The position numbers and the translations under genes were made by a program. This document shows positions 1 to 64,000 of a stretch of 64,000 nt of DNA, piece by piece. This DNA is from Hymenochaete sp. R1 (lineage: Eukaryota; Basidiomycota; Agaricomycetes; Hymenochaetales; Hymenochaetaceae). The DNA is taken from contig JAFREE010000015.1 in the NCBI GenBank assembly GCA_019400425.1, positions 186,001-250,000 on the forward strand. Direction: 5' to 3'. Position 1 is the first letter of the stretch; each line of letters starts with the position of its first letter. Below the pieces are notes generated by a model that was given only the letters and a program-made list of their open reading frames with translations, was not told the origin of the DNA and ran no database searches.

Positions 1-795
1 CTTTAACAATTATACCTTCCGCAAGTAACTGACGCCCATTCTAAGGTGCAAGGACGTGCCTGTTTCCATTGCTCATTGTCCGGCATCACCGTGCGCTTTT
101 TCTGTGCATGTTAAAGAAACCGACTGTTTGTCCGCCCGCCCATCCGCGCCCATTCACTGAAACCCCGCCAGTAGCCGTTGGTTCCATTCGGGCCCGTAAG
201 GGCTCATGCAAGGCGCCTATTCCAGGCTCGCAGGCGCTTCCACATCAAACAAGAGGCACGGAAGTAGGGCTCGTGGGTCATAACAGGTCATAACGCTGCT
301 TCTGAGGCACTTATGGCTCATAAATATTTTGATTCCGGCAAGTCATCCCCGCTCATCGCGACACGTGCATCGATCTGGGCGCCACAAGCGCCCACTTTCA
401 TAAACGTAAATCATCCGTGCTATTCAGTACCGCATGGTCCGTGATCTTCATGAGTCTGCTCCCGAGGTTATGAAGACCGAGATTGGAAGGGTAGATTGAA
501 ATTCGTGCAAAACTTTTTTTGGTGGGAATGCGCGATTCCGGTGAGCTGTGCTGCTGCTTATTAGTCGATCACTGGCGCCCAGGCTGAAATGCCCTTTTTT
601 TGTTCGTGCGGGAGAGTGTGTGAGTGACTGTTTCTGATATAGAACACGTTCGTAAAGAGTCATTAGGGAAGTCAGAAGCAAAGGGTGGGCTTATGTGGTG
701 CCTGCTCGACGCTTGATTTCCTGAGACCACGGACTTTTTGCACTTGATGCCATAATGTTGTGGAAGTTGTCGCTTATGGGGCATGATCTATGGTG
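1..795. other. left-edge non-coding stretch
   Basis: I see no convincing gene here. The open frames are short and show neither splice-consistent extension nor recognisable motifs. The right end is the promoter side of the LysM gene. Confidence 0.5.
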
Positions 796-803
796 TATAA
801 AAG
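796..803 (+). promoter_or_regulatory. TATA box of the LysM gene
   Basis: TATAAAAG lies 121 bp before the ATG at 924 and is followed by a pyrimidine-rich leader. Position and sequence fit a core promoter element. Confidence 0.6.
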
Positions 804-923
804 ACGAGGGGAACTCGTAACTGGCCCTTCAGCAAATCTTCAAGGTTTTGCCTCATACCTTTGCCCCATACTAGTATTGCTTCTTCTTCAACTCCCCAGC
901 CCATTCCCTATCCCCTACTCGCA

Positions 924-1580
924 ATGTTTGCCAAACTCTCTGCAGCCATTGTGGCCTTGACGTTTTCAACACTCGGTATGTTCTATACGTATCTAGTGGG
1001 AAGTATATCTTACATTCTACATTCCAGTCTCTGCTCAGAGCGACTGCGCCAGGTCTTACACAATCCAGTCCGGAGACAACTGTGACACCATTGCATCTGC
1101 ACAACATGTATCTACGTGAGCGCTCTTACGTCGACGAACTTTATCAATCCTTCTGAACACCCATTCTTTGAAGGTATCAGCTCCATTTTGTGAACCCGGT
1201 GATCAACGACGCCTGCACGAACCTGGCCGTTGGGCAGGTAATGTCGAACTTTACTGAACCCCGTTTGTTATATTTATTAACGCATGTGTATAGGTACTTT
1301 GCCTCGGTATCACCGGACAGGACTGCCAGACCACACATGTGGTCCAGAGTGGCGACTCGTGTCCTTCGATTGAAGCTGGTGCGAGCATCGACCAGGCGAC
1401 GCTCCTGCACAATAACCCTAACGTGAACGCTGATTGCTCGAACCTCCGGATCTCGAGTGTGAGTTTGTTTTTTTTTCCCAAGAAAGTTCGACTTCATCTC
1501 ATCGCTAATGCATGAAAATTTTTTGCATCTAGGTTCTGTGCACCTCGTTCCAGCTGTTCAACTACACGACTACTGCTTAA
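924..1580 (+). CDS. secreted two-LysM domain protein (LysM effector-like)
   Basis: Five exons (924-975, 1028-1115, 1174-1237, 1294-1458, 1533-1580) splice in phase to a protein of 138 residues. A hydrophobic signal peptide of about 20 residues is followed directly by two LysM domains. The first contains YTIQSGDNCDTIA and FVNPVINDACTNL; the second contains HVVQSGDSCPSIEAG and NNPNVNADCSNL. This is the usual fungal LysM pattern with paired cysteines. The family binds chitin oligomers outside the cell, either shielding the hypha or dampening host chitin sensing. There is no catalytic domain and no membrane anchor. The ATG is the first in the exon and gives a good signal peptide. The LysM assignment is firm; a role as an effector is inference from size and architecture. 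Confidence 0.9.
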
Positions 1581-2520
1581 AGTTGAAACTTGTTATTAGG
1601 TATTGTTTGTCAAGGGGAGCTGAAATGAGCGGCATTGTCTGGGGTCTATTTTTTTCTTTACTTTCTACAGGGCTTGTGTGTACTCTTATAGGGAAATAAC
1701 AAAGGTCGTAACAGACATTCATTTTCTATGATAAATTAAATCGATTGTTGAGTGTGTTGTAAAAGGACTTCGGAAATTAAAGTAATACAAATATGGGCAA
1801 TGAGCTTAGTCGCCGCGCTCCAAGTTGGGTGCACGGGCTTATGCGATTCTTACGCCTCTGCTAAGCTTACTGCTGTTCCTGCTAATAAGGTGCAAGACAC
1901 AAGAAGTGTGCATCCCCCCCTCTGTGATTTCCTTACTGGTAACCAGTACTGCTACTGATCAAGCCATCCAGTAAGTGTGTGGGAATGCACGGACTTACAC
2001 AACCTGAGCAGGCGTGAGAACCGCAAGCCCGCGCGCATCGAATAGGACCTCATGCCGGTGTTGTTTTCTAACTACTTCATCGTCGGTGCAGGTCATCAAT
2101 GTGAGTGTAGCTAGTCGTATGAATACCCGAGAACTCTAAGAATATTCTTCGAAGCTCTTATGCATGTGGTTCTTCTGCTCAGCTGACATTCTAAAATAGT
2201 GTCGAAAAGTTCAAGTTCAATTCTGCAATATTCTAACGCCTAGAAAACGTGCTTGGAAACAAGCTCTTGCTATACAAAGGCTCCCTGACTCGGACTCACA
2301 CATATCCAAAAACCTGGGTCTGAAGCAAGAAAGTACCGAATACATGACTCTGGGAACGCTTCGTATGCCACTCACACCCGTAACCAGATGTCTGGTAACG
2401 AGTTTACACGGTGGCCTGTTTCTGGTGTACAGTGCGGGCCGCTGGTGAGCAGATATCTTTCACGACGAACATTGGCCAAGAATAACTTCCATATGGCAAT
2501 GTTGGGAAGTTTCATAAAGC
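1581..2520. other. intergenic region between the LysM gene and phosphatase A
   Basis: Nearly 1 kb without a supportable gene. Several short open frames occur, but none joins across introns or shows a motif. Confidence 0.5.
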
Positions 2521-2528
2521 TATAAAAG
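2521..2528 (+). promoter_or_regulatory. TATA box of phosphatase A
   Basis: TATAAAAG lies 51 bp before the ATG at 2579. Confidence 0.65.
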
Positions 2529-2578
2529 AAAGTCAATGGTAATGAACAGAAAACGGGACCGTCTCTGCTCCGTCTAGG

Positions 2579-5086
2579 ATGTCCCTAATCTCTGCTCTTC
2601 TGACTTCCGTTGGTCTGTCTCTCCCGGCCTACGCAACATTGCCCAGTCTACGTCCAGATGCAGCTTCTGCCTCTTCTTCCAACTTACCTTCTGCCGCGTC
2701 TCCTGCACTTTCCTTCACTCTAGCTTCCTTCGAACCAGGACAGTCTACCTCGTTCAATTTTCCTCCTACAGATGCCAGCAACGCAGCCTCTTCTTTCGAT
2801 TCGTTCTTCCCCGATGCTTCAGAGGTTGGGTTCCCAGGCCCTAGTGCGACAGGCGACGAAGCCGAGGAAGTTGCGACTGCACCAGTATCACTATTTCCTC
2901 TCCATACCGCTGCATTTCCTCTCGTCCAACCGACAGTTTTCGTTGATAGCAGCTCTTCAGACTCCGATTCCGATTCCGAAGATGACGCAGAGGATTCCGA
3001 CCCATCAGAAATGGACTGGGAATCTGACTCGGACTCTGGATCGGACTCAGACTCAGACTCGGACTCGGACCCAGAGGAAGACTTCAATGTACTCAGCTCG
3101 TGGGGAAACTTGTCGCCCGTCTTCGCCTCTTCTTTTGGCTTCCCTCCCTCTGTCTCCGAACGCGTTCCAGACGAATGCGAACTCACTCAAGTGCACCTAG
3201 TGCATCGCCATGGTGCGAGGTATCCTACAACGGGCTCCTCACCCTCGACTTTTCCACCTAAGCTATTGAATGCGACCGTCAATGGAACCGGATTCCGAGC
3301 AACAGGCCCTTTGGCATTTCTTAACGATTGGGAGTACAAAGTAAGAGAGAGACACACACTGGCACAAACTTTCGTTTCTGCTTTTTCATATTGACCCATT
3401 CGCAGCTCGGAGCAGAAATTCTCACTCCGTTCGGAAGACAACAATTGTTCGTCACCCGTCTCATTAAGTATCATTTATCCAAGACGCTGACCCCGATATC
3501 GAACAGATTTGACCTCGGCATCGAGTTTCGTATGAAGTATGGCGAGCTGCTCGAGGAGTTTGCCAATTTGCCGGTCTTCCGGACGACGAGTGAAGCACGT
3601 ATGGTTCAATCAGCGTACGCCCGAGCCAATCCAAAGGCTTAAACACGATCACTTCAAAAAAGAAAAAGAAACTGAGGCATCTACAGCCAGAACTTTGCAG
3701 CCGGATTTTTCGGCGTGCCCGACTTCCTCACCGACTATCGTCAACTGATTATGATCGAGAACCAAGGGTTTAACAACACGTTAGGAGTTTCTTGTGCGAA
3801 TCACGATACCAACCCTTCCATCAGTGGATTGGGTGGCACTGCTAGCTCTGCATGGGCGAATATCTACTTGCAGAACGCTACTGCGAGATTGAACGGGTTT
3901 CTGGATAGTACTGCGAACGGGAGCTTGGTGTTCGATGTTCAGGATGCACTTGCGATGCAGCAGCTCTGTGCGTACGAGGTACGGGGATCATGCCAGTGAA
4001 TAATATGGGTGATCAGCATGAGTGATATGCTCACTGGCTGGACTCTCACGTATAGACGAACGCACTAGGATTCTCGAGTTTCTGCGACCTCTTCACGCAA
4101 GAAGAGTGGGAAGGATTCAATTACTTCATAGGTGTTCCGCCTCTTTTTTCCGATTTCGGTTTGAGTTTCGGATTCGAGCCGTCTAACGACCATTTTGACA
4201 GATCTTGGGTTCTGGTACAGCGAAGGCCCAGGAGGTCCGACAGCAGCTGCTATCGGCATAGGCTACGTCGCCGAGCTCGTCTCTCGTTTGACCCAAACTC
4301 CCATTGTGGACCACAACTCCACGACCAACTCGACGATCACGGACAATAACGTCACGTTCCCGTTGAACCAGCCGATTTACGTAGACGCGACGCATGATAC
4401 TGAGGTAGCTGCAAGTGAGTCATAGAATTTTTGGAAAAGTCCTCTCGAAAGTCTTTGACTTTCTAAATAAATTGAAAACCCGCGCGTCGTAGTCACCGTC
4501 GCCATGAACTTCACCAGCCTAGCTGGTAACGGACCCCTTCCCATCGATCACGTCCCAGATAACCAAGTACGTCCAAACCTATTCCCCACCAACGATCCAT
4601 GATGTACATGTATATCGTACCGTTCAAAACATGCACATTCTCACCGACACGACTGACATCGCACGACAGACATACTTCGTCAACGCCATCGCGCCCTTCG
4701 CCTCCCGCCTAGTAGGCCAAGTCATGACCTGTCCGTGCCCAACTTCGCCCACAGGCACGGACCAGTACATCCGCTGGGTCCTCAACGAAGGCGTCGTCCC
4801 CCTTTCTGGTATCGCAGGCTGTCCTGCACCGCCCAGTGTCACCACAAACACAAACACGAGCACGGACTCCAAGACCCGCTCGTCGACCTCAGACTCAGAC
4901 TCGGACTCAGACTCGGGCACATTCGTACCAGAATCACATGGACTGTGTCCGATCGCTACGTTCGTCACCGCTATGCGCCGCCGTTTGGAAGAGGTGGACT
5001 TTGACTTTGCTTGTAATGGGGACTTTGCGCCTCCTCCTATTGGTGCGGGGGGGATCGTGGACGGGTTGCCGCCCCGGTCTGAGTGA
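2579..5086 (+). CDS. secreted histidine acid phosphatase / phytase-like, paralog A
   Basis: Eight exons (2579-3340, 3406-3446, 3507-3614, 3687-3978, 4056-4131, 4202-4414, 4493-4566, 4670-5086) give about 660 residues. The N-terminus resembles a weak signal peptide. The histidine phosphatase signature RHGARYP is at residues 210-216, and the C-terminal catalytic HD pair is in VDATHDTE. These are the nucleophilic His and the proton donor of the family, which releases phosphate from phytate and other monoesters. Residues of about 122-167 are an almost pure Ser-Asp tract, with a second short one near residue 590. Both are encoded by hexanucleotide repeats and are absent from paralogs B and C. The second intron (3447-3506) starts with a weak GTTCGT donor and is open in frame, so a 20-residue retained form is possible; the paralogs support splicing. 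Substrate specificity cannot be read from the sequence. Confidence 0.88.
3023..3070 (+). repeat. Ser-Asp coding hexanucleotide repeat in phosphatase A
   Basis: Imperfect tandem GACTCG/GACTCA hexamers encode alternating Ser and Asp. They form the core of a longer acidic segment (about 2940-3080). The tract sits just before the conserved domain and is missing in both paralogs. Confidence 0.85.
4886..4916 (+). repeat. second Ser-Asp coding repeat in phosphatase A
   Basis: A shorter run of the same TCAGAC/TCGGAC hexamers encodes SDSDSDSDS in the last exon. It lies at the position where paralog B has a threonine/serine-rich loop. Confidence 0.8.
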
Positions 5087-5676
5087 GTGGATGTGCCAAG
5101 CTTGTCTCGAAAATTCGAATCGGTCAACTTGAAGAATCAGGGATCAAGAGGAGGTGGGCGTTAGTGGTGGCGGTGAAGTGTACGGTTGCAGCTCAATATG
5201 CACGAGTAGAAGTAGGTCAGAATGGAAATAGTCGTGAATTTGAATCTCTGTGCGTTATAAGTATTAAGTATCGAGTACGTGTGTCACGTTTTTCGCAGTT
5301 CGCTGCACACTGGGAGAAAGGAACGTGAAAAATAAAACTTCGTTGGATGGGCTACACAGCCACTGACGCGTAAACAACGCGTAAATAAAGCTAGCTAATG
5401 CCAATGTCCGCGTCATTGTCATTGTCAGTGTCTGGGTGTACAGGACCAAAAATAGAAAGGGGGGCGGGCTGGGGTGGAGGGTGAGAGAAAAATAGAAAAT
5501 ACGCCCTATTACATACCCATAACATACGCATGATCGTTAGCCTACCAAAACGAACAAGAACAAGAAGAACAAGAAGCCATCGAAAAAGGGTGTTCCCAAG
5601 AATCCCGAACCCACTACACATCCGAATCCGAGTCCAACCAACACCTCACTACCCCATTACCTCAACCTCAACCTCA
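5087..5676. other. intergenic region between convergent phosphatases A and B
   Basis: This is the tail-to-tail gap between paralogs A and B. It holds the 3' ends of both transcripts; I see no further gene or clear terminator motif. Confidence 0.5.
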
Positions 5677-8042
5677 CTACCGAGCCGGCGGCCTCCCATC
5701 CACGATCCCCCCCGACCCGACAGGCGGCACGCCAATCTCGCCATTACAGTCAGAGTCAAAGTCCACTTCTGCGAGACGCTGCTGCATTGCGGAGATGAAG
5801 GTCGTTAGGGGGCAGAGGCCTTCGGATTCGGGGGTGAAGGGTGTAGAGCTGGAGGTGGTGGTAGAGGTGGTGGTAGAGGAAAAGGATGAATTGAGGTTGG
5901 ACGGGGAAGGACAGCCTGCGATGCCGGAGAGGGGGACGACGCCTTCGTTGAGCACCCAGCGGATGTATTGGGTTGTTGAGCTCCCTGATGACGAGGAGGA
6001 GGAAGAGGAAGAGGCGGAGGAAGAGGGGCAGGTCATCACTTGGCCGACCATGCGCGAGGCGAAGGGGGCGATGGAGTTGACAAAGTATGTCTGTGGTCGC
6101 GATACGGAGTAAATGTAAGAGTCAAAGACGTTAGAATGGATCCAATGAGATGTCAACGGAAGATGGGAACGGACCTGGTTGTTGGGTATGTGGTCGGTGG
6201 GCAACGGCCCGTTCGCGTTCAAAGTCGTGAAATTCATCGCAACGATGACTATCCAAGAAGAAAGGGGACACGGGTTCGACTTTATCAGCACATCCGGTTC
6301 TTTCAACTTATCCAAAAAAAAAACCCCCAATAAAATGACTGACTGGAGCTGATATCTGTATCATGCGTCGCATCCACGTATATCGGCTGGTTCAACGGAA
6401 ACGTCACCTCGCTATCCGTGATAGTCGCGTTCGTGCTCGAGTTGTGGGACGCGATGGGCGTGCCGGTGAGACGCGCGACGAGCTCGGCGACGTAGCCGAT
6501 GCCCACAGCCGCCGTGGTTGGGTTCCCCGGGCCGTTTCCGTACCAAAAGTCCAGGTCTGAACGGGGTGGTTGAGAAGACATGAGAGGGGAAGGGGGAAGT
6601 TAGTGGAGATGGGCGTACCGATGAAGTAACGGAAGCCGTTCCATTCTTCTTGTGTGAAGAGGTCGCAGAAGCTCGAGAAGCCGAGCGCGTTGGTCTGCAG
6701 TAGAGATCAGCCACGTCCAACAAGCAAGTGTCAAAGACCGATGAAGAAAGAAAAGGAGAATGTTTGGGTGTCACGTATACAAAAACATATCTACACACCT
6801 CATACGCACACGCCATCTGCATCGCAACAGCGTCTTCCACACCAAACACCAACCCCCCACCAGCCCCACTATCCAAAAACCCATTCAACCTGCCCACCGC
6901 ATCCTGCAAGTACACCTCCGCCCACGCCGCCGCCGCCTCCGACCCGAGCCCGCCAATAGTCGCGTTCAGATCATGGTTCGCGCAAAAGGTTGCGAGCGTG
7001 TTGTTGAATGCGGTCGCGGATGAGTTTGCGTAGGTCTCGATAGTGATGAGTTGTCTGTATGCGGTCAGGAAGTCGGGAATGCCGAAGAAGCCTGCGGCGA
7101 AGTTTTGGCTGGAGAAACAGATGTCAATTTCATTCTGCTTTCCTCCTTCCATGATGTATAGTTGAGATAGTGGCTCACGCGGATTGGACCATTCGCTCCT
7201 CGCTTGTGGTACGGAAGACGGGGAGATTTGTGAAATTCTTGAGGAGTTCGCCGTACTTGACTCGAAACTCGACGCCAAGGTCAAAGCTGGGAGTCCATCA
7301 TATGTTAGACATGTACAATCAATTTAGCATGATACACGATACACGTACAGCTGCTGCCGACCGAAAGGCGTCAAGATCTCCGCTCCAAGCTACATATTTT
7401 CATTGAGCACAAAACAGCTTCAAAAATCTGCTACCAATTGACCTTGTACTCCCAAGAATTCAAAAACGCCAACGGCCCCGACGCTGTAAACCCGGTCCCA
7501 TTCACAGTCGCATTCAATACTTTTGCCGCAAACCCAGCCGGCGTAGAGGCCGAGGAGCCAGAAGTCGGGTACCGTGCCCCATGACGATGGAGCAAATGGA
7601 CTTGGGTGAGCTCGCACGCGTCCGGGACGCGTTCAGACACGGAGGACGGGAAGCCAAAGTTGGAAGCGAAGACGGGGGAGAGGTTTCCCCAGGATTTGAG
7701 GACGTTGAAATCAGGGTCAGGGAGCGAAGTGGTGTTGTCGACGTCTTCGAATGTGTCTGGCTGGACAAGAGGGAAGGCGGCTGTGTGTAGAGGGAAGAGC
7801 GGGATGGGAGCCGTTACGACTTGTTCGGCCTCGTCGCCTGTCGGGGTAGGGCCTGCGAAGCCTACGTCGGATGCGTCGGGGAAGAAGGAGTCGAGGGAGG
7901 CGGCTGCGTTTGGGGCATCTGTGGGTGGGAAGAGAAAAGAGGTCGACTGGCCTGGTTGGAAGGAGGATGAAGTCTGGGTAGCATCGACGCATACAGTTAG
8001 AGTGAGAGCAGCGAGGAGCCGAAGGAGAGGGAGAAAGGACAT
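5677..8042 (-). CDS. secreted histidine acid phosphatase / phytase-like, paralog B
   Basis: Eight exons on the minus strand (8042-7443, 7389-7349, 7286-7179, 7108-6799, 6694-6619, 6556-6344, 6248-6175, 6090-5677) give about 611 residues. Six internal boundaries match those of paralog A, with exons of exactly 41, 108, 76, 213 and 74 nt in both. A clear signal peptide (MSFLPLLRLLAALTLTVCVDA) leads the protein. RHGARYP is at residues 153-159 and the catalytic HD pair is in VDATHDTD. Where A has its Ser-Asp tract, B has a short ordinary linker. Instead it carries a run of more than ten serines at 5990-6035 and a Thr/Ser cluster in the last exon. Secretion and phosphomonoesterase activity are expected from the family. 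The first donor is GTCAAT, weaker than its counterpart in A. Confidence 0.9.
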
Positions 8043-8087
8043 CTTTGAAAGTCGACTCGACCGAGTCTCAACCCGATCCTTTTTATT

Positions 8088-8095
8088 ATTTTATA
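8088..8095 (-). promoter_or_regulatory. TATA box of phosphatase B
   Basis: TATAAAAT on the minus strand lies 46 bp before the ATG at 8042. Confidence 0.6.
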
Positions 8096-8356
8096 CTCTG
8101 TGGAATGAATTTGAATTTCAAAGACGGCGGTCAGGCTAATCCCAATCCCTCGTGATCGCGAGCACGTTCGTCCCATCCATCACAAGTACAAGTGCTGCCC
8201 ATCTGCTTGTTTGTAAATCATAACCATCAAATATCAATAATAATGTAAAAGCACTCACACACCGCGTTCGTCGGCCAGGCCCATCACATCACTCCCCATG
8301 CCATTCATTCCCGTTTTAGATCCACCACTGGTACATCTCGCCCTGGATGGGGCCGT

Positions 8357-8391
<35 letters not shown>
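8357..8391. repeat. five perfect copies of a 7-bp repeat
   Basis: CACGGTG is repeated five times head to tail in the upstream region of phosphatase B. Each unit embeds CACGGTG, close to an E-box, but a regulatory role is only a guess. Confidence 0.9.
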
Positions 8392-8392
<1 letters not shown>

Positions 8393-8692
8393 TATTACTG
8401 GATCAACTGTTCCCTTCATTTCCGCGTGAGCTTCATGTGGACAGCGATCAAAAATAGCAGGTCTTCGAGATGGGTTGATAGATGAATGGGTTGGATGGTG
8501 GTGGAAGATCCTGGGAGGGTTCGTAATCGTGAGGGAAACAGCTCGAGGCTCAGGTTCAAAGAGTCAAGAACACCGTCAAGACAGAGTCCTCGCAAATCCG
8601 GTAGATCTACCGTCTACGGGATACTGCGCGCTCACATGACCCCATCGCGTCACTCAACTCTGTTTGCACATCTTTGTCCCAATCAATCACAC

Positions 8693-8712
8693 TGACTGAC
8701 TGACTGACTGAC
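8693..8712. repeat. (TGAC)5 microsatellite
   Basis: Five perfect tetranucleotide units in the intergenic region. Confidence 0.9.
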
Positions 8713-9010
8713 AGTCATCTCATCTCTCTCTTCCCCCTCCAACTCGTATCACCCACTTTAAATAAAGTATCTATTGCTATCCACAACGTCCGTATACACA
8801 AAGCTGGTATGTCGTGCAAGGTATTATGTAAATAAGTGTACATGGATTCAAAATCAGAAAGAAGAAAAAAAAAAGTTCATCACTCACAACCGATGAGACT
8901 ACGACCGAGAAACTACCTCAACAACAACAGCAGCGATCGAATGAAGAATAAAAAACATGTGCAAAGAATACAGCCCCAGGCAGCACTTCAGAGAACCCAA
9001 AGCCAAAGTT

Positions 9011-10657
9011 CTAATGTAATTGAAAGCCCCGGTTATGCCTCACCCTCACCGCTTCAGGCCTCGTCGACGCATTCGGCATCCCCTCCCAAATCGGATCCAC
9101 ATCAGGCCCATCCAAGTCCCCAGCCCCATCCCACCCCCAACACCACACATGCTCCGGCCCAGGGACAAACCCAATCTCCTCCGCCTCCTCCTCCACAAAC
9201 AACCGATCATGCGGCCCGAACCAGCTCCTATCTTGCGGGTCCGAGCGCGGGTCGTCCGGGAGGCCCCCGAGGCGAGTGTACCCGCGGATGGCGGAGAGGT
9301 TGCGTCGCGGCGGGTGGACGATCTCGAACACTTTGTTGTCGTACGCGAGCTTCACGCGCGGGACCATGATGATGCGGCCGTAGCCCGCCGCCCAGTAGTC
9401 GTTGCAGAGAAGAGAGCATTCGGAGGCGGAGCACTCGTTTTGGCGGATACGCGCCATGCGGAAGCGCACGTAGGGGGCGGCGTAGAGGGGTGCGGGGTCT
9501 AGGACGGCGATACCGTTCCAGCACGATTGAACCTGGATGGGGAGGTGTCGTTGGAATCGTTCGGAGGACGCTTGGTCGTGGAAGACGTCTTCGAACGGGG
9601 TGTTTTCAAGTGCGGTTCCGTTGATGTCGCGAGCGACCCAGTTGTCGTAGAACACAGGTTGACGCTAGCATACAGTATTAGTTCAGCCATAAAAGATAGA
9701 AGCGCGTTAGTGGGGAATACTTGCAATTTCGTCATGATACATGTAATCTGCGGCGCAAGTCACGCCGGCGTTCTGTCTTCGGCTCTGCCATATGAGCTCG
9801 AGTATGTCGTCTACGCAGGGAAGAATGTCATTCATGAAGATGACGGTATCAAAGTACTCGTTTTCAGAGTCTCTGAGCTCATAAAGGGGTGCCATAGCAG
9901 CATTTCGGACTTCCGCAAGATATTCGATTCGGTGCGCGTGGATACCCCTCTTCCTACTACTCGACTTGATGATGACGCGCATACCAACGCTATGCATCAG
10001 CGCATCAAAGATCCTAAGCAACGCTTGCGTCTGGTCAGACGACCCGTTCTCATAAATCGACACAAACACGTTCTGGTACCCCACAATCGCCCCAATCTTG
10101 AACATGGTCGAGAACAGGTCCGGGATAACATCGAAGGAATTGTACAAGTTGATGGCGAAGAAGTATTTATGGTTCTGAGGTGCCAGGTCCCGTCGGATCC
10201 GTTTCGGAAAGGAAGCGGCGTAAGCGGCGTTGGCGGCGTCGTCGAGGCCGTTGAAACCGAGTCCCAGTGAGCTCACCCATGAGGATTTCGAGGACGCTTG
10301 GTGTCCTATGAGATGCTCATATCTGTCAATAGCCTGCTCAGCATAAAGCGACTGTACGTTCCGAGTACACTCGCGAGTGTATCTCGGAGTTAAAGTGGTG
10401 AGGAGTTCGAGGACGCGCTTGCGCTGCTTGAGCGTGGGGACCGCGATAGGGTGTTTAGGAGCATACGAGCCAAACGAAGAGTGTAAAGTAGACAAACGGC
10501 CTCCGCGCCACCCGGACCCAGAGTCTTTGTCCTTGGACGAGTTGGAGGATAGGCGAGCGAGAAGGAGGCCGAGACAGACGCCAATGACGAGGAGAAGGGG
10601 CGCAGGCAGTCGGAGGCGGGTTAAAGTGGCAAGGGGACCTCGGCCTTTGAGAGCCAT
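9011..10657 (-). CDS. CAP59/CMT1-type alpha-1,3-mannosyltransferase-like protein (GT69)
   Basis: Two exons (10657-9725, 9664-9011) give 528 residues. The start is the first true ATG; the frame is open upstream but has no ATG. Residues of about 9-40 contain one hydrophobic segment after a basic stretch, as expected for a type II Golgi enzyme. The luminal part shows the family hallmarks: FFAINLYNS, SIYENGSSDQT, IFMNDILPC and later QSCWNGIAV. Cryptococcal CMT1 and CAP59 of this family act in capsule or cell-surface glycan synthesis. In a non-capsulated mushroom the acceptor is unknown. The only phase-consistent intron (9665-9724, 60 nt) begins GCAAGT and is therefore a GC-AG intron; using the nearby GT would break the conserved QPVFYDNWVARD segment. 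Confidence 0.87.
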
Positions 10658-10723
10658 TGATAGGCCTTCAACGTTGGCGTCAGCGTCGGCAGCGAAGACG
10701 ACGGGGTGGGGCCGGGGACACAC

Positions 10724-11290
10724 AAGTGAGACTCAAGAGTTTGAGCGACAAGCGTGGACGGATGAACGGAACGGCTAAGTGCTGGCGGCGTGTCCGTGGA
10801 AAAGGTTTTGGCCGACTTTGAGAAAAAGAAAGCCGCGAAGCGAATTCACAGCGTGAAGAGGTGATCGACGTATTTGATTTATCACATGACTTCATGATGA
10901 CAGCGTGGGTAAGTCAATACTCTTTGGGCTTATGAACTGCTATACAACAGTACGTAAGCACGCACGATGGTGCAGGAACTCGTAAGGAAGATATTGAGTC
11001 GGTCCACGATATCCTCAAGACAAGGTGCGTTTCCAAAGATACTGTCTTTATGCTAGGTTTTGACTTAAGTATTACAGGCTTCAAGAACTCATGTGAGTTT
11101 ATTTGCATAAGTTGCTGGTCGGAAGCGGTCTTTGGAACTTGGAAATGGCCAAACGTTGGATGGATTGGTGTTGTTGCAGGCCAAAGAGCACGAGCTTTGG
11201 GAACTTTGTGCCGGGGACATGAGCACCTATGTGGAAGGATTGGACAATATGGGCTTGAGCTGACGACGTACCGATTTCCTAGATTAAAAC
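10724..11290. other. intergenic region with a possible small unresolved gene
   Basis: From 10894 on the plus strand several short coding-like exons with good splice signals can be joined (see findings). The last junction is out of phase, so no CDS is called. The right end is the promoter of the eL34 gene. Confidence 0.4.
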
Positions 11291-11749
11291 ATGGCCCAAC
11301 GCGTCACGATCCGCAAGCGCACTCCGTACAACACAACCTCCAACAGGAGGCGCATCGTGAAAACGCCAGGCGGCAAGCTTGTTTACCAGCACCTCAAAAA
11401 GCCTGGAACAGCGCCGAAATGCGGTGACTGTGGTGTTGCTCTCCCTGGCGTACGTGTCCCCCGTACCCACTGTGTATTCTTGGTCGGTTCTCTAACGCAA
11501 GGTGCATTTAGATCCCTGCGCTCCGTCCACGCGCCTACGCTCGTGTATCAAAGCGGGTTAAGACTGTCTCGCGGGCATATGGAGGGTCGCGCTGTGGTGA
11601 CTGTGTCAAGTCACGGTATGTTCATCTTCAACATTCTCTTTGACTTATACTGAGTACACTCTAGCATCCTGCGCGCGTTCCTTGTGGAGGAAGCGAAGAT
11701 TGTTAAGAAGGTGATCAAGCAATCGCAAAAGCCGGCTGGCAGGAAGTAG
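11291..11749 (+). CDS. RPL34: 60S ribosomal protein eL34
   Basis: Three exons (11291-11449, 11512-11615, 11665-11749) give 115 residues, close to the usual length. The sequence begins MAQRVTIRKRTPYNT and contains two CxxC pairs (KCGDC and RCGDC), the zinc-ribbon signature of eL34, followed by a basic lysine-rich tail. It is a structural component of the large cytosolic ribosomal subunit. The first ATG is used. Confidence 0.96.
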
Positions 11750-12314
11750 ATTTCCTCTCTGTTAGATCCTGTACGACTATACGTTCATGCCTTGTTCCTC
11801 TCCTGCCATATTATCCCGCTTTCCTACCGTTCGTTTTTTTCGGCATGTATGCCTCATATGCAAATGTGACCGACGCAGACTAGTGAAGTCATTAAGCAGC
11901 AACTGCTTGTATGGAGAGCTGTGAAGGACTTAGATTCTCGGACGTGCTCGAGAACGTGCGTGGGTGAAAATCGGTAGTGTCAATAATGGCAAATGCGCGT
12001 CGGCTAAAGTTATTACTGGCGCTCTTCTACTCTACCTCTTCCCTCCATCTACAAAATCTTCCAGCCGTCCCTTGATTATCTTTTATCTGACCTCATGGAA
12101 CGTCGATAGCCCTTGACTTTCAGTTCAACACATTCGTCGGCCGGCCAGGCATATTGGCCGCATTTGAGTCGGTCAAGAAGTAAATAGATTTTCAAATAGC
12201 TCATTGGGTTCTTGGAATGTTCCTATAAAAATCACCGAGGAATGATGAAAAAAAGCGGGTCCAAGTTTCTGAAGTCCTTCTCTCTCCTAGGAACTTTCAC
12301 GGCTCGAGTGAAGG
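11750..12314. other. intergenic region before phosphatase C
   Basis: The 3' flank of eL34 and the promoter of phosphatase C. A TATAAAAA element at 12224-12231 lies about 84 bp before the ATG at 12315. I see nothing else. Confidence 0.5.
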
Positions 12315-14562
12315 ATGAAGCTGTCTAGTTCGAAAGTGCTCCTGGCTATCTGTTTTGTCTCGTCTCCAACATTGGCAAAGAGGCGCGTTCCACGTGCTGA
12401 AGCATATTCGGCTTCCTCCTTTGTTGGGTTGAGCACAAGCGCTGGTTTTCCGGTAGCGGAGGCCTCTAATGCTGCAACGGACTACGATTCATATTTCCCT
12501 GACGAGTCTGCCGTCAACGAAGCTGGCCCGACACCAAGTACGTTCGTCTTCTATCCTTCACAGACTTGTCCAGCATTACGACTTAACATTCCATTGTTCT
12601 TCACGCATAGCTGGAGATGAAGCAGAGCTCCTCGCAACTGCGACTGCCCTCCCCAAAGTCTCGGGCGCATATCCTCTCGTCGACCCGTCGACGACTGGCA
12701 ATGACTCAGACTCGTCTTCTTTTGACGTGATGAAGAGCTGGGGTAACCTATCCCCGATGTGGTCCCTTGAGTCAGATACGTTCGGGATGCCTGATGCGAA
12801 CCCACTCGTGCCAGAGGGTTGCACACTAACACAAGTGCATTTCGTGCACAGACACGGTCAGCAGAACTTCGTTATCATCTCTTTCTTGCCATACTATTTA
12901 TTGACTACGCTTTTGTGCAATGGAAAGGTGCCAGGTACCCGGCCGACGACTCATCATTCAGCGAACTTGGTGCGAAACTGAATAATGCAACTGTTAACGG
13001 AACTGGGTTCACTGCGAAAGGTGATTTGGAATTCCTTAATACATGGATGATCAAGGTGAAAGTACTTTATTCAACACGATGACGCTGAAAGCTGAGATTG
13101 GATCCGGACCTTAGCTTGGTGGAGAAGTCTTGACACCATTTGGGCGTCAACAACTGTACGTGGACACCGGCCCTAATGACTTCTACTAATCAATAATATT
13201 AATGTACTCATATCCAGCTTCAACATGGGTGTGGCTTTCCGCCTAAAGTACGGTGAACGCCTCAAAGGGTTCACTGACTTGCCTGTTTTCCGGACTACCT
13301 CGCAAGATCGTATGGTCAAATCTGCGTAAGTCCTTCCATTTTCTCCCGATTCCGAATGCAAAGGAATATAGTGAACGTTTCACTCCCAGTCAAAATTTTG
13401 CCGCTGGCTTCTTTGGTGTCCCAGAATTCCTCACGGACTACCGTCAATTGATAACGATCGAGGACTGGACTGACCCGACGAACAACAATACCCTCGCAGC
13501 GTATTGTGAGAACTGGGAGCGAATCGGCGACATTGGGGGAACGATGGAGGAACGTTGGGTAGATGTGTATTTGAAAGATACAGTGTCGAGGATAAATGCG
13601 CTTATCGATGGTGTCAATTTGACAACCACAGACGTGTTTGCCATGCAGACTGCTTGCGCGTATGAGGTATGCGAAGCCCATCTCTTCTTCCGTAGGGTCA
13701 AACTTAATGTGATGTGCAGACCGTTGCTCTTGGAAGTTCGGCGTTCTGCCCCTTGTTCACTGAAGAGGAATGGAAGGGTTACAACTATGCTATTGGTGGG
13801 AATATCTACTGAACGGGACAGTGTTTACAGTGCTTATCATTTGGCAGACCTTCTCTTTTGGTATGGGTACGGACCAGGCCACCCAGCAAGTGCCGCGCAG
13901 GGAATCGGCTATGTCCAAGAACTCGTGTCTCGCCTTACGCATACACCGATCGCCGTTGCGAACTCGTCTGTAAATTCGACGATTGTGAACAATAACATCA
14001 CATTCCCGCTCGACCAGCCCATTTATGTTGATGCGACGCATGATACAATGATCACTGTTTGTGAGTTGACTCTGAAAGGTGGCGAACGAGTTCTACGGGC
14101 TGACTCGTCGACTAATACACTTAGATCTTATTGCGATGAATATCTCGTCTTTGGCTGCCAATGGACCGTTGCCCACTGATCACATTCCAGAGAATCAGGT
14201 ATGATGAAGCGTTTATGCTCCTACCTGATAATACGTGCTCAATGCATCTCCTGCAGACATATTTCTCGAACAAAATCGCGCCCTTTGCCGCCCAGCTCGC
14301 CGGCCAAGTCATGACTTGTTCGTCCGACTCCGACGCATACATCCGTTGGATCCTCAATGACGCCGTTCTCCCACTAACAGGCGTGAACGGATGCCCAGAC
14401 AATAAAGACGGCCTCTGTCCTCTCGAGACGTTCGTGGACGGAATGAAGCAACGGATCACCGAAGTGGACTTTAACTTTGACTGTAATGCCAATTACACGT
14501 TCTCATTGGACGATGATCAGATTGTGGATGGAAGGCCACCGTTGAGTCAGAGACCGTCGTGA
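12315..14562 (+). CDS. secreted histidine acid phosphatase / phytase-like, paralog C
   Basis: Ten exons (12315-12537, 12611-12856, 12928-13055, 13115-13155, 13218-13325, 13390-13666, 13720-13795, 13848-14060, 14125-14198, 14257-14562) give about 563 residues. A signal peptide is followed by KRR, possibly a processing site. The RHG signature is present as HRHGARYP, and the catalytic HD pair is in VDATHDTM. Five internal exons have the same lengths as in paralogs A and B. C has two extra introns: one in the N-terminal part, and one that splits the glycine codon of the RHG motif itself. It is the shortest paralog and lacks both the Ser-Asp and the poly-Ser loops, so it may resemble the ancestral form. 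Function as for A and B. Confidence 0.88.
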
Positions 14563-14715
14563 TGTCTTATTGGCCTTTAAATAACGTCGCTCGGATTTCG
14601 TTCAAAATGTCGGTCTCTTGTACCTCAATCTTCCGTGTTTGGATGCAGCGTGAATACAATGTTCTTATTATTTGTACACATGGGCGTGGTGACATTTATG
14701 ATTTAATTAAAGCAA

Positions 14716-16615
14716 CTACTGCGCAAAAATGATTGGTGGTTGTGGTTGATCAGCTGGTCCGCTCCCAGCTTGATCCTGATTTTGATTCTTCGGTGGCTTG
14801 ACAATGAGACCAGCTTGTTGTCTATACGTTAGAGGAGAGTTGTCAAAATTCTAACAAGATCAAGAAAGTCAAACTTTTCCTTACAACTTCATGCGGAGCA
14901 GAATCTTGCGGTTTGATGTCTGAATGTGAGCACCGGCTTGGACGGCGCGGTTGAATAATGCCATGCGCTGGTCAACAACGTTTGCTTGCAAGATCTGGTA
15001 GCAAATGACTTCAATGCCTACCACACTGGTTGACATATGCCTTTCTTACCTTGTTACGGCTGTCAATTCTGCCTTTAATGGAACCACTCTCGATGAGCCC
15101 AATGATGTGCTTCTCAAGTTTTGCTAACGGTATCCCGAAGGCCGCTGACATCCTGTCCAGCTTGACGGTTGCAAAAGGCTGGAAATAGAGTACGAGCGCT
15201 CGGTCACGGATGAGGTTGGTGAGATTGTGAATGTGGGGGGCGAGATGGATGTCAAGTCGGTGACGAGCCTAAGGGGGGAAAGAATTATGAGTAAATCAGA
15301 GAGGGCAAAAACCAGGCCGAAATCAGGCATACGGCGTGTTTGTCCAGTAGTTCCAAAACAGTTTTGAATTTACTGCTCATGTATGCCGAGACGAGTTCGC
15401 GGATGTACGGCTCGTGCTCCAGATAGATGGAGAAGGTCTCGCTTTGGAGCAATTGTGCCGTTATTGCCCCTCGACTTAGTGTTGCAAGAGCACACAGTGT
15501 CCCGTAGATGGCTATATCTGATGGCGTTATAATCTGAGCGATGTCAAGTAAGCCAGGTTCTTGACACAGCGAATAGGATTACTCGCCTTTCCGTTCCAGT
15601 CTTCTAAATAGACCGGGGCACCCGCCTTCAAAAACGTGATAGCAGCTTTCTCGTAAAAGCCTTGACCGAGGTGCGATATGCCATTGGCAACGTCTAGTTT
15701 GACCCTAAACTTGTCTTGCTCGACGGATGGAGCCGGTGCAGATTTTTTGTGTGCAAGTTGAGGTTTGGAGGCTGAGCCGGATGCGCTTGAGCTCATCGCT
15801 TCAAGCGCATTCTCGGCCTTAAAGGTGAAGGACGGAAGGGTGGGATATGTGCGTTGTTCGATTGCAAGCTAAAAAAAAAGAGCAGGATGCGCCATTAGAA
15901 CTATGTTTTGTTTAGAAGATTCAACCACCCACCTCAATCAATGAGATGCTGATGTCTAGCATGGATGGCCCGAGGGTTGGTGAACAGTTCTCCCGCGCCT
16001 TCACGTAGTTTTTCAGTGCAGCACCTTCATCTCCAATACTACGGTGGAAATGCCCCAGATCTCGATGAGCCATCTTATGCACTTATCAACTACGCGTTGT
16101 CGAGATCTACGAAATACGACTCACCCGAATGCTTTCTTTAATCGAGTTGGCAGTATACGTCTTCAATTCCACGTCCAACTTGGCCTTCTCGCTCGCATTA
16201 GCCTTCTCAGTTGTCGCCAACCATCTCGGATCCACTTCTACCCGAGTCTCTCCTGAAGACATAGCATTATTGAACAGCTCAACAGCATGTCGGTAGAGGC
16301 GGATGTCGCGACCGGCTTTGAGGCGTTTCTCGGCCAAAGAGAACGTCGTGGTTGCAAGGGATGGGCAGAATTCGAGAATGTAGAGGAGCCTGTAAATGGC
16401 TGTACGTTCTGAAATCGGTATGAGCACGGAACGTGATCGCGCAAGAACAGGATATACGTACCTGAGTAAGCGGAAATGTACGATTCGACATCAAAATGAT
16501 GAGCCTCGTCAACCGTCACCACGATAGGTCTTTTCTCGTTTGCGCTCGATTTTGGTTGGGAAGAGCTCGAATCTTCAGCTGCGATATCTGGTATATCAAT
16601 TTCCATGGTTGTCAT
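14716..16615 (-). CDS. CSN1: COP9 signalosome complex subunit 1
   Basis: Eight exons (16615-16462, 16408-16125, 16073-15933, 15868-15587, 15533-15333, 15268-15050, 14994-14885, 14821-14716) give 498 residues, normal for CSN1. Recognisable family blocks include YRLLYILEFCP, ELKTYTANSIKESIR, HLGQGFYEKAAITFL, DIAIYGTLCALATLSRGAI and the PCI segment LYFQPFATVKLDRMSAAFG. CSN1 is a PCI-domain scaffold of the signalosome, which removes Nedd8 from cullins in the nucleus and cytoplasm. The intron at 15534-15586 starts GCGAGT: only this GC donor keeps phase and joins the conserved DWNGK to IITPSDIAIY. All other introns are GT-AG. Confidence 0.95.
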
Positions 16616-16917
16616 GAACGTTTGGGGAGTAAAGAGGCTCTGAGTTTTAGTGGTTTTGGATTGGATTGGATGGAAGCAGACTCGCCGCAGCCGCGCTACC
16701 GCGTGAATGCGCCTTCTGGGGTACGTGCACGTGCAACAAACGCGTACGTCAGTGTGGCGTCAAATACTAAAAAATAGCAACAAGCATGACACAAACATTT
16801 TAGATGGAGTGTCCACACAGAGTTTAGAAACAACCAAAACACAGCGTTACGAAGCAACGAGCAAAGCACATAGTGATTATTATATATCCATATAGGAAAA
16901 AAATAAGCTCCTGAAAT

Positions 16918-19855
16918 TTAGCGACAGCACAAAAAAAGTATCGCCAACAAAATGGCGAATGCACTTCCAATCCATAATCCAAAATCACTCGAAAATGAAT
17001 TCACTTCAAACTCTGGAGAAAGGGGCGGGTCAAGGCTGACGATTACGGATGAGAGCTTTCCGGGAATGTTGTCCTGTGTCAAGATTGAGAGCGTCTGCCG
17101 TGACTCGTCATAGGTATACGTATCGGATGACCCTAGGCCATGTACAAGCACACGACGCCCTCTAGCGAGCAAAGATGGGAAGTAGATCTCTGTCTCATTC
17201 GATGTCAATTCATGTGTCGTAATGCCGGTAGGTGGTTGGATCGTCGTCGTGGAATGCGAGGCATCCGTCGATTTCGACGGTATAACCCATTCGAACACGA
17301 AGCTACCGGTATTCATTTCGTACTCAAACTTGGTTGGTATTCCGGCGACCTTAGCCGGATACGGCCTAACGACAGCTCGAAGAATGCGCCCGCCCTCGTC
17401 CAGGCTAGTTGATAATTGATCGATCGCGGGCTTGAAACTCGCTCGACTGCGACTAAACCACGAGAAATTCTCGCCGTTCCAGTAGTCCCCTTGGGTATCG
17501 TCATTATCGGGATTATAGTTCCAAAGTCTAATATATGTTGTCCTCAGAGATTGTGCTATTTGTCTAATTAGCCAAAGACGTACGTGTATCCAACAAGACT
17601 TCTTTCGAGACCTGTTATCATGGCATCCATCATTCGCGATTGCCAGGTGAAATTGTTTGTTCCGAATGCTTCTCCGTGACTGTAAACGCGTCAATGTCAA
17701 AATCCGAACCGTCTACGACAAGATCTCACTTCATGTCCATAGGGATGCCACACTCGCCGACCAGAACAGGGAGTTCGCCAATCGAATGGTAGCTCGACTC
17801 GACGATGTTGCGGATTTGCAATGAAAAGTTCTGTCGAGCGCCTTCCTGGCCCCAATAAAATGTTTTCAACGGGAACATGCCCTGAGCGACTTGCATTAGC
17901 GCAGAGTACACCGACGTTACAAAAACTGCCTACCCTAGACAGGCCCTGTACGTTGACAGAGAAGTTTCCAAAAGCTTTTTGGAATAATCCGTTCAAGTCA
18001 TACCTATAGCAGAAGATGACTGCTTATTATTTGGATTATAAAAAGAAATTGATGGACGTACCAATGTGGTGAGTATACAAAGTTAGTTGGCCGTCTTTCG
18101 GGCGTCCAGGACGAGGGGCAGAACTGTGAAGGTTTATTTATTCATAGGATTGTTTGAAACATATTCTATCACTTACCTCATTGGGGATTGGTTCTGCAAA
18201 CACCAACTTGTCGGGTGAGGATACAGAGCGCACCGCTTCCGACCACCGTTGAATCAAAGGGAAGTAGAAATCAGTGTACCAATCTATCTAAACACTTTTG
18301 AACATTCTGTTTCCGTGCTGGGATTGTTCTCGAAATCATACCTCGCTATTTGTCGTTGGATTCTTCGTGAAATAAGATTCCCTCAGGACAATTGCCTCAT
18401 TCTTGCGTTTGTCCCATCCCCATACACCATGCATCTCCCATAGGCATGAGCCACTTGTCGGACCGTCAGTGCGCCAGACATTTATTCCCTCGGAGTTTAG
18501 AAGCTCATAGCTCGTCAACTTGGTCGGCATAGGGAATGATCGTGTGTAATGAGGTACACGGGTTGCATGACCAGTTCCAAGCGCAAACGACTGAAGTGGT
18601 GATGCTGTCGTAGGTTTAGAACCTCGGGCTTGCGAGTAGATATACATCAACTTACGGACATGTGCCAGATGGAGGTCAGTGTTATAGTCAAAAGAATGCA
18701 TGGATTTGGCCGCAATATATCCCCTGTGGGGTTCGTTCATCATCTAAACGAATAGCTCTGTTCAATTCTCTCTGATCCATGTATCACGAACGCAGCGCAC
18801 ACCTGAAAGCCAACAACAGCATCAAGTTCTCCGACAGTATTTGCAAGTATTTGCCAAGCCTTCAGAAATTTGTCCTGCAGATATCTTTGGATGGGAACAC
18901 CATCGATCGCCAGCTTCGGTGCAAACACATCCCCCGCCCAAAAACATGTTGCGACAGTTGCCGCCGCTAGCTTTTGGTACCCGCATGGCCATAGTCCACG
19001 TTCGTTTTCAACGTGACCTCCGCCTTTCACACCCTTCAGCCAAGCAGCGCCAGCGTCCTCAAGTTTATGGATGTCGAATCCCACAGCGGATATGGTCCAC
19101 GCAGGGGCACCAGATCCACCCGTGTAACGTGACCACACATCTTGGTGCATCACCACGAAGGCTGCCAGGCCGTACTCTGGGAGCATGGACAGTAACTTTT
19201 TCAAGTAGTCCAGATAATCGTAGTCATATTCCCCGCTGAAGAATCGTTGCTGAGTTGCCGCACGCATGAAAGTAATTCACTGACTTACGGCCCAGTATGC
19301 TCTATGGCTTCCCATGTGACAAGGAATCTGACTTTTCTTTATTTAGCGGTTGAATGTTGAATACGGTCAACTATCCTTACTGAAAGTGAGTCCCCAGCGT
19401 CTGAGCCTTGCGAAATGCTGTGGAGCCTCTTCTAAGGGAAATGGCCTGCCGACAAACGTTACATCCTCATGTCTGTCCGGAAAGACCGCATTGTCGTCGT
19501 TCGTGGGACTAAGGCAATTCAGTATGTGTATAAGATTACTCAAAAAGCAGCACTCACGTTTTGCTTGCACCGGACACGTTCACACCTCGCAGTCCACAGA
19601 CCCGACCGTGCTTATCGATGAAGTGCCTCCCGCTTATTCTGATACCACCAGTCGTACTTTTGCGCCAGTCGTGAGCAAAAGACGGGCCAGATCTGGTCTG
19701 CGCCTCTGATGTTTTTGAAGCATCGACCTGATCGAGTCGGGAATTGCAGATGCGTGAGCATCAGAATGGAGTGCAGACCGTTCTGCAAAACATACGTTAG
19801 GTTGAGAGAGCGTAGAATTTCTCCTATCGTCTACCAGCACGTAAGATGCGTCCAT
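16918..19855 (-). CDS. GH5 (subfamily 12-like) steryl-beta-glucosidase / glucocerebrosidase-like enzyme with C-terminal membrane anchor
   Basis: About 13 exons run from ATG 19855 to the stop at 16918: 19855-19796, 19727-19558, 19508-19381, about 19331-19287, 19235-18803, 18743-18656, 18604-18342, 18287-18177, 18123-18062, 18003-17934, 17881-17730, 17679-17584, 17527-16918. The product is about 761 residues. Blocks in order are GLRGVNVSGASKTP, RFLVTWEAIEHTGP, VMHQDVWSRYTGGSGAP, MMNEPHRGYI (catalytic acid/base Glu), FVYSPHWYDLNG, VGECGIPMD (nucleophile Glu) and LWNYNPDNDDTQGD. This matches the EGCrP/Egh1 family, which hydrolyses ergosteryl glucoside or glucosylceramide. The last 30 residues form a hydrophobic segment after the catalytic and beta-sandwich domains. 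There is no signal peptide. The fourth exon's exact ends are uncertain by a base or two. Confidence 0.88.
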
Positions 19856-20687
19856 GCTGACGGTTGGCCTCGAAGATGCGTTCTCCAGCTTGAGCTCCTT
19901 CAGGAGTGAATCACAGTTCCTTCTGTCGCTACGCGTTGCTGTTGCAGGCGCGACGCAATAGATCGACACGAACTTTACCGTTCTGAATTCGCTGAATTCT
20001 CGAGAGGCTCACTGTAACTGCAATAGAATTTAATTCCGACAACGACCTCGAAGTTTCCTTCTGTCTGTCCTTTTGACCTTTGATATCCAAATTTCATGTC
20101 ATTCAGGACGCAAAAATCAATCACTGAAGCTCTTCCAGTGTGATGACTTAATTAGTACGTGCTCGAGATTCTCTCACATCGTCGCAAAGTGCGATGCCGC
20201 GGAGCAACGAGTTTCATCAATACCATCGCTCGCGAATGGAAGGCGCTGCAGAACGAGGAGTCTAAAAACCGGTCGCTCCAGCTTTGCTCATAATAATCAA
20301 CGGTTCGGTTGTGATGTATCCGGGGGCCGGGAGTGGTGTAGGCCGTGTGTCTCGGAAGATGTTTCGGTGCCCAAGCGGCGAGAAAGAAAAGTCTGAGGGC
20401 TTTCATTCGACTCTGCATGTAGGTTTGCTCCAGTGTTGAACGTGAGCCCTGAAATCCAATGACAACGCCGTTTGTTTCTCTGCAGCTCAAGTACACGAGG
20501 GTTTCATTCGCTACAAAATAGCGTTTACATGTACATGCATATGTACAAAATGTGCAGTGGGCTGTGCACAAGGACTTGAAGAAGCGTTGAGATGCGCAGT
20601 GCAATTGCATTCAATCATCGGCTTTTTGTGCGACCCTCGCGCTCATGCACGCGAAGCACTTTTAATGCAGTGGGGAAACGAATCGAT
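19856..20687. other. intergenic region between divergent GH5 and TVP38-like genes
   Basis: The 5' flanks of two divergently transcribed genes. No coding structure is supportable. Confidence 0.5.
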
Positions 20688-20695
20688 TATAAAAG
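20688..20695 (+). promoter_or_regulatory. TATA box of the first TVP38-like gene
   Basis: TATAAAAG lies 78 bp before the ATG at 20773. The tandem copy has TATAAAG at 23669-23675, 75 bp before its own ATG, so spacing is preserved. Confidence 0.6.
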
Positions 20696-20772
20696 GAGTT
20701 CTGCAAGATGGCGGATGCTAATAAACAAACCTTTCAAGTCCCGTCAAAGACTCCTAACCCCCAACCCCTCAA

Positions 20773-22509
20773 ATGCCCCACACGAGTCATTCGCAAAGTT
20801 CCTCGAGTAAGTTTTCTACTATTAAATCGCTTGCTCCATCACGTTTATTTAGAAATGACACTCAACTCAGGCGAATCAACGCTGTCCCCTAATACAGCAT
20901 TTCTACCATCAGGCAGAAATGACGGTGATCGTAATCTCAACAATGGTCTACCTGCGTATGAACCGAAGGTCCCCAGTCTCGATGCCTCGAGAGTTGATGT
21001 GCGAGTCTTAGAACGACCTATCATCCGCACACCATCGCCAACGCCTTCAGAAACCGAGTTCTTGCAAGGGAAGAGGAAATCAGAATGGGAAAAGATGAAG
21101 CATAAGGAATACTGGCTCAATAGACAGATGTTAGGTAAGTACTTCACCCCCGTTTTCTCTATCACCATAATGACATGTTCGAATAGTGCGTTTGATAATT
21201 TATGGGGTAGTCCTCGCGTTCGTTATTGCGTTCGCCGTTCTCCACGACAAGATCATCAATGCACTCGAACCAACTGCAGCACACCTTAGAGAGTGAGTAA
21301 ATCTTTGATACGCATATCGATCAAAGCTTATGTCGCTTGCTAGAATGCCTGCGGGGTGGTTGATTCCAATAGGCATATTTGTAAGTTCAGTCACTTCCTT
21401 ATGTTTACCTTACTTTATATTGATTCTTTGCAACGAAAGGTGGTCATTTCTTTCCCTCCTGTGAGCTCCAGCGCTTTCTTTTTGCCAAATGCGCTGCTGA
21501 ACCACTACGAAGTTGTTTGGTCACGAAATTCTAGCAATTTTGTGTGGTGTAGTGTGGGGCTTTTGGATTGGCTTCGGAATCACCGCGGCGGGAACGTTGT
21601 TAGGTGAAGTAGCCAATTTCTTGTGAGTGGCCGTTGCATCGTGTACCTGGCGTATGCTCCCTTTCTCATGCACGCATTTATTCCAGCGTATTCCGTTACT
21701 TCTTCTACGAACGCGGCCAGAAATGGGAAAAGACGAACCTTTATTACGGTTCGCTCGCTATCGTTTTGCGGGAGGGCGGTTTCAAAGTTGCACTTATGGC
21801 GAGATACAGCTATATTCCGTCTCATAGTATGTTTCTCTTCAGTGTATATGGAGATCTTTTCTGACAGCGTTCGACGTAAGTTCTTACAACGGTTTTCGCT
21901 ACATGTGGCGTAAACTTTTGGATCTATCTTTCCGCAGCGGTCCTTTCTCTGCCAAAACAGGCCGCGCTGATTCTTATTGGACAAATTGCCGAGAAAAACG
22001 ATGAAGGTGCGTCAATGTGTTTTGATTTCGCGGTTGGTTGACTTGATAATTCACCTTCTTTGGTGCATAGGAACGGAGACAAAGACGGACAGAGTCGCCA
22101 CCGCAGTCGTCATCTCGATCACAGTCGTAGTCACCATTATCGCCGTGAGATACGTCAACGCAAGGACAAAGGCTATCAAGCCCAAAGTTGTTTACATGAG
22201 ACGCAAAGAGAGGTTCGATTTTACTTTTATTGAAATGTATTCTCGAGCTTACAATATCCATGCGACAGGCAACGTCGGCTCGAACAAGAAGGCACCAACG
22301 CACCTGCAGAGAGCAACACTAACGCGGCCTATGACATTGAACTCGGACAGCCACGTTCTGACTTGCGTATGCCTGCACCTCGCCACGCGTCGCCCTTCGA
22401 TGACCGAAGCTCATCTTTCGGACTGCCAGCCTTCCCTTCACAGTTTCAAGCGCCGCCTACGCAAACGTACTACCCTCCACCTGACGTACATACAAGCACA
22501 ATGCGGTAG
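20773..22509 (+). CDS. TVP38: TVP38/DedA-family (VTT domain) Golgi membrane protein, copy 1
   Basis: Ten exons (20773-20806, 20853-21134, 21187-21292, 21344-21380, 21440-21460, 21513-21622, 21687-21826, 21881-22006, 22071-22212, 22269-22509) give 412 residues. The N-terminal third is Pro/Ser-rich and cytosolic-looking. Hydrophobic segments follow, with the VTT hallmarks GFWIGFGITAAGTLLGE, FFYERGQKWEK, VLREGGFKVALMARYS and LSLPKQAALILIG. A final membrane span precedes a Pro-rich tail. The yeast homologue is a Golgi/Tlg2-vesicle membrane protein, and DedA/VTT proteins are linked to lipid scrambling and trafficking. The start was chosen because only this ATG keeps phase into exon 2 and because copy 2 begins with nearly the same peptide. 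Exon 5 is a 21-nt micro-exon. Confidence 0.88.
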
Positions 22510-23749
22510 GACAGACAAATTTTGATCGTCTAAGGCCTGATCGTAAAAGATTGGGCAATGTGTTCGAGTCCAATATAAGTGGGGCTTGAGATGACAGGTT
22601 TGACCAAGTGTAGCGTTGATGATACCTAGCGCAGATGAATATTTTCTTCGTTGATTGAATTTCATTAGGACCTCGACTTACCATTGTTGTAGAGAGATGA
22701 ATTTCTAGTACAGATGCATGTATATATATTGACGGACTCCAATAACAGGGTCATTCCAACTTGAAGGGCCTCGGCTTCTTTCTTTTATCTGGCTTATACC
22801 GCGAGCTTCAAGTTATATTGTAGATTAGTATGCATCAAATAAAGCACGGGCTAGCTTGTGGAACGTGCACCAAGATGAGAGGGTATGATGTATTACCCAC
22901 AATGGAACAGCACATCACTTTCATTTATTTTTAGGGTTGATTTGTGTTTTCCGATTAGAGTTCGTTTCAAGCCGGGGACTCGGGTGAGGTGAGGGCAAGG
23001 TGCGAGGGATACTTTAAGACTTAGTGCCAGTAGGTAAGCAGATCGACACCAGACATCTCAATCGACAAGTTGGACAACCCACCCAAACGCCCCGTCGTTC
23101 CGACTCTTCTATCCATTGATTCCATCGCACTAACTTCCGTATTTTCGAATTGCCTCCCATATCAGCCCTCATAGCTACGGTAGAACTATCGCTGTTTAGT
23201 TTTGCTCCGCTTGCCTCAAAACTTGATGTGTCCTTCTCGCGTTTGCTTTTGATTTCGTCACCCGTAAACTCAAGGCGCTGCAAACACGGGATCTAAACTG
23301 GACGCGCCGCAGTGACCTGCAAAACTGATGCATCCTGGGCTTGGAAGCTGTGTCTGAAAGTCAAGGAGCGCTCAAGCTTTGTTACGGAAAGGCAAACTTC
23401 CCAAATCGCACATTGGTGCGTCACTGATGGGTCCGTAACCCACTAATACTTGCTGACAGAATCACTCTCTTCTTTGTAGCCCAAATACTCACGGTCTTTT
23501 TCTTTACGACTAAATGTTGTGAGGAAGTTCATACGATCAAGTATGGGCTGTGCGCAAGGTGCAAGAAAATTGTGCTGCGCAGTTCATTTTGCATATTTGG
23601 ATTCACCGGCATTTTGAGCGACTTCCCCGCATACGAAGCTCCTCACCGTTGTGTGAAAAGGAAAAGGATTATAAAGAGAAGTGCATTGGGATGGTGTATG
23701 TCGATATTCGTAACCTTCGAGATCAACCAAAGTGCTACATTTGCTCTAA
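22510..23749. other. intergenic region between the tandem TVP38-like genes
   Basis: About 1.2 kb without a supportable gene. The promoter-proximal end carries TATAAAG at 23669-23675. No duplicated flanking repeat is obvious by eye. Confidence 0.45.
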
Positions 23750-25498
23750 ATGCCTCATACGAAACATTCTCAAAGTTCTTCAAGTACGTGTTCTATTGCC
23801 AGAGCCTTCAGGCAGTCATAATTTTCGAAATTACTTACTATAGGCGGTCCTATTTTTTTTAAATAACGCAGCTTTCCTACAACCCAGCAATGATGACGAA
23901 GGAAATAAGTCCGTTACTAGACTGTCTGATTATGAGCCAAAGGTCCCGAGTCTTAACGCTTCGAGAGTGGAAGTACAAGTATTAGAACGACCTATAACTC
24001 GCACACCATCGCCAACACCCTCGGAAAACAATTTCCTGCAAGGGAAAAGGAAGACTGAATGGCAGAAGATGAAGCACAAAGCGTACTGGCTTAATAGAAG
24101 AACGCTAGGTGAGTCCCCTCCCCTTTTCACTTATTTTTATTGACTATAATGACCTATTTTATTTAGTTCGATTGTTAATCTACGGGATAGTTCTCACCTT
24201 TATTATTGCTTTTCTTGCCTACCACCACAAGATTATACATGCTCTCGAACCAACTGCAGCACACCTTCGAGAGTAAGTAACCGTTAATATGCTTCGTTAT
24301 TTTAATTTAAAATACTTGACAGTATGCCGGCGGGTTGGCTGATCCCAATTGGCATCCTTGTACGTCCAGCATGATTTCTGCGCTTATCTGGAACTTATCT
24401 CGACCTCTCGTTTCCAAAGTTGGTCCTTTCTTTCCCTCCTGTAAGCTTCAGCGTTTTGTTTACGTCTCGAAGATCAAGCTGAAATATTGTGGTAAGTTAT
24501 TCGGACACGAAATCATAGCAGTTCTGAGCGGTGTAGTATGGGGTTTCTGGATTGCTTTCGGAATCACAGCGGCTGGGACATTGTTAGGCGAGATTGCAAA
24601 CTTTTTGTGAGTGGCATATATCCTATGCAATCAGCTTGTACTGATATGTGCGATCGCACTAGTGTATTCCGTCACTTCTTTTACGAACGCGGCCAGAAAT
24701 GGGAGAAAAGAAACCTGTATTACGGCTCACTCGCTATCGTTTTGCGGGAGGGCGGTTTCAAAGTAGCACTTATGGCTAGATATAGCTACATCCCGTCCCA
24801 TCGTACGCTTCTCTCCTCAATCCCTATTAATATGTTTTCCTCACGACCCTATAGTTCTTACAACGGTCTTCGCTACATGCGGCATAAATTGGTGGATATA
24901 TTTGGCTGCGGCCATCCTTTCGCTGCCAAAGCAGGCCGCGCTAATTCTTATCGGAAGGATTTCAGAGAAAAAGGATGAAGGTGCATTGCTCTATCTCTAT
25001 TGTAATCCTACTAATAATATTGACTCTCCTCCACTTTTCGCACCTAGGAACGGAGACGAACACGGATAAAATTGCTACTGGAATTGTCATCTCGATCACA
25101 GTCATAATCACCATCATTGCCGTGAGGTATGTCAATGCAAAGACCAAGATTATCAAACCACATGTCGTATATATGCGACGTAAAGAGCGGTATGCTTATA
25201 TTCTTTTCGCAACGTACTTGAAATCGAAGTCTGATTGTATCTATACTGCAGGCAACGCCGGCTCGAACAGGAGGGCACCGTTACACCTGCAGAGAGCAAT
25301 AGCAATGCGATTCAGGACATTGAGCTTGGAGAAGCGCGTACCGAGTTGCGCATGCCTGCGCCCCGACATGCATCTCCTTTCGATGAACGAGGCTCTTCTT
25401 CCGGACAGACAACTTTACCCTCACAGCTTCAAGCGTCGCCCACGCAAACGTATTACCCGCCACCTAACTTGCAGACAGCAGGAACGCGGTTACCGTAG
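23750..25498 (+). CDS. TVP38: TVP38/DedA-family (VTT domain) Golgi membrane protein, copy 2
   Basis: Ten exons (23750-23783, 23872-24108, 24167-24272, 24323-24359, 24420-24440, 24497-24606, 24663-24802, 24855-24980, 25048-25189, 25252-25498) give 399 residues. Exons 1 and 3 to 9 have exactly the same lengths as in copy 1 (34, 106, 37, 21, 110, 140, 126, 142 nt), including the 21-nt micro-exon encoding LVLSFPP. The VTT blocks are nearly identical, while the N-terminal region and C-terminal tail have diverged and shortened. Both copies look intact, with no stops or frameshifts. This is a tandem duplication; distinct roles cannot be read from the sequence. Confidence 0.88.
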
Positions 25499-25946
25499 TA
25501 CGAGTACGGACTGGAGTGATTTGTCAAAAGCAAGTTGCCGAAACCCGATCGTAGGATTTCGGTCAATTAAGTCCGAGTCCGCCTCAACTCGGGATTTTTG
25601 CTGATTGACAAAATGAGTGTAGTAGTAGAGAAACTCAGTGCAGACGCAGACGGACATTTCCATTGCTTGTAATTGTATATTTGGGACCTCACAAGTTGAT
25701 CGTATTGCTGTTGTAGATAAATGTTTTTTCCACCTGGATGTATAAATATTTTTCTTGAGTTCTAACAACCGATGAACGCCGTGTGTAAGGTTGGGAATTG
25801 CGCAAGGCGCAGCTTATTCAGCGAGTATTGATCAGTCGTGATGTCAACGATAAAAAGAGATGCTCTCCTGTGATAACGCCATCTTCCTCTCTTTCTCCCC
25901 ACCAACCAGCACGACCAATAACACTAACTTGGTAACTAAAAACAAC
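25499..25946. other. intergenic region before the superoxide dismutase
   Basis: The 3' flank of TVP38 copy 2 and a pyrimidine-rich leader (CTTCCTCTCTTTCTC) just before the SOD start. No gene seen. Confidence 0.5.
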
Positions 25947-26849
25947 ATGGGTGTAAGTCTTCTTCCCGTGTAGTAGTCAATGACTTCCTTCTCTGTGGCT
26001 TAGAGCCCAGAGGAATTTGTTTCTGTCATCTCCCCAATGCGCATATACCCACCATGTTGTGGAACTGACGACGCTTTTCGCACCCAGCACGAACTTCCAC
26101 CCCTTCCCTACCAGTACAATGCTCTCGAACCATACATCAATACCGAAATTATGACTCTCCACCATACTAAGCACCACCAGACGTATGTCACCGCGCTCAA
26201 CGCAGCTGAGAAGAAGTACGCCGAAGCGACGACCCAGAAGCAGCGCAGCAACCTTTTCGCCGCCCTCCTCTTCAACGGCGGTGGTCACATCAATCACAGT
26301 CTGTTCTGGAAGAACCTTGCTCCCGCGAAGGAGAATGGCGGCCGCGGTGGTGTCTTCGAGGAGAGCACGCCGTTTGGCAAGGCGGTTATCGCTGAGTATG
26401 GAAGTCTCGATGCGCTGAAGCAGGAGTTCACCGCGAAGACGCTGGCCATTCAGGGGTCTGGTTGGGCCTGGCTCGTATGTGCTCTGTTCCGATGTACTCA
26501 TTGAGCCCAAATCTTACCTTTGCTTGTTAAGGTTCTCGACAAGAGGTCCAAGAAACTCGATATTGTCACCACCCCTAACCAGAACCCGGTGGACGAGAAG
26601 TACAGCCCACTCATCGGTGTCGATATCTGGGAGCATGCCTTCTACCTTCAGTACAAGAATGTCAAGCCTCAGGTATGAATGCTGTTGTATCGATTTAAAT
26701 GCTTATCATTGAAATATGGCTGACATCTGATCCAGTACATGGAGGCAATCTGGCATGTTATTAACTACGATGAGGCTTCTAAGCGCTACGACGCTGCTCT
26801 GAAAGGCCAGGATGCGGCAGAGGCGGCTGTAGAGATCGCGAAACTCTAA
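25947..26849 (+). CDS. manganese superoxide dismutase (no mitochondrial presequence)
   Basis: Four exons (25947-25952, 26088-26474, 26532-26672, 26736-26849) give 215 residues. The first exon encodes only Met-Gly. The mature-type sequence starts at once with [17 protein letters not shown]. Metal ligands are visible in [21 protein letters not shown] and [11 protein letters not shown], in the Mn-type arrangement; the QGSGWAWL block is also present. The enzyme dismutates superoxide. The lack of a cleavable presequence predicts a cytosolic form, unless an upstream alternative first exon exists. I saw none with an ATG and a phase-0 donor. Confidence 0.93.
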
Positions 26850-27001
26850 ACAATGGTGTTTGAAATTTGTAGCGAAGAGAGATCTCTCATAGCATATGCG
26901 TTCCTTTGTACCACTACCAAATAGTAAAATCGCAAATGTGCCTTGTTCCATTAGCTCGAGTAAATGCTCGTACAACTGATTGACGTCGTGCGAGTTCTTA
27001 T

Positions 27002-28113
27002 CTACTGCGTGAAGTCGACACAACTCTCATAAGTCTGACCGTTGCTGTAGGCACTATACGTCAAACCGGCGACAGGATTAAAAAAAAGAATTATAAAGAC
27101 ATAGATGTGGAAAGGACTTACTACCACCACCACTGAATTGCACATGCACCGGGCGAAGCACAGGCTGAGCTTAGATCAGGGATAGTCACGCTGAAATTGG
27201 CTGTACCCGGCGAATTGCACCAATGTATACATTTACCACCGATTCCGAAGGATTAGAAGAGTGATTAGTGAATGTAAGGCTATCGAAGGAAAGAGGGGCA
27301 TACATTCGTTCTTTGGCCACTCAGATGGACCAAGGGACTCGTTGGCATACACAGGCCAATTGAAAATCGGGTCGCCGATCGTAGTCTGGGAGGCAAGGTC
27401 TACCTGAGAGATAGAGAGGATATCAGGGGAAGGACCTTCAATGATTGTGATATACCACGCACGACGGAGACGTTCTATAGTAGGATGTGAGTGCTAAACA
27501 GTTTTGAAGTAGAGGCTAGAAAACAGCAGAGTGGACAGACCGCATATCCTGTGTGATGCGCTACGAGGTTGATATGGAAGTCTACAACGTCTCCCGCTGC
27601 ATAGTTGCGTATGTTATCCGCATTGTCTTCAATCTACGAGCACCGTGACAAAATTGGGTACAAAATGACGTTTAGGTTTCATCCATACGCACCGAAGCAC
27701 CTCGACAGAAATACAGTGGGCAGGCTTCAGCGTCATACGAAGAGTTGCCAATGGCCTTCTTAACGGCGTTCTCTATAGGACCGGTCAAGTCTGGAATAAA
27801 GTTAGCGGTACGCAGGTGAAGGCTAGAGAGAAGCAAGGCAGATAATGGATGGTTGCAAAAGGGTGCGAGTCGAAACGAACCATCCGTGAGCACATCAAAG
27901 ACCATCTCTCCGCAGGCTGCTTCCGCGACAGAACCGTACTAATTTATTGCATACATTTGACATGAGTGCCCTAGGTAAGCAAATGTGGATAAATACCTGT
28001 CTCGAGGTAGGTGTCGTGACAACGCCGTGGCCATTGACTTGCAGGACTGTGACCATACAAAAGAGGACACAAAATACCAGCAGATTGGGATGCCCTTGAG
28101 GGATACGAGACAT
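27002..28113 (-). CDS. secreted LPMO-like protein with N-terminal His-Gly
   Basis: Eight exons (28113-27997, 27938-27881, 27790-27693, 27633-27541, 27474-27463, 27403-27304, 27200-27122, 27053-27002) give 202 residues. A signal peptide ends at VNG, so the mature chain would begin HGVVTTPTSRQ, the His-1 copper-brace style of lytic polysaccharide monooxygenases. Later blocks are DAEACPLYFCRG, GDVVDFHINLVAHHTGYA (a second candidate copper His), VTIPDLSS and IQWWWYAYSNGQTYESC. At least six cysteines are spread as in compact secreted LPMO-like proteins. I recognise the general family but cannot assign an AA class, so activity is inference. Exon 5 is only 12 nt. A minus-strand TATAAAAA at 28172-28179 lies about 60 bp upstream. 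Confidence 0.78.
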
Positions 28114-28697
28114 TCTGACGCCACAGAATACAGGACTGAGTGTTGGCGATTACCAGTCCATGCCGGTTGCCTTTTTATACCTTGGGGATCCTTGCGAGAG
28201 CTCGATACAAAAGAAACGTAGCGGCCCGATGTCTGCAGAACGGTCCGTCAGAAATACAAGTCATCAGATGAAAGAGCGCCAAGACGGGAAATCTTCGCAT
28301 TACGGCTGAAAGATTAATTTCATCATTGAATATCGAAGCTGCGCGCGATAAAGTTGTTGTCTTTCTTCGCGAAAACATAATGAGGCTTGATCGTATGCCA
28401 GTCAGAGGCCAGTAATAGCCCTCTCAGCCGAGGGAAGTACTTTGGAATTGTGGACGTATATCCGAGAGGGTATTGGCTCATTTAGCTGACCACGTTACTT
28501 GTGACTCGTATGAATTTGGAGGATTATCGATTGATAATTGCACAGGAGTGTTCATTTGATCCTTTTCTTCAGTCGTTACAATATGACATCTACTGTTGAG
28601 GCAGGTTCGTTAGATAGAGATCGAGGCGCGTGGAAGGTACTTACAGATAATTTTAAGCTTCCAGGCGGGAACATCATTTCCAACCAGAGGCACTCGG
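28114..28697. other. intergenic region between the LPMO-like gene and YTM1
   Basis: Contains the TATA box (28172-28179, minus strand) of the LPMO-like gene. A short plus-strand open frame near 28580 shows no motif and is not called. Confidence 0.5.
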
Positions 28698-30118
28698 TCA
28701 CGAACTCAAATCCTCCTTTGCCTCAGGTACTCTCCAGATATCCAATCCGGCCTCTCCACCAACGGCAAGGATTCCTTTAGTCCAATCCAACCCCAACACC
28801 TTCGCGTCTCCTCTTTTCTCAGCCGATACACCTTCTCCATATCTGAAGCTTGAAATCGCCCCCTTCACGCTCCTCACATCCCACACCCGCACAACAGCAT
28901 CATATGCCCCACTGGCAAAATGATGCTCGTTTGTTGGGGAAGGTGCCAGAGAACTGGGCATAGCGTGCTGTGCAAGGCTTACGGCAGATATAGAAGCAGA
29001 AGATGAGCCAAAGGAGCGCGTGTCTAGTACGCGGATAGCGCGATCTGTCGAAGCAGTGATGAGGAGGTGAGGATCTGAAAGGTGTTCAAGAGCGAGGAAA
29101 GGGGCATCAGCAATGGGGAGAGTATGCGAGCAAACGCCGACTTCAACATCCCACGAGCGGATTGTAGAGTCCAACGAGCAGCTAAACGCCTCTTTGTCCT
29201 CTTGCCTTGAGAACGCTACGTCTGTTACGCGATTTGTATGACTTTTCAGAACGGAAAGCGGAGCTTTGCGTCGTGGTACGGGCTCCTCCCCGCCGTTTAT
29301 CCGTCTTCGTTTTTTTGACTTGGTCTCGCGATCACCTAAGTTCAAAGATGGCAACGGAGCTTCGTCCTCTTCAGGTATGCGAGTATCCCATAGGCCCACA
29401 ACTCCGTCCCAACCAGCTGTCAATAGTTTGTCCATTCTGGAGGATGATTTGATAGACGATACGGGGGATGTGTGTAAATGAAGACACGCCAAAGCTTTGG
29501 TCGAGACCTCATCGAAGGTTGATAGTCGAGCAGTTCCATCATGAGATGCACTGGCCACTAGCATGTCCGAATCGATCAAATTGGGTGACTCTAAGTCACC
29601 AAGTACACAAATTGACGTGACAGCTGCGGTGTGCCCCGGAATCGTTTGAAGGAGCGACTGGGAGGAGTCGAAGACCCGGATCATGCCGTCGTAAGACGCT
29701 GTCAAGAGCTTTCCTGACAGTGTGCAGGAGACATCTGTGACCCAGTCGTCATGCGGGATGCTTGCAGAGCGGGTCGGCGGCATAAGCGATTCTACATATT
29801 CGATCTCGAGCGTTTCTTCCTGTTCACGAGTTCAACAACTATTAGTCCCTTAGAGATGCAAATCGGGCAGGCAGGTAGCGTTAAACGTACCACTCCGGTA
29901 CCGTGACCTTCACACCAGTCTAGCAATGACGATCTCAATAGCTCGGAACGGACAAGAAAGTCGAATGGAACAGGTTGGGTCAACGAAAGCGCTTTATTGA
30001 CAAGTTGGGAGAGCTGGTAGCGCTTCCATGATATGGGGATCATGAACTTTTGCGAAGGTAGCGCATAAGGAGTCTGAGTCGTGAAGAACACGGGCACCGT
30101 TTGCGTATTAACCGCCAT
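28698..30118 (-). CDS. YTM1: ribosome biogenesis WD-repeat protein YTM1
   Basis: Two exons (30118-29891, 29819-28698) give 449 residues. The N-terminal ubiquitin-like NLE domain (VPVFFTTQTPYALPS through ISWKRYQLSQLVN) is followed by about seven WD repeats with the usual endings, such as VGLWDTR, IRSWDVE, IRVLDTR and VRVWDVR. Ytm1 forms the Nop7-Erb1-Ytm1 (PeBoW) complex, is removed from pre-60S particles by Rea1 and acts in the nucleolus. The single 71-nt intron falls between the two domains. A basic KSKKRRR stretch lies between repeats, where a nuclear signal is plausible. Confidence 0.94.
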
Positions 30119-30485
30119 GACTGTTGTGGGTGTAGTAAAGAATAAGGAGTCGTTCGTTGACAAGCCCCGCTCACAAAAAATGGCTTCCCCAAATTTGGAA
30201 ACATTCAAAGCACGTGACAGTATTTACGAGTAGCGAATCGAGTAAGCCACAATCAAACTTATCTGAGGTCTGAGGACGGCCGGTTGCGAGACCCGCGTCC
30301 CATTCAAAATGAGAATGGTAAAGGAAAACTCGAAATGTGATACGTACACGAAAGGACACTAAATCGTTCCAGATATTTCGTATACAAGACAACTTACTAC
30401 AGGGTATGCATATCAAAGCTTGGGTAAACGTTAAAAGTACATATCGTGTTCCATTACACCCGCCACATAGCTCTGTCAATCATTA
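30119..30485. other. spacer between ATG7 and YTM1
   Basis: Both flanking genes are on the minus strand; this holds the ATG7 3' flank and the YTM1 promoter. No gene is supportable. Confidence 0.5.
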
Positions 30486-32912
30486 TCATATATCTTCCTC
30501 TCCTTCTTCATCCCAGTCAACGGCTTCCAGGGCTGCTTCGCCCTCCGCTTGCAATTTATCTAAGCCTGTAAGCTTCTCGAGGAAACCAGGTTCATTAAAC
30601 GCATTCAAGAGAATCTTGAATCCATCCTTCTCGTAAGCTCTCAGTACCTAACGAAATTGTTTGTACGCAGTAATGATAGTATAATATAATGACAACGCAC
30701 CGCCTCGCTGCATCCCGTACACTTGTCGTACGATGCGCCAACGATAGGCATCGTACGGAACTGCGCTAGGAAACCGCGTAGTTGATGAGGCACAATACCC
30801 AAGACACTCTTGAAAGCCGCAGAGGCTTCGTCTTCGTTGTCTTTGAAGTCCGGAGGAGGGGCCGGCGCGTGAATACTGAATAAGTAATGAGAACAATTAA
30901 CTCTAAGTTGAAGCGTGAGCACTACTTTACCCTTTGGGATGTTGCAATACAGACACAAGAAGCTCAACAGCGGTCGCAGAGGCTATCGCTGCTAAGCCAG
31001 GCCGGGTGACGGTGCACATTTGGTCGAGCGTACGATCAGTGAGCGACTACACGTATATTAGGGCACCCGACAGTCAGATTTTGAGTGAAAAAACAAACAT
31101 CAGCAGGTGCTACAACGTCATTGCAATAGTAGCAGCCAAGAGCTGCCGAATCAGATACGGTGGTACGAGCCCCATGTCGCATAACAAGATATGAATCGAA
31201 ACCAAGGGCTGCGTTTAACACAATCTGAAAACTTGTCAGCAAGTATTCTGCAAGATGCAAACGTTGAGGAACCTTGTTCTTAGCTTTGCCGAGCATTGTG
31301 GGCAACCATCGGCTCTCGCGTGAGTCCATAAGAAGGAACACTGCATCATGATCGTCAAAGAGCCTTTCGAGCTTTTTAACGTCGGCCTGTACATGGTCTA
31401 TACTTCCTGGAGGTACAGGGTGTCCAGGCATAGGTATACCCAAGGCAATGCCTTTTGCATTCTATGAAATCTTAATTTGCAATTTAGGTGACAAGGCGTA
31501 CTTTAACTTACGACACCGGGAAAGATACGCTTTAGCGCGTCCGCAGCACACTGTGCCTTGGCTTTTCCACCTTCCAAACAATCGCCAAACTCGAAGAGAG
31601 GTTGGCGCACGGGGTTGCTAAACGAGACCGTCGCACTGTCTACGAGTGTAATGTTACGAACACCCCAACCCAAAAGAGTACGAGCGACATAGCACCCAAG
31701 GGTCCCGGCACCTAGCAATAGCACACGGGTTGCGGCGATTTTTTCCAGGTCAAGAGCGGGAAGAATTCTCCAGCGCATGAGCTTGAGATTCAAATCCACC
31801 GCTTGATCAGCGAGCCGCGTCGGGTCCATCATGGGCGCAAGATCCGCAAGCCGCGCCCCTAGTTTGCCTTGTGTATTCTTCTCCCATCCCACTGCGGATG
31901 GTCGTGCCAATGAAGAGCTAGGCTCGGAACTTTCAGCAGGTACTTCGACGGTTCCAATACGACTACGCCATGTCGCTCCCTCTCGCGGTACGTCAGTATC
32001 CCGCCAGCTTATAACTTGTACGCGAGCTCCTCCTTGATTGAAAAATCGAGACCTCAGATAAGCGAGGGCATTCCGGAGAGGCCATCCAGGATGCTGAGGA
32101 CTTGCAGACGGATCGTAGAAGCACACAAATTGCTGCGCAGGCACAACTGCAGAGAAGAAAGAAGCGAAGTCTTTGAACGGAGCCACCTCAAATTTTTTGG
32201 GGTCAGACTGCAATGGCCTAGCTAAAAAGATCGATGAAGGTTGATGGGAGATCGCTGCATGAATCGACAATAATGCGTCTCGCCCGACGACTTCCTCTGC
32301 AGCAGTCCAACCAGGGTCGGCTTGCGACCAAGCTGGTTTCGCGACAAGAGCGGGGAATGCAAACCAGTAGTAGTACTTGTACTTCTTGAGATCTGCAAAT
32401 GTTATAAGAAGAAAGCGATTGAGATTATCGATATCTCCCGTCGACCTCACGCCTTCCCAGACCTGAAGTATGAGTATAAGCATGGTTCCTAAATCCAATA
32501 TAATCGCACTCACCTCATCAGCCACTTGATTGAAGAGAGCAGTTTTGTCGGCTGATTTGAATTCCTCAATGGTATTGAAATTCTTGAACGTGCCTCGACA
32601 AGTGACTGAATGCGGAGGGGCGCTGTAATGAAGGGTTTGGTTCTTGCCTGGTCCAGAGCATTAGGACACTCACGGACTCTCCAAGTTGAAAGCATCTCCA
32701 CCGACAGTTAGATGACAACCGAGATCTACTTCTTTGCCCGTCTCTCTATCAATGACTGTACGGCCGACAGTGTATGTTGCGGTAATGGGTAGCACCTGCT
32801 CGGATAGTTTGAGAACATCGATCTTAAGTCGCGTAAGCTCGTGCCAGAAAGCGGGTTGCACGACGGAAGAAAAAGGTGTGAATTGCACGATAGATTCCTT
32901 TGACACCATCAT
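30486..32912 (-). CDS. ATG7: ubiquitin-like modifier-activating enzyme ATG7
   Basis: Eight exons (32912-32674, 32622-32514, 32462-31512, 31461-31273, 31224-31099, 31046-30931, 30875-30701, 30647-30486) give 688 residues. The N-terminal ATG7 domain begins [18 protein letters not shown]. The E1 adenylation domain has the ATP-binding [17 protein letters not shown] and [10 protein letters not shown]. The catalytic cysteine lies in [12 protein letters not shown] and is followed by the family block [12 protein letters not shown]. The acidic C-terminal tail ends in EEGEEDI. ATG7 activates Atg8 and Atg12 and passes them to Atg3 and Atg10 in autophagy. Two adjacent ATGs open the frame; either may be used. 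Confidence 0.95.
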
Positions 32913-33255
32913 TTGGCATGGATGGATATACTACTGTGAAACGATGTCGTCGATGGTTGACTCCAGCGCATAGAATCACGATCGCGACTTGTTCTGCGAG
33001 AACCAAAAGAGGCAAGCATCGACACGATCGACGCAGTAGTCACGTGCAGTTTCTCCGTGGGTCTAATCTTCCTAAAGCAGTAGTATCTATACAGTTCTCT
33101 CTCAGTTCAGCTCGGGAACTCAGTCATGAAGGCGAAACTTAAGTCACCTGTAACGATAAGAGGTGTGTTTGCTTCTCATTTTTGCCATACGCAACTCCGT
33201 CAGCCCTTGCTAAAGCCTGAAAACTCTATAGGTCCTTTATTCGCCGATCCATCTC
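32913..33255. other. divergent promoter region between ATG7 and P1
   Basis: The 5' flanks of two divergently transcribed genes; no TATA box is obvious. A polypyrimidine-rich tract occurs near 33170. Confidence 0.45.
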
Positions 33256-33761
33256 ATGGTCAGGATTGCCCTTCTTTCTGAATCGAAGTGGAACTGCAGT
33301 CTGACATGATAAATCATTGTTAGGCTTCAGTAGACCTTGCTGCTTCATACGCCGCTCTTATTCTCGCCGATGATGGCGTCGAAATCACTGTATGTACTTT
33401 TCTGTTGGCATGCCTAATGGAATCTGAAGCGACAAGGCCAGGCGGACAAAATTCTCGCGATAACGAACTCCGCGTCTGTCGAGCTTGAACCAATATGGGC
33501 ATCATTATTGGCGAAGGCCCTCGAGGGAAAGGACGTGAAGGATTTATTGTCAAACATCGGTTCAGGGGCTGGAGCACCTGCGGCGGTCGGTGCCGGCCCT
33601 GCCGCTGGCGGCGCTGCAGCCGCGGATGCGCCAAAGGAAGAAGAGAAGAAGAAGGAAGAAGAGAAGGAGGAGAGCGACGACGATATGGTGTGTATATACT
33701 CCTTTGAATGTCGAACGCGTTTATTGACATTGTGTCGCAGGGTTTCGGCCTCTTTGATTAA
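33256..33761 (+). CDS. RPP1: 60S acidic ribosomal protein P1
   Basis: Four exons (33256-33258, 33324-33389, 33442-33687, 33741-33761) give 111 residues. The first exon is only the ATG, spliced at GTCAGG onto GCTTCAGTAG to give [15 protein letters not shown]. The body has the P1 signature [20 protein letters not shown] and LLSNIGSG, an Ala/Gly-rich hinge, a run of Glu and Lys, and the universal SDDDMGFGLFD end. P1 pairs with P2 on the ribosomal stalk and recruits elongation factors. The one-codon first exon is inferred from family start sequences and is the least certain part. Confidence 0.92.
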
Positions 33762-34345
33762 ACTTCTATATATGTTTTCGCTCTCGTTTCCTCATCGACG
33801 CGCACGCTCTGTACCCTTTCGCCTTTGCCAGCTGAACACCGCATCACGCCACGATGTAATCCTATGTATTTGCGTTCTCAAAATGTTCATGCCCTGCACA
33901 GACAAACAACCAAATCCTGTCTTCCACACGACTTATGCGGTAATGGTACTCAAGCCAAAGCAAATATAGCCTATGACGTATTTCTGTCTTCGTTTCGTTT
34001 TATTGGTGGACTGCGAAATTCAAGTACTCACCTGTTAAAGCCTTGTGCTACTTTCGTGAGCTTTATTGGGTTGGGGTATGTCAGACTCAAGGTCAATTAT
34101 TGCTGATCTCTACTTCTCAAGCTCTACAAGGATTTAGTGCGCTCGACATGGAATCTGACTTCTCATTTCACGTTCGTTCCCCTAAATTCGTGATCGGTCT
34201 TTCCACTCCTGAAGTGTGGCGCACGTCGATTAGTTCTGCTGTCGCTTAAATTTGCAATGTTTACTTTGCCAATCAATCTCGACGTTCAGTATAAGAATCC
34301 TAGGTCTTCTTCTGTGGCCATGGCGCAAAGTTCCCTCCTGCCATC
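33762..34345. other. intergenic region before the modular gene
   Basis: About 580 bp without a supportable gene. Short frames run into the start of the modular gene in other phases. Confidence 0.5.
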
Positions 34346-37300
34346 ATGTCGTCTGGCTACAGCAAAGACGACTCCAGCAAGAGACCAGTTCAATATCAAC
34401 CAGACACCCACAACCCGGATTTGCCACCGCGAGCTCCTAAGAGGATCTACACTCGTAATGCAGAAGAACACAAAGGGCCCAGCAGTAGTCGTTTGCTGGA
34501 AATCCGTAAACACGCTCATGAAGAAAGACGTAGCGCCTTGAGTGAAGTCGGAAAGCACGGAGAATTACCAGGTGGATTTAAAGAAGCTGATAAATATTCA
34601 GAGGACAAAGAATTCGAAGACCTTCTTAGTGGTACGCCTTTAACATAACTGCACTGTCGGTATTTTCTCACTATAACTCATGTCTAGAGGCCAAAAAGAA
34701 GTTCCCGGACTCAAGGGTCATATACTTTAAACCAGAAAATGAGGATCCACTTCATTATGATTGGATTGTCAAACGTAAGTACGACTTACGCCCTGTCTTG
34801 ACCCATCTGATAGCCATTACAGTGGAAGTTCCCGAGACTGATGATCATCCGAAATTCGTCATTGAAACCAAGGGCGTTGCTTGCAAAATAGCCATCAAAG
34901 AAATGAAAAGGGATGTAAATGATTTTAAGGTTCTACCTCGAAAGAAAGCAGAGGATCTTTATAATGGCATGACCTTTACTTGATGTCGGGGTAAGAATAC
35001 TGATACTCAGTCCTAGCTCTACATGGACCTAACCCCGTCATTCTTCACAAAGAAATGGCAGTCAGAGGAGTCTTTCATAGAAGGAAGGAACATGTAATTC
35101 GCGGTTCGTTACCCTCCCATGTATACGAACCAAACACTGAAAGAAGCTCGTAGTCATTCATGATAAATGGACTTGGGATTTCCAAGCTAGTAATCTCAAA
35201 AAATGCCAGGAAGCGGCGCATGAGCTCGTTCCATTTAAAATGGTGCACATTGAGGATGATTTGGTGCAGGGCAATAAAGATTGGGACATTATTTTCCAAC
35301 GTATGTAAATATTTCGCTTTGATTGCACCGCGTCAAAGCTGATATTTTTTGCAGTTCTCAAAACGACGGGAAAATCCCGAGTGTTCGTCCGTGTGGCCAC
35401 TGATAGAAACCCTCAGAATACCTTGAGATGCAAGCAACTTCCTCATTATTCATTACTTCGTTTACTGAATTTCTTCCGTCATTTAGTGACACATCCTGAA
35501 TATGGTATTCAGATTGAAGTCGGGGACGAGGTTTTCGAAAAGGCCACTAAAAAACTTTCTCACGAGCTACTTCAACAATGGGAAGATCTCGCGATTCAAA
35601 CAAGCCAAGAAAGCCGGTATAATTCGGATAAGATTTGGAAAGAATTGTGCAAGCTTGGCATAGAATGGATTGTCGTAACAGATCCTTCGATACAAAAAAG
35701 CGTGTTTCTCCCACTATTTAGAGGTATGTATTTTCAGTAAGCTTCTATAAAGTTAAGCTCATCGATCACACGAAAGAATTAATTAAAAATTACAAGGGTA
35801 ATGGGCACAAGATCATGTATCGGATAGAGCATCGCAGGTCGCAGGTCAAAGGTACGCGCCTTTTCTCTTTTTCATAAAATCTAGTTCTGATTTTATTATA
35901 GTCGAATTGGAAGACGGATTTACTCTAGTCCAAGCAGAGGCGGTCACCATGAGTGGCGCTGTCGGACAAGCCCTCAAATTCGTGGAATATAGACCAATTG
36001 ATAAAAGCGATGAAGAGTATTTCGAGCTACGCCGGAGTGGGTACATGATGGTATGAATCATCTGATTTCAAAACTCATACGTTGTATAGAGATCAAGGAG
36101 AATGGGTATACGAACGCGAGATTGTTCGAGAAAGAATTGATAGATGAGTCTGACGTGAAGAATGGTTTGACATTCGCAATCAGGCGTAAGGATTCTACAC
36201 GTCATGCAAACTTTTGCTCACACGACTACAGTTGCGCAGACCTGGGAAGGATTCCAGCTGAAGGGTGAAAATAAGGCAGATGCAATTAATAGAGCGAAGG
36301 AACACATAAATTTTACAAAGTTGGACCGCGATCGTTTTGCTTTCATTTTTCATGAAACGAAAGAAAACATGGACAAGGTGGCAGACTTCAGTGAACTTTT
36401 CCGACGTAAGTTCGTTTCCACCCACCAAAATTCTGTCTCTGACTACGCCCTCATAGACCAGAAATCTTTTGCAAACTGCGAACTTTATTATCGAGAGGTT
36501 CCGCGAGTAAACAAGAAAGGAAAAGTACTACAAGGAAGGACTATTTATCAATTTAAGCGTGAGCTCTTTAATCTTCGCGGCAGGATTCGCTTCTAATTCG
36601 TTGAAACAGTTTGCCACCCTCATCAGGGAGAAGTCTGTCGAATACAACCTACAGAAGGGCTGAAAACTGCTGTGCGCTCCATGACACGAGAATTGGAGAA
36701 GTCTGCAGCCGACGACACTGAAAAGTATATCTTTGACTGGACTTACGACAATACCATAGCGTTACCTGAGAGCGGTGCTCCTGCGGTTTGGAAAGATATA
36801 TTTGCAACGATCAACAACATTGATTTCATCAAGCTAATAGACCGTAAGCCAATTTTCGCCTTTACCTTCAGCATGGCGAAATTCCTTCACTAATGCTTTG
36901 CCTTATGGACGACTCAGAATTACGAGAACGAAGGCTTGACGCAAGAAGAAAGTTTGAAGGTGGAGTGCATACACTGCAAGGTGAGCCTTTCACGCTATTG
37001 CGCTTATGCTTGCATAGATCGAGTTCGATAATTTCCAGTGATAAAGAAAAGAGACGACGGCCAAATAAAAGTCCTGATTGAAGTGGAAAGTTTTTCGCTG
37101 GGCTTCGCACTGATGCAGATGCTGCAAAATCTTGAGTTTGAGAAGGCGCGAATTGAGCCTCCATTTCTGGATCTGTATAACAGTACGTTTTCTGCCCTTC
37201 TTTCCATCCTACAACGATGTGACTTCCGCACTTGATCACACATTGACGTCTGTTATCTCTTGCAGTCCTTGCTAAGAAAGGCCAATCGGACGCGAAGATT

Positions 37301-39318
37301 TACTGGAAGTGGGATGAGTCCAAGTTTTTCTCGGAATACAATGTTTATATAATCCGAGGTTTGTTAAGATTCATTTATAATAACATGAGTACTCACTAAG
37401 AAACCTTTAGTACAATATAACGACGAGGAAAAGCAATACTTTCAGAAGTATGGACTCACACTGGAACAGGCAGCTCTCCAGGTAGAACATCACCTTAGAT
37501 TCAAGGTGCTGACGCACCATGATGAAAGGTGTATCGGCAATAAAGATTGTCAGGAACTCTTTCGCCGTGAGTTAAAATTATGCTATTCTCCTCTGACCAG
37601 CATGTTTGACTGTTCATCCAAGTGCTTCGAACCTATGGAATGTGTAAAGTGTTTTATCGTGCTCGTGAGCTTCCCGGCAAAGGCGCACAACACAAGAGAA
37701 TGTACGACATCGAAAGTGAGTTTAAATTCATTTGGCGAGTCAGAGGATTCATGATTGTATTAGTCGTTCACCCAATCTGGGGGAAGCTCTTCAAGGCTAA
37801 GGGAGATGACTTGTATAAAGCGGTCCGAGCCATCTCCGAAGAAGCAGCTTCGGGACGAATATACGCAGAGAACAAGCTCACGTATGATGGAAGATTTTAC
37901 CAATACATAAACGATGATGTAGGACTACAGGTACCGGAAGGAATCAAAAACAAGGAGCATAAAACAGCTTGGAAGGAACTGGAAAATGACATGATCCTGG
38001 ATCCTATCTTCAAAGGTAAGACCTGCATGTCCCGCTTGAGCATCTATCTCACTATAACCACGATAGTATGCCGGAAGAAAAAGATCGATGGCTATCGCGT
38101 GTACGTCGGTCAAGACAGGCATGACGTTAAAGTTCGATGTGAGCTTACTTTCTGGATAACTCACCCTCCTTTATTAACATTGCGCAAGTTGAGCATGAAG
38201 ATATTCCGGGAGGCGAAATGGTCAGATCGCTACACTGCCGTCTGGACCATACTGCCGAATATGTTGCATACGAGCTGGAGTTCGATAAAGTAGATAGCGA
38301 CGACAAAGATTTTGCTGGCTTGTTTACGTGTAAGCTGCCCTCGTTATCTTTTCCTTTCCTTTCTCCGGATTAAACTATGTGGCTTCGATGCTGACCAAGC
38401 CTTGTGAAGACTTACAGAGGGTGAAGGGCGTGCCTAGAGACGAGTGTCATGTGTATGTCAAGCAGGTAAACCTTCGAGACACGCGGTCGAAATATCTCCA
38501 TGGAGAGAAAATTTCTTACCCATCTGGTCCGGAGGGTACGTCAAGGAGTATTTCGAAACGTTATCGTACGTGCTTCAAACTTGAGCCATTTTTTGCAGGA
38601 GCCTAGTCTTAAGTTATGTTCTAGTAAACTCGTCCAGCACTGCTTGGGCAGTAAAAGGTAACTCCGCATTTCAATGTTTTATGTTTATCATCTGACGTTT
38701 AGATTAGTGGTGCATCCGACTTTGGGATTTCAGAAGTACCATCAAACCAGGAAAAATGCCGCTAACGCCATGATAGAACATCTCTCATATGTCGAGATAA
38801 CTGAAGAGAACTTCGAAAGCGAAGAAATACGTCAGGCTCTCCCCTCACTAGCAATCGAGATAGCCGATGAAGAAGTCGCTCGCATTTGGAAGGAAGATAT
38901 ATTTGAGAGTGCGTCGCGTATAATAAACAGCAGAAAAGAGATTGATGATCTTTGTGTCTTGTCAGGGCTCGAGAAGGTTGGACGTTCTCGAATTTTTGTA
39001 AAGGAAGAATCAGCGGGCAAGGCAGTAACGTGGCATGCTAAGCGTGAGCCTACCAAACCTCTCTTGAATGACCATCTGACCGAATCACTAAATTGCTGTG
39101 CAGTTGATCACGCTTACTACGGCTTGGTGGTCAAGGTTCGATGTGTGACATTCAAGGAAATGACCAAGGACTTCGAGAAGAAGATGCAAGAGGCGAAGGA
39201 CAAACGCTTTGGGTGGGAGAATGCAGAGAAAAGGATTGAAAGAATGGGCAAGCCAAAGAGGAAGAGGAAGGGGAAAGATGACAAGAGTAAGAAGGGCAAG
39301 GAGAAAGCTGAGAGTTAG
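34346..39318 (+). CDS. large modular repeat protein of unknown family (about 12 two-exon modules)
   Basis: My model has 25 exons: 34346-34631, 34688-34774, 34823-34966, 35017-35103, 35154-35300, 35355-35429, 35487-35723, 35777-35851, 35902-36036, 36090-36185, 36232-36405, 36457-36558, 36610-36843, 36918-36980, 37039-37182, 37266-37358, 37411-37566, 37623-37715, 37764-38015, 38067-38138, 38189-38329, 38410-38565, 38625-38657, 38708-39043, 39104-39318. They give about 1210 residues, with every intron in phase 1. After a basic N-terminus of about 90 residues, short A exons (a hydrophobic strand such as KVFYRAREL or RVFVRVATD, often ending in Ile/Val-x-Arg) alternate with longer B exons. B exons read V-x-H-P-x-x-G, a strand, then a helix and Trp/Asp-x-x-Phe-Arg. 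The C-terminus is a lysine-rich tail that may be a nuclear signal. No signal peptide, membrane span or catalytic motif is visible. I do not recognise the family. Exact ends of exons 3, 6, 9, 22 and 23 are uncertain. Confidence 0.75.
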
Positions 39319-39626
39319 ACTTTCGGCTTTTTTCATGTTACAGTCCATTTTTTCTCTCCGGTCTCCTTAATCACCATGTAAACATATCGCTAGCTGGTCT
39401 ATCTGCGTTTTTTTTTAAATTGTTTGACATGATTCTTTCACCGTTACGTTGAAGATCGATTCAATTGACGAAGTTCTCAGGGTCACGCGCCGCTTCCAAA
39501 ATCTGTATTTGACGTGGGCCGCGAAAAAAAAGGATTTTCACCAGCTTTCTCTCTCCTTCTCCCACCTTCTCCTCCTTGACTCTCTTCGTCCTTTCTTCCT
39601 ACTTTATTCCCTCTCATCCTCTAAGC
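39319..39626. other. HSP60 promoter region
   Basis: Ends in a long pyrimidine-rich leader (CTTTCTCTCTCCTTCTCCC) just before the HSP60 start, typical of strongly expressed fungal genes. No further gene seen. Confidence 0.5.
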
Positions 39627-41594
39627 ATGCATCGTCTCAGTAGCCGCTCTACGTCTGTAGCTCGTCGTGCAGTGAAGTCGGCGAAGCCCGTTCTCGCACG
39701 CGGTGCACACAAGGAAATTAAATTCTCTAATGATGGAAGGGCTGCGATCCTACAAGGTGTTGACGTCTTGGCAAAGGCCGTCAGCGTCACCCTTGGGCCA
39801 AAGGGTGCGTGCAGTCATAAAGATGTATCAGTAAGATGTTTTCTTACTCAAGCACTTTTTCTTAGGACGGAATGTCATTATCGAGCAGTCCTTCGGTGGT
39901 CCGAAGATTACCAAGGGTATGTTCTCTTCTAGCCTCGTGTTCTGTTATATCTCCGATATTTATCTCAGCCCCTTTGCTACAGACGGGGTGACAGTCGCGA
40001 AGTCGATAACACTGAAGGACAAATTTGAGAACCTGGGTGCTCGGTAAGTGTTATTTTCTCATTCTCATGACTCTGAGTAATTACTTAAACCATTTCAAGT
40101 CTCGTGCAGGATGTTGCTCAGAAAACGAATGAGATTGCTGGTGATGGAACGACGACGGCAACAGTGTTGGCAAGAGCTATCTATGCCGAGGGTGTCAAAA
40201 ATGTCGCCGCTGGTTGTAACCCCATGGACCTTCGGAGGGGTGCGCAAGCTGCTGTTGACCGCGTCGTGGAGTTCTTGGCCAAAAATGCGAAGCCAATCAC
40301 GACTACGGAAGAAATAGCACAGGTGGCTACGATCTCTGCAAATGGCGATGCGCACGTCGGCAACCTTATTGCAACGGCAATGGAGAAGGTTGGAAAGGAG
40401 GGCGTCATTACAGTAAAAGAAGGACGCACTATTGAGGATGAGATCGAAATAACGGAGGGAATGCGCTTCGACCGAGGATATATTTCGCCGTACTTCATCA
40501 CGGACGTCAAGAGCCAAAAGGTGGAGTTTGAGAAACCTTTGGTCCTTCTATCAGAGAAAAAGATCTCCCTTCTGCAAGACATACTTCCGTCGCTCGAAGC
40601 CGCCGCCCAGCAACGCCGACCCTTACTCATCATTGCTGAGGATGTAGATGGAGAGGCCCTCGCGGCCTGTATCCTCAACAAGCTTCGCGGCCAACTCCAG
40701 GTAGCTGCCGTCAAGGCTCCTGGCTTTGGTGACAACCGTAAGAGTATCTTGGGTGACCTCGGTATTCTCACTGGTGGGACCGTATTCACCGATGAGCTCG
40801 ACATTAAACTTGAGCGGGCGACACCTGACTTGCTTGGCTCAACGGGCTCGGTCACAATTACAAAAGAAGACACCATCTTCCTCAACGGTGAAGGCGCAAA
40901 GGATGCGATCCAAGCACGTTGTGAACAGATTCGTTCCGTTCTCAACGACGTGACGACCAGTGAGTATGACAAAACGAAACTGCAGGAACGTTTGGCCAAG
41001 CTCTCCGGTGGTGTCGCTGTCATCAAGGTTGGCGGTTCAAGCGAAGTCGAGGTTGGTGAGAAGAAGGATCGCTACGACGATGCCCTCAATGCGACTCGTG
41101 CTGCTGTCGAGGAAGGCATCCTCCCAGGTGGTGGTGTTGCCCTGCTGAAGGCTTCGCTGGCTCTCCCCACCAGCACGAATGGTACCACCGCCAACACCAG
41201 CTCATACACAGTTGACCCCATCTCAACCGCGAACTTTGATCAAGAGCTCGGTGTCTCCATCATCCGTCGCGCGTTGAGCCAACCTGCCCGGACTATCCTA
41301 ACGAACGCTGGCGAGGAGGCTTCCGTCATCGTTGGCACGCTCACTGCGCAACACGGTGCACCTGAACAATTCTCGCAGGGCTACGATGCCAGCAAGGGCC
41401 AGTACGTCGACATGATCAAAGCCGGAATTGTCGACCCTCTCAAAGTCGTCCGGACCGCTCTCGTCGACGCGTCGGGCGTTGCCAGTTTGCTGACGACGAG
41501 CGAAGCGTGCATCGTAGAGGCTGAGGAAAAGGAGAAGCCTGTACCGGGTGGTGGCATGGGTGGAATGGGCGGTATGGGAGGCATGGGTTTCTAA
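39627..41594 (+). CDS. HSP60: mitochondrial chaperonin HSP60
   Basis: Four exons (39627-39804, 39866-39916, 39983-40043, 40100-41594) give 594 residues. The basic, Ser/Arg-rich N-terminus ([19 protein letters not shown]) is a mitochondrial presequence. Group I chaperonin blocks follow: [17 protein letters not shown], the ATP-binding [14 protein letters not shown], the apical-domain [18 protein letters not shown] and the C-terminal repeat [11 protein letters not shown]. It folds imported matrix proteins together with HSP10. The start is the first ATG giving a complete presequence. Confidence 0.97.
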
Positions 41595-42160
41595 AGTGAA
41601 GATGCTTGCTCTGTCGTTCTCTCCCATGTTTCTTATTTTGGTTCTCCTCCACTGGGTCACGCAAAATTAAAACCATTCCCGCGACCGTCGTACATGGCTC
41701 GTCGCCGCATCGCTCGCTGCATCATATATACTTTACGATTTGTTTGTTAACGCGCTTACTACTCATCTTCATGTTTTCCGACTAATGCAATCAAACCCCA
41801 CTCATGCATGCAAACACATTTGTAGAACTATATCAGTGAGAAACGTCTGAAATGCATGAGAATGTTATTTCGGGATATGACGCGCTATATGGCTTGCAGG
41901 AGCAAAGGAAATAAAGGACAAATATATGTTAGTTGTACAGAGACTAGGATTTGAATATTGTTATGGAAGGAGCCCCTCATGTTCTCACCCGATTGTCGCT
42001 TTTGCGACGGCTCACAACAAAATCCAAGTACTCTTTCGATAGACAATAAGCTGACAAGGATGAGATTTGAATCCAAGTCTTCACACGAAGAACAGCCTCA
42101 AAACTAAACTTCTCCCACACTGTTTACCTCTGTAATGCACGTTTGCTTGAATCGTTGAAT
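41595..42160. other. intergenic region between HSP60 and tRNA-Leu
   Basis: The 3' flank of HSP60. No gene is supportable. Confidence 0.5.
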
Positions 42161-42277
42161 GGCAAGATGGTCGAGCGGTCTAAGACGTGTGACTCAAGCT
42201 TCAAAGCTTATCTGTCGTTGAGACAGGTGTATTCTCATCTGCGTAAGCGGGCGTGGGTTCAAATCCCACTCTTGTCA
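42161..42277 (+). tRNA. tRNA-Leu (anticodon CAA) with intron
   Basis: The acceptor stem GGCAAGA pairs with TCTTGTC (one G-U), followed by discriminator A. The D arm reads TGGTCGAGCGGTCTAAGA, and the T arm is GTGGG-TTCAAAT-CCCAC. The long variable arm TCTGC-GTAA-GCGGG marks a class II tRNA. By alignment with other fungal tRNA-Leu(CAA) genes the anticodon loop is CTCAAG, with an intron of about 33 nt right after it. The anticodon stem TGTGA/TCTCA has one U-U mismatch, so the exact intron ends are uncertain. A run of T follows at 42280-42283. Confidence 0.85.
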
Positions 42278-42607
42278 ATTTTTTGCCTCAGAAACGATGG
42301 TTTTTTGGTAGACTTGATACCCTCTCAGGAAGAAGGGAATATTGAACCTTGTACACACTCTTCAAATTTATGTTGATATCTTTTCCCTTAATAAATAATA
42401 ATCTTAGAACGGTTACTCTCTATTTTGTGAAGCCTCCTTTTCTTGCATTCGGATCCCAAGTATTGAGTCCCAAGTTTTTTTTTTCGTGTCGGCGCGAAGT
42501 CGCGTGTGTGAACGTGAGAACAATGACGGATGAAACTCCGCGATGTCTGTTCAGTGCTGCTGCTGCATCGCCCTTCCTTCCATTATCCTGTTCCTTTCTG
42601 GTTGCAA
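42278..42607. other. spacer between tRNA-Leu and uL14m
   Basis: The short T-rich segment after the tRNA could serve as the Pol III terminator. The rest is the promoter of the ribosomal protein gene. No further gene seen. Confidence 0.45.
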
Positions 42608-43124
42608 ATGATCAGCCTCAAGGGTACTTTGAATGTGAGCTAGTCACCATTCTCTTTCATCGCGCAGTGATTTTGACATGAGCCAACTCCGCAGGTTATA
42701 GACAACTCCGGTGCTCTCCTCGTCGAGTGCGTCAACGTCCTCAAGCACAAGGTCAACCACGGCTCCGGCGGCGTCGGCGACGAAATCGTCTGTGTCGTCA
42801 AACGCGCCCGACCCATCCCAGCGTCCGCCCTCCTATCTTCCACCGCCGTCAAAGTGAAAAAAGGCGATGTCCGTCGCGCGCTCATTGTCCGCACGAAAAA
42901 ACCCGGCCCGCGTCCGGACGGTCGGATCGTCAAGTTCGACGACAACGCGTGTGTGCTGTTGAATAATAAAAAGGAGATGTTGGGGACGAGGATAGGTGGG
43001 CCCGTGAGCGCTGAGCTAAGGACGAAAGGGTGGGGTAAGGTGTTGAGTTTGGCACCCAAGGTGAGTTGCTTTCCGTCCCGGCAAACTCGAGGAGATTGAA
43101 CTGACGAACGTCCAGGTGTTATAG
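42608..43124 (+). CDS. mitochondrial large ribosomal subunit protein uL14m
   Basis: Three exons (42608-42634, 42695-43060, 43116-43124) give 133 residues. The protein begins [17 protein letters not shown] and contains the uL14 blocks [38 protein letters not shown] and GPV. The short start without a basic presequence and the MxxLKG opening resemble fungal mitochondrial uL14 rather than the cytosolic form. It is a component of the mitoribosome. The last exon adds only Val-Leu before the stop; if that intron is retained, a slightly longer tail results. Confidence 0.9.
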
Positions 43125-43738
43125 GCCAAATGCTCTTCACCACGAACGCAGTAATTACTTTATAATCGATAACGTCTTGCAACTATTTTCATGCTTCGAA
43201 ATGTCTCCGTTGGGCACAGGTACTTAACCAAGGTTCCGCCTGGATGCATCGCTTCGGATGACCCCTCAAAAAGGCCCTCTTTTAAGCTTTCCGTATTCAT
43301 CATTCTTACGCACTCACAGACATTCTCTCTGAATCTCGTTCATACGATACAAGTTTCCAGCTACCTAAATTATACTCGTCAGAAAAAAAGTCAAAGGCTC
43401 CATTTGACGGGGCCTTCGGAGACTCCGCAAACAATAATTCGCGGATCAATTTATACAGGCCTTTACTGAACAGTTCCTAGTCACTTAAGGAAGTGAGCAG
43501 AATATTGGTCGCGAAGTCGATTGCCTCAGATCTTGCACCACACAAGCTGCGCTGGCCTGACTAGGATGTGCTTTTCGCTCTGCTTTCGGCACAATCTCTT
43601 AGAAGATTCTCGAAGGGCGAATTCAGCCCATCCATATCGGTGCTACTCACTCTTTGACAAGAGAGAGCGTAACTTCCATTAAAGCCACCAAAACATCTGA
43701 CAATTGCCGTAATCATACCCGGTACATGACATGTGAGC
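43125..43738. other. intergenic region between convergent uL14m and carboxypeptidase 1
   Basis: The tail-to-tail spacer of two genes. No coding structure is supportable. Confidence 0.5.
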
Positions 43739-46008
43739 TCAAACAGAATGTAACTGCTCTCCACGGATGACCTGAGAGAAGATCTCAAACGCTGCTTGAG
43801 GCTGGAAGGCCGGCTGTAGAAATCCGGCGTGAGAGAAAGTTCTCGCACAGAAAAGGTAAAGGATCAAACATGAACACTCACTATTTCGTGGCCTGCTTGG
43901 AACACGCGGCTGTGTATATGAGTGTCGTCCATTCGAAACGATTCGGTAAGTCTTTCCTTCGAAAAAAAAAGAGCAAAACTTTACGCACGCGAACGAGAAG
44001 TTATCCACGTTTTGGATAGCAGCAACGGGGTTGCCGTCGATTGTCATATTCGTAAAAGGTGTGTTGTGCAATGTCTCGTTACCGAACCAGTCCATCGCCA
44101 GCACAACGGCATGGCCACCAAGCCAATTACAGCTTAATATTCACGGAATCAGTCGCTTATGAATGCCTGGAGTCTGGAGAAGATGATAGGCGCACTTGAT
44201 ATCAGCATCACCGGCCTAGAGATGGGCAAAGTTCAGCAAAATCGGCCTTATCAAGTTTCTCGACATATGCGCACCCAGATAAGCATCTTCAGTCCCGAGT
44301 TTGCTAGTGCGGATAGCTCGGGAAGCCAGGTCCGTGCATCCTGTTGGATCGTTCTTAGATCTCCTTTCCTTACTAAAACACAATTAATGTCTAACATCAC
44401 CGGTCCGCTCAAACAATTCGAAGGGAGCATCCGGGCACTCGCTGTACGTGCTCTCCGCACCGATCAACTCTTTTATCGTCTCGTTCGCGAGGAGTTGGAG
44501 GTAAAATTCTGGGGGGAACAGTGCCGAAGAGTTTTGGCGTAGGTCATCAGAATCACGGTCGCCGACTGCTGGTACAAACACATTGTCTACCTGTTGTCCG
44601 CAAGTTCGGGATACGAGGTCGCATATAGGTGCGAGGATGTTAGAGAAGTACTCACACAGAAATTGTCCGCTTTCCTGCACACTTCATCACTGAACGTCCC
44701 GTTCCCCGGGCCATTCTCGCCTGCTGCATCAGCGTTTGAAGCATTATAGCATGCCAGTTCCATGTCACCACATCCGCCAGGCTCAAAGAAGGCCTGGTTC
44801 AATTTCGCAATAACTTCATCAGATTGAAGTTGGCCGTATCCTGGTGCGTTGGTCGCAAAGTCGACGTAGGCTTTATTCTGAAGGAATGGGTCATACCAGC
44901 CACTTAAATTGGCGAAATAGCGTTAACTTATGATTTTTTTAAACCAGTTGTGAAAATTACTCACTTGTTGATGAGGAGTTTCGAGACCACGAGAGGCTCT
45001 CCTGTGATCGTCCCATTTGCAATGAGCGCATTCTGTTCGTCGAAGTAAGTGACGAAGGCAGGTCCATAGTGACCTCCATAGCTCTCCGTAGCATACACGA
45101 ATCTGCGTTTACAAGCTCCCATAAGATTCAAATCGCTTCAGTATCCGAAGACATGCACATACTCTCGTGATTCAAACTTGCTGAATTCACCGCTTTCGAA
45201 TAGAATCTGAAATGCCTTCCAAACAAAGGGAGCTGCGGCCTCGGTACTATTGACGGTGTCGTTTCCGAACGAGAATCCAGTGCCAATGGGCTGATCAATA
45301 TAGATCACTGTTGCATTCCCACTCTTGAGTTTCGGATTTCTCTAAAAAAAAAAGAAAACAAGAAGTGCGACTCACTATTGCTTATGTTATTCCAGCTTCA
45401 ATGTAAATGAACACGTCAATAGAATGGCAGAGGGCAAGAGAGCTAGAAACGCACCTAAACGGGTTCAACACGGTTGTTTGGCCATCCTCCAGAACCTGGC
45501 ATGGTCCGTGTTCTAGCCGGATCGTTTGAAATAAAATCCTTTGTTTTTCAAGCAAGTGATCAATGCAGCCCACCTTGGAAGAGCCCGATCATGGATGAGC
45601 ATCCAGGTCCCCCGTTCAGCCTGTAACCCGTTTTGTCCAGGCGGATTCAACGCGAAGCGTCGCAAATAGCACTTACCATAACGTAAGGGGCGCCGTCTCC
45701 GGATTCTCTCTTGCTTCGAAAAACCAGAACCACTGTATTCACCGTAGGAAATGGATCGATAAACATCCCGAATAATGAATACGCACCATCGACATGTTCG
45801 TTCCCACGTCAATGTACCCCGAGATCTGGTGGACTCCGGGAGTCGTCTCGCAGACACCAGAATCCTTCACGAACCTCAGCTTTGTGTCATTCTGGACCTG
45901 TGACTCGAAAACGTTGTGCGAACGGCTTGTGTGTGAACTGGCGTATGCAACTGAGTTGGCGAAGAGCCCGACTAGAACAAAAAACACGCAGGCAAGAAGT
46001 CCAAGCAT
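43739..46008 (-). CDS. secreted serine carboxypeptidase (peptidase S10), copy 1
   Basis: A many-exon gene from ATG 46008 to the stop at 43739. Early exons are 46008-45787, 45732-45677, 45621-45575, 45512-45455, 45395-45376 (20 nt) and 45307-45163. The N-terminal signal peptide begins [16 protein letters not shown]10 blocks appear in order: [50 protein letters not shown], the nucleophile Ser in [12 protein letters not shown], the catalytic Asp in WAGDADIN and the catalytic His in QAGHE. The enzyme should remove C-terminal residues from peptides at acidic pH, outside the cell or in the vacuole. A minus-strand TATAAAG (46073-46079) lies 65 bp before the start. It is a tandem paralog of the gene at 46489-48704; no frame breaks were seen. 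Confidence 0.88.
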
Positions 46009-46072
46009 CGTCGAGAACAAGCTGGGAGGACGGGACCTGGGCACGCCAGTCAAGCGAAGGACAGCAAGGCAG

Positions 46073-46079
46073 CTTTATA
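46073..46079 (-). promoter_or_regulatory. TATA box of carboxypeptidase 1
   Basis: TATAAAG on the minus strand, 65 bp before the ATG. Copy 2 has the same heptamer at 48777-48783, 73 bp before its ATG. Confidence 0.55.
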
Positions 46080-46488
46080 CTCGTGTGCAAAAGGGCTGGC
46101 TGCTTGCAACGTCACACGAAACGGGCTGGGTAAAGCAGGTGCATACAAGCACAACAAAAAGGAAGGGGATCAGACGGGAGCACTGGCAGAGCCGCTGGGG
46201 ACTTCTCCCGAGATAGTACACATGCGGGCATCGTTATTTCGGGAATTGAAGTTTGATAAAGGCGGTTGATTGCATGTGCCAGCGTGGCTGTGTATTTGCC
46301 AAACAGTCGTAAGTATCCCAGGCCGTATCTCTCAATGTATGTGCAGTCAGTGCCAGGGTTGGGTCCTGTTGATTCAGATGTTTCAACGCAACACAATTGC
46401 TGATGTATTTGAATATGGCTATACATTCTCACTTATTCATGGCTCATAACAGGCGCTACCATGCGTCCACTCGACGCAATATGCGTAC
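46080..46488. other. spacer between the tandem carboxypeptidases
   Basis: The promoter of copy 1 and 3' flank of copy 2. No gene seen. Confidence 0.5.
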
Positions 46489-48704
46489 TCAAACGGAGTG
46501 CAACTGCTCTCCACGAATCATTTGGGAGAAGATCTCGAGCGCAACTTGAGGTTGGAAAGCCGGCTGGAAAAATGTGTTATTACTCATTGCAAATGGAAAG
46601 AAATAAAATCTGAAGGACTCACCACCTCATGTCCAGCCTGGAAGACACGACTGTGTATTCAGTTAGCCCTTCATGAAAATGTCTGCAATAAGAACGATGG
46701 AAAAGGTGCCACATACGCGAAAGTGAAATTATCCACGTTTTGGACGGCCGCAACCGGGTTCCCTTCGATCGTGATATTCGTGAACGGCGTATTGTGCAGC
46801 GTCTCATTGCCATACCAATCCATGGCAAGCACGCTCGCATGGCCGCCGAGCCAGTTACAGCTAAAGAATATTTAGTAAGGAGTCAATCGCAAGGAGCCTA
46901 GAGTGAAAATTATACTTGATATCTGCGTCTCCGGCCTGCCGATGGTATGACCATGAGCGGATGGGATGAGATACGTCAAATAATTGAAGACATGCATACC
47001 CAGATGAGCAACTTCAGTCCCGAATCAGCTAATGCGGATAATTGAGGCAATATCGTTCTAGCGTCCTTAGGAAACTTCTGTCAAAACACCAACAAATAAT
47101 AGGAGTGCAAAGAAACACACACATCGCCGGTCCTTGCGAACAACTCATAGGCTGCATCTGAACATTCGCTAAACGTACTCTCTGCACCTATCAACTGCTT
47201 CACTGTATCGTTTGCAAGAAGCTGGAGGTAAAACTCGGGAGGGAACAGCGAAGAGGAGTTCTGGCGTAGGTCATACTGGTCGCGATCGCCGATTGCTGGG
47301 GTGAAGATATTGGTAGACTTTTATGAAATGATAATTAATCAGTATTTCCCTATGGAAAAGGGAGCAGATACTCACACAAAAGTTGTCTGCTTTCATACAC
47401 AGTTCGTCACTGAGCGTCTCATTTCCTGGTCCATTCGCACCTGCCGCGTCCGCGTCCGAGGCATTGTAGCAAGCTAGTTGTAGATCTGAACACCCACCGG
47501 GCTCGTACCAAGCCTGGTTCAGTTGCGCAATGACATCGTCAGATTGTAATTGTCCATACCCTGGAGCATCGGTCGCGAAATCGACGTAAGCTCTGTTCTG
47601 AAGATAGGGATCGTACCAGCCACTGGAATTCATGTCAAAGAAAGCCGGGAGACCCGGACTGAAGGGCGCTTACTTGTTAATAAGTAACCTTGAGGCGACG
47701 AGAGGCTCGCCTGCGATCGACCCGTTCGCAATGAGAGCGTTCTGCTCATCAAAGTAAGTTACGAAGGCAGGACCATAATGACCACCGTAGCTCTCCGTAG
47801 TGAATATAAACCTTCAAACAAAATTCTTGATCAACGTCATTCGCTCACTAACATAGCACACTAACTGTCTTGACTCAAACTTGCTGAATTCTCCGCTCTC
47901 AAAAAGAATTTGGAAGGCGTTCCAGACAAAAGGAGCTGCGGCCTGAGTGCTATTGACATTGTCCGTGCCGAACGAAAACCCGGTGCCAACGGGTTGGTCA
48001 ATGTAGATCACTGGTTTGAATTATGGGTTCCTTAGTTCTGAATACAAATAATGATGGGGGGGGGGACTTACTATTACTGAGATTGTTCCAGCTTTTTAGT
48101 ACATAGGCACGTTAGAAAAGAGGACGAAGACCGAAAACAAGCACACTGCACCTGTATGGGTTTAGCACCGTTGTTTGTCCATCTTCCAAAACCTGACAGG
48201 GTCCGTTTTCTGTCCGGATCATTGCAATTCACTATTTACTTATCAAAAGGTTGCTGGGTAGTGCCCACCTTGAAACAGCCCAATCATGGAAGAGCAACCT
48301 GGACCGCCATTCAACCTGTACACAATTTGTCTTTAACGAGGTTAAGGACGATACATGAAACGTACCACAAAGTAAAAGGTGCCGTCTCCGGATTTTCTCT
48401 GGCTTCGAAGAACCAAAACCACTGTAATCGAGGCCTCGTAAACAGAGAATGAGCAGCACAGCATGGCTTATTACGGGCGTACAATGGACATGTTCGTTCC
48501 CACATCAATGTAACCCGAGATCTGATGAACGCCTGGGGTTGTCTCGCAGACACCAGAGTCCCTCACAAACCTTATCTTCGTGTCATTTTGAACTTGCGAC
48601 TCGAAGACATTGTATGAGCGCGCTGTGAGAGGAGACGCGCGTACCACCGAGGTGGCGAGAGACACAAAGAGCAAAGGGAATAGACTGGCGACAACACCAA
48701 GCAT
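46489..48704 (-). CDS. secreted serine carboxypeptidase (peptidase S10), copy 2
   Basis: This gene has the same architecture and exon pattern as its downstream neighbour. The signal peptide starts [20 protein letters not shown] at ATG 48704; the frame is open upstream but without an ATG. Blocks include [26 protein letters not shown], the nucleophile Ser in [10 protein letters not shown], the Asp in AGDADI, a C-terminal AGHE His and the closing GEQLHSV shared with copy 1. N-glycosylation sites (N-x-S/T) are frequent in both copies. The two proteins are very similar from the signal peptide to the last residue, pointing to a tandem duplication. Both look functional. Which compartment each serves is unknown. 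Confidence 0.88.
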
Positions 48705-49467
48705 GGCTGCGAACACACACTTCAGCGGAGAAGACGGAGCCTCAGAGAAGCAGGTGAGCGCAAGAAGCCATCGTGACTTTATAGAGAAAACTTAATGAAT
48801 TACAACAGAACATTTGTTTGCGCATCGCGCGAAACGCAATGAAAAAGGTGACTCTAGACGATAGAAGACAAGCCATGGATCAGATGGGGAGCGGTGCCGA
48901 CGTCGAATTCTTCCGAAATACGACATGTGGCCATGGTTATTTCAGTCATTTGGGGCGTGTTGTCGCCGTGCGCATGTGCTTCTGAAGCCGTGTATGCCAA
49001 ACAATTACGAGTGCTCCCGGTTGTTCGTGAACGTAGACTTGGAAGAAGTTGTGCGATCAGAAGCAAGTCCGGCGGGCAAGGAGCTCACCAGTCGTCCGGA
49101 AACAGTAGTCAATTCCCGCGTCTAAAGTTCAACCATTTTGACTTGTCTTCAATTTAAAAAGATGATTTAAATACCAAATGTATTCCTTGATATTATCGTC
49201 GAGCTCATCACATCCCTTTCTGGTAAATCTGCTTTGAACATGACGTTGTTTGTAGAGGAGAGCCGCTCTGCAGAGAGACGGGGTCGCTGAGCTGAGGAGG
49301 GAGGTTGCGATCATTGCCGATCGCTCACTCTCGCGCGGCGCCACTGGGGGAGAGGAGGAAGGGGTTGGCTCTTTTACCTCCCTTGTTCTGCCTTCGGTTC
49401 TTTACATCGACCCCGGAGTCGTCGACGACACACTCTTTCCCACTAGTCATCTCAGAGATACTACAAC
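48705..49467. other. divergent promoter region of carboxypeptidase 2 and hexokinase
   Basis: Contains TATAAAG on the minus strand at 48777-48783 for carboxypeptidase 2, and a pyrimidine-rich stretch near 49370-49445 before the hexokinase start. No gene is supportable. Confidence 0.5.
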
Positions 49468-51817
49468 ATGCCTGCATCTCGCCGTGGAAGTGGCAGCGTT
49501 ACTCTCCCATCAGGTCAAACCCTCGCGATCCATACCCGTACCCAGGATGAGGGTGACCTCCCCCATGCGACCAAAAAGTACGCTCATTTCGTAAATGTTC
49601 CAAATGGCTCTTGGGCTGATGATACGAGGATTTTGCGTAACATAGGACGATGGCAGATCACCTGCGGAAGTTCGAGAGTTTGTAAGCCATCATGCATTAC
49701 ATCTGGAAACGTATAGATGACCAAGGCACCTGCCTATGCCCATAGATTTACACTCACGCCGCAGCGTATGCGCATGATTACGGAAGCATTCAGTGAAACT
49801 CTCGATAATGGTTTAAAGAAGAAAGGCCAGGTCGTCGTACGTTATTTCACGTCATTTTTCGATTCAAATAATGCATATACCCACATGCATCAACATAGCC
49901 TATGATCCCAACATATGTCTTCGGATGGCCAACTGGGCAAGAACTCGGAGACTATCTTGCACTGGATCTTGGTACGTCATATCTTCGACTTTCTTGTGGT
50001 AATCATCTTGAGGTCTAACTTTTAAATGCTTTAGGCGGAACAAACCTACGAGTGTGCCTTGTCAGTTTGCAAGGAAATGGAAAGTTCGAGATCACCCAAA
50101 CCAAGTACAAGCTCACGGAAGAGCAGAAGCATGGAGATGGAGAGGCGTTATTTGACTTTTGTGCGGAGTGCTTGCAAACATTTGTCGAGACAAACATGAC
50201 AAACGTGACGGAACCCGGGGAGGAACCCACAGGAGCCCCATCCAACTCCAGTGAGCCGTTGCTCAAACCAGGCCAGGAGCTACCTCTTGGCTTCACTGTG
50301 AGTCGATCCTAGCCATCGGGTTGTAATCACAAGCTGACTCAGAGTTAGTTCTCATACCCATGCGAGTGAGTGTTTTTTTTTAACAGGTCTCGAGCACATC
50401 TCCGAGCCATATCTTCATCTAGTCAAGATCGCATCGACCATGGAGTATTGATCCGCTGGACGAAAGGCTTTGGTGCCTCAAATACTGAAGGAAAGGACTG
50501 CGCCGCCATGTTCCGCGCTGCTATTGAAAAGAGAGTGAGTGACTCAGTTCTTTTCAGGTGGATATCATGGCAATCTATCCTGATCTATTCTATCAATAGA
50601 ACCTCCCCATCAAAATGACCGCGCTCATCAACGACACGACTGGTACTCTGATCGCATCTCACTATGTCAACCCACGGACAAAGATCGCGGTTATCTTTGG
50701 AACGGGATGTAATGCTGCATACATGGAGAATGTTGGAGAGATCACGAAGATCGGTGACCTAGGATTGGATCCTAATGCGCAGATGGCCATTAATTGTGAA
50801 TGGGTGCGTGTTAGATTCTACGGTTTGGCGCTTGTCCGAGTAAATGAAATGAAATGACCTCCATTTGATTAGGGCGCCTTCGACTCGTTCGTACACGAAC
50901 ACCTGCCGCGAACGGAGTATGATCTACAGGTCGACAAACAGTCGAACAAGCCTGAAGAGCAGGCTTTCGAGGTTTGTATTTAATTAGAACTGTTATGAAT
51001 CAGTAAGATAACTTAAGCGATATGCAGAAACTTATCTCAGGTCGCTATCTAGGCGAGATCCTCCGTCTCGTCATTTGCGACCTCATCGAGCAGGGTGTCC
51101 TCTTCCTCGGGCAGAATACCTATAAACTCGAGACGCCCTACTGTTTCGACACTGCCTTCCTTTCTCTCATGGAAAGGTAAGCTACCCTTTACCTACTTCC
51201 TTCCCATCCGATCCAATTCAAAGCTCCTTTTCTAATCTAATCTCGACATCCAGCGACCCGACAGACGAACTCCTCATGATCATCGGCATTTTCACCCACT
51301 TCTTCGCCCTTGAGACCACCCTCGCCGAGCGCCAATTCTTCCGCGCCCTCGCCCGTCTAGTCGGCCGTCGCGCCGCGCGGCTCAGCGCCTGCGGCATTGC
51401 AGCGATCGTTACGAAGATGGGATACCTCGAAGAAGGGTGCTCTGTCGGTGCGGACGGCTCACTTTATAACGTGAGTGCTTCACCGGACGTCGCTGCTCAG
51501 GATGAGAATGCGCACTGATTGTTTGTATGGTTGCGGTATCTGTCGCGTTCCGGTGAACGTTGATAGAAATATCCTGGGTTCGCAGATCGCGTACACGAAG
51601 GTCTCGTAGACATCTTCGGCGACAAGGGTCGGAACATCATCACCCACCACGCCGAGGATGGAAGTGGCGTAGGCAGTGCCATCATTGCTGGTATGTACCT
51701 AGCTTCTACCGCATCATTATCTTCGTACCTCTTCATAACTCTGACCTTATTTTGCTTACCCTAAAAATAGCGATGACGAAAGCGAGAAAGGACGCGAACC
51801 TCTTCGCTCACGTCTAA
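49468..51817 (+). CDS. HXK: hexokinase
   Basis: A multi-exon gene from ATG 49468 to TAA 51815-51817. Exon 1 encodes a basic N-terminus, and a short exon encodes TMADHLRKFES. Hexokinase blocks follow in order: FTLTPQRMRMITEAFSETLD, MIPTYVFGWPTGQELGDYLA, the phosphate-1 loop LDLGGTNLRVCLVSL, FSYPC, the sugar-binding GVLIRWTKGFGAS, NDTTGTLIASHY, IFGTGCNAAYME, INCEWGAFDSF and the adenosine-site region AEDGSGVGSAIIAAMT. The protein phosphorylates hexoses at the entry of glycolysis and in fungi may also act in glucose signalling. It is of single-domain length, as in yeast. The nine or so junctions I checked keep phase. Confidence 0.94.
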
Positions 51818-52518
51818 CTTTTTTTTTTTTACGTTTGATTGGAGTTGGAGCTGTGCAGAAACCGAATCGACTTTTTTTGGGGGGGGGGGGGGGGAAGAAG
51901 AGGGCGCGAAAGAGAAGAGAGCGAGAAAGGAAGACTAAATAATAACTGCGTCGGTAAAAATAGCCAACGGACGTTGCATTGAGGAAGCCGAAGCTATAAT
52001 TCCTGACCTCAAAAAGAAGTGCATATGTACCATGTAGTCCTGTTTATCTTTTACTAGAGAAAAGCAACCGTGTTCGAAGGTATACTTCGCTTGAGCTGCT
52101 GACTAGACGTTGTCATCATCTTCGCCAAACTTGTGTGCGTGCGCACGCACAACTCTCGAAGACCCAAGACCACACTGTGCGATGAGGTGAGGGATGTAAA
52201 GAAATCCGTATGAACATAAGACAAAGAGCGAGGACAGAAGCGAGTCACCAAAGGGCCCATTTTCTGGATGGATGGATGAGATAGAGGTGCATTACACTTT
52301 TAAGATAGTAAAGAGACAAGTAACTAAGTAACCGGTTTCACAGCATTGGTGCTTCGCCCCGTCCCCGTCCATTATCCTCAGGTTTCGTCATGACACTACA
52401 GTACCGAAGTCACTTCCATGACCATTAATACTCCGCTATCCCTACCACAGATCCTTTTTTTGTTGTCGTACACGAGATGCGAGGGACGTGGATGTTAAAA
52501 ATAGAGGGCGAAAACTTC
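51818..52518. other. intergenic region between convergent hexokinase and SEC61
   Basis: Begins with a T run directly after the hexokinase stop, followed by a long G run (51879-51894). No gene is supportable. Confidence 0.5.
51879..51894. repeat. homopolymer G16 tract
   Basis: Sixteen consecutive G after seven T, in the 3' region of the hexokinase gene. The exact length may be affected by sequencing. Confidence 0.8.
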
Positions 52519-54141
52519 TTAACCGAGAAGGTCACCGAAAGCAGCCATTTCTGGACTGCCAGATTCACGCATGCCAATTTCCCAGTCTGCAAGTAAACGA
52601 ATCAATATGGGTAAGTCAATATGTATGAGACGAGAATAAAAGACTACGCACAGCCGTAGATGATAGTGACAGCCATAAGTATACCAGTCCCACTGCCAAT
52701 GGCGCCCATGAGGTCTGCTGCGACAGAGAGAAGGCCAAGTACCGCACCACCGAACGCAGCGGCAGTCGGGATGATACGCTTGAGTTCCTTGTACAGACTT
52801 CCTTCTCGGTGTCCGGCCATGACCAATTGTTGGTCCTTAAGCTGCTTCGCGACATCACGCGGACCTGATCCGGAAACCTCGATCCAAGTCTTACTGAAGA
52901 GAGCGCACACAGAGACCATAAAGGTGATGTAGATGAGGGTGTGGATGGGGTCGAGTAGAGCGAGGCGGAGCGTGCGCGGCGGGGACATGTAGTAAACGAT
53001 ACCGCTAGTAGCCGCGAGCTGAGGCGAGTCCTCCAATGGTTCCCAAACACCAAGAAGGCGGACGAGCAAATTGTCGGGGAAACGTGTCGCGAGCATCTGG
53101 GAAATAATGTAGACATTGGAGGTAAGTGCGGACTCGAGCATGATGGGCATGTTGGAGGTGTAGAATAGTTTGACGGGGTATGAAATTTGCTGGCCACGGT
53201 AGCGGTTGCTCTTGACCGGAATCTCGAGACGGAAGCCTTGTAGGTAGATGACGGCTCCGAACACAACAGCGGTCGCGAAAAGGTTCATAACGTTCGGAAG
53301 ACGATCGCGCCAGAACGCCTCGCGAAGTGCTCGGCCCTTGTCGTTCCATGTGAAGAGAAGATGGAAAAGCGCAACGACGGCACCTTCGAATTCAGGTCCA
53401 CGCCCGGTGTTGACGGTGGTCGGGGAGAAGGCCTTCCAGATGATGGATTCACAAATGTTGGTGGCAATGAAAAGCGAAATACCCGAGCCTAATCCGTATC
53501 CCTTTTGCAAGAGTTCATCGAGGAGGATGACAATGAGTGCTGCTGCAACCAGCTGCAAAATCAAGAGCAGACAAACGCCAGGCCCTAATGATGACGGAGA
53601 CCCATATAAACCAGTGAGGACGTATACAGTTGCCTGACCAAGTGAAATGATGAGAGCAAACACTGATTGAGACGTGTCAACTTCAAACACCCAGAAAAAA
53701 GTTTCATGCGGCTCTTACGTTTCTGGGCACCTCCAAACAGAGCCCTATCGTCTTTCAGACTGAAATCGACCTCGATAAGATTTGCGCCAGCCAAAAGCTG
53801 CATGATCATGCCAGACGTGACGATTGGACTAATACCGAGCTCCATGAGCGTTCCACGATTCGAAGCGAGGATGACACGCATCCAGTATAGCGGATCTGAC
53901 GAATCGGAGGACATGATTCCATAGAGCGGGATTTGGGAGCAGACCAAGAAGATGAGAAGAGTGACCGCTGTCCATAGCACCTTTTGGTTGAAGGGGACCT
54001 TTCGGTCGGGCGATGATACCTCTGGGAGGATCGGAAGGAAAGGCCGGACGAGATTCAAAAACCGAACTGTATAAAAAGATACCTCAGTTCTGCAAAATTT
54101 TAGTAATATATCCCAGCACAGAGCAACTCACAGCCAGCCAT
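52519..54141 (-). CDS. SEC61: Sec61 alpha subunit of the ER protein translocon
   Basis: Four exons (54141-54132, 54066-53719, 53662-52652, 52586-52519) give 478 residues, as expected. The first exon is only 10 nt. The protein starts [20 protein letters not shown] and carries about ten membrane spans. Plug-region and pore blocks include [67 protein letters not shown] and the C-terminal [15 protein letters not shown]. It forms the conduit for co- and post-translational translocation in the ER membrane. Confidence 0.96.
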
Positions 54142-54514
54142 AGTGGGGACGGGGGACGAAGACGAAGGAGAGAAAGAGAGCGTTTACCGAAAGTTATGTT
54201 TACGAAGGCGCGTTTTGTTGACACGTCGACCGTTGACCCCATGCGAAACAACTTCCGCTTTCGGTTCCTCCCAAGCTCATCCGCTGGCTGGCTCGCTTAC
54301 ACGTCTAAACACGTCTCAAGTCGTCACCACAGCCAAAATACATTTTATTCGCGTTATCTATGGAAGAACATGGATGCATAAGTTGATTCATACAGGCGGG
54401 TCGCTATGGAGGACACAAGGCCACAAAATATCTATATTATCCCAAGATTAGAAAAGAAATCTATCATATTCCGAGGTATCGATCCGTAAGATAATTTTTT
54501 GAGGATGATAAAGA
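54142..54514. other. spacer between SEC61 and alpha/beta hydrolase 1
   Basis: The SEC61 promoter side and hydrolase 3' flank. No gene seen. Confidence 0.5.
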
Positions 54515-56387
54515 TTAGAGCCTCGCCCAGACTTGGGGTCTCATCTGAATGAATTCCTCTTCAATGAACGCGGTAGCGATAGAGGCTGAAAGCAAACGGG
54601 TCAGAGGTGTTTAAATAGAGATATGAGATCCATTACTCACCAAGTTCTTCTGGCGCTTCATGGACAATCTATGAATTGCAGCAAACAATTAATCACGGCT
54701 TTCAAGGAAGGCAAGCGCCCACTTACAAGATGTCCAGACGACGCCATTCGCATATTTGTAGAGTTCGCTGGTCGACTCCAAACGACGTCCTGCGTCGCTT
54801 GTTCGCTCCCAGCTCTGTGTTCGTAAAGGGCTTTCAGTAAGTTATTACACGACTTGCAGAGTCCGTTTGGCTCACATAGGGAAACCTTTTCCAGCAACAA
54901 CGAATTGAAGCGGAATTCTCGGATCAATGAGTTTTATACTCCTGAACGAATCGCTTGCAGCTCGAGTTTCCCCAAACGCCGCCGACTCCTATATGCACTC
55001 TCATTCAGCTTCTGTCGCACTTTGGTATGAGTAATGGATAGTCAACGAACCTGGACGCAGTCTGTCTTCAACTTTACGCCCTTTGACGGGTCTGATGCAG
55101 AAACAGGTGTAAGGGCACATTCGATGTACAGGTCAAGAGCGTCAGGATGCCAAGCTGCGAAGAAAGGTGACTTCAAGAGCAGAAGTTTTGCTTCCTCCCT
55201 TGAAGACCATTCTTGTCGGCGAGACATTGCACCGGCAACGTATGTATCCGCAGTCTTACTTCGATCGATGTACGGTGGTGAAGTGACGGGCTCTACGAAC
55301 ATGATGCGGGTGGAGAGATTCGGTGCGTTGGCTGCTGTGATAGATCTGTAGTTTCGTTAAGGTCCGTTTGTACTGCAATATTGGCCGCAAAGAAAACTTA
55401 CGTTGAGCAGCCGCCCATCGAGTGGGCGATCGTGATGACTTTCCGGTCAGAGAACCCAAAGTCGACGCGGTTTTGACTCGCCCCTCTTGAGATACGCGGT
55501 AGGTGGACAGGAAGGTCGCCAGCTGAGCTACTGGTATCCGGGAGATAACGCGTCAAGAAATTCAAAATATCACGCGCATTATCCATGCATTCCCCTAAAT
55601 ACGAAGAGACGTCCGTTAGAAACTTTATGTTTGACACAAATCATATCGAGAAGCGAGAATCTCACATTCCATGCCCAGGTTATTTTGATTCACAAGTGCC
55701 GAGTCACCATGGTTAGCAGCCTCGAAGGACCAAATATCCTCAAAGTACACGCCATTCCGACGCTGGAGGTCCATAAGCAGGTAACGCAAGAACGGTTCCC
55801 ATATCTACACAGGATCAAGAGGTGATTTGTTAATGATATATTCATGTGTTGGCACATTGGGGAGACTGGAGATCTCCCTGCGTCCAAGCTTCGCTCACCT
55901 CTTTTGGGAACCCATTTGCATGGGTCAAGAACAGTGTGGTCCGTTTTGCTCTCTGAGGTGGTGCCGCCTTCCTCTGATACCGGTTAACGCAGTTCCAAAG
56001 CACCCTCTGCTCTCCATCATCCGGTGTAAACCCACCCCAGCTCTGTTTCTCTTTAAACGTCCTCACTTCCTCAATCACTCCCGGGAGCCTCCTCTTCTTC
56101 TCTGCCCTATCCGTGCTCTTCAGGAACGCTGACAAGTTCTCCGATGGTGGGGAGAAAGGCACCGAACGGGGATACGCTGCGGGGACGAGATGTGTGGAGA
56201 GGACATAGTCTTCGGAAATGGTGCACTGAGCTTTGCATCTCCGAACTGCCTCTTCTGGAAGTGAGGGGGGCTCGGCGAGAAGGTGCTCGGGCGGATCCCG
56301 CAGAGACATAAGCTTTCTCGGTCTGGCGGAGTCCAGATCGCCAGAAGTGGGCGGGAGGGGGTACGTAGTAATTTGGCCTTCGAGCAT
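54515..56387 (-). CDS. alpha/beta hydrolase with peroxisomal-type C-terminus, paralog 1
   Basis: A multi-exon gene from ATG 56387 to TAA at 54515. The first exon (56387-55899) ends in TLFLTHANGFPKE, the oxyanion-side strand. Later exons encode WEPFLRYLL and EDIWSFEAANHGDSA, the nucleophile elbow IAHSMGG, an acid residue in MFVEPVTSPP and the catalytic His in SSGHLIVHEAPEEL. The protein ends VWARL; the last three residues ARL fit the PTS1 consensus. Relatives include fungal peroxisomal lipase-like and AKT2-type hydrolases, but the substrate is unknown. The paralog at 60813 shares all blocks and the same end, which strengthens both models. Confidence 0.82.
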
Positions 56388-57739
56388 TTCGAGAAGGGGG
56401 TTGCGAGGAAACTAAGGGGGGCTTGAAGTGGTAGGATGTGGAAGGTTGAGTCGGCGTCGGGCAGCTAAGACGAGGGATATATGCTGCTTGGCCAAAGACG
56501 TTGGGGGAACGGAGACCTCAGTAAGGGTAAGAGGGGTTAGTTGAAAGGACGGAGGACGGAGGATCTTGGAGTAAGAATTGCTTTACTTTTGCGAGCTTTC
56601 CGCCGTGCTCTTAAAGGTTTCCCTCGAGGCCCAAGTCAAAATACATTTTAACCAAAGGGCACATAGATCAAAGAGACGTCTCTTGAGAAAGGACGGGAGT
56701 ACGGGCGGTTTATATTATCCGACCCAGTGGGAAGTTCCATGGTCCATGGTCCATGAAGCATCCGTACGGGACTCTAGTAGGGTTTCTTTTTGCGTGTGCA
56801 TGCAGAGATCCAAGATTGTGGAAGTACTATTGAGTCGGCACGGATGGAAATTTGATGGAAATTACGCACTTGGCTGGTCTGTCGTAGGGCAAATCGAATT
56901 GAATCGGATATCCTCCACGCAGAATTAGTCCATTCGCACCGAAGCCACCTGCTGATTATGCCTGATACATATGAGCTCCAGTGATGCCTCCCAATCCAAT
57001 CCCGAGGAATGATGGTGGCATACCATATGGCACACCAGAGACTTCTGAGGGATTTTCTCCAGTCATCATCTCATGGTCGCGGTTGCCATCGTTGCTCGAG
57101 TCAAAGCGAGCCAAAAAACCAGATAATTACTATTAGCAGGTTAGTAAAGACGAGGACTTTCCGCCATCTCCCCTCTTTCTTACACATCGACTCAGGAACT
57201 TGAGCTTGTGCGTATCCGTGGAGGAGCTTCTGAAGGAAGGAATTCGAAGAAGAAAGAGAAGCGGAAGTGTCCGGCATCATGGGATTGGAGAGTGGCTATA
57301 CGTCAGAAACCCTTCCGTGATCTTTCCGGAAAGGGAAGGTGATTCTCGTCGGTTCTCCGAGTCCGGAGACCATCACAACTTTTCAAAATGTCCGATTCTG
57401 CAGTTCAAAGAAAAGAAGATGAATTACAAGTCCTGCATTAATATCAGTGTGAGATGTCGATGTGGGCATATAGCCAGGCCAACAACAGGCCCACAGATCC
57501 TAGCGAAAAGTAAAGAATTTCCTGCAATCTAGAAAAGTTTTACTTAAGACTTTTTGACAGGTCAATCTTGCCCAAATTTGGACGGATAAATGACGAACCC
57601 ACTTCTCCTTCTCCCACTTCGAATAGAAAACGCCCCGAAATCATCTTCGTAACTTCTTCTAATCTATCTAGACCATCTATGATATCCAATCTGCAGCCGC
57701 CGCCGTTCCGTCCTCCGTGTCACTCGCTTGCTACCAGTT
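56388..57739. other. 1.35-kb intergenic region
   Basis: No gene is supportable. A few open frames of 60-116 codons show no motif, no splice-consistent continuation and no partner in the window. Confidence 0.45.
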
Positions 57740-60202
57740 CTAGTTCCAAGCCTGCTGCGCATACACTCCGAGCACCTCATTTGTATACAGCTCGCTATAC
57801 GAGATGAGGTCTCCCGTCGTATAGACTTTTTCACTCTGCACCTCGTTCAGAATCTCCAACACGTCGTCCTCGATATAATCAAGGAAAACCAAGTCGATCT
57901 CGGCGTCGTCCTCCACCTGCGGCTCGTTCGATGCAACGTAATCTGGGATCTGGAAGTATGGGAGAGCCGAGTGGACCGTATCATCGCCATCATCACCAGG
58001 GCATGACTGAGACATCAGGACAGTTCGAAGAAGGCGAAGTCAATTGCCATGAAAGAAGAGGATTTAAGCTCCATCAGCACTGGCAGGGTCGACAGGGATC
58101 ATATAATGCGAGAATGAAGAAATGAAACGCACATCTGTGGTGACGTATCCGAGAGTCCCCGCCGCCGTCGACGAATCCGAACCCGTCGAGTTCTCTTCCC
58201 GGCGAGCCAATGCTTGAGCCTGTGACCGTGCATGCATCTCCTCCAACCACTTCCGATACCGCATCTCGATTTCCCCACGCGCATACAACTCCTCCATCCA
58301 TCGCTTCCTCAACTCGCGTTTCTTATTGCTCGCGCCCGCATCGTTCAGAGCGGGCAACACCTGCTTCGCGACCGAAAACGTCATATTAGGCAGGTAGACG
58401 AAGGCATCTTTGAACGGAGACGCCGTGAGCTGGTCATTCCGCGTGAACGTGCCTTCGAACATGTCGAAGCGCAAGATGCCGGAGTTGAGGATGTAGTAAG
58501 AAGGGACGGAGGAACGGGTATTGTTGATGGCCAGAGCGGCCGGAGTGGCTACTTCGACGAAGAGCGAGATGACGGAGTCATTTCCTGGATACTCGGCGCG
58601 CGTGATTGAGTAGTCTTGGGGTGCGTAGCCGTAGGTGAAATTGAGGTTGTATTCCTCCGCAAGCTCGTTCAGGCCCTTCTTCATCGCAAGTCCAAGCCTG
58701 GTATCGAATGACTCGTTCGATTGGCCGGTGTGGAACTGAAGATCAGATTCAGCTTTAATGAACAGGGATATCTATGTAATAACACATAAACGTACTTCAT
58801 AAGTAACCCGGTTTGGGTCAAGGTAACGACGGCTGAAGGAAAGATTTCCCGAGTTACTGTCCGAGAGATTGACACTCATCCAGCCTGCCAACATAATCAG
58901 CACCCACCTAAGTTCTAGAAGATGTTCCCGGACTCACCAACGGTCTCCATATAGCGCCCAGATTGCAAGGATACGGAACGTCCGTCAAGCTGGTCTACGA
59001 AAGATCAGAAAGGGACGCATAAGAATGATTATATTTCCGAACTCACTGCAGTCCCGAATATGCGAATGGCCGCCGAAGATGAAGATGGGCGTCTCAGGGT
59101 GTACCGCACGCACAGCGTCGAACACCGTAGGCCAGTTATCCTCTGAGATGGGCATGTGTCCAACAAGCAGGAAAAAGTCGGGTTCTTCGGCAATAACATC
59201 AAGGAACTATTGGAGGAGGTTAGAAGATAATTACTTCAAAATCACTAATAACGAACCCATTGCTCCTTCACCATATCTTCAACCGTTTGTACGGACGTGC
59301 CGTCATCGTTGCCCGTGAAATCGAACAAAACACCAAGAGAAGTGACTCGACGACCACTGGGATTCATATTAGAAAATATAAACGGAGAAGCAAATGGAAA
59401 GAACGTACCGCGCCGTCGTAAATTTCGCAAACCGGTCTCCAACGGGTACGCTCACATTCGCACTGGGATTGTTTGGGTCGGGAATCGTGATGTTGGCATT
59501 CGACGACAGATAACGTCCTTGCCAATGCGGGGCAAAGTCGGTGTGCCTACGGTCACTACATGAGAACGCGCGACGAAAAATCTTTGTCTCGAACTCACAT
59601 GTCTAAAGTGTTGTTATAGACATACAACTCGTGATTTCCAATAGCCATGATGTCGTACGGAAGCTTCTTGATGAACTGGTTCGTCTATGAGATTTCGAGT
59701 ATGAAGTTGTCAGAATTTGAAAGTTTAACATGGGCGCTGGAAACGCACTTCATGTGCGTCTATTCCTCCGAGAGGGTAGCCATCCGAAAGCCCGGTTCCA
59801 TCATGTAAGTCACCAGAGTCGACGAGAAGGAAGTCGGCGTCCTTTTCCTGAATGGGAACGGCCTGTTAGACAAGAAAAATGACGCCGAAGAACGGCAAAA
59901 ATACACACCTTCGCGATCTCCTTCATATGGTGAATGAATGACGCAAAGTCCCCAAAGTCTCCGGAATAGTTGGGCTCAGGCGCAGAAGGCTCCTGATGAC
60001 CGAGAAGCCATCCATGGGTGTCAGTCGTACTGAGGAAGTTGATGTCTCCCCAGACAAGTGGACGAGTAGGAGCCGTGATGGATGAACCAGACAAGGTTCT
60101 CCGCATATGGTTGTGCTCGTGCCCACCGCATGCCTGTGAGACGGTTATGTAGAACGACGCAAGGACAGCGACGCGTAGCAACGTCAACGCAGACAAGACC
60201 AT
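57740..60202 (-). CDS. secreted metallophosphoesterase / 5'-nucleotidase-like protein (YHR202W-type)
   Basis: A multi-exon gene from ATG 60202 to the stop at 57740. The signal peptide [20 protein letters not shown] is followed by the first metal motif [12 protein letters not shown] (Asp-x-His). [13 protein letters not shown] supplies the second motif, [13 protein letters not shown] the GNHE block, [11 protein letters not shown] a further ligand region and [10 protein letters not shown] the GHxH block. A C-terminal 5'-nucleotidase-type domain ([15 protein letters not shown] onward) follows. It ends in a charged helix rich in Arg/Glu and a strongly acidic tail. The fold is the two-metal calcineurin-like phosphoesterase; secretion or vacuolar location is expected. 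The substrate is not determined by the sequence. Confidence 0.85.
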
Positions 60203-60812
60203 GACGGCGGAGGGTGAACGAGTCCACCAGTGGAGGCGATCAGAGTGGGATGAAGTTCAACTTTTTTTGTTGAAATTCATTGATAGCCGCTTTTAAAACA
60301 ACGGCGTCGGCGTCGGCGGCCAAAGATGATGTTTTGTTTTGGCGCGATGACCCTTGCTCGAGTCCGTTTCTTGCAAAGAGTGCAGATAAGAGGACGAAGA
60401 AGACGGCATGCGTTGTCGTTGCTCTCGGAATGAGATTTTTTTTAAGGATGGCGGATAGGAAAGAGACGAAAATGAGGGCTTTGTGCACGCATGTGCCAGG
60501 GATATCCGAGAGTATTCAGGAACGGACGATGGCCAGAAAGTCTTAGAGACGAACGTTGGTGTGAGCGAGTGTTCGAGAGCTTATACCCAACTTGAATCTC
60601 TCCTCGACGTTAGCACGCCAGCACTGAGACTAGCAGTGAAATATTATTGATGACAATGGTTAGACGACAACTCTTTTTGGTACAATGATTGGCGATTGGC
60701 TGTCGGCACCCCTCGTCTGAAATTTCCAAAAGAAGCAAGAATCTAATCACATGCCGTCGATCCGCCGCTAACTTCCGGGAGCACGGCCGTCTATACTATT
60801 CACCGACCGTCA
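60203..60812. other. divergent promoter region of the metallophosphoesterase and hydrolase 2
   Basis: The 5' flanks of two divergent genes. No coding structure is supportable. Confidence 0.5.
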
Positions 60813-63049
60813 ATGAAGTCCATGTTTTCGCGTTTACTGCGGCCGTCTCTCAGCTTCAAATCCTCAAGCTTCATCTTATCCGCTCACCTGCCAACGATGT
60901 CCAAACTCAGTTCATTGTCCTATACTCCTCCTGACCACCTAAAAGAATACCCTTCACTGAACCCACAAGCCCTACATCCACTCAGAGACCCCCCTCCAAG
61001 CTTGCTCTCAAACCCGCCTCCACTGCCTGTCGAAGCAAAGCAAAGGCTCTCGCAACCTAGTCCTCTTGAAGGCTTTCATTTCTCAACACACATTGTGCCG
61101 GCTGCGTATCCAAGGACTTCGCCCTATGTTCCAATCTCAGACATTACTCAACGTTTCATCGACACTACTGACCGAAAGAAACGCGTCGAGCTTGTGAAGG
61201 GCGTGGCAGAAGAGTTTAAAGAGTCAAAGAGGCAATACTACAAAGGTGTCCCTCCTGATGAACAGGAAGACCGTCTGCTATGGGCTTGTGTCAATAGATT
61301 CTGGCCAAAGGAGGCTCGTCCTCCAGGCTCAAAGGGTATTACACTCTTCCTTTCACATGCGAACGGCTTCTCGAAGGAGGTGAGTACTTCTGCCCATTTA
61401 TTGATCTATCAACTCACATCTCGCTTCGGAAGACATGGGAACCATTCCTTCGTAGGCTCTTGAATCTTGTACGATCAAATCATGCGCTGTACATCGACGA
61501 GATCTGGTCCTTTGAACCAGTCCAACATGGTGACTCTGGCCTCCTTAACGAAGGGAAGCTTGGCATACTCTGTGAGTAGCTGGGCCATCGTTTCTTATCC
61601 TACAGACAAAGCATCGACTGATCATCATTTGTCAGATGACTGGAGAGACAACGCGAGAGATTTCATCAATTTTCTGACGTGCTACCTTCCCGACCTATCA
61701 ACCTCCTGTGAGACCGCACTACCAACCCATCTCCCACGTCTATCCAGCTCCAAAGCTCAATCACGGATTCGTGACGGCTTCGCCGACCGCACCCTCGTGT
61801 CGGTATGTCATTCGTTCAGCGCGACAGCATCGTGAGTCGTTTCGACGTATCTGCTATGCATAACCAAGAATCCCTAAGTTTCCATTCCTTTTGAAAACCG
61901 GGCTATGAACGAATCGTGCGCTGTAAAGGGTCCTTGCAGCCGCTAGCAATCCTCAACTCTTCTCTCGCATGGTCCTCGTCGATCCCGTCATCGTCCCACC
62001 AAGTCACGACCGTTCCCATGTGATCCACAATTTCCTCGTCAACACAATGATCCGACGACAACGCTGGCCTTCAAGGTGACATCCATCCCTCCTTTCATAT
62101 TTATCATATTGTTCAAATAAGCGGTACCCACGTCCGTTCACTTTAGGGAGGACGCCTATCGACTCCTCAAGTCCTCCCCTTTCTTCGGTGCCTTTCATCC
62201 CGAAGTGCTCGAAAACTACGTCAAATACTGCCTTACGCCGGTCGCAGACGGGAGAGGTGTCCGTCTCAAAGAGACTGCAATCCAGGTAAAGAAAATCTTC
62301 TTCCACTCTCTGACCCCAAGGTATACCTATGATCAGGCTGTCAAACCGTCGTTTCGTTTCGATGGCCGATTAACTCTCAGCTAACCATCTTGATTTCTTG
62401 AATCCTTCGTGTCTTTTGTCGTCCGATTTCTCACGTTTTCCGCACCATACAACACGTAAACAGGAGTCAGCGGTGTTCAACGAGTCTATCGTCTCGTCCG
62501 AGGCCTTCGAACGAATCGCGTCCATTGACCCTCGGATCAACTTGTTTTGGATCATGGCGGAAGACGACCCGGGAAACAGGATGTGCGTACACGCCTAAAC
62601 AGACACTTTCGCCCGACTGTTTGAGCGAAAGTACACTTTATGTCCCTTGTGTTCGTAAACTGACGTGAGCGCTTTCTTTCTCTTTAGTACGGGCGGGAAG
62701 GACGGGGCTCGAGAGACGGTCTGGAAGAGACCGGTCAACTCGAGGAATGTGCGGATCAAGTCTGCTGGACACCTGGTACGTCCCGATGCGAACTTTGCAC
62801 TTGCTTGCCTGTAACTGCGACTAAACTTCACTTTCCCCCCTCTATTTTCCCACTCTTTCTGTCTTGAAGATCGCACAAGAGAAACCAGACGAGCTAGGTA
62901 CGAGTTTATTGGCACATTGCCGATGCTGACGTATGTTGATCTTGATTCTTCTAATACAAACAGCCCGAGAGGTAGCTGCCTTCCTCAACGAGATGCCCTC
63001 ATCGAAATCGAGTGCTACCCCAGTCAAGACGATACATGCGCGCCTGTGA
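60813..63049 (+). CDS. alpha/beta hydrolase with peroxisomal-type C-terminus, paralog 2
   Basis: A multi-exon gene from ATG 60813 (alternative ATG 60822 or 60897) to TGA 63047-63049; the first exon is 60813-61379. Blocks match paralog 1: FSTHIVPAAYPRTSPY, TLFLSHANGFSKE, TWEPFLRRLLN, DEIWSFEPVQHGDSG, ARDFINFLTCYLPD, an acid residue in MVLVDPVIVPP, the catalytic His in KSAGHLIAQEKPDELA and a final HARL. The nucleophile region reads VCHSFSATAS where paralog 1 has IAHSMGG, so the Ser is kept but the following glycine is replaced. An extra N-terminal stretch with Arg, Ser and hydrophobics could be a targeting signal, unless translation starts at 60897 (MSKLSSLSYTPP). Substrate unknown. Confidence 0.82.
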
Positions 63050-63607
63050 CCTGTGATCAAACCTCCAGCTGACACTGGCAAAGCTGAAAGGGTGACTTAG
63101 GTAGTCCATTATTTCTCGATTCTTAGGGATGTGCGTAAACGTGCTCGCTCTACGGGCACGATGGACGGAAAATTTAGACAAATAACTGTAATATATTGGT
63201 ATGGATCGCGTATCCCCTCTCGACTTAGTCAGTGTCCATATCTGTGTATGTAGATTAGTAGATTCCTTTCTTGATAATTGTATACGTACTTCGACCTGCT
63301 GAGAAACCCTTTTCTTGATAGAGTATGTTCGGAAGCTGGATTTTTGTACTGAGTGTGGTCCATCATAAGTATCATCAAAGGGAACTTAGATGAACAAAGG
63401 TATATTCTTGATGGAATGGGCCTTATAACGTGTCTTCTGTTGATAAGTGAGTATGTCCATCGAGTCTCGATAACTATGTACTTGGGATCTTGAGGCGGGA
63501 TGTCTCCGCAAAACATACATTCACAAGGTCAGCCATCTTCCATCTATGATTACTCACTGACGACGCCAGTAAAGTCGAGATACATCTCATACCTCTCCTT
63601 CCTCTCC
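63050..63607. other. intergenic region between convergent genes near the right edge
   Basis: AT-rich spacer without a supportable gene. Confidence 0.5.
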
Positions 63608-64000
63608 TCAGATTAAACCCATCATCATCTTAGCCCCAGCAGGCCCCTCCCCAGGCTGATCCACCCCAAGCGGATCACCAATCTCCGGCTTCTCTACATA
63701 ATACGAAAAGAACAAAACCTTGAAAGTCAACGCCAGCGCAAGGTGCAGCGCAGCGATGATAACGACGAGCGCGCGAGGCCCTTTCGAGTCTGCGGACGCG
63801 AGAACGGGGTAGACGTTTGCGAGGAGGAAGTAGCCTGAGAGGAGAGCTGCAGCACCGACCAGCGTCCAGCGGACTATAGGTTCGGGGATGACACAGAGGG
63901 CCTAAGATGGATATTATAGTCGTCAGAAAACAGAGGAACCGAGCGAACAGACGAAGAGAAGATCGAAAAACCCACAGCAACGGGGATCCAAACAAACTGC
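63608..64000 (-). CDS. multi-pass membrane protein, 5' part cut by the window edge
   Basis: Two exons are visible on the minus strand: 64000-63976 (incomplete) and 63901-63608, joined in phase. The visible C-terminal part of about 105 residues has three hydrophobic segments with RWTLVGAAALLSGYFLLANV and ALVVIIAALHLALAL. A short polar tail follows (EKPEIGDPLGVDQPGEGPAG), ending in KMMMGLI. The layout could fit a Yip1/Yif1-type trafficking protein, but I cannot confirm the family from this fragment. Confidence 0.6.

Follow-up and report, generated by a model that had tools for sequence, protein, structure and literature searches.

Genes built from arrays of small exons that share a single intron phase have been described in aphids and in a ciliate. 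The bicycle and megacycle genes of aphids have numerous small internal exons that share one phase, phase 2, and the genes diverge very rapidly (PMC9168663). In M. sacchari, megacycle is one large gene of 118 exons extending over about 100 kb, which encodes 15 internal protein repeats and has many introns at identical or similar positions. These genes are strongly expressed in the salivary gland and an effector role has been proposed for them (PMC9168663). The LRR genes of Tetrahymena number in the thousands and encompass tandem arrays of exons of exactly 90 bp, with an extreme bias toward one phase, again phase 2, and with an LRR domain; the authors credit the arrays to successive duplication (PMC6564038).

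The gene described here lies at 34346-39318 on the forward strand of a 64,000-nucleotide stretch, the window, of the genome of Hymenochaete sp. R1, where it adjoins housekeeping genes, those for a 60S acidic ribosomal protein and HSP60, and has an intact frame. The preferred model, which is based on predicted splicing, has 26 exons and encodes about 1189 residues; exon 1 is followed by 12 pairs of A and B exons, with one A exon (A11) in two parts. The curated splice model forms one open frame of 1172 amino acids (137 kDa), which becomes 1189 once a 51-nt exon at 38607-38657, favored by a phase-blind splice model and by the repeat profile, is joined to it. An earlier, sequence-only reading had put the spliced protein at about 1210 residues; its term giant overstates the mass. 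Within the exons the only stop in the coding frame is the final codon, whereas the two alternative frames contain 49 and 98 stops, and the GC content at its three codon positions is 0.545, 0.316, and 0.468. The phase-blind model, a dynamic programming procedure with its main result at an intron cost of 7, finds 24 introns, all 24 in phase 1, and reproduces exactly 22 of the 24 curated ones. Phase 1 is also found for 24 of 25 introns at a cost of 6 and for 22 of 22 at a cost of 8, and a model forced into phase 0 or phase 2 scores lower, by roughly 60 units in the first case and 95 in the second. With nearly all of its internal introns in one phase, the gene has the defining property of a same-phase exon array.

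The modules encoded by the exon pairs resemble one another at the protein level. The module pairs that most exceed chance are M6-M9 (z 8.8), M3-M12 (7.2), M3-M11 (6.6), and M3-M9 (5.3), and the mean z is 0.70 for A-A and 0.82 for B-B comparisons, as against -0.20 for the A-B control. When each module is scored by a leave-one-out HMM against its shuffles (500 made, of which 485-500 were scored), 10 of the 12 outscore every scored shuffle; M2 is marginal, with 7 of 500 shuffles scoring higher, and M7 is indistinguishable from shuffles, 103 of which score higher. The introns fall at corresponding places in the repeats, as in an exon array, the exceptions being A11, with its extra intron, and M7. 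DNA-level tandem repeats amount to two short ones, neither as long as a module. Repeat, profile, and splice tests agree on the modular protein of about 12 two-exon units that the sequence-only reading had put forward, with copies that are highly diverged and keep their order and exon borders, and the internal similarity that it had left to a repeat detector is significant (leave-one-out for 10 of 12 modules, pairwise z up to 8.8).

A period of three, absent from that reading, is superimposed on this array. Module similarity is maximal at every third module, with none of 5000 permutations as good, and the array is therefore read as four sets of three types. A profile of types 1 and 2 together aligns to a profile of type 3 with a probability of 94-96%. 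Compared as wholes, set 1 matches set 3 (z 18.7) and set 2 matches set 3 (z 17.1). No similarity is found on their own between set 1 and set 2 (z 1.0) or between set 3 and set 4 (z 1.9), the score of 70 for set 2 against set 4 (z 5.0) lies under the best (75) of 300 shuffles, and the alignment of set 1 with set 4 keeps register in its second half only. Similarity does not give the type expected from position for module 10, nor for the A segment of module 11.

All of the exons that follow are on the forward strand and, apart from A11b, belong to the curated model. Exon 1 (34346-34631) carries the start codon and the N-terminal 95 residues, and ends within the predicted helix 1 of module 1. Set 1 consists of module 1 (type 1; A1 34688-34774, B1 34823-34966), module 2 (type 2; A2 35011-35103, B2 35154-35300), and module 3 (type 3; A3 35355-35429, and the long B3 35487-35723). 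Set 2 consists of module 4 (type 1; A4 35777-35851, B4 35902-36036), module 5 (type 2; A5 36090-36185, B5 36232-36405), and module 6 (type 3; A6 36457-36558, and the long B6 36610-36843). Set 3 begins with module 7, the weakest copy (type 1; A7 36918-36980, B7 37039-37182), and continues with module 8 (type 2; A8 37266-37358, B8 37411-37566) and module 9 (type 3; A9 37623-37715, and the long B9 37764-38015), which has the top leave-one-out score, 34.2. In set 4, module 10 (A10 38067-38138, B10 38189-38329) is assigned to type 1 from position alone, its pairwise scores leaving the type unsettled. Module 11, type 2 from position, is made up of A11a (38410-38535), the small A11b of the phase-blind model (38607-38657), whose inclusion raises the module score from 14.9 to 22.1, and B11 (38708-38908); the A part is slightly closer to type 3, and B11 is nearest to type 2 (z 4.1 vs 2.05 for type 3). 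Module 12 (A12 38966-39043, B12 39104-39318) is nearest to type 3, and its last exon ends in a lysine-rich C-terminal tail and the stop. The five B starts of the sequence-only reading (34823, 35487, 36610, 37764, and 38708) are the exon starts of B1, B3, B6, B9, and B11, and the HPxxG motif that it ascribed to B segments occurs in B3, B6, B9, and B11 and in none of the other B exons. Two further ideas found no support: that M11 combines an A of type 2 with a B of type 3, its B being nearest to type 2 and its A if anything to type 3, and that the long B exons conceal the stub of a fourth type of module with a common WKE motif, tail-tail comparison giving p<0.05 in 1 of 6 cases.

On balance, the gene product is best explained as an intracellular protein of twelve small domains, arrayed in four tandem sets of three types, that would have grown by exon-pair duplication into a diverged multivalent scaffold. 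The evolutionary part, tandem duplication of exon pairs, is well supported, and the unit copied is taken to be two exons flanked by phase-1 introns, since copying of such a unit leaves the reading frame intact. The unit would have duplicated in tandem, three copies would have diverged into types 1, 2, and 3, and the three-module block would then have duplicated to give the four sets. The scaffold role is less certain; in it each domain would bind a partner, which could be protein or nucleic acid, and the sequence would change quickly or over a long time while the fold and exon borders stay. The protein has no membrane-like segment (highest 19-residue hydropathy 1.24). The net charge of the array is near zero, so that nucleic-acid binding gains no support from it, and the C-terminus is lysine-rich, with +9 over the last 32 residues; a nuclear or RNA-linked location on account of this basic tail is a guess.

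Searches of Pfam, the PDB, NCBIfam, and a set of 5.8 billion proteins return nothing significant, in keeping with the earlier view that the pattern belongs to no named family, and no description of the gene or module was found among the papers that literature searches listed. The largest of these searches is word-based, with at most 100 words and sparse sampling. With the whole protein as query, 5169 word-sharing candidates were scored, with 0 at E<=1, and with residues 768-872, 93 were scored, with 0 at E<=10, so no close orthologue is seen. In the genome itself no second locus was found, the 19 sequence and 10 consensus matches all falling inside the gene, and one 172-residue piece gave 11 and 29 pattern matches in viral and prokaryotic contigs but no relative. 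The weak matches were set aside as mutually inconsistent and isolated: single modules with ENGASE1 Ig-like (0.088), DUF2584 (0.11), PCSK9_C3 (0.19), and Ribosomal_S30AE (0.21); consensus queries with DUF4209 (0.012), HPTransfase (0.11), SH3_VIII-1_N (0.31), and two AsnC-type chains (0.051 and 0.068); a profile query with RF2 (0.59); and the whole protein with the NCBIfam entries TusC (0.077) and YhhC (0.15).

The gene could quite conceivably belong to a conserved fungal family that lacks a Pfam entry, with Agaricomycete orthologues too diverged for a word-based search, a reading that is compatible with the scaffold explanation. The limits of that search and the numbers of candidates scored leave room for it, as do the intact frame and the housekeeping neighbors, and an HSP60 control query shows that many Agaricomycete proteins are covered, the nearest named HSP60 being from Rickenella mellea (89%); the absence of hits for both queries argues against it. 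More tentatively still, the modules might constitute an undescribed domain family, exon-paired and phase-1-bounded. Their 4 x 3 arrangement would then make up one fast-evolving scaffold, found in mushroom-forming fungi, whose fold and exon borders persist longer than its sequence, and the three types may represent three binding surfaces, each present four times. The gene looks single-copy and without recognized relatives so far, and the domain may be of an undescribed type.

When the modules are re-cut across the exon borders, column hydrophobic moments and propensities predict a helix-strand-strand-strand-helix unit of about 70 residues, another feature that the sequence-only reading lacked. 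The predicted folding unit thus spans the A/B borders, and the simple propensities used also assign helix to the loop that follows strand 1. Modelling of contiguous pieces with AlphaFold gave poor results, unsuited to a fold search, with mean pLDDT values of 45 and 57, the latter for a model showing three helices and no strands. The predicted element order is the topology of the double-stranded-RNA-binding domain (dsRBD), proteins of which usually contain one to five copies, and KKxAK is a dsRBD motif. It is unlikely, though worth weighing, that the modules are very diverged dsRBDs, which would make the protein an RNA-binding or RNA-derived scaffold of twelve dsRBD-like units; this reading varies the preferred explanation, and the odds of the two overlap. 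In its tandem copies the protein resembles dsRBD proteins (PF00035), and the element order suggested over about 70 residues would match theirs; register is held in the global profile alignment, and the C-terminus is lysine-rich. Assignment from sequence nevertheless fails in Pfam, genome, and profile searches alike. No module matches dsrm (PF00035) among the 12 at E<=10, and the same model finds 11 places in the genome at E<=10, none in this gene. Alignment to a profile of 10 dsRBDs has a probability of 0.1% (global) or 0.6% (local), and column-shuffled dsRBD profiles score as high in 7/60 and 2/60 cases, respectively. There is no detectable sequence similarity to dsRBD proteins, KKxAK is not seen in the module alignment, the array is about neutral in charge, and the copies number twelve rather than the usual one to five.

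It is most improbable that the exon model and repeat are an artefact of splice-site choice, or that the gene is a decaying pseudogene. Two putative GC-AG introns might suggest so: one at 34967-35010 (44 nt, GCATGA..CTCAG), which has an unusual donor and is chosen by the curated and phase-blind models alike, and a stop-free one at 35430-35486 (57 nt, GCAAGC), retained by the phase-blind model and spliced in the preferred one, where it is also in phase 1 and the module profile scores 23.0 rather than 15.5. Moreover, 9 of the 24 curated introns have lengths that are multiples of three, 7 of these being stop-free, and a loosely penalized early model gave 43 introns of mixed phase, which was dropped as over-splitting. 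An exon-reward model without GC donors, also rejected, broke down around 34915-35190; phase 1 accounted for 16 of its 18 introns in one version and for 14 of 17 in another. Against artefact or decay stands the agreement of the phase-blind model, the frame constraint, and the leave-one-out profiles.

Secretion by a signal peptide is a trait of the bicycle/megacycle family; the N-terminus here is not hydrophobic, the first 30 windows of 19 residues all having hydropathy <= -1.5. A secreted, fast-evolving effector-type gene of that kind, which the many small one-phase exons, quick divergence, and repeat array would recall (PMC9168663), is accordingly very doubtful, given this N-terminus and the lysine-rich tail.

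For the preferred scaffold array, splice phase and repeat profiles recover a gene model where sequence searches gave no relative, and the exon signature provides a handle for seeking diverged orthologues in Agaricomycetes. The gene is like bicycle/megacycle in its small one-phase exons, divergence, and repeat array, a likeness of gene structure, and differs in its phase, 1 rather than 2, its introns, mostly of 44-83 nt, and its N-terminus (PMC9168663). With the Tetrahymena LRR genes it shares a tandem exon array biased to one phase, whereas only one gene was found here, its two-exon units vary in length, and no domain is recognized (PMC6564038). Beside these same-phase exon-duplication arrays of aphids and a ciliate, the fungal gene, with no family assigned, represents a two-tier case.

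All 24 introns of the module gene (34346-39318, plus strand) lie in phase 1 in the curated model, which was assembled manually from the sequence and comprises 25 exons encoding 1172 residues with no internal stops. Because phase had steered some of these exon choices, a dynamic program blind to phase was run, its score built from donor, acceptor, branch site and length. At an intron cost of 7 it returns 24 introns, 24/24 in phase 1, with 22 of the 24 curated introns recovered exactly, and forcing phase 0 or 2 lowers the score by about 60 and 95 units. A cost of 6 gives 25 introns, of which one is in phase 2 and the other 24 are in phase 1 (22 exact), a cost of 8 gives 22, all in phase 1 (19 exact), and a cost of 8 with an exon reward gives 17, again all in phase 1 (13 exact). 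Earlier, poorer splice settings produced 43 introns of mixed phase, and then phase 1 in 16 of 18 and 14 of 17. The neighboring HSP60 gene, as an unchecked predicted model, receives phases 0, 1, 2, 0, and the program therefore has no built-in preference for phase 1. If phases are assumed to be equiprobable and independent, the arithmetical chance of 24/24 introns sharing one phase is about 1e-11; according to PMC3584928, the phases in one basidiomycete gene family do not differ from 1:1:1, with phase 1 in 28 of 64.

The cost-7 and curated models disagree in two places. Within 38536-38707, the program adds a small exon (38607-38657), with which module 11 scores 22.1 bits, instead of 14.9, against a profile built from the remaining eleven modules. 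It also retains 35430-35486, a putative GC-AG intron of the curated model; with this spliced out, the score of module 3 goes up from 15.5 to 23.0 bits. The preferred model encodes 1189 residues in 26 exons, with all 25 introns in phase 1; coding, repeat and fold statistics were computed on the 1172-residue version. Read in frame, the exons of that version contain the terminal stop and no other, and the two alternative frames contain 49 and 98; GC at the three codon positions is 0.545, 0.316 and 0.468, and T content is 0.226 in exons and 0.335 in introns. Nine of the 24 curated introns are multiples of three, seven of them stop-free, so that each of these, if retained, would lengthen the protein by 16-20 residues at an exon border; the module array could be varied by alternative splicing.

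Each of the twelve modules (M1 to M12) is encoded by an A and a B exon numbered alike, A11 being split in two in the preferred model. Among 66 module pairs, each compared with 100 composition shuffles, 13 reach p<=0.05 where 3.3 are expected, and mean z is 0.82 for B-B, 0.70 for A-A and -0.20 for A-B comparisons. When modules are re-cut as the end of one B exon plus the following A and B, their alignment has no invariant column. In leave-one-out profiles of eleven modules against the twelfth, 10 of 12 modules exceed every scored shuffle, under a mild favorable bias, as the column layout derives from an alignment that includes the left-out module; for M2, 7 of 500 shuffles score higher, and M7 is not distinguishable from its shuffles (103 higher). 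The repeat search found no module-sized tandem repeats at the DNA level, which points either to ancient duplication or to rapid evolution of the gene.

The array shows a second tier, in which consecutive modules can be read as four triplets (sets 1-4) and position within the triplet defines types 1-3. Five periods, from 2 to 6, were tested, and similarity is greatest at a spacing of three modules (mean z 2.71 versus 0.33; matched by 0/5000 permutations); period 6, itself a multiple of three, gives p 0.001, and periods 2, 4 and 5 show no excess (p 0.55 to 0.92). Profile-profile comparison of types 1 and 2 with type 3 gives probabilities of 94% (global) and 96% (local). B lengths run 48 49 79; 45 58 78; 48 52 84; 47 67 72, a beat of three kept in sets 1-3 with set 4 as the exception, the final 72 including tail and stop. 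Set 3 aligns with set 1 (score 133, z 18.7) and set 2 (120, z 17.1); set 4 aligns with set 1 (85, z 7.7; the register holds in the second half only) and with set 2 (70, z 5.0; best shuffle 75). Sets 1 and 2 (z 1.0) and sets 3 and 4 (z 1.9) show no significant similarity. With halves scored apart, both halves of M12 are nearest type 3, B11 is nearest type 2 with A11 slightly nearer type 3, and M10 falls clearly into no type, each of its halves scoring a little better with type 2 than with type 1. Given the irregular M10 and M11, set 4 is the least regular. The motif V-x-H-P-x-x-G, which the sequence-only reading had ascribed to B segments generally, is narrower in distribution: HPxxG occurs in B3, B6, B9 and B11 and is absent from the other B exons, B12 having a related DHAYYG.

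From averaged hydrophobic moments and propensities, the module is predicted to run from an amphipathic helix through three short strands to another helix; taken by themselves, the propensities would also make the loop that follows strand 1 helical. Since predicted strand 2 is cut by the A/B border and the first predicted helix by the B/A border, the exon pair is, on this predicted fold, not the folding unit. AlphaFold gave low-confidence models, with a mean pLDDT of 45 for a contiguous window translation including a read-through intron, and 57 for the contiguous B9 translation with twelve B-exon rows, modeled as three helices (14-41, 44-49 and 63-77) without strands. The module protein has no signal-peptide-like start or membrane-like segment, and we regard it, with moderate to low confidence, as a putative intracellular multivalent scaffold. 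Binding of RNA is a less favored reading. The net charge of the array is close to zero and that of the last 32 residues is +9; the helix-strand-strand-strand-helix order is that of the dsRBD, and no sequence test favored assigning the modules to that domain.

The whole protein has no Pfam match at E<=10 and no PDB match, and the twelve modules taken singly hit four Pfam families, one module each, none significantly (best E 0.088). The module profile retrieved one PDB chain only (0.59), a consensus query two only (0.051 and 0.068), and NCBIfam gave only two weak matches, far below their cut-offs. In the protein database, none of 5169 candidates reached E<=1 with the whole protein as query, and none of 93 reached E<=10 with residues 768-872; as these searches require shared five-residue words (at most 100), low-identity orthologues could escape, and we therefore make no absolute claim that the gene is an orphan. 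Within its own genome (27.8 Mb, 336 contigs), 19 matches by sequence and 10 by consensus all lie inside the module gene, with no second locus found by a first-pass search that may miss distant paralogues.

The gene is neighbored by an ATG7 exon (31506-32660, minus strand), a 60S acidic ribosomal protein (33418-33966) and HSP60 (exon 40089-41591). The HSP60 exon shares 94% and 90% identity with two proteins and 89% with that of Rickenella mellea, the nearest named match; 7990 of 8000 scored candidates have E <= 1e-100, and among the 120 matches listed every organism-named one is a fungus. On the strength of this single gene, the genome is placed among the Agaricomycetes, perhaps close to the Rickenella clade within Hymenochaetales. 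Elsewhere in the window, histidine phosphatase branch 2, a phytase-like family, is matched by three distinct ORFs (2546-3391, plus; 7434-8090, minus; 13247-14176, plus), which suggests a small local cluster. A CAP59-type mannosyltransferase (PF11735; 9710-10732, minus) lies amid them. An Rfam tRNA model matches 42161-42277 (plus, 42.2 bits), and as its 117 bases exceed the length of a plain tRNA it possibly contains an intron; ARAGORN, in its bacterial setting, reported no tRNA.

PMC9168663 describes genes composed of many like-sized exons in a single phase as a rarity in most genomes, and the M. sacchari megacycle as one large gene with 15 internal repeats, where many introns recur at identical or similar places. 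The Tetrahymena LRR arrays, according to PMC6564038, are composed of 90-bp exons with >96% phase-2 introns. Without any claim of membership, the module gene resembles both the megacycle and the LRR arrays, as described there, in its apparent mode of growth.
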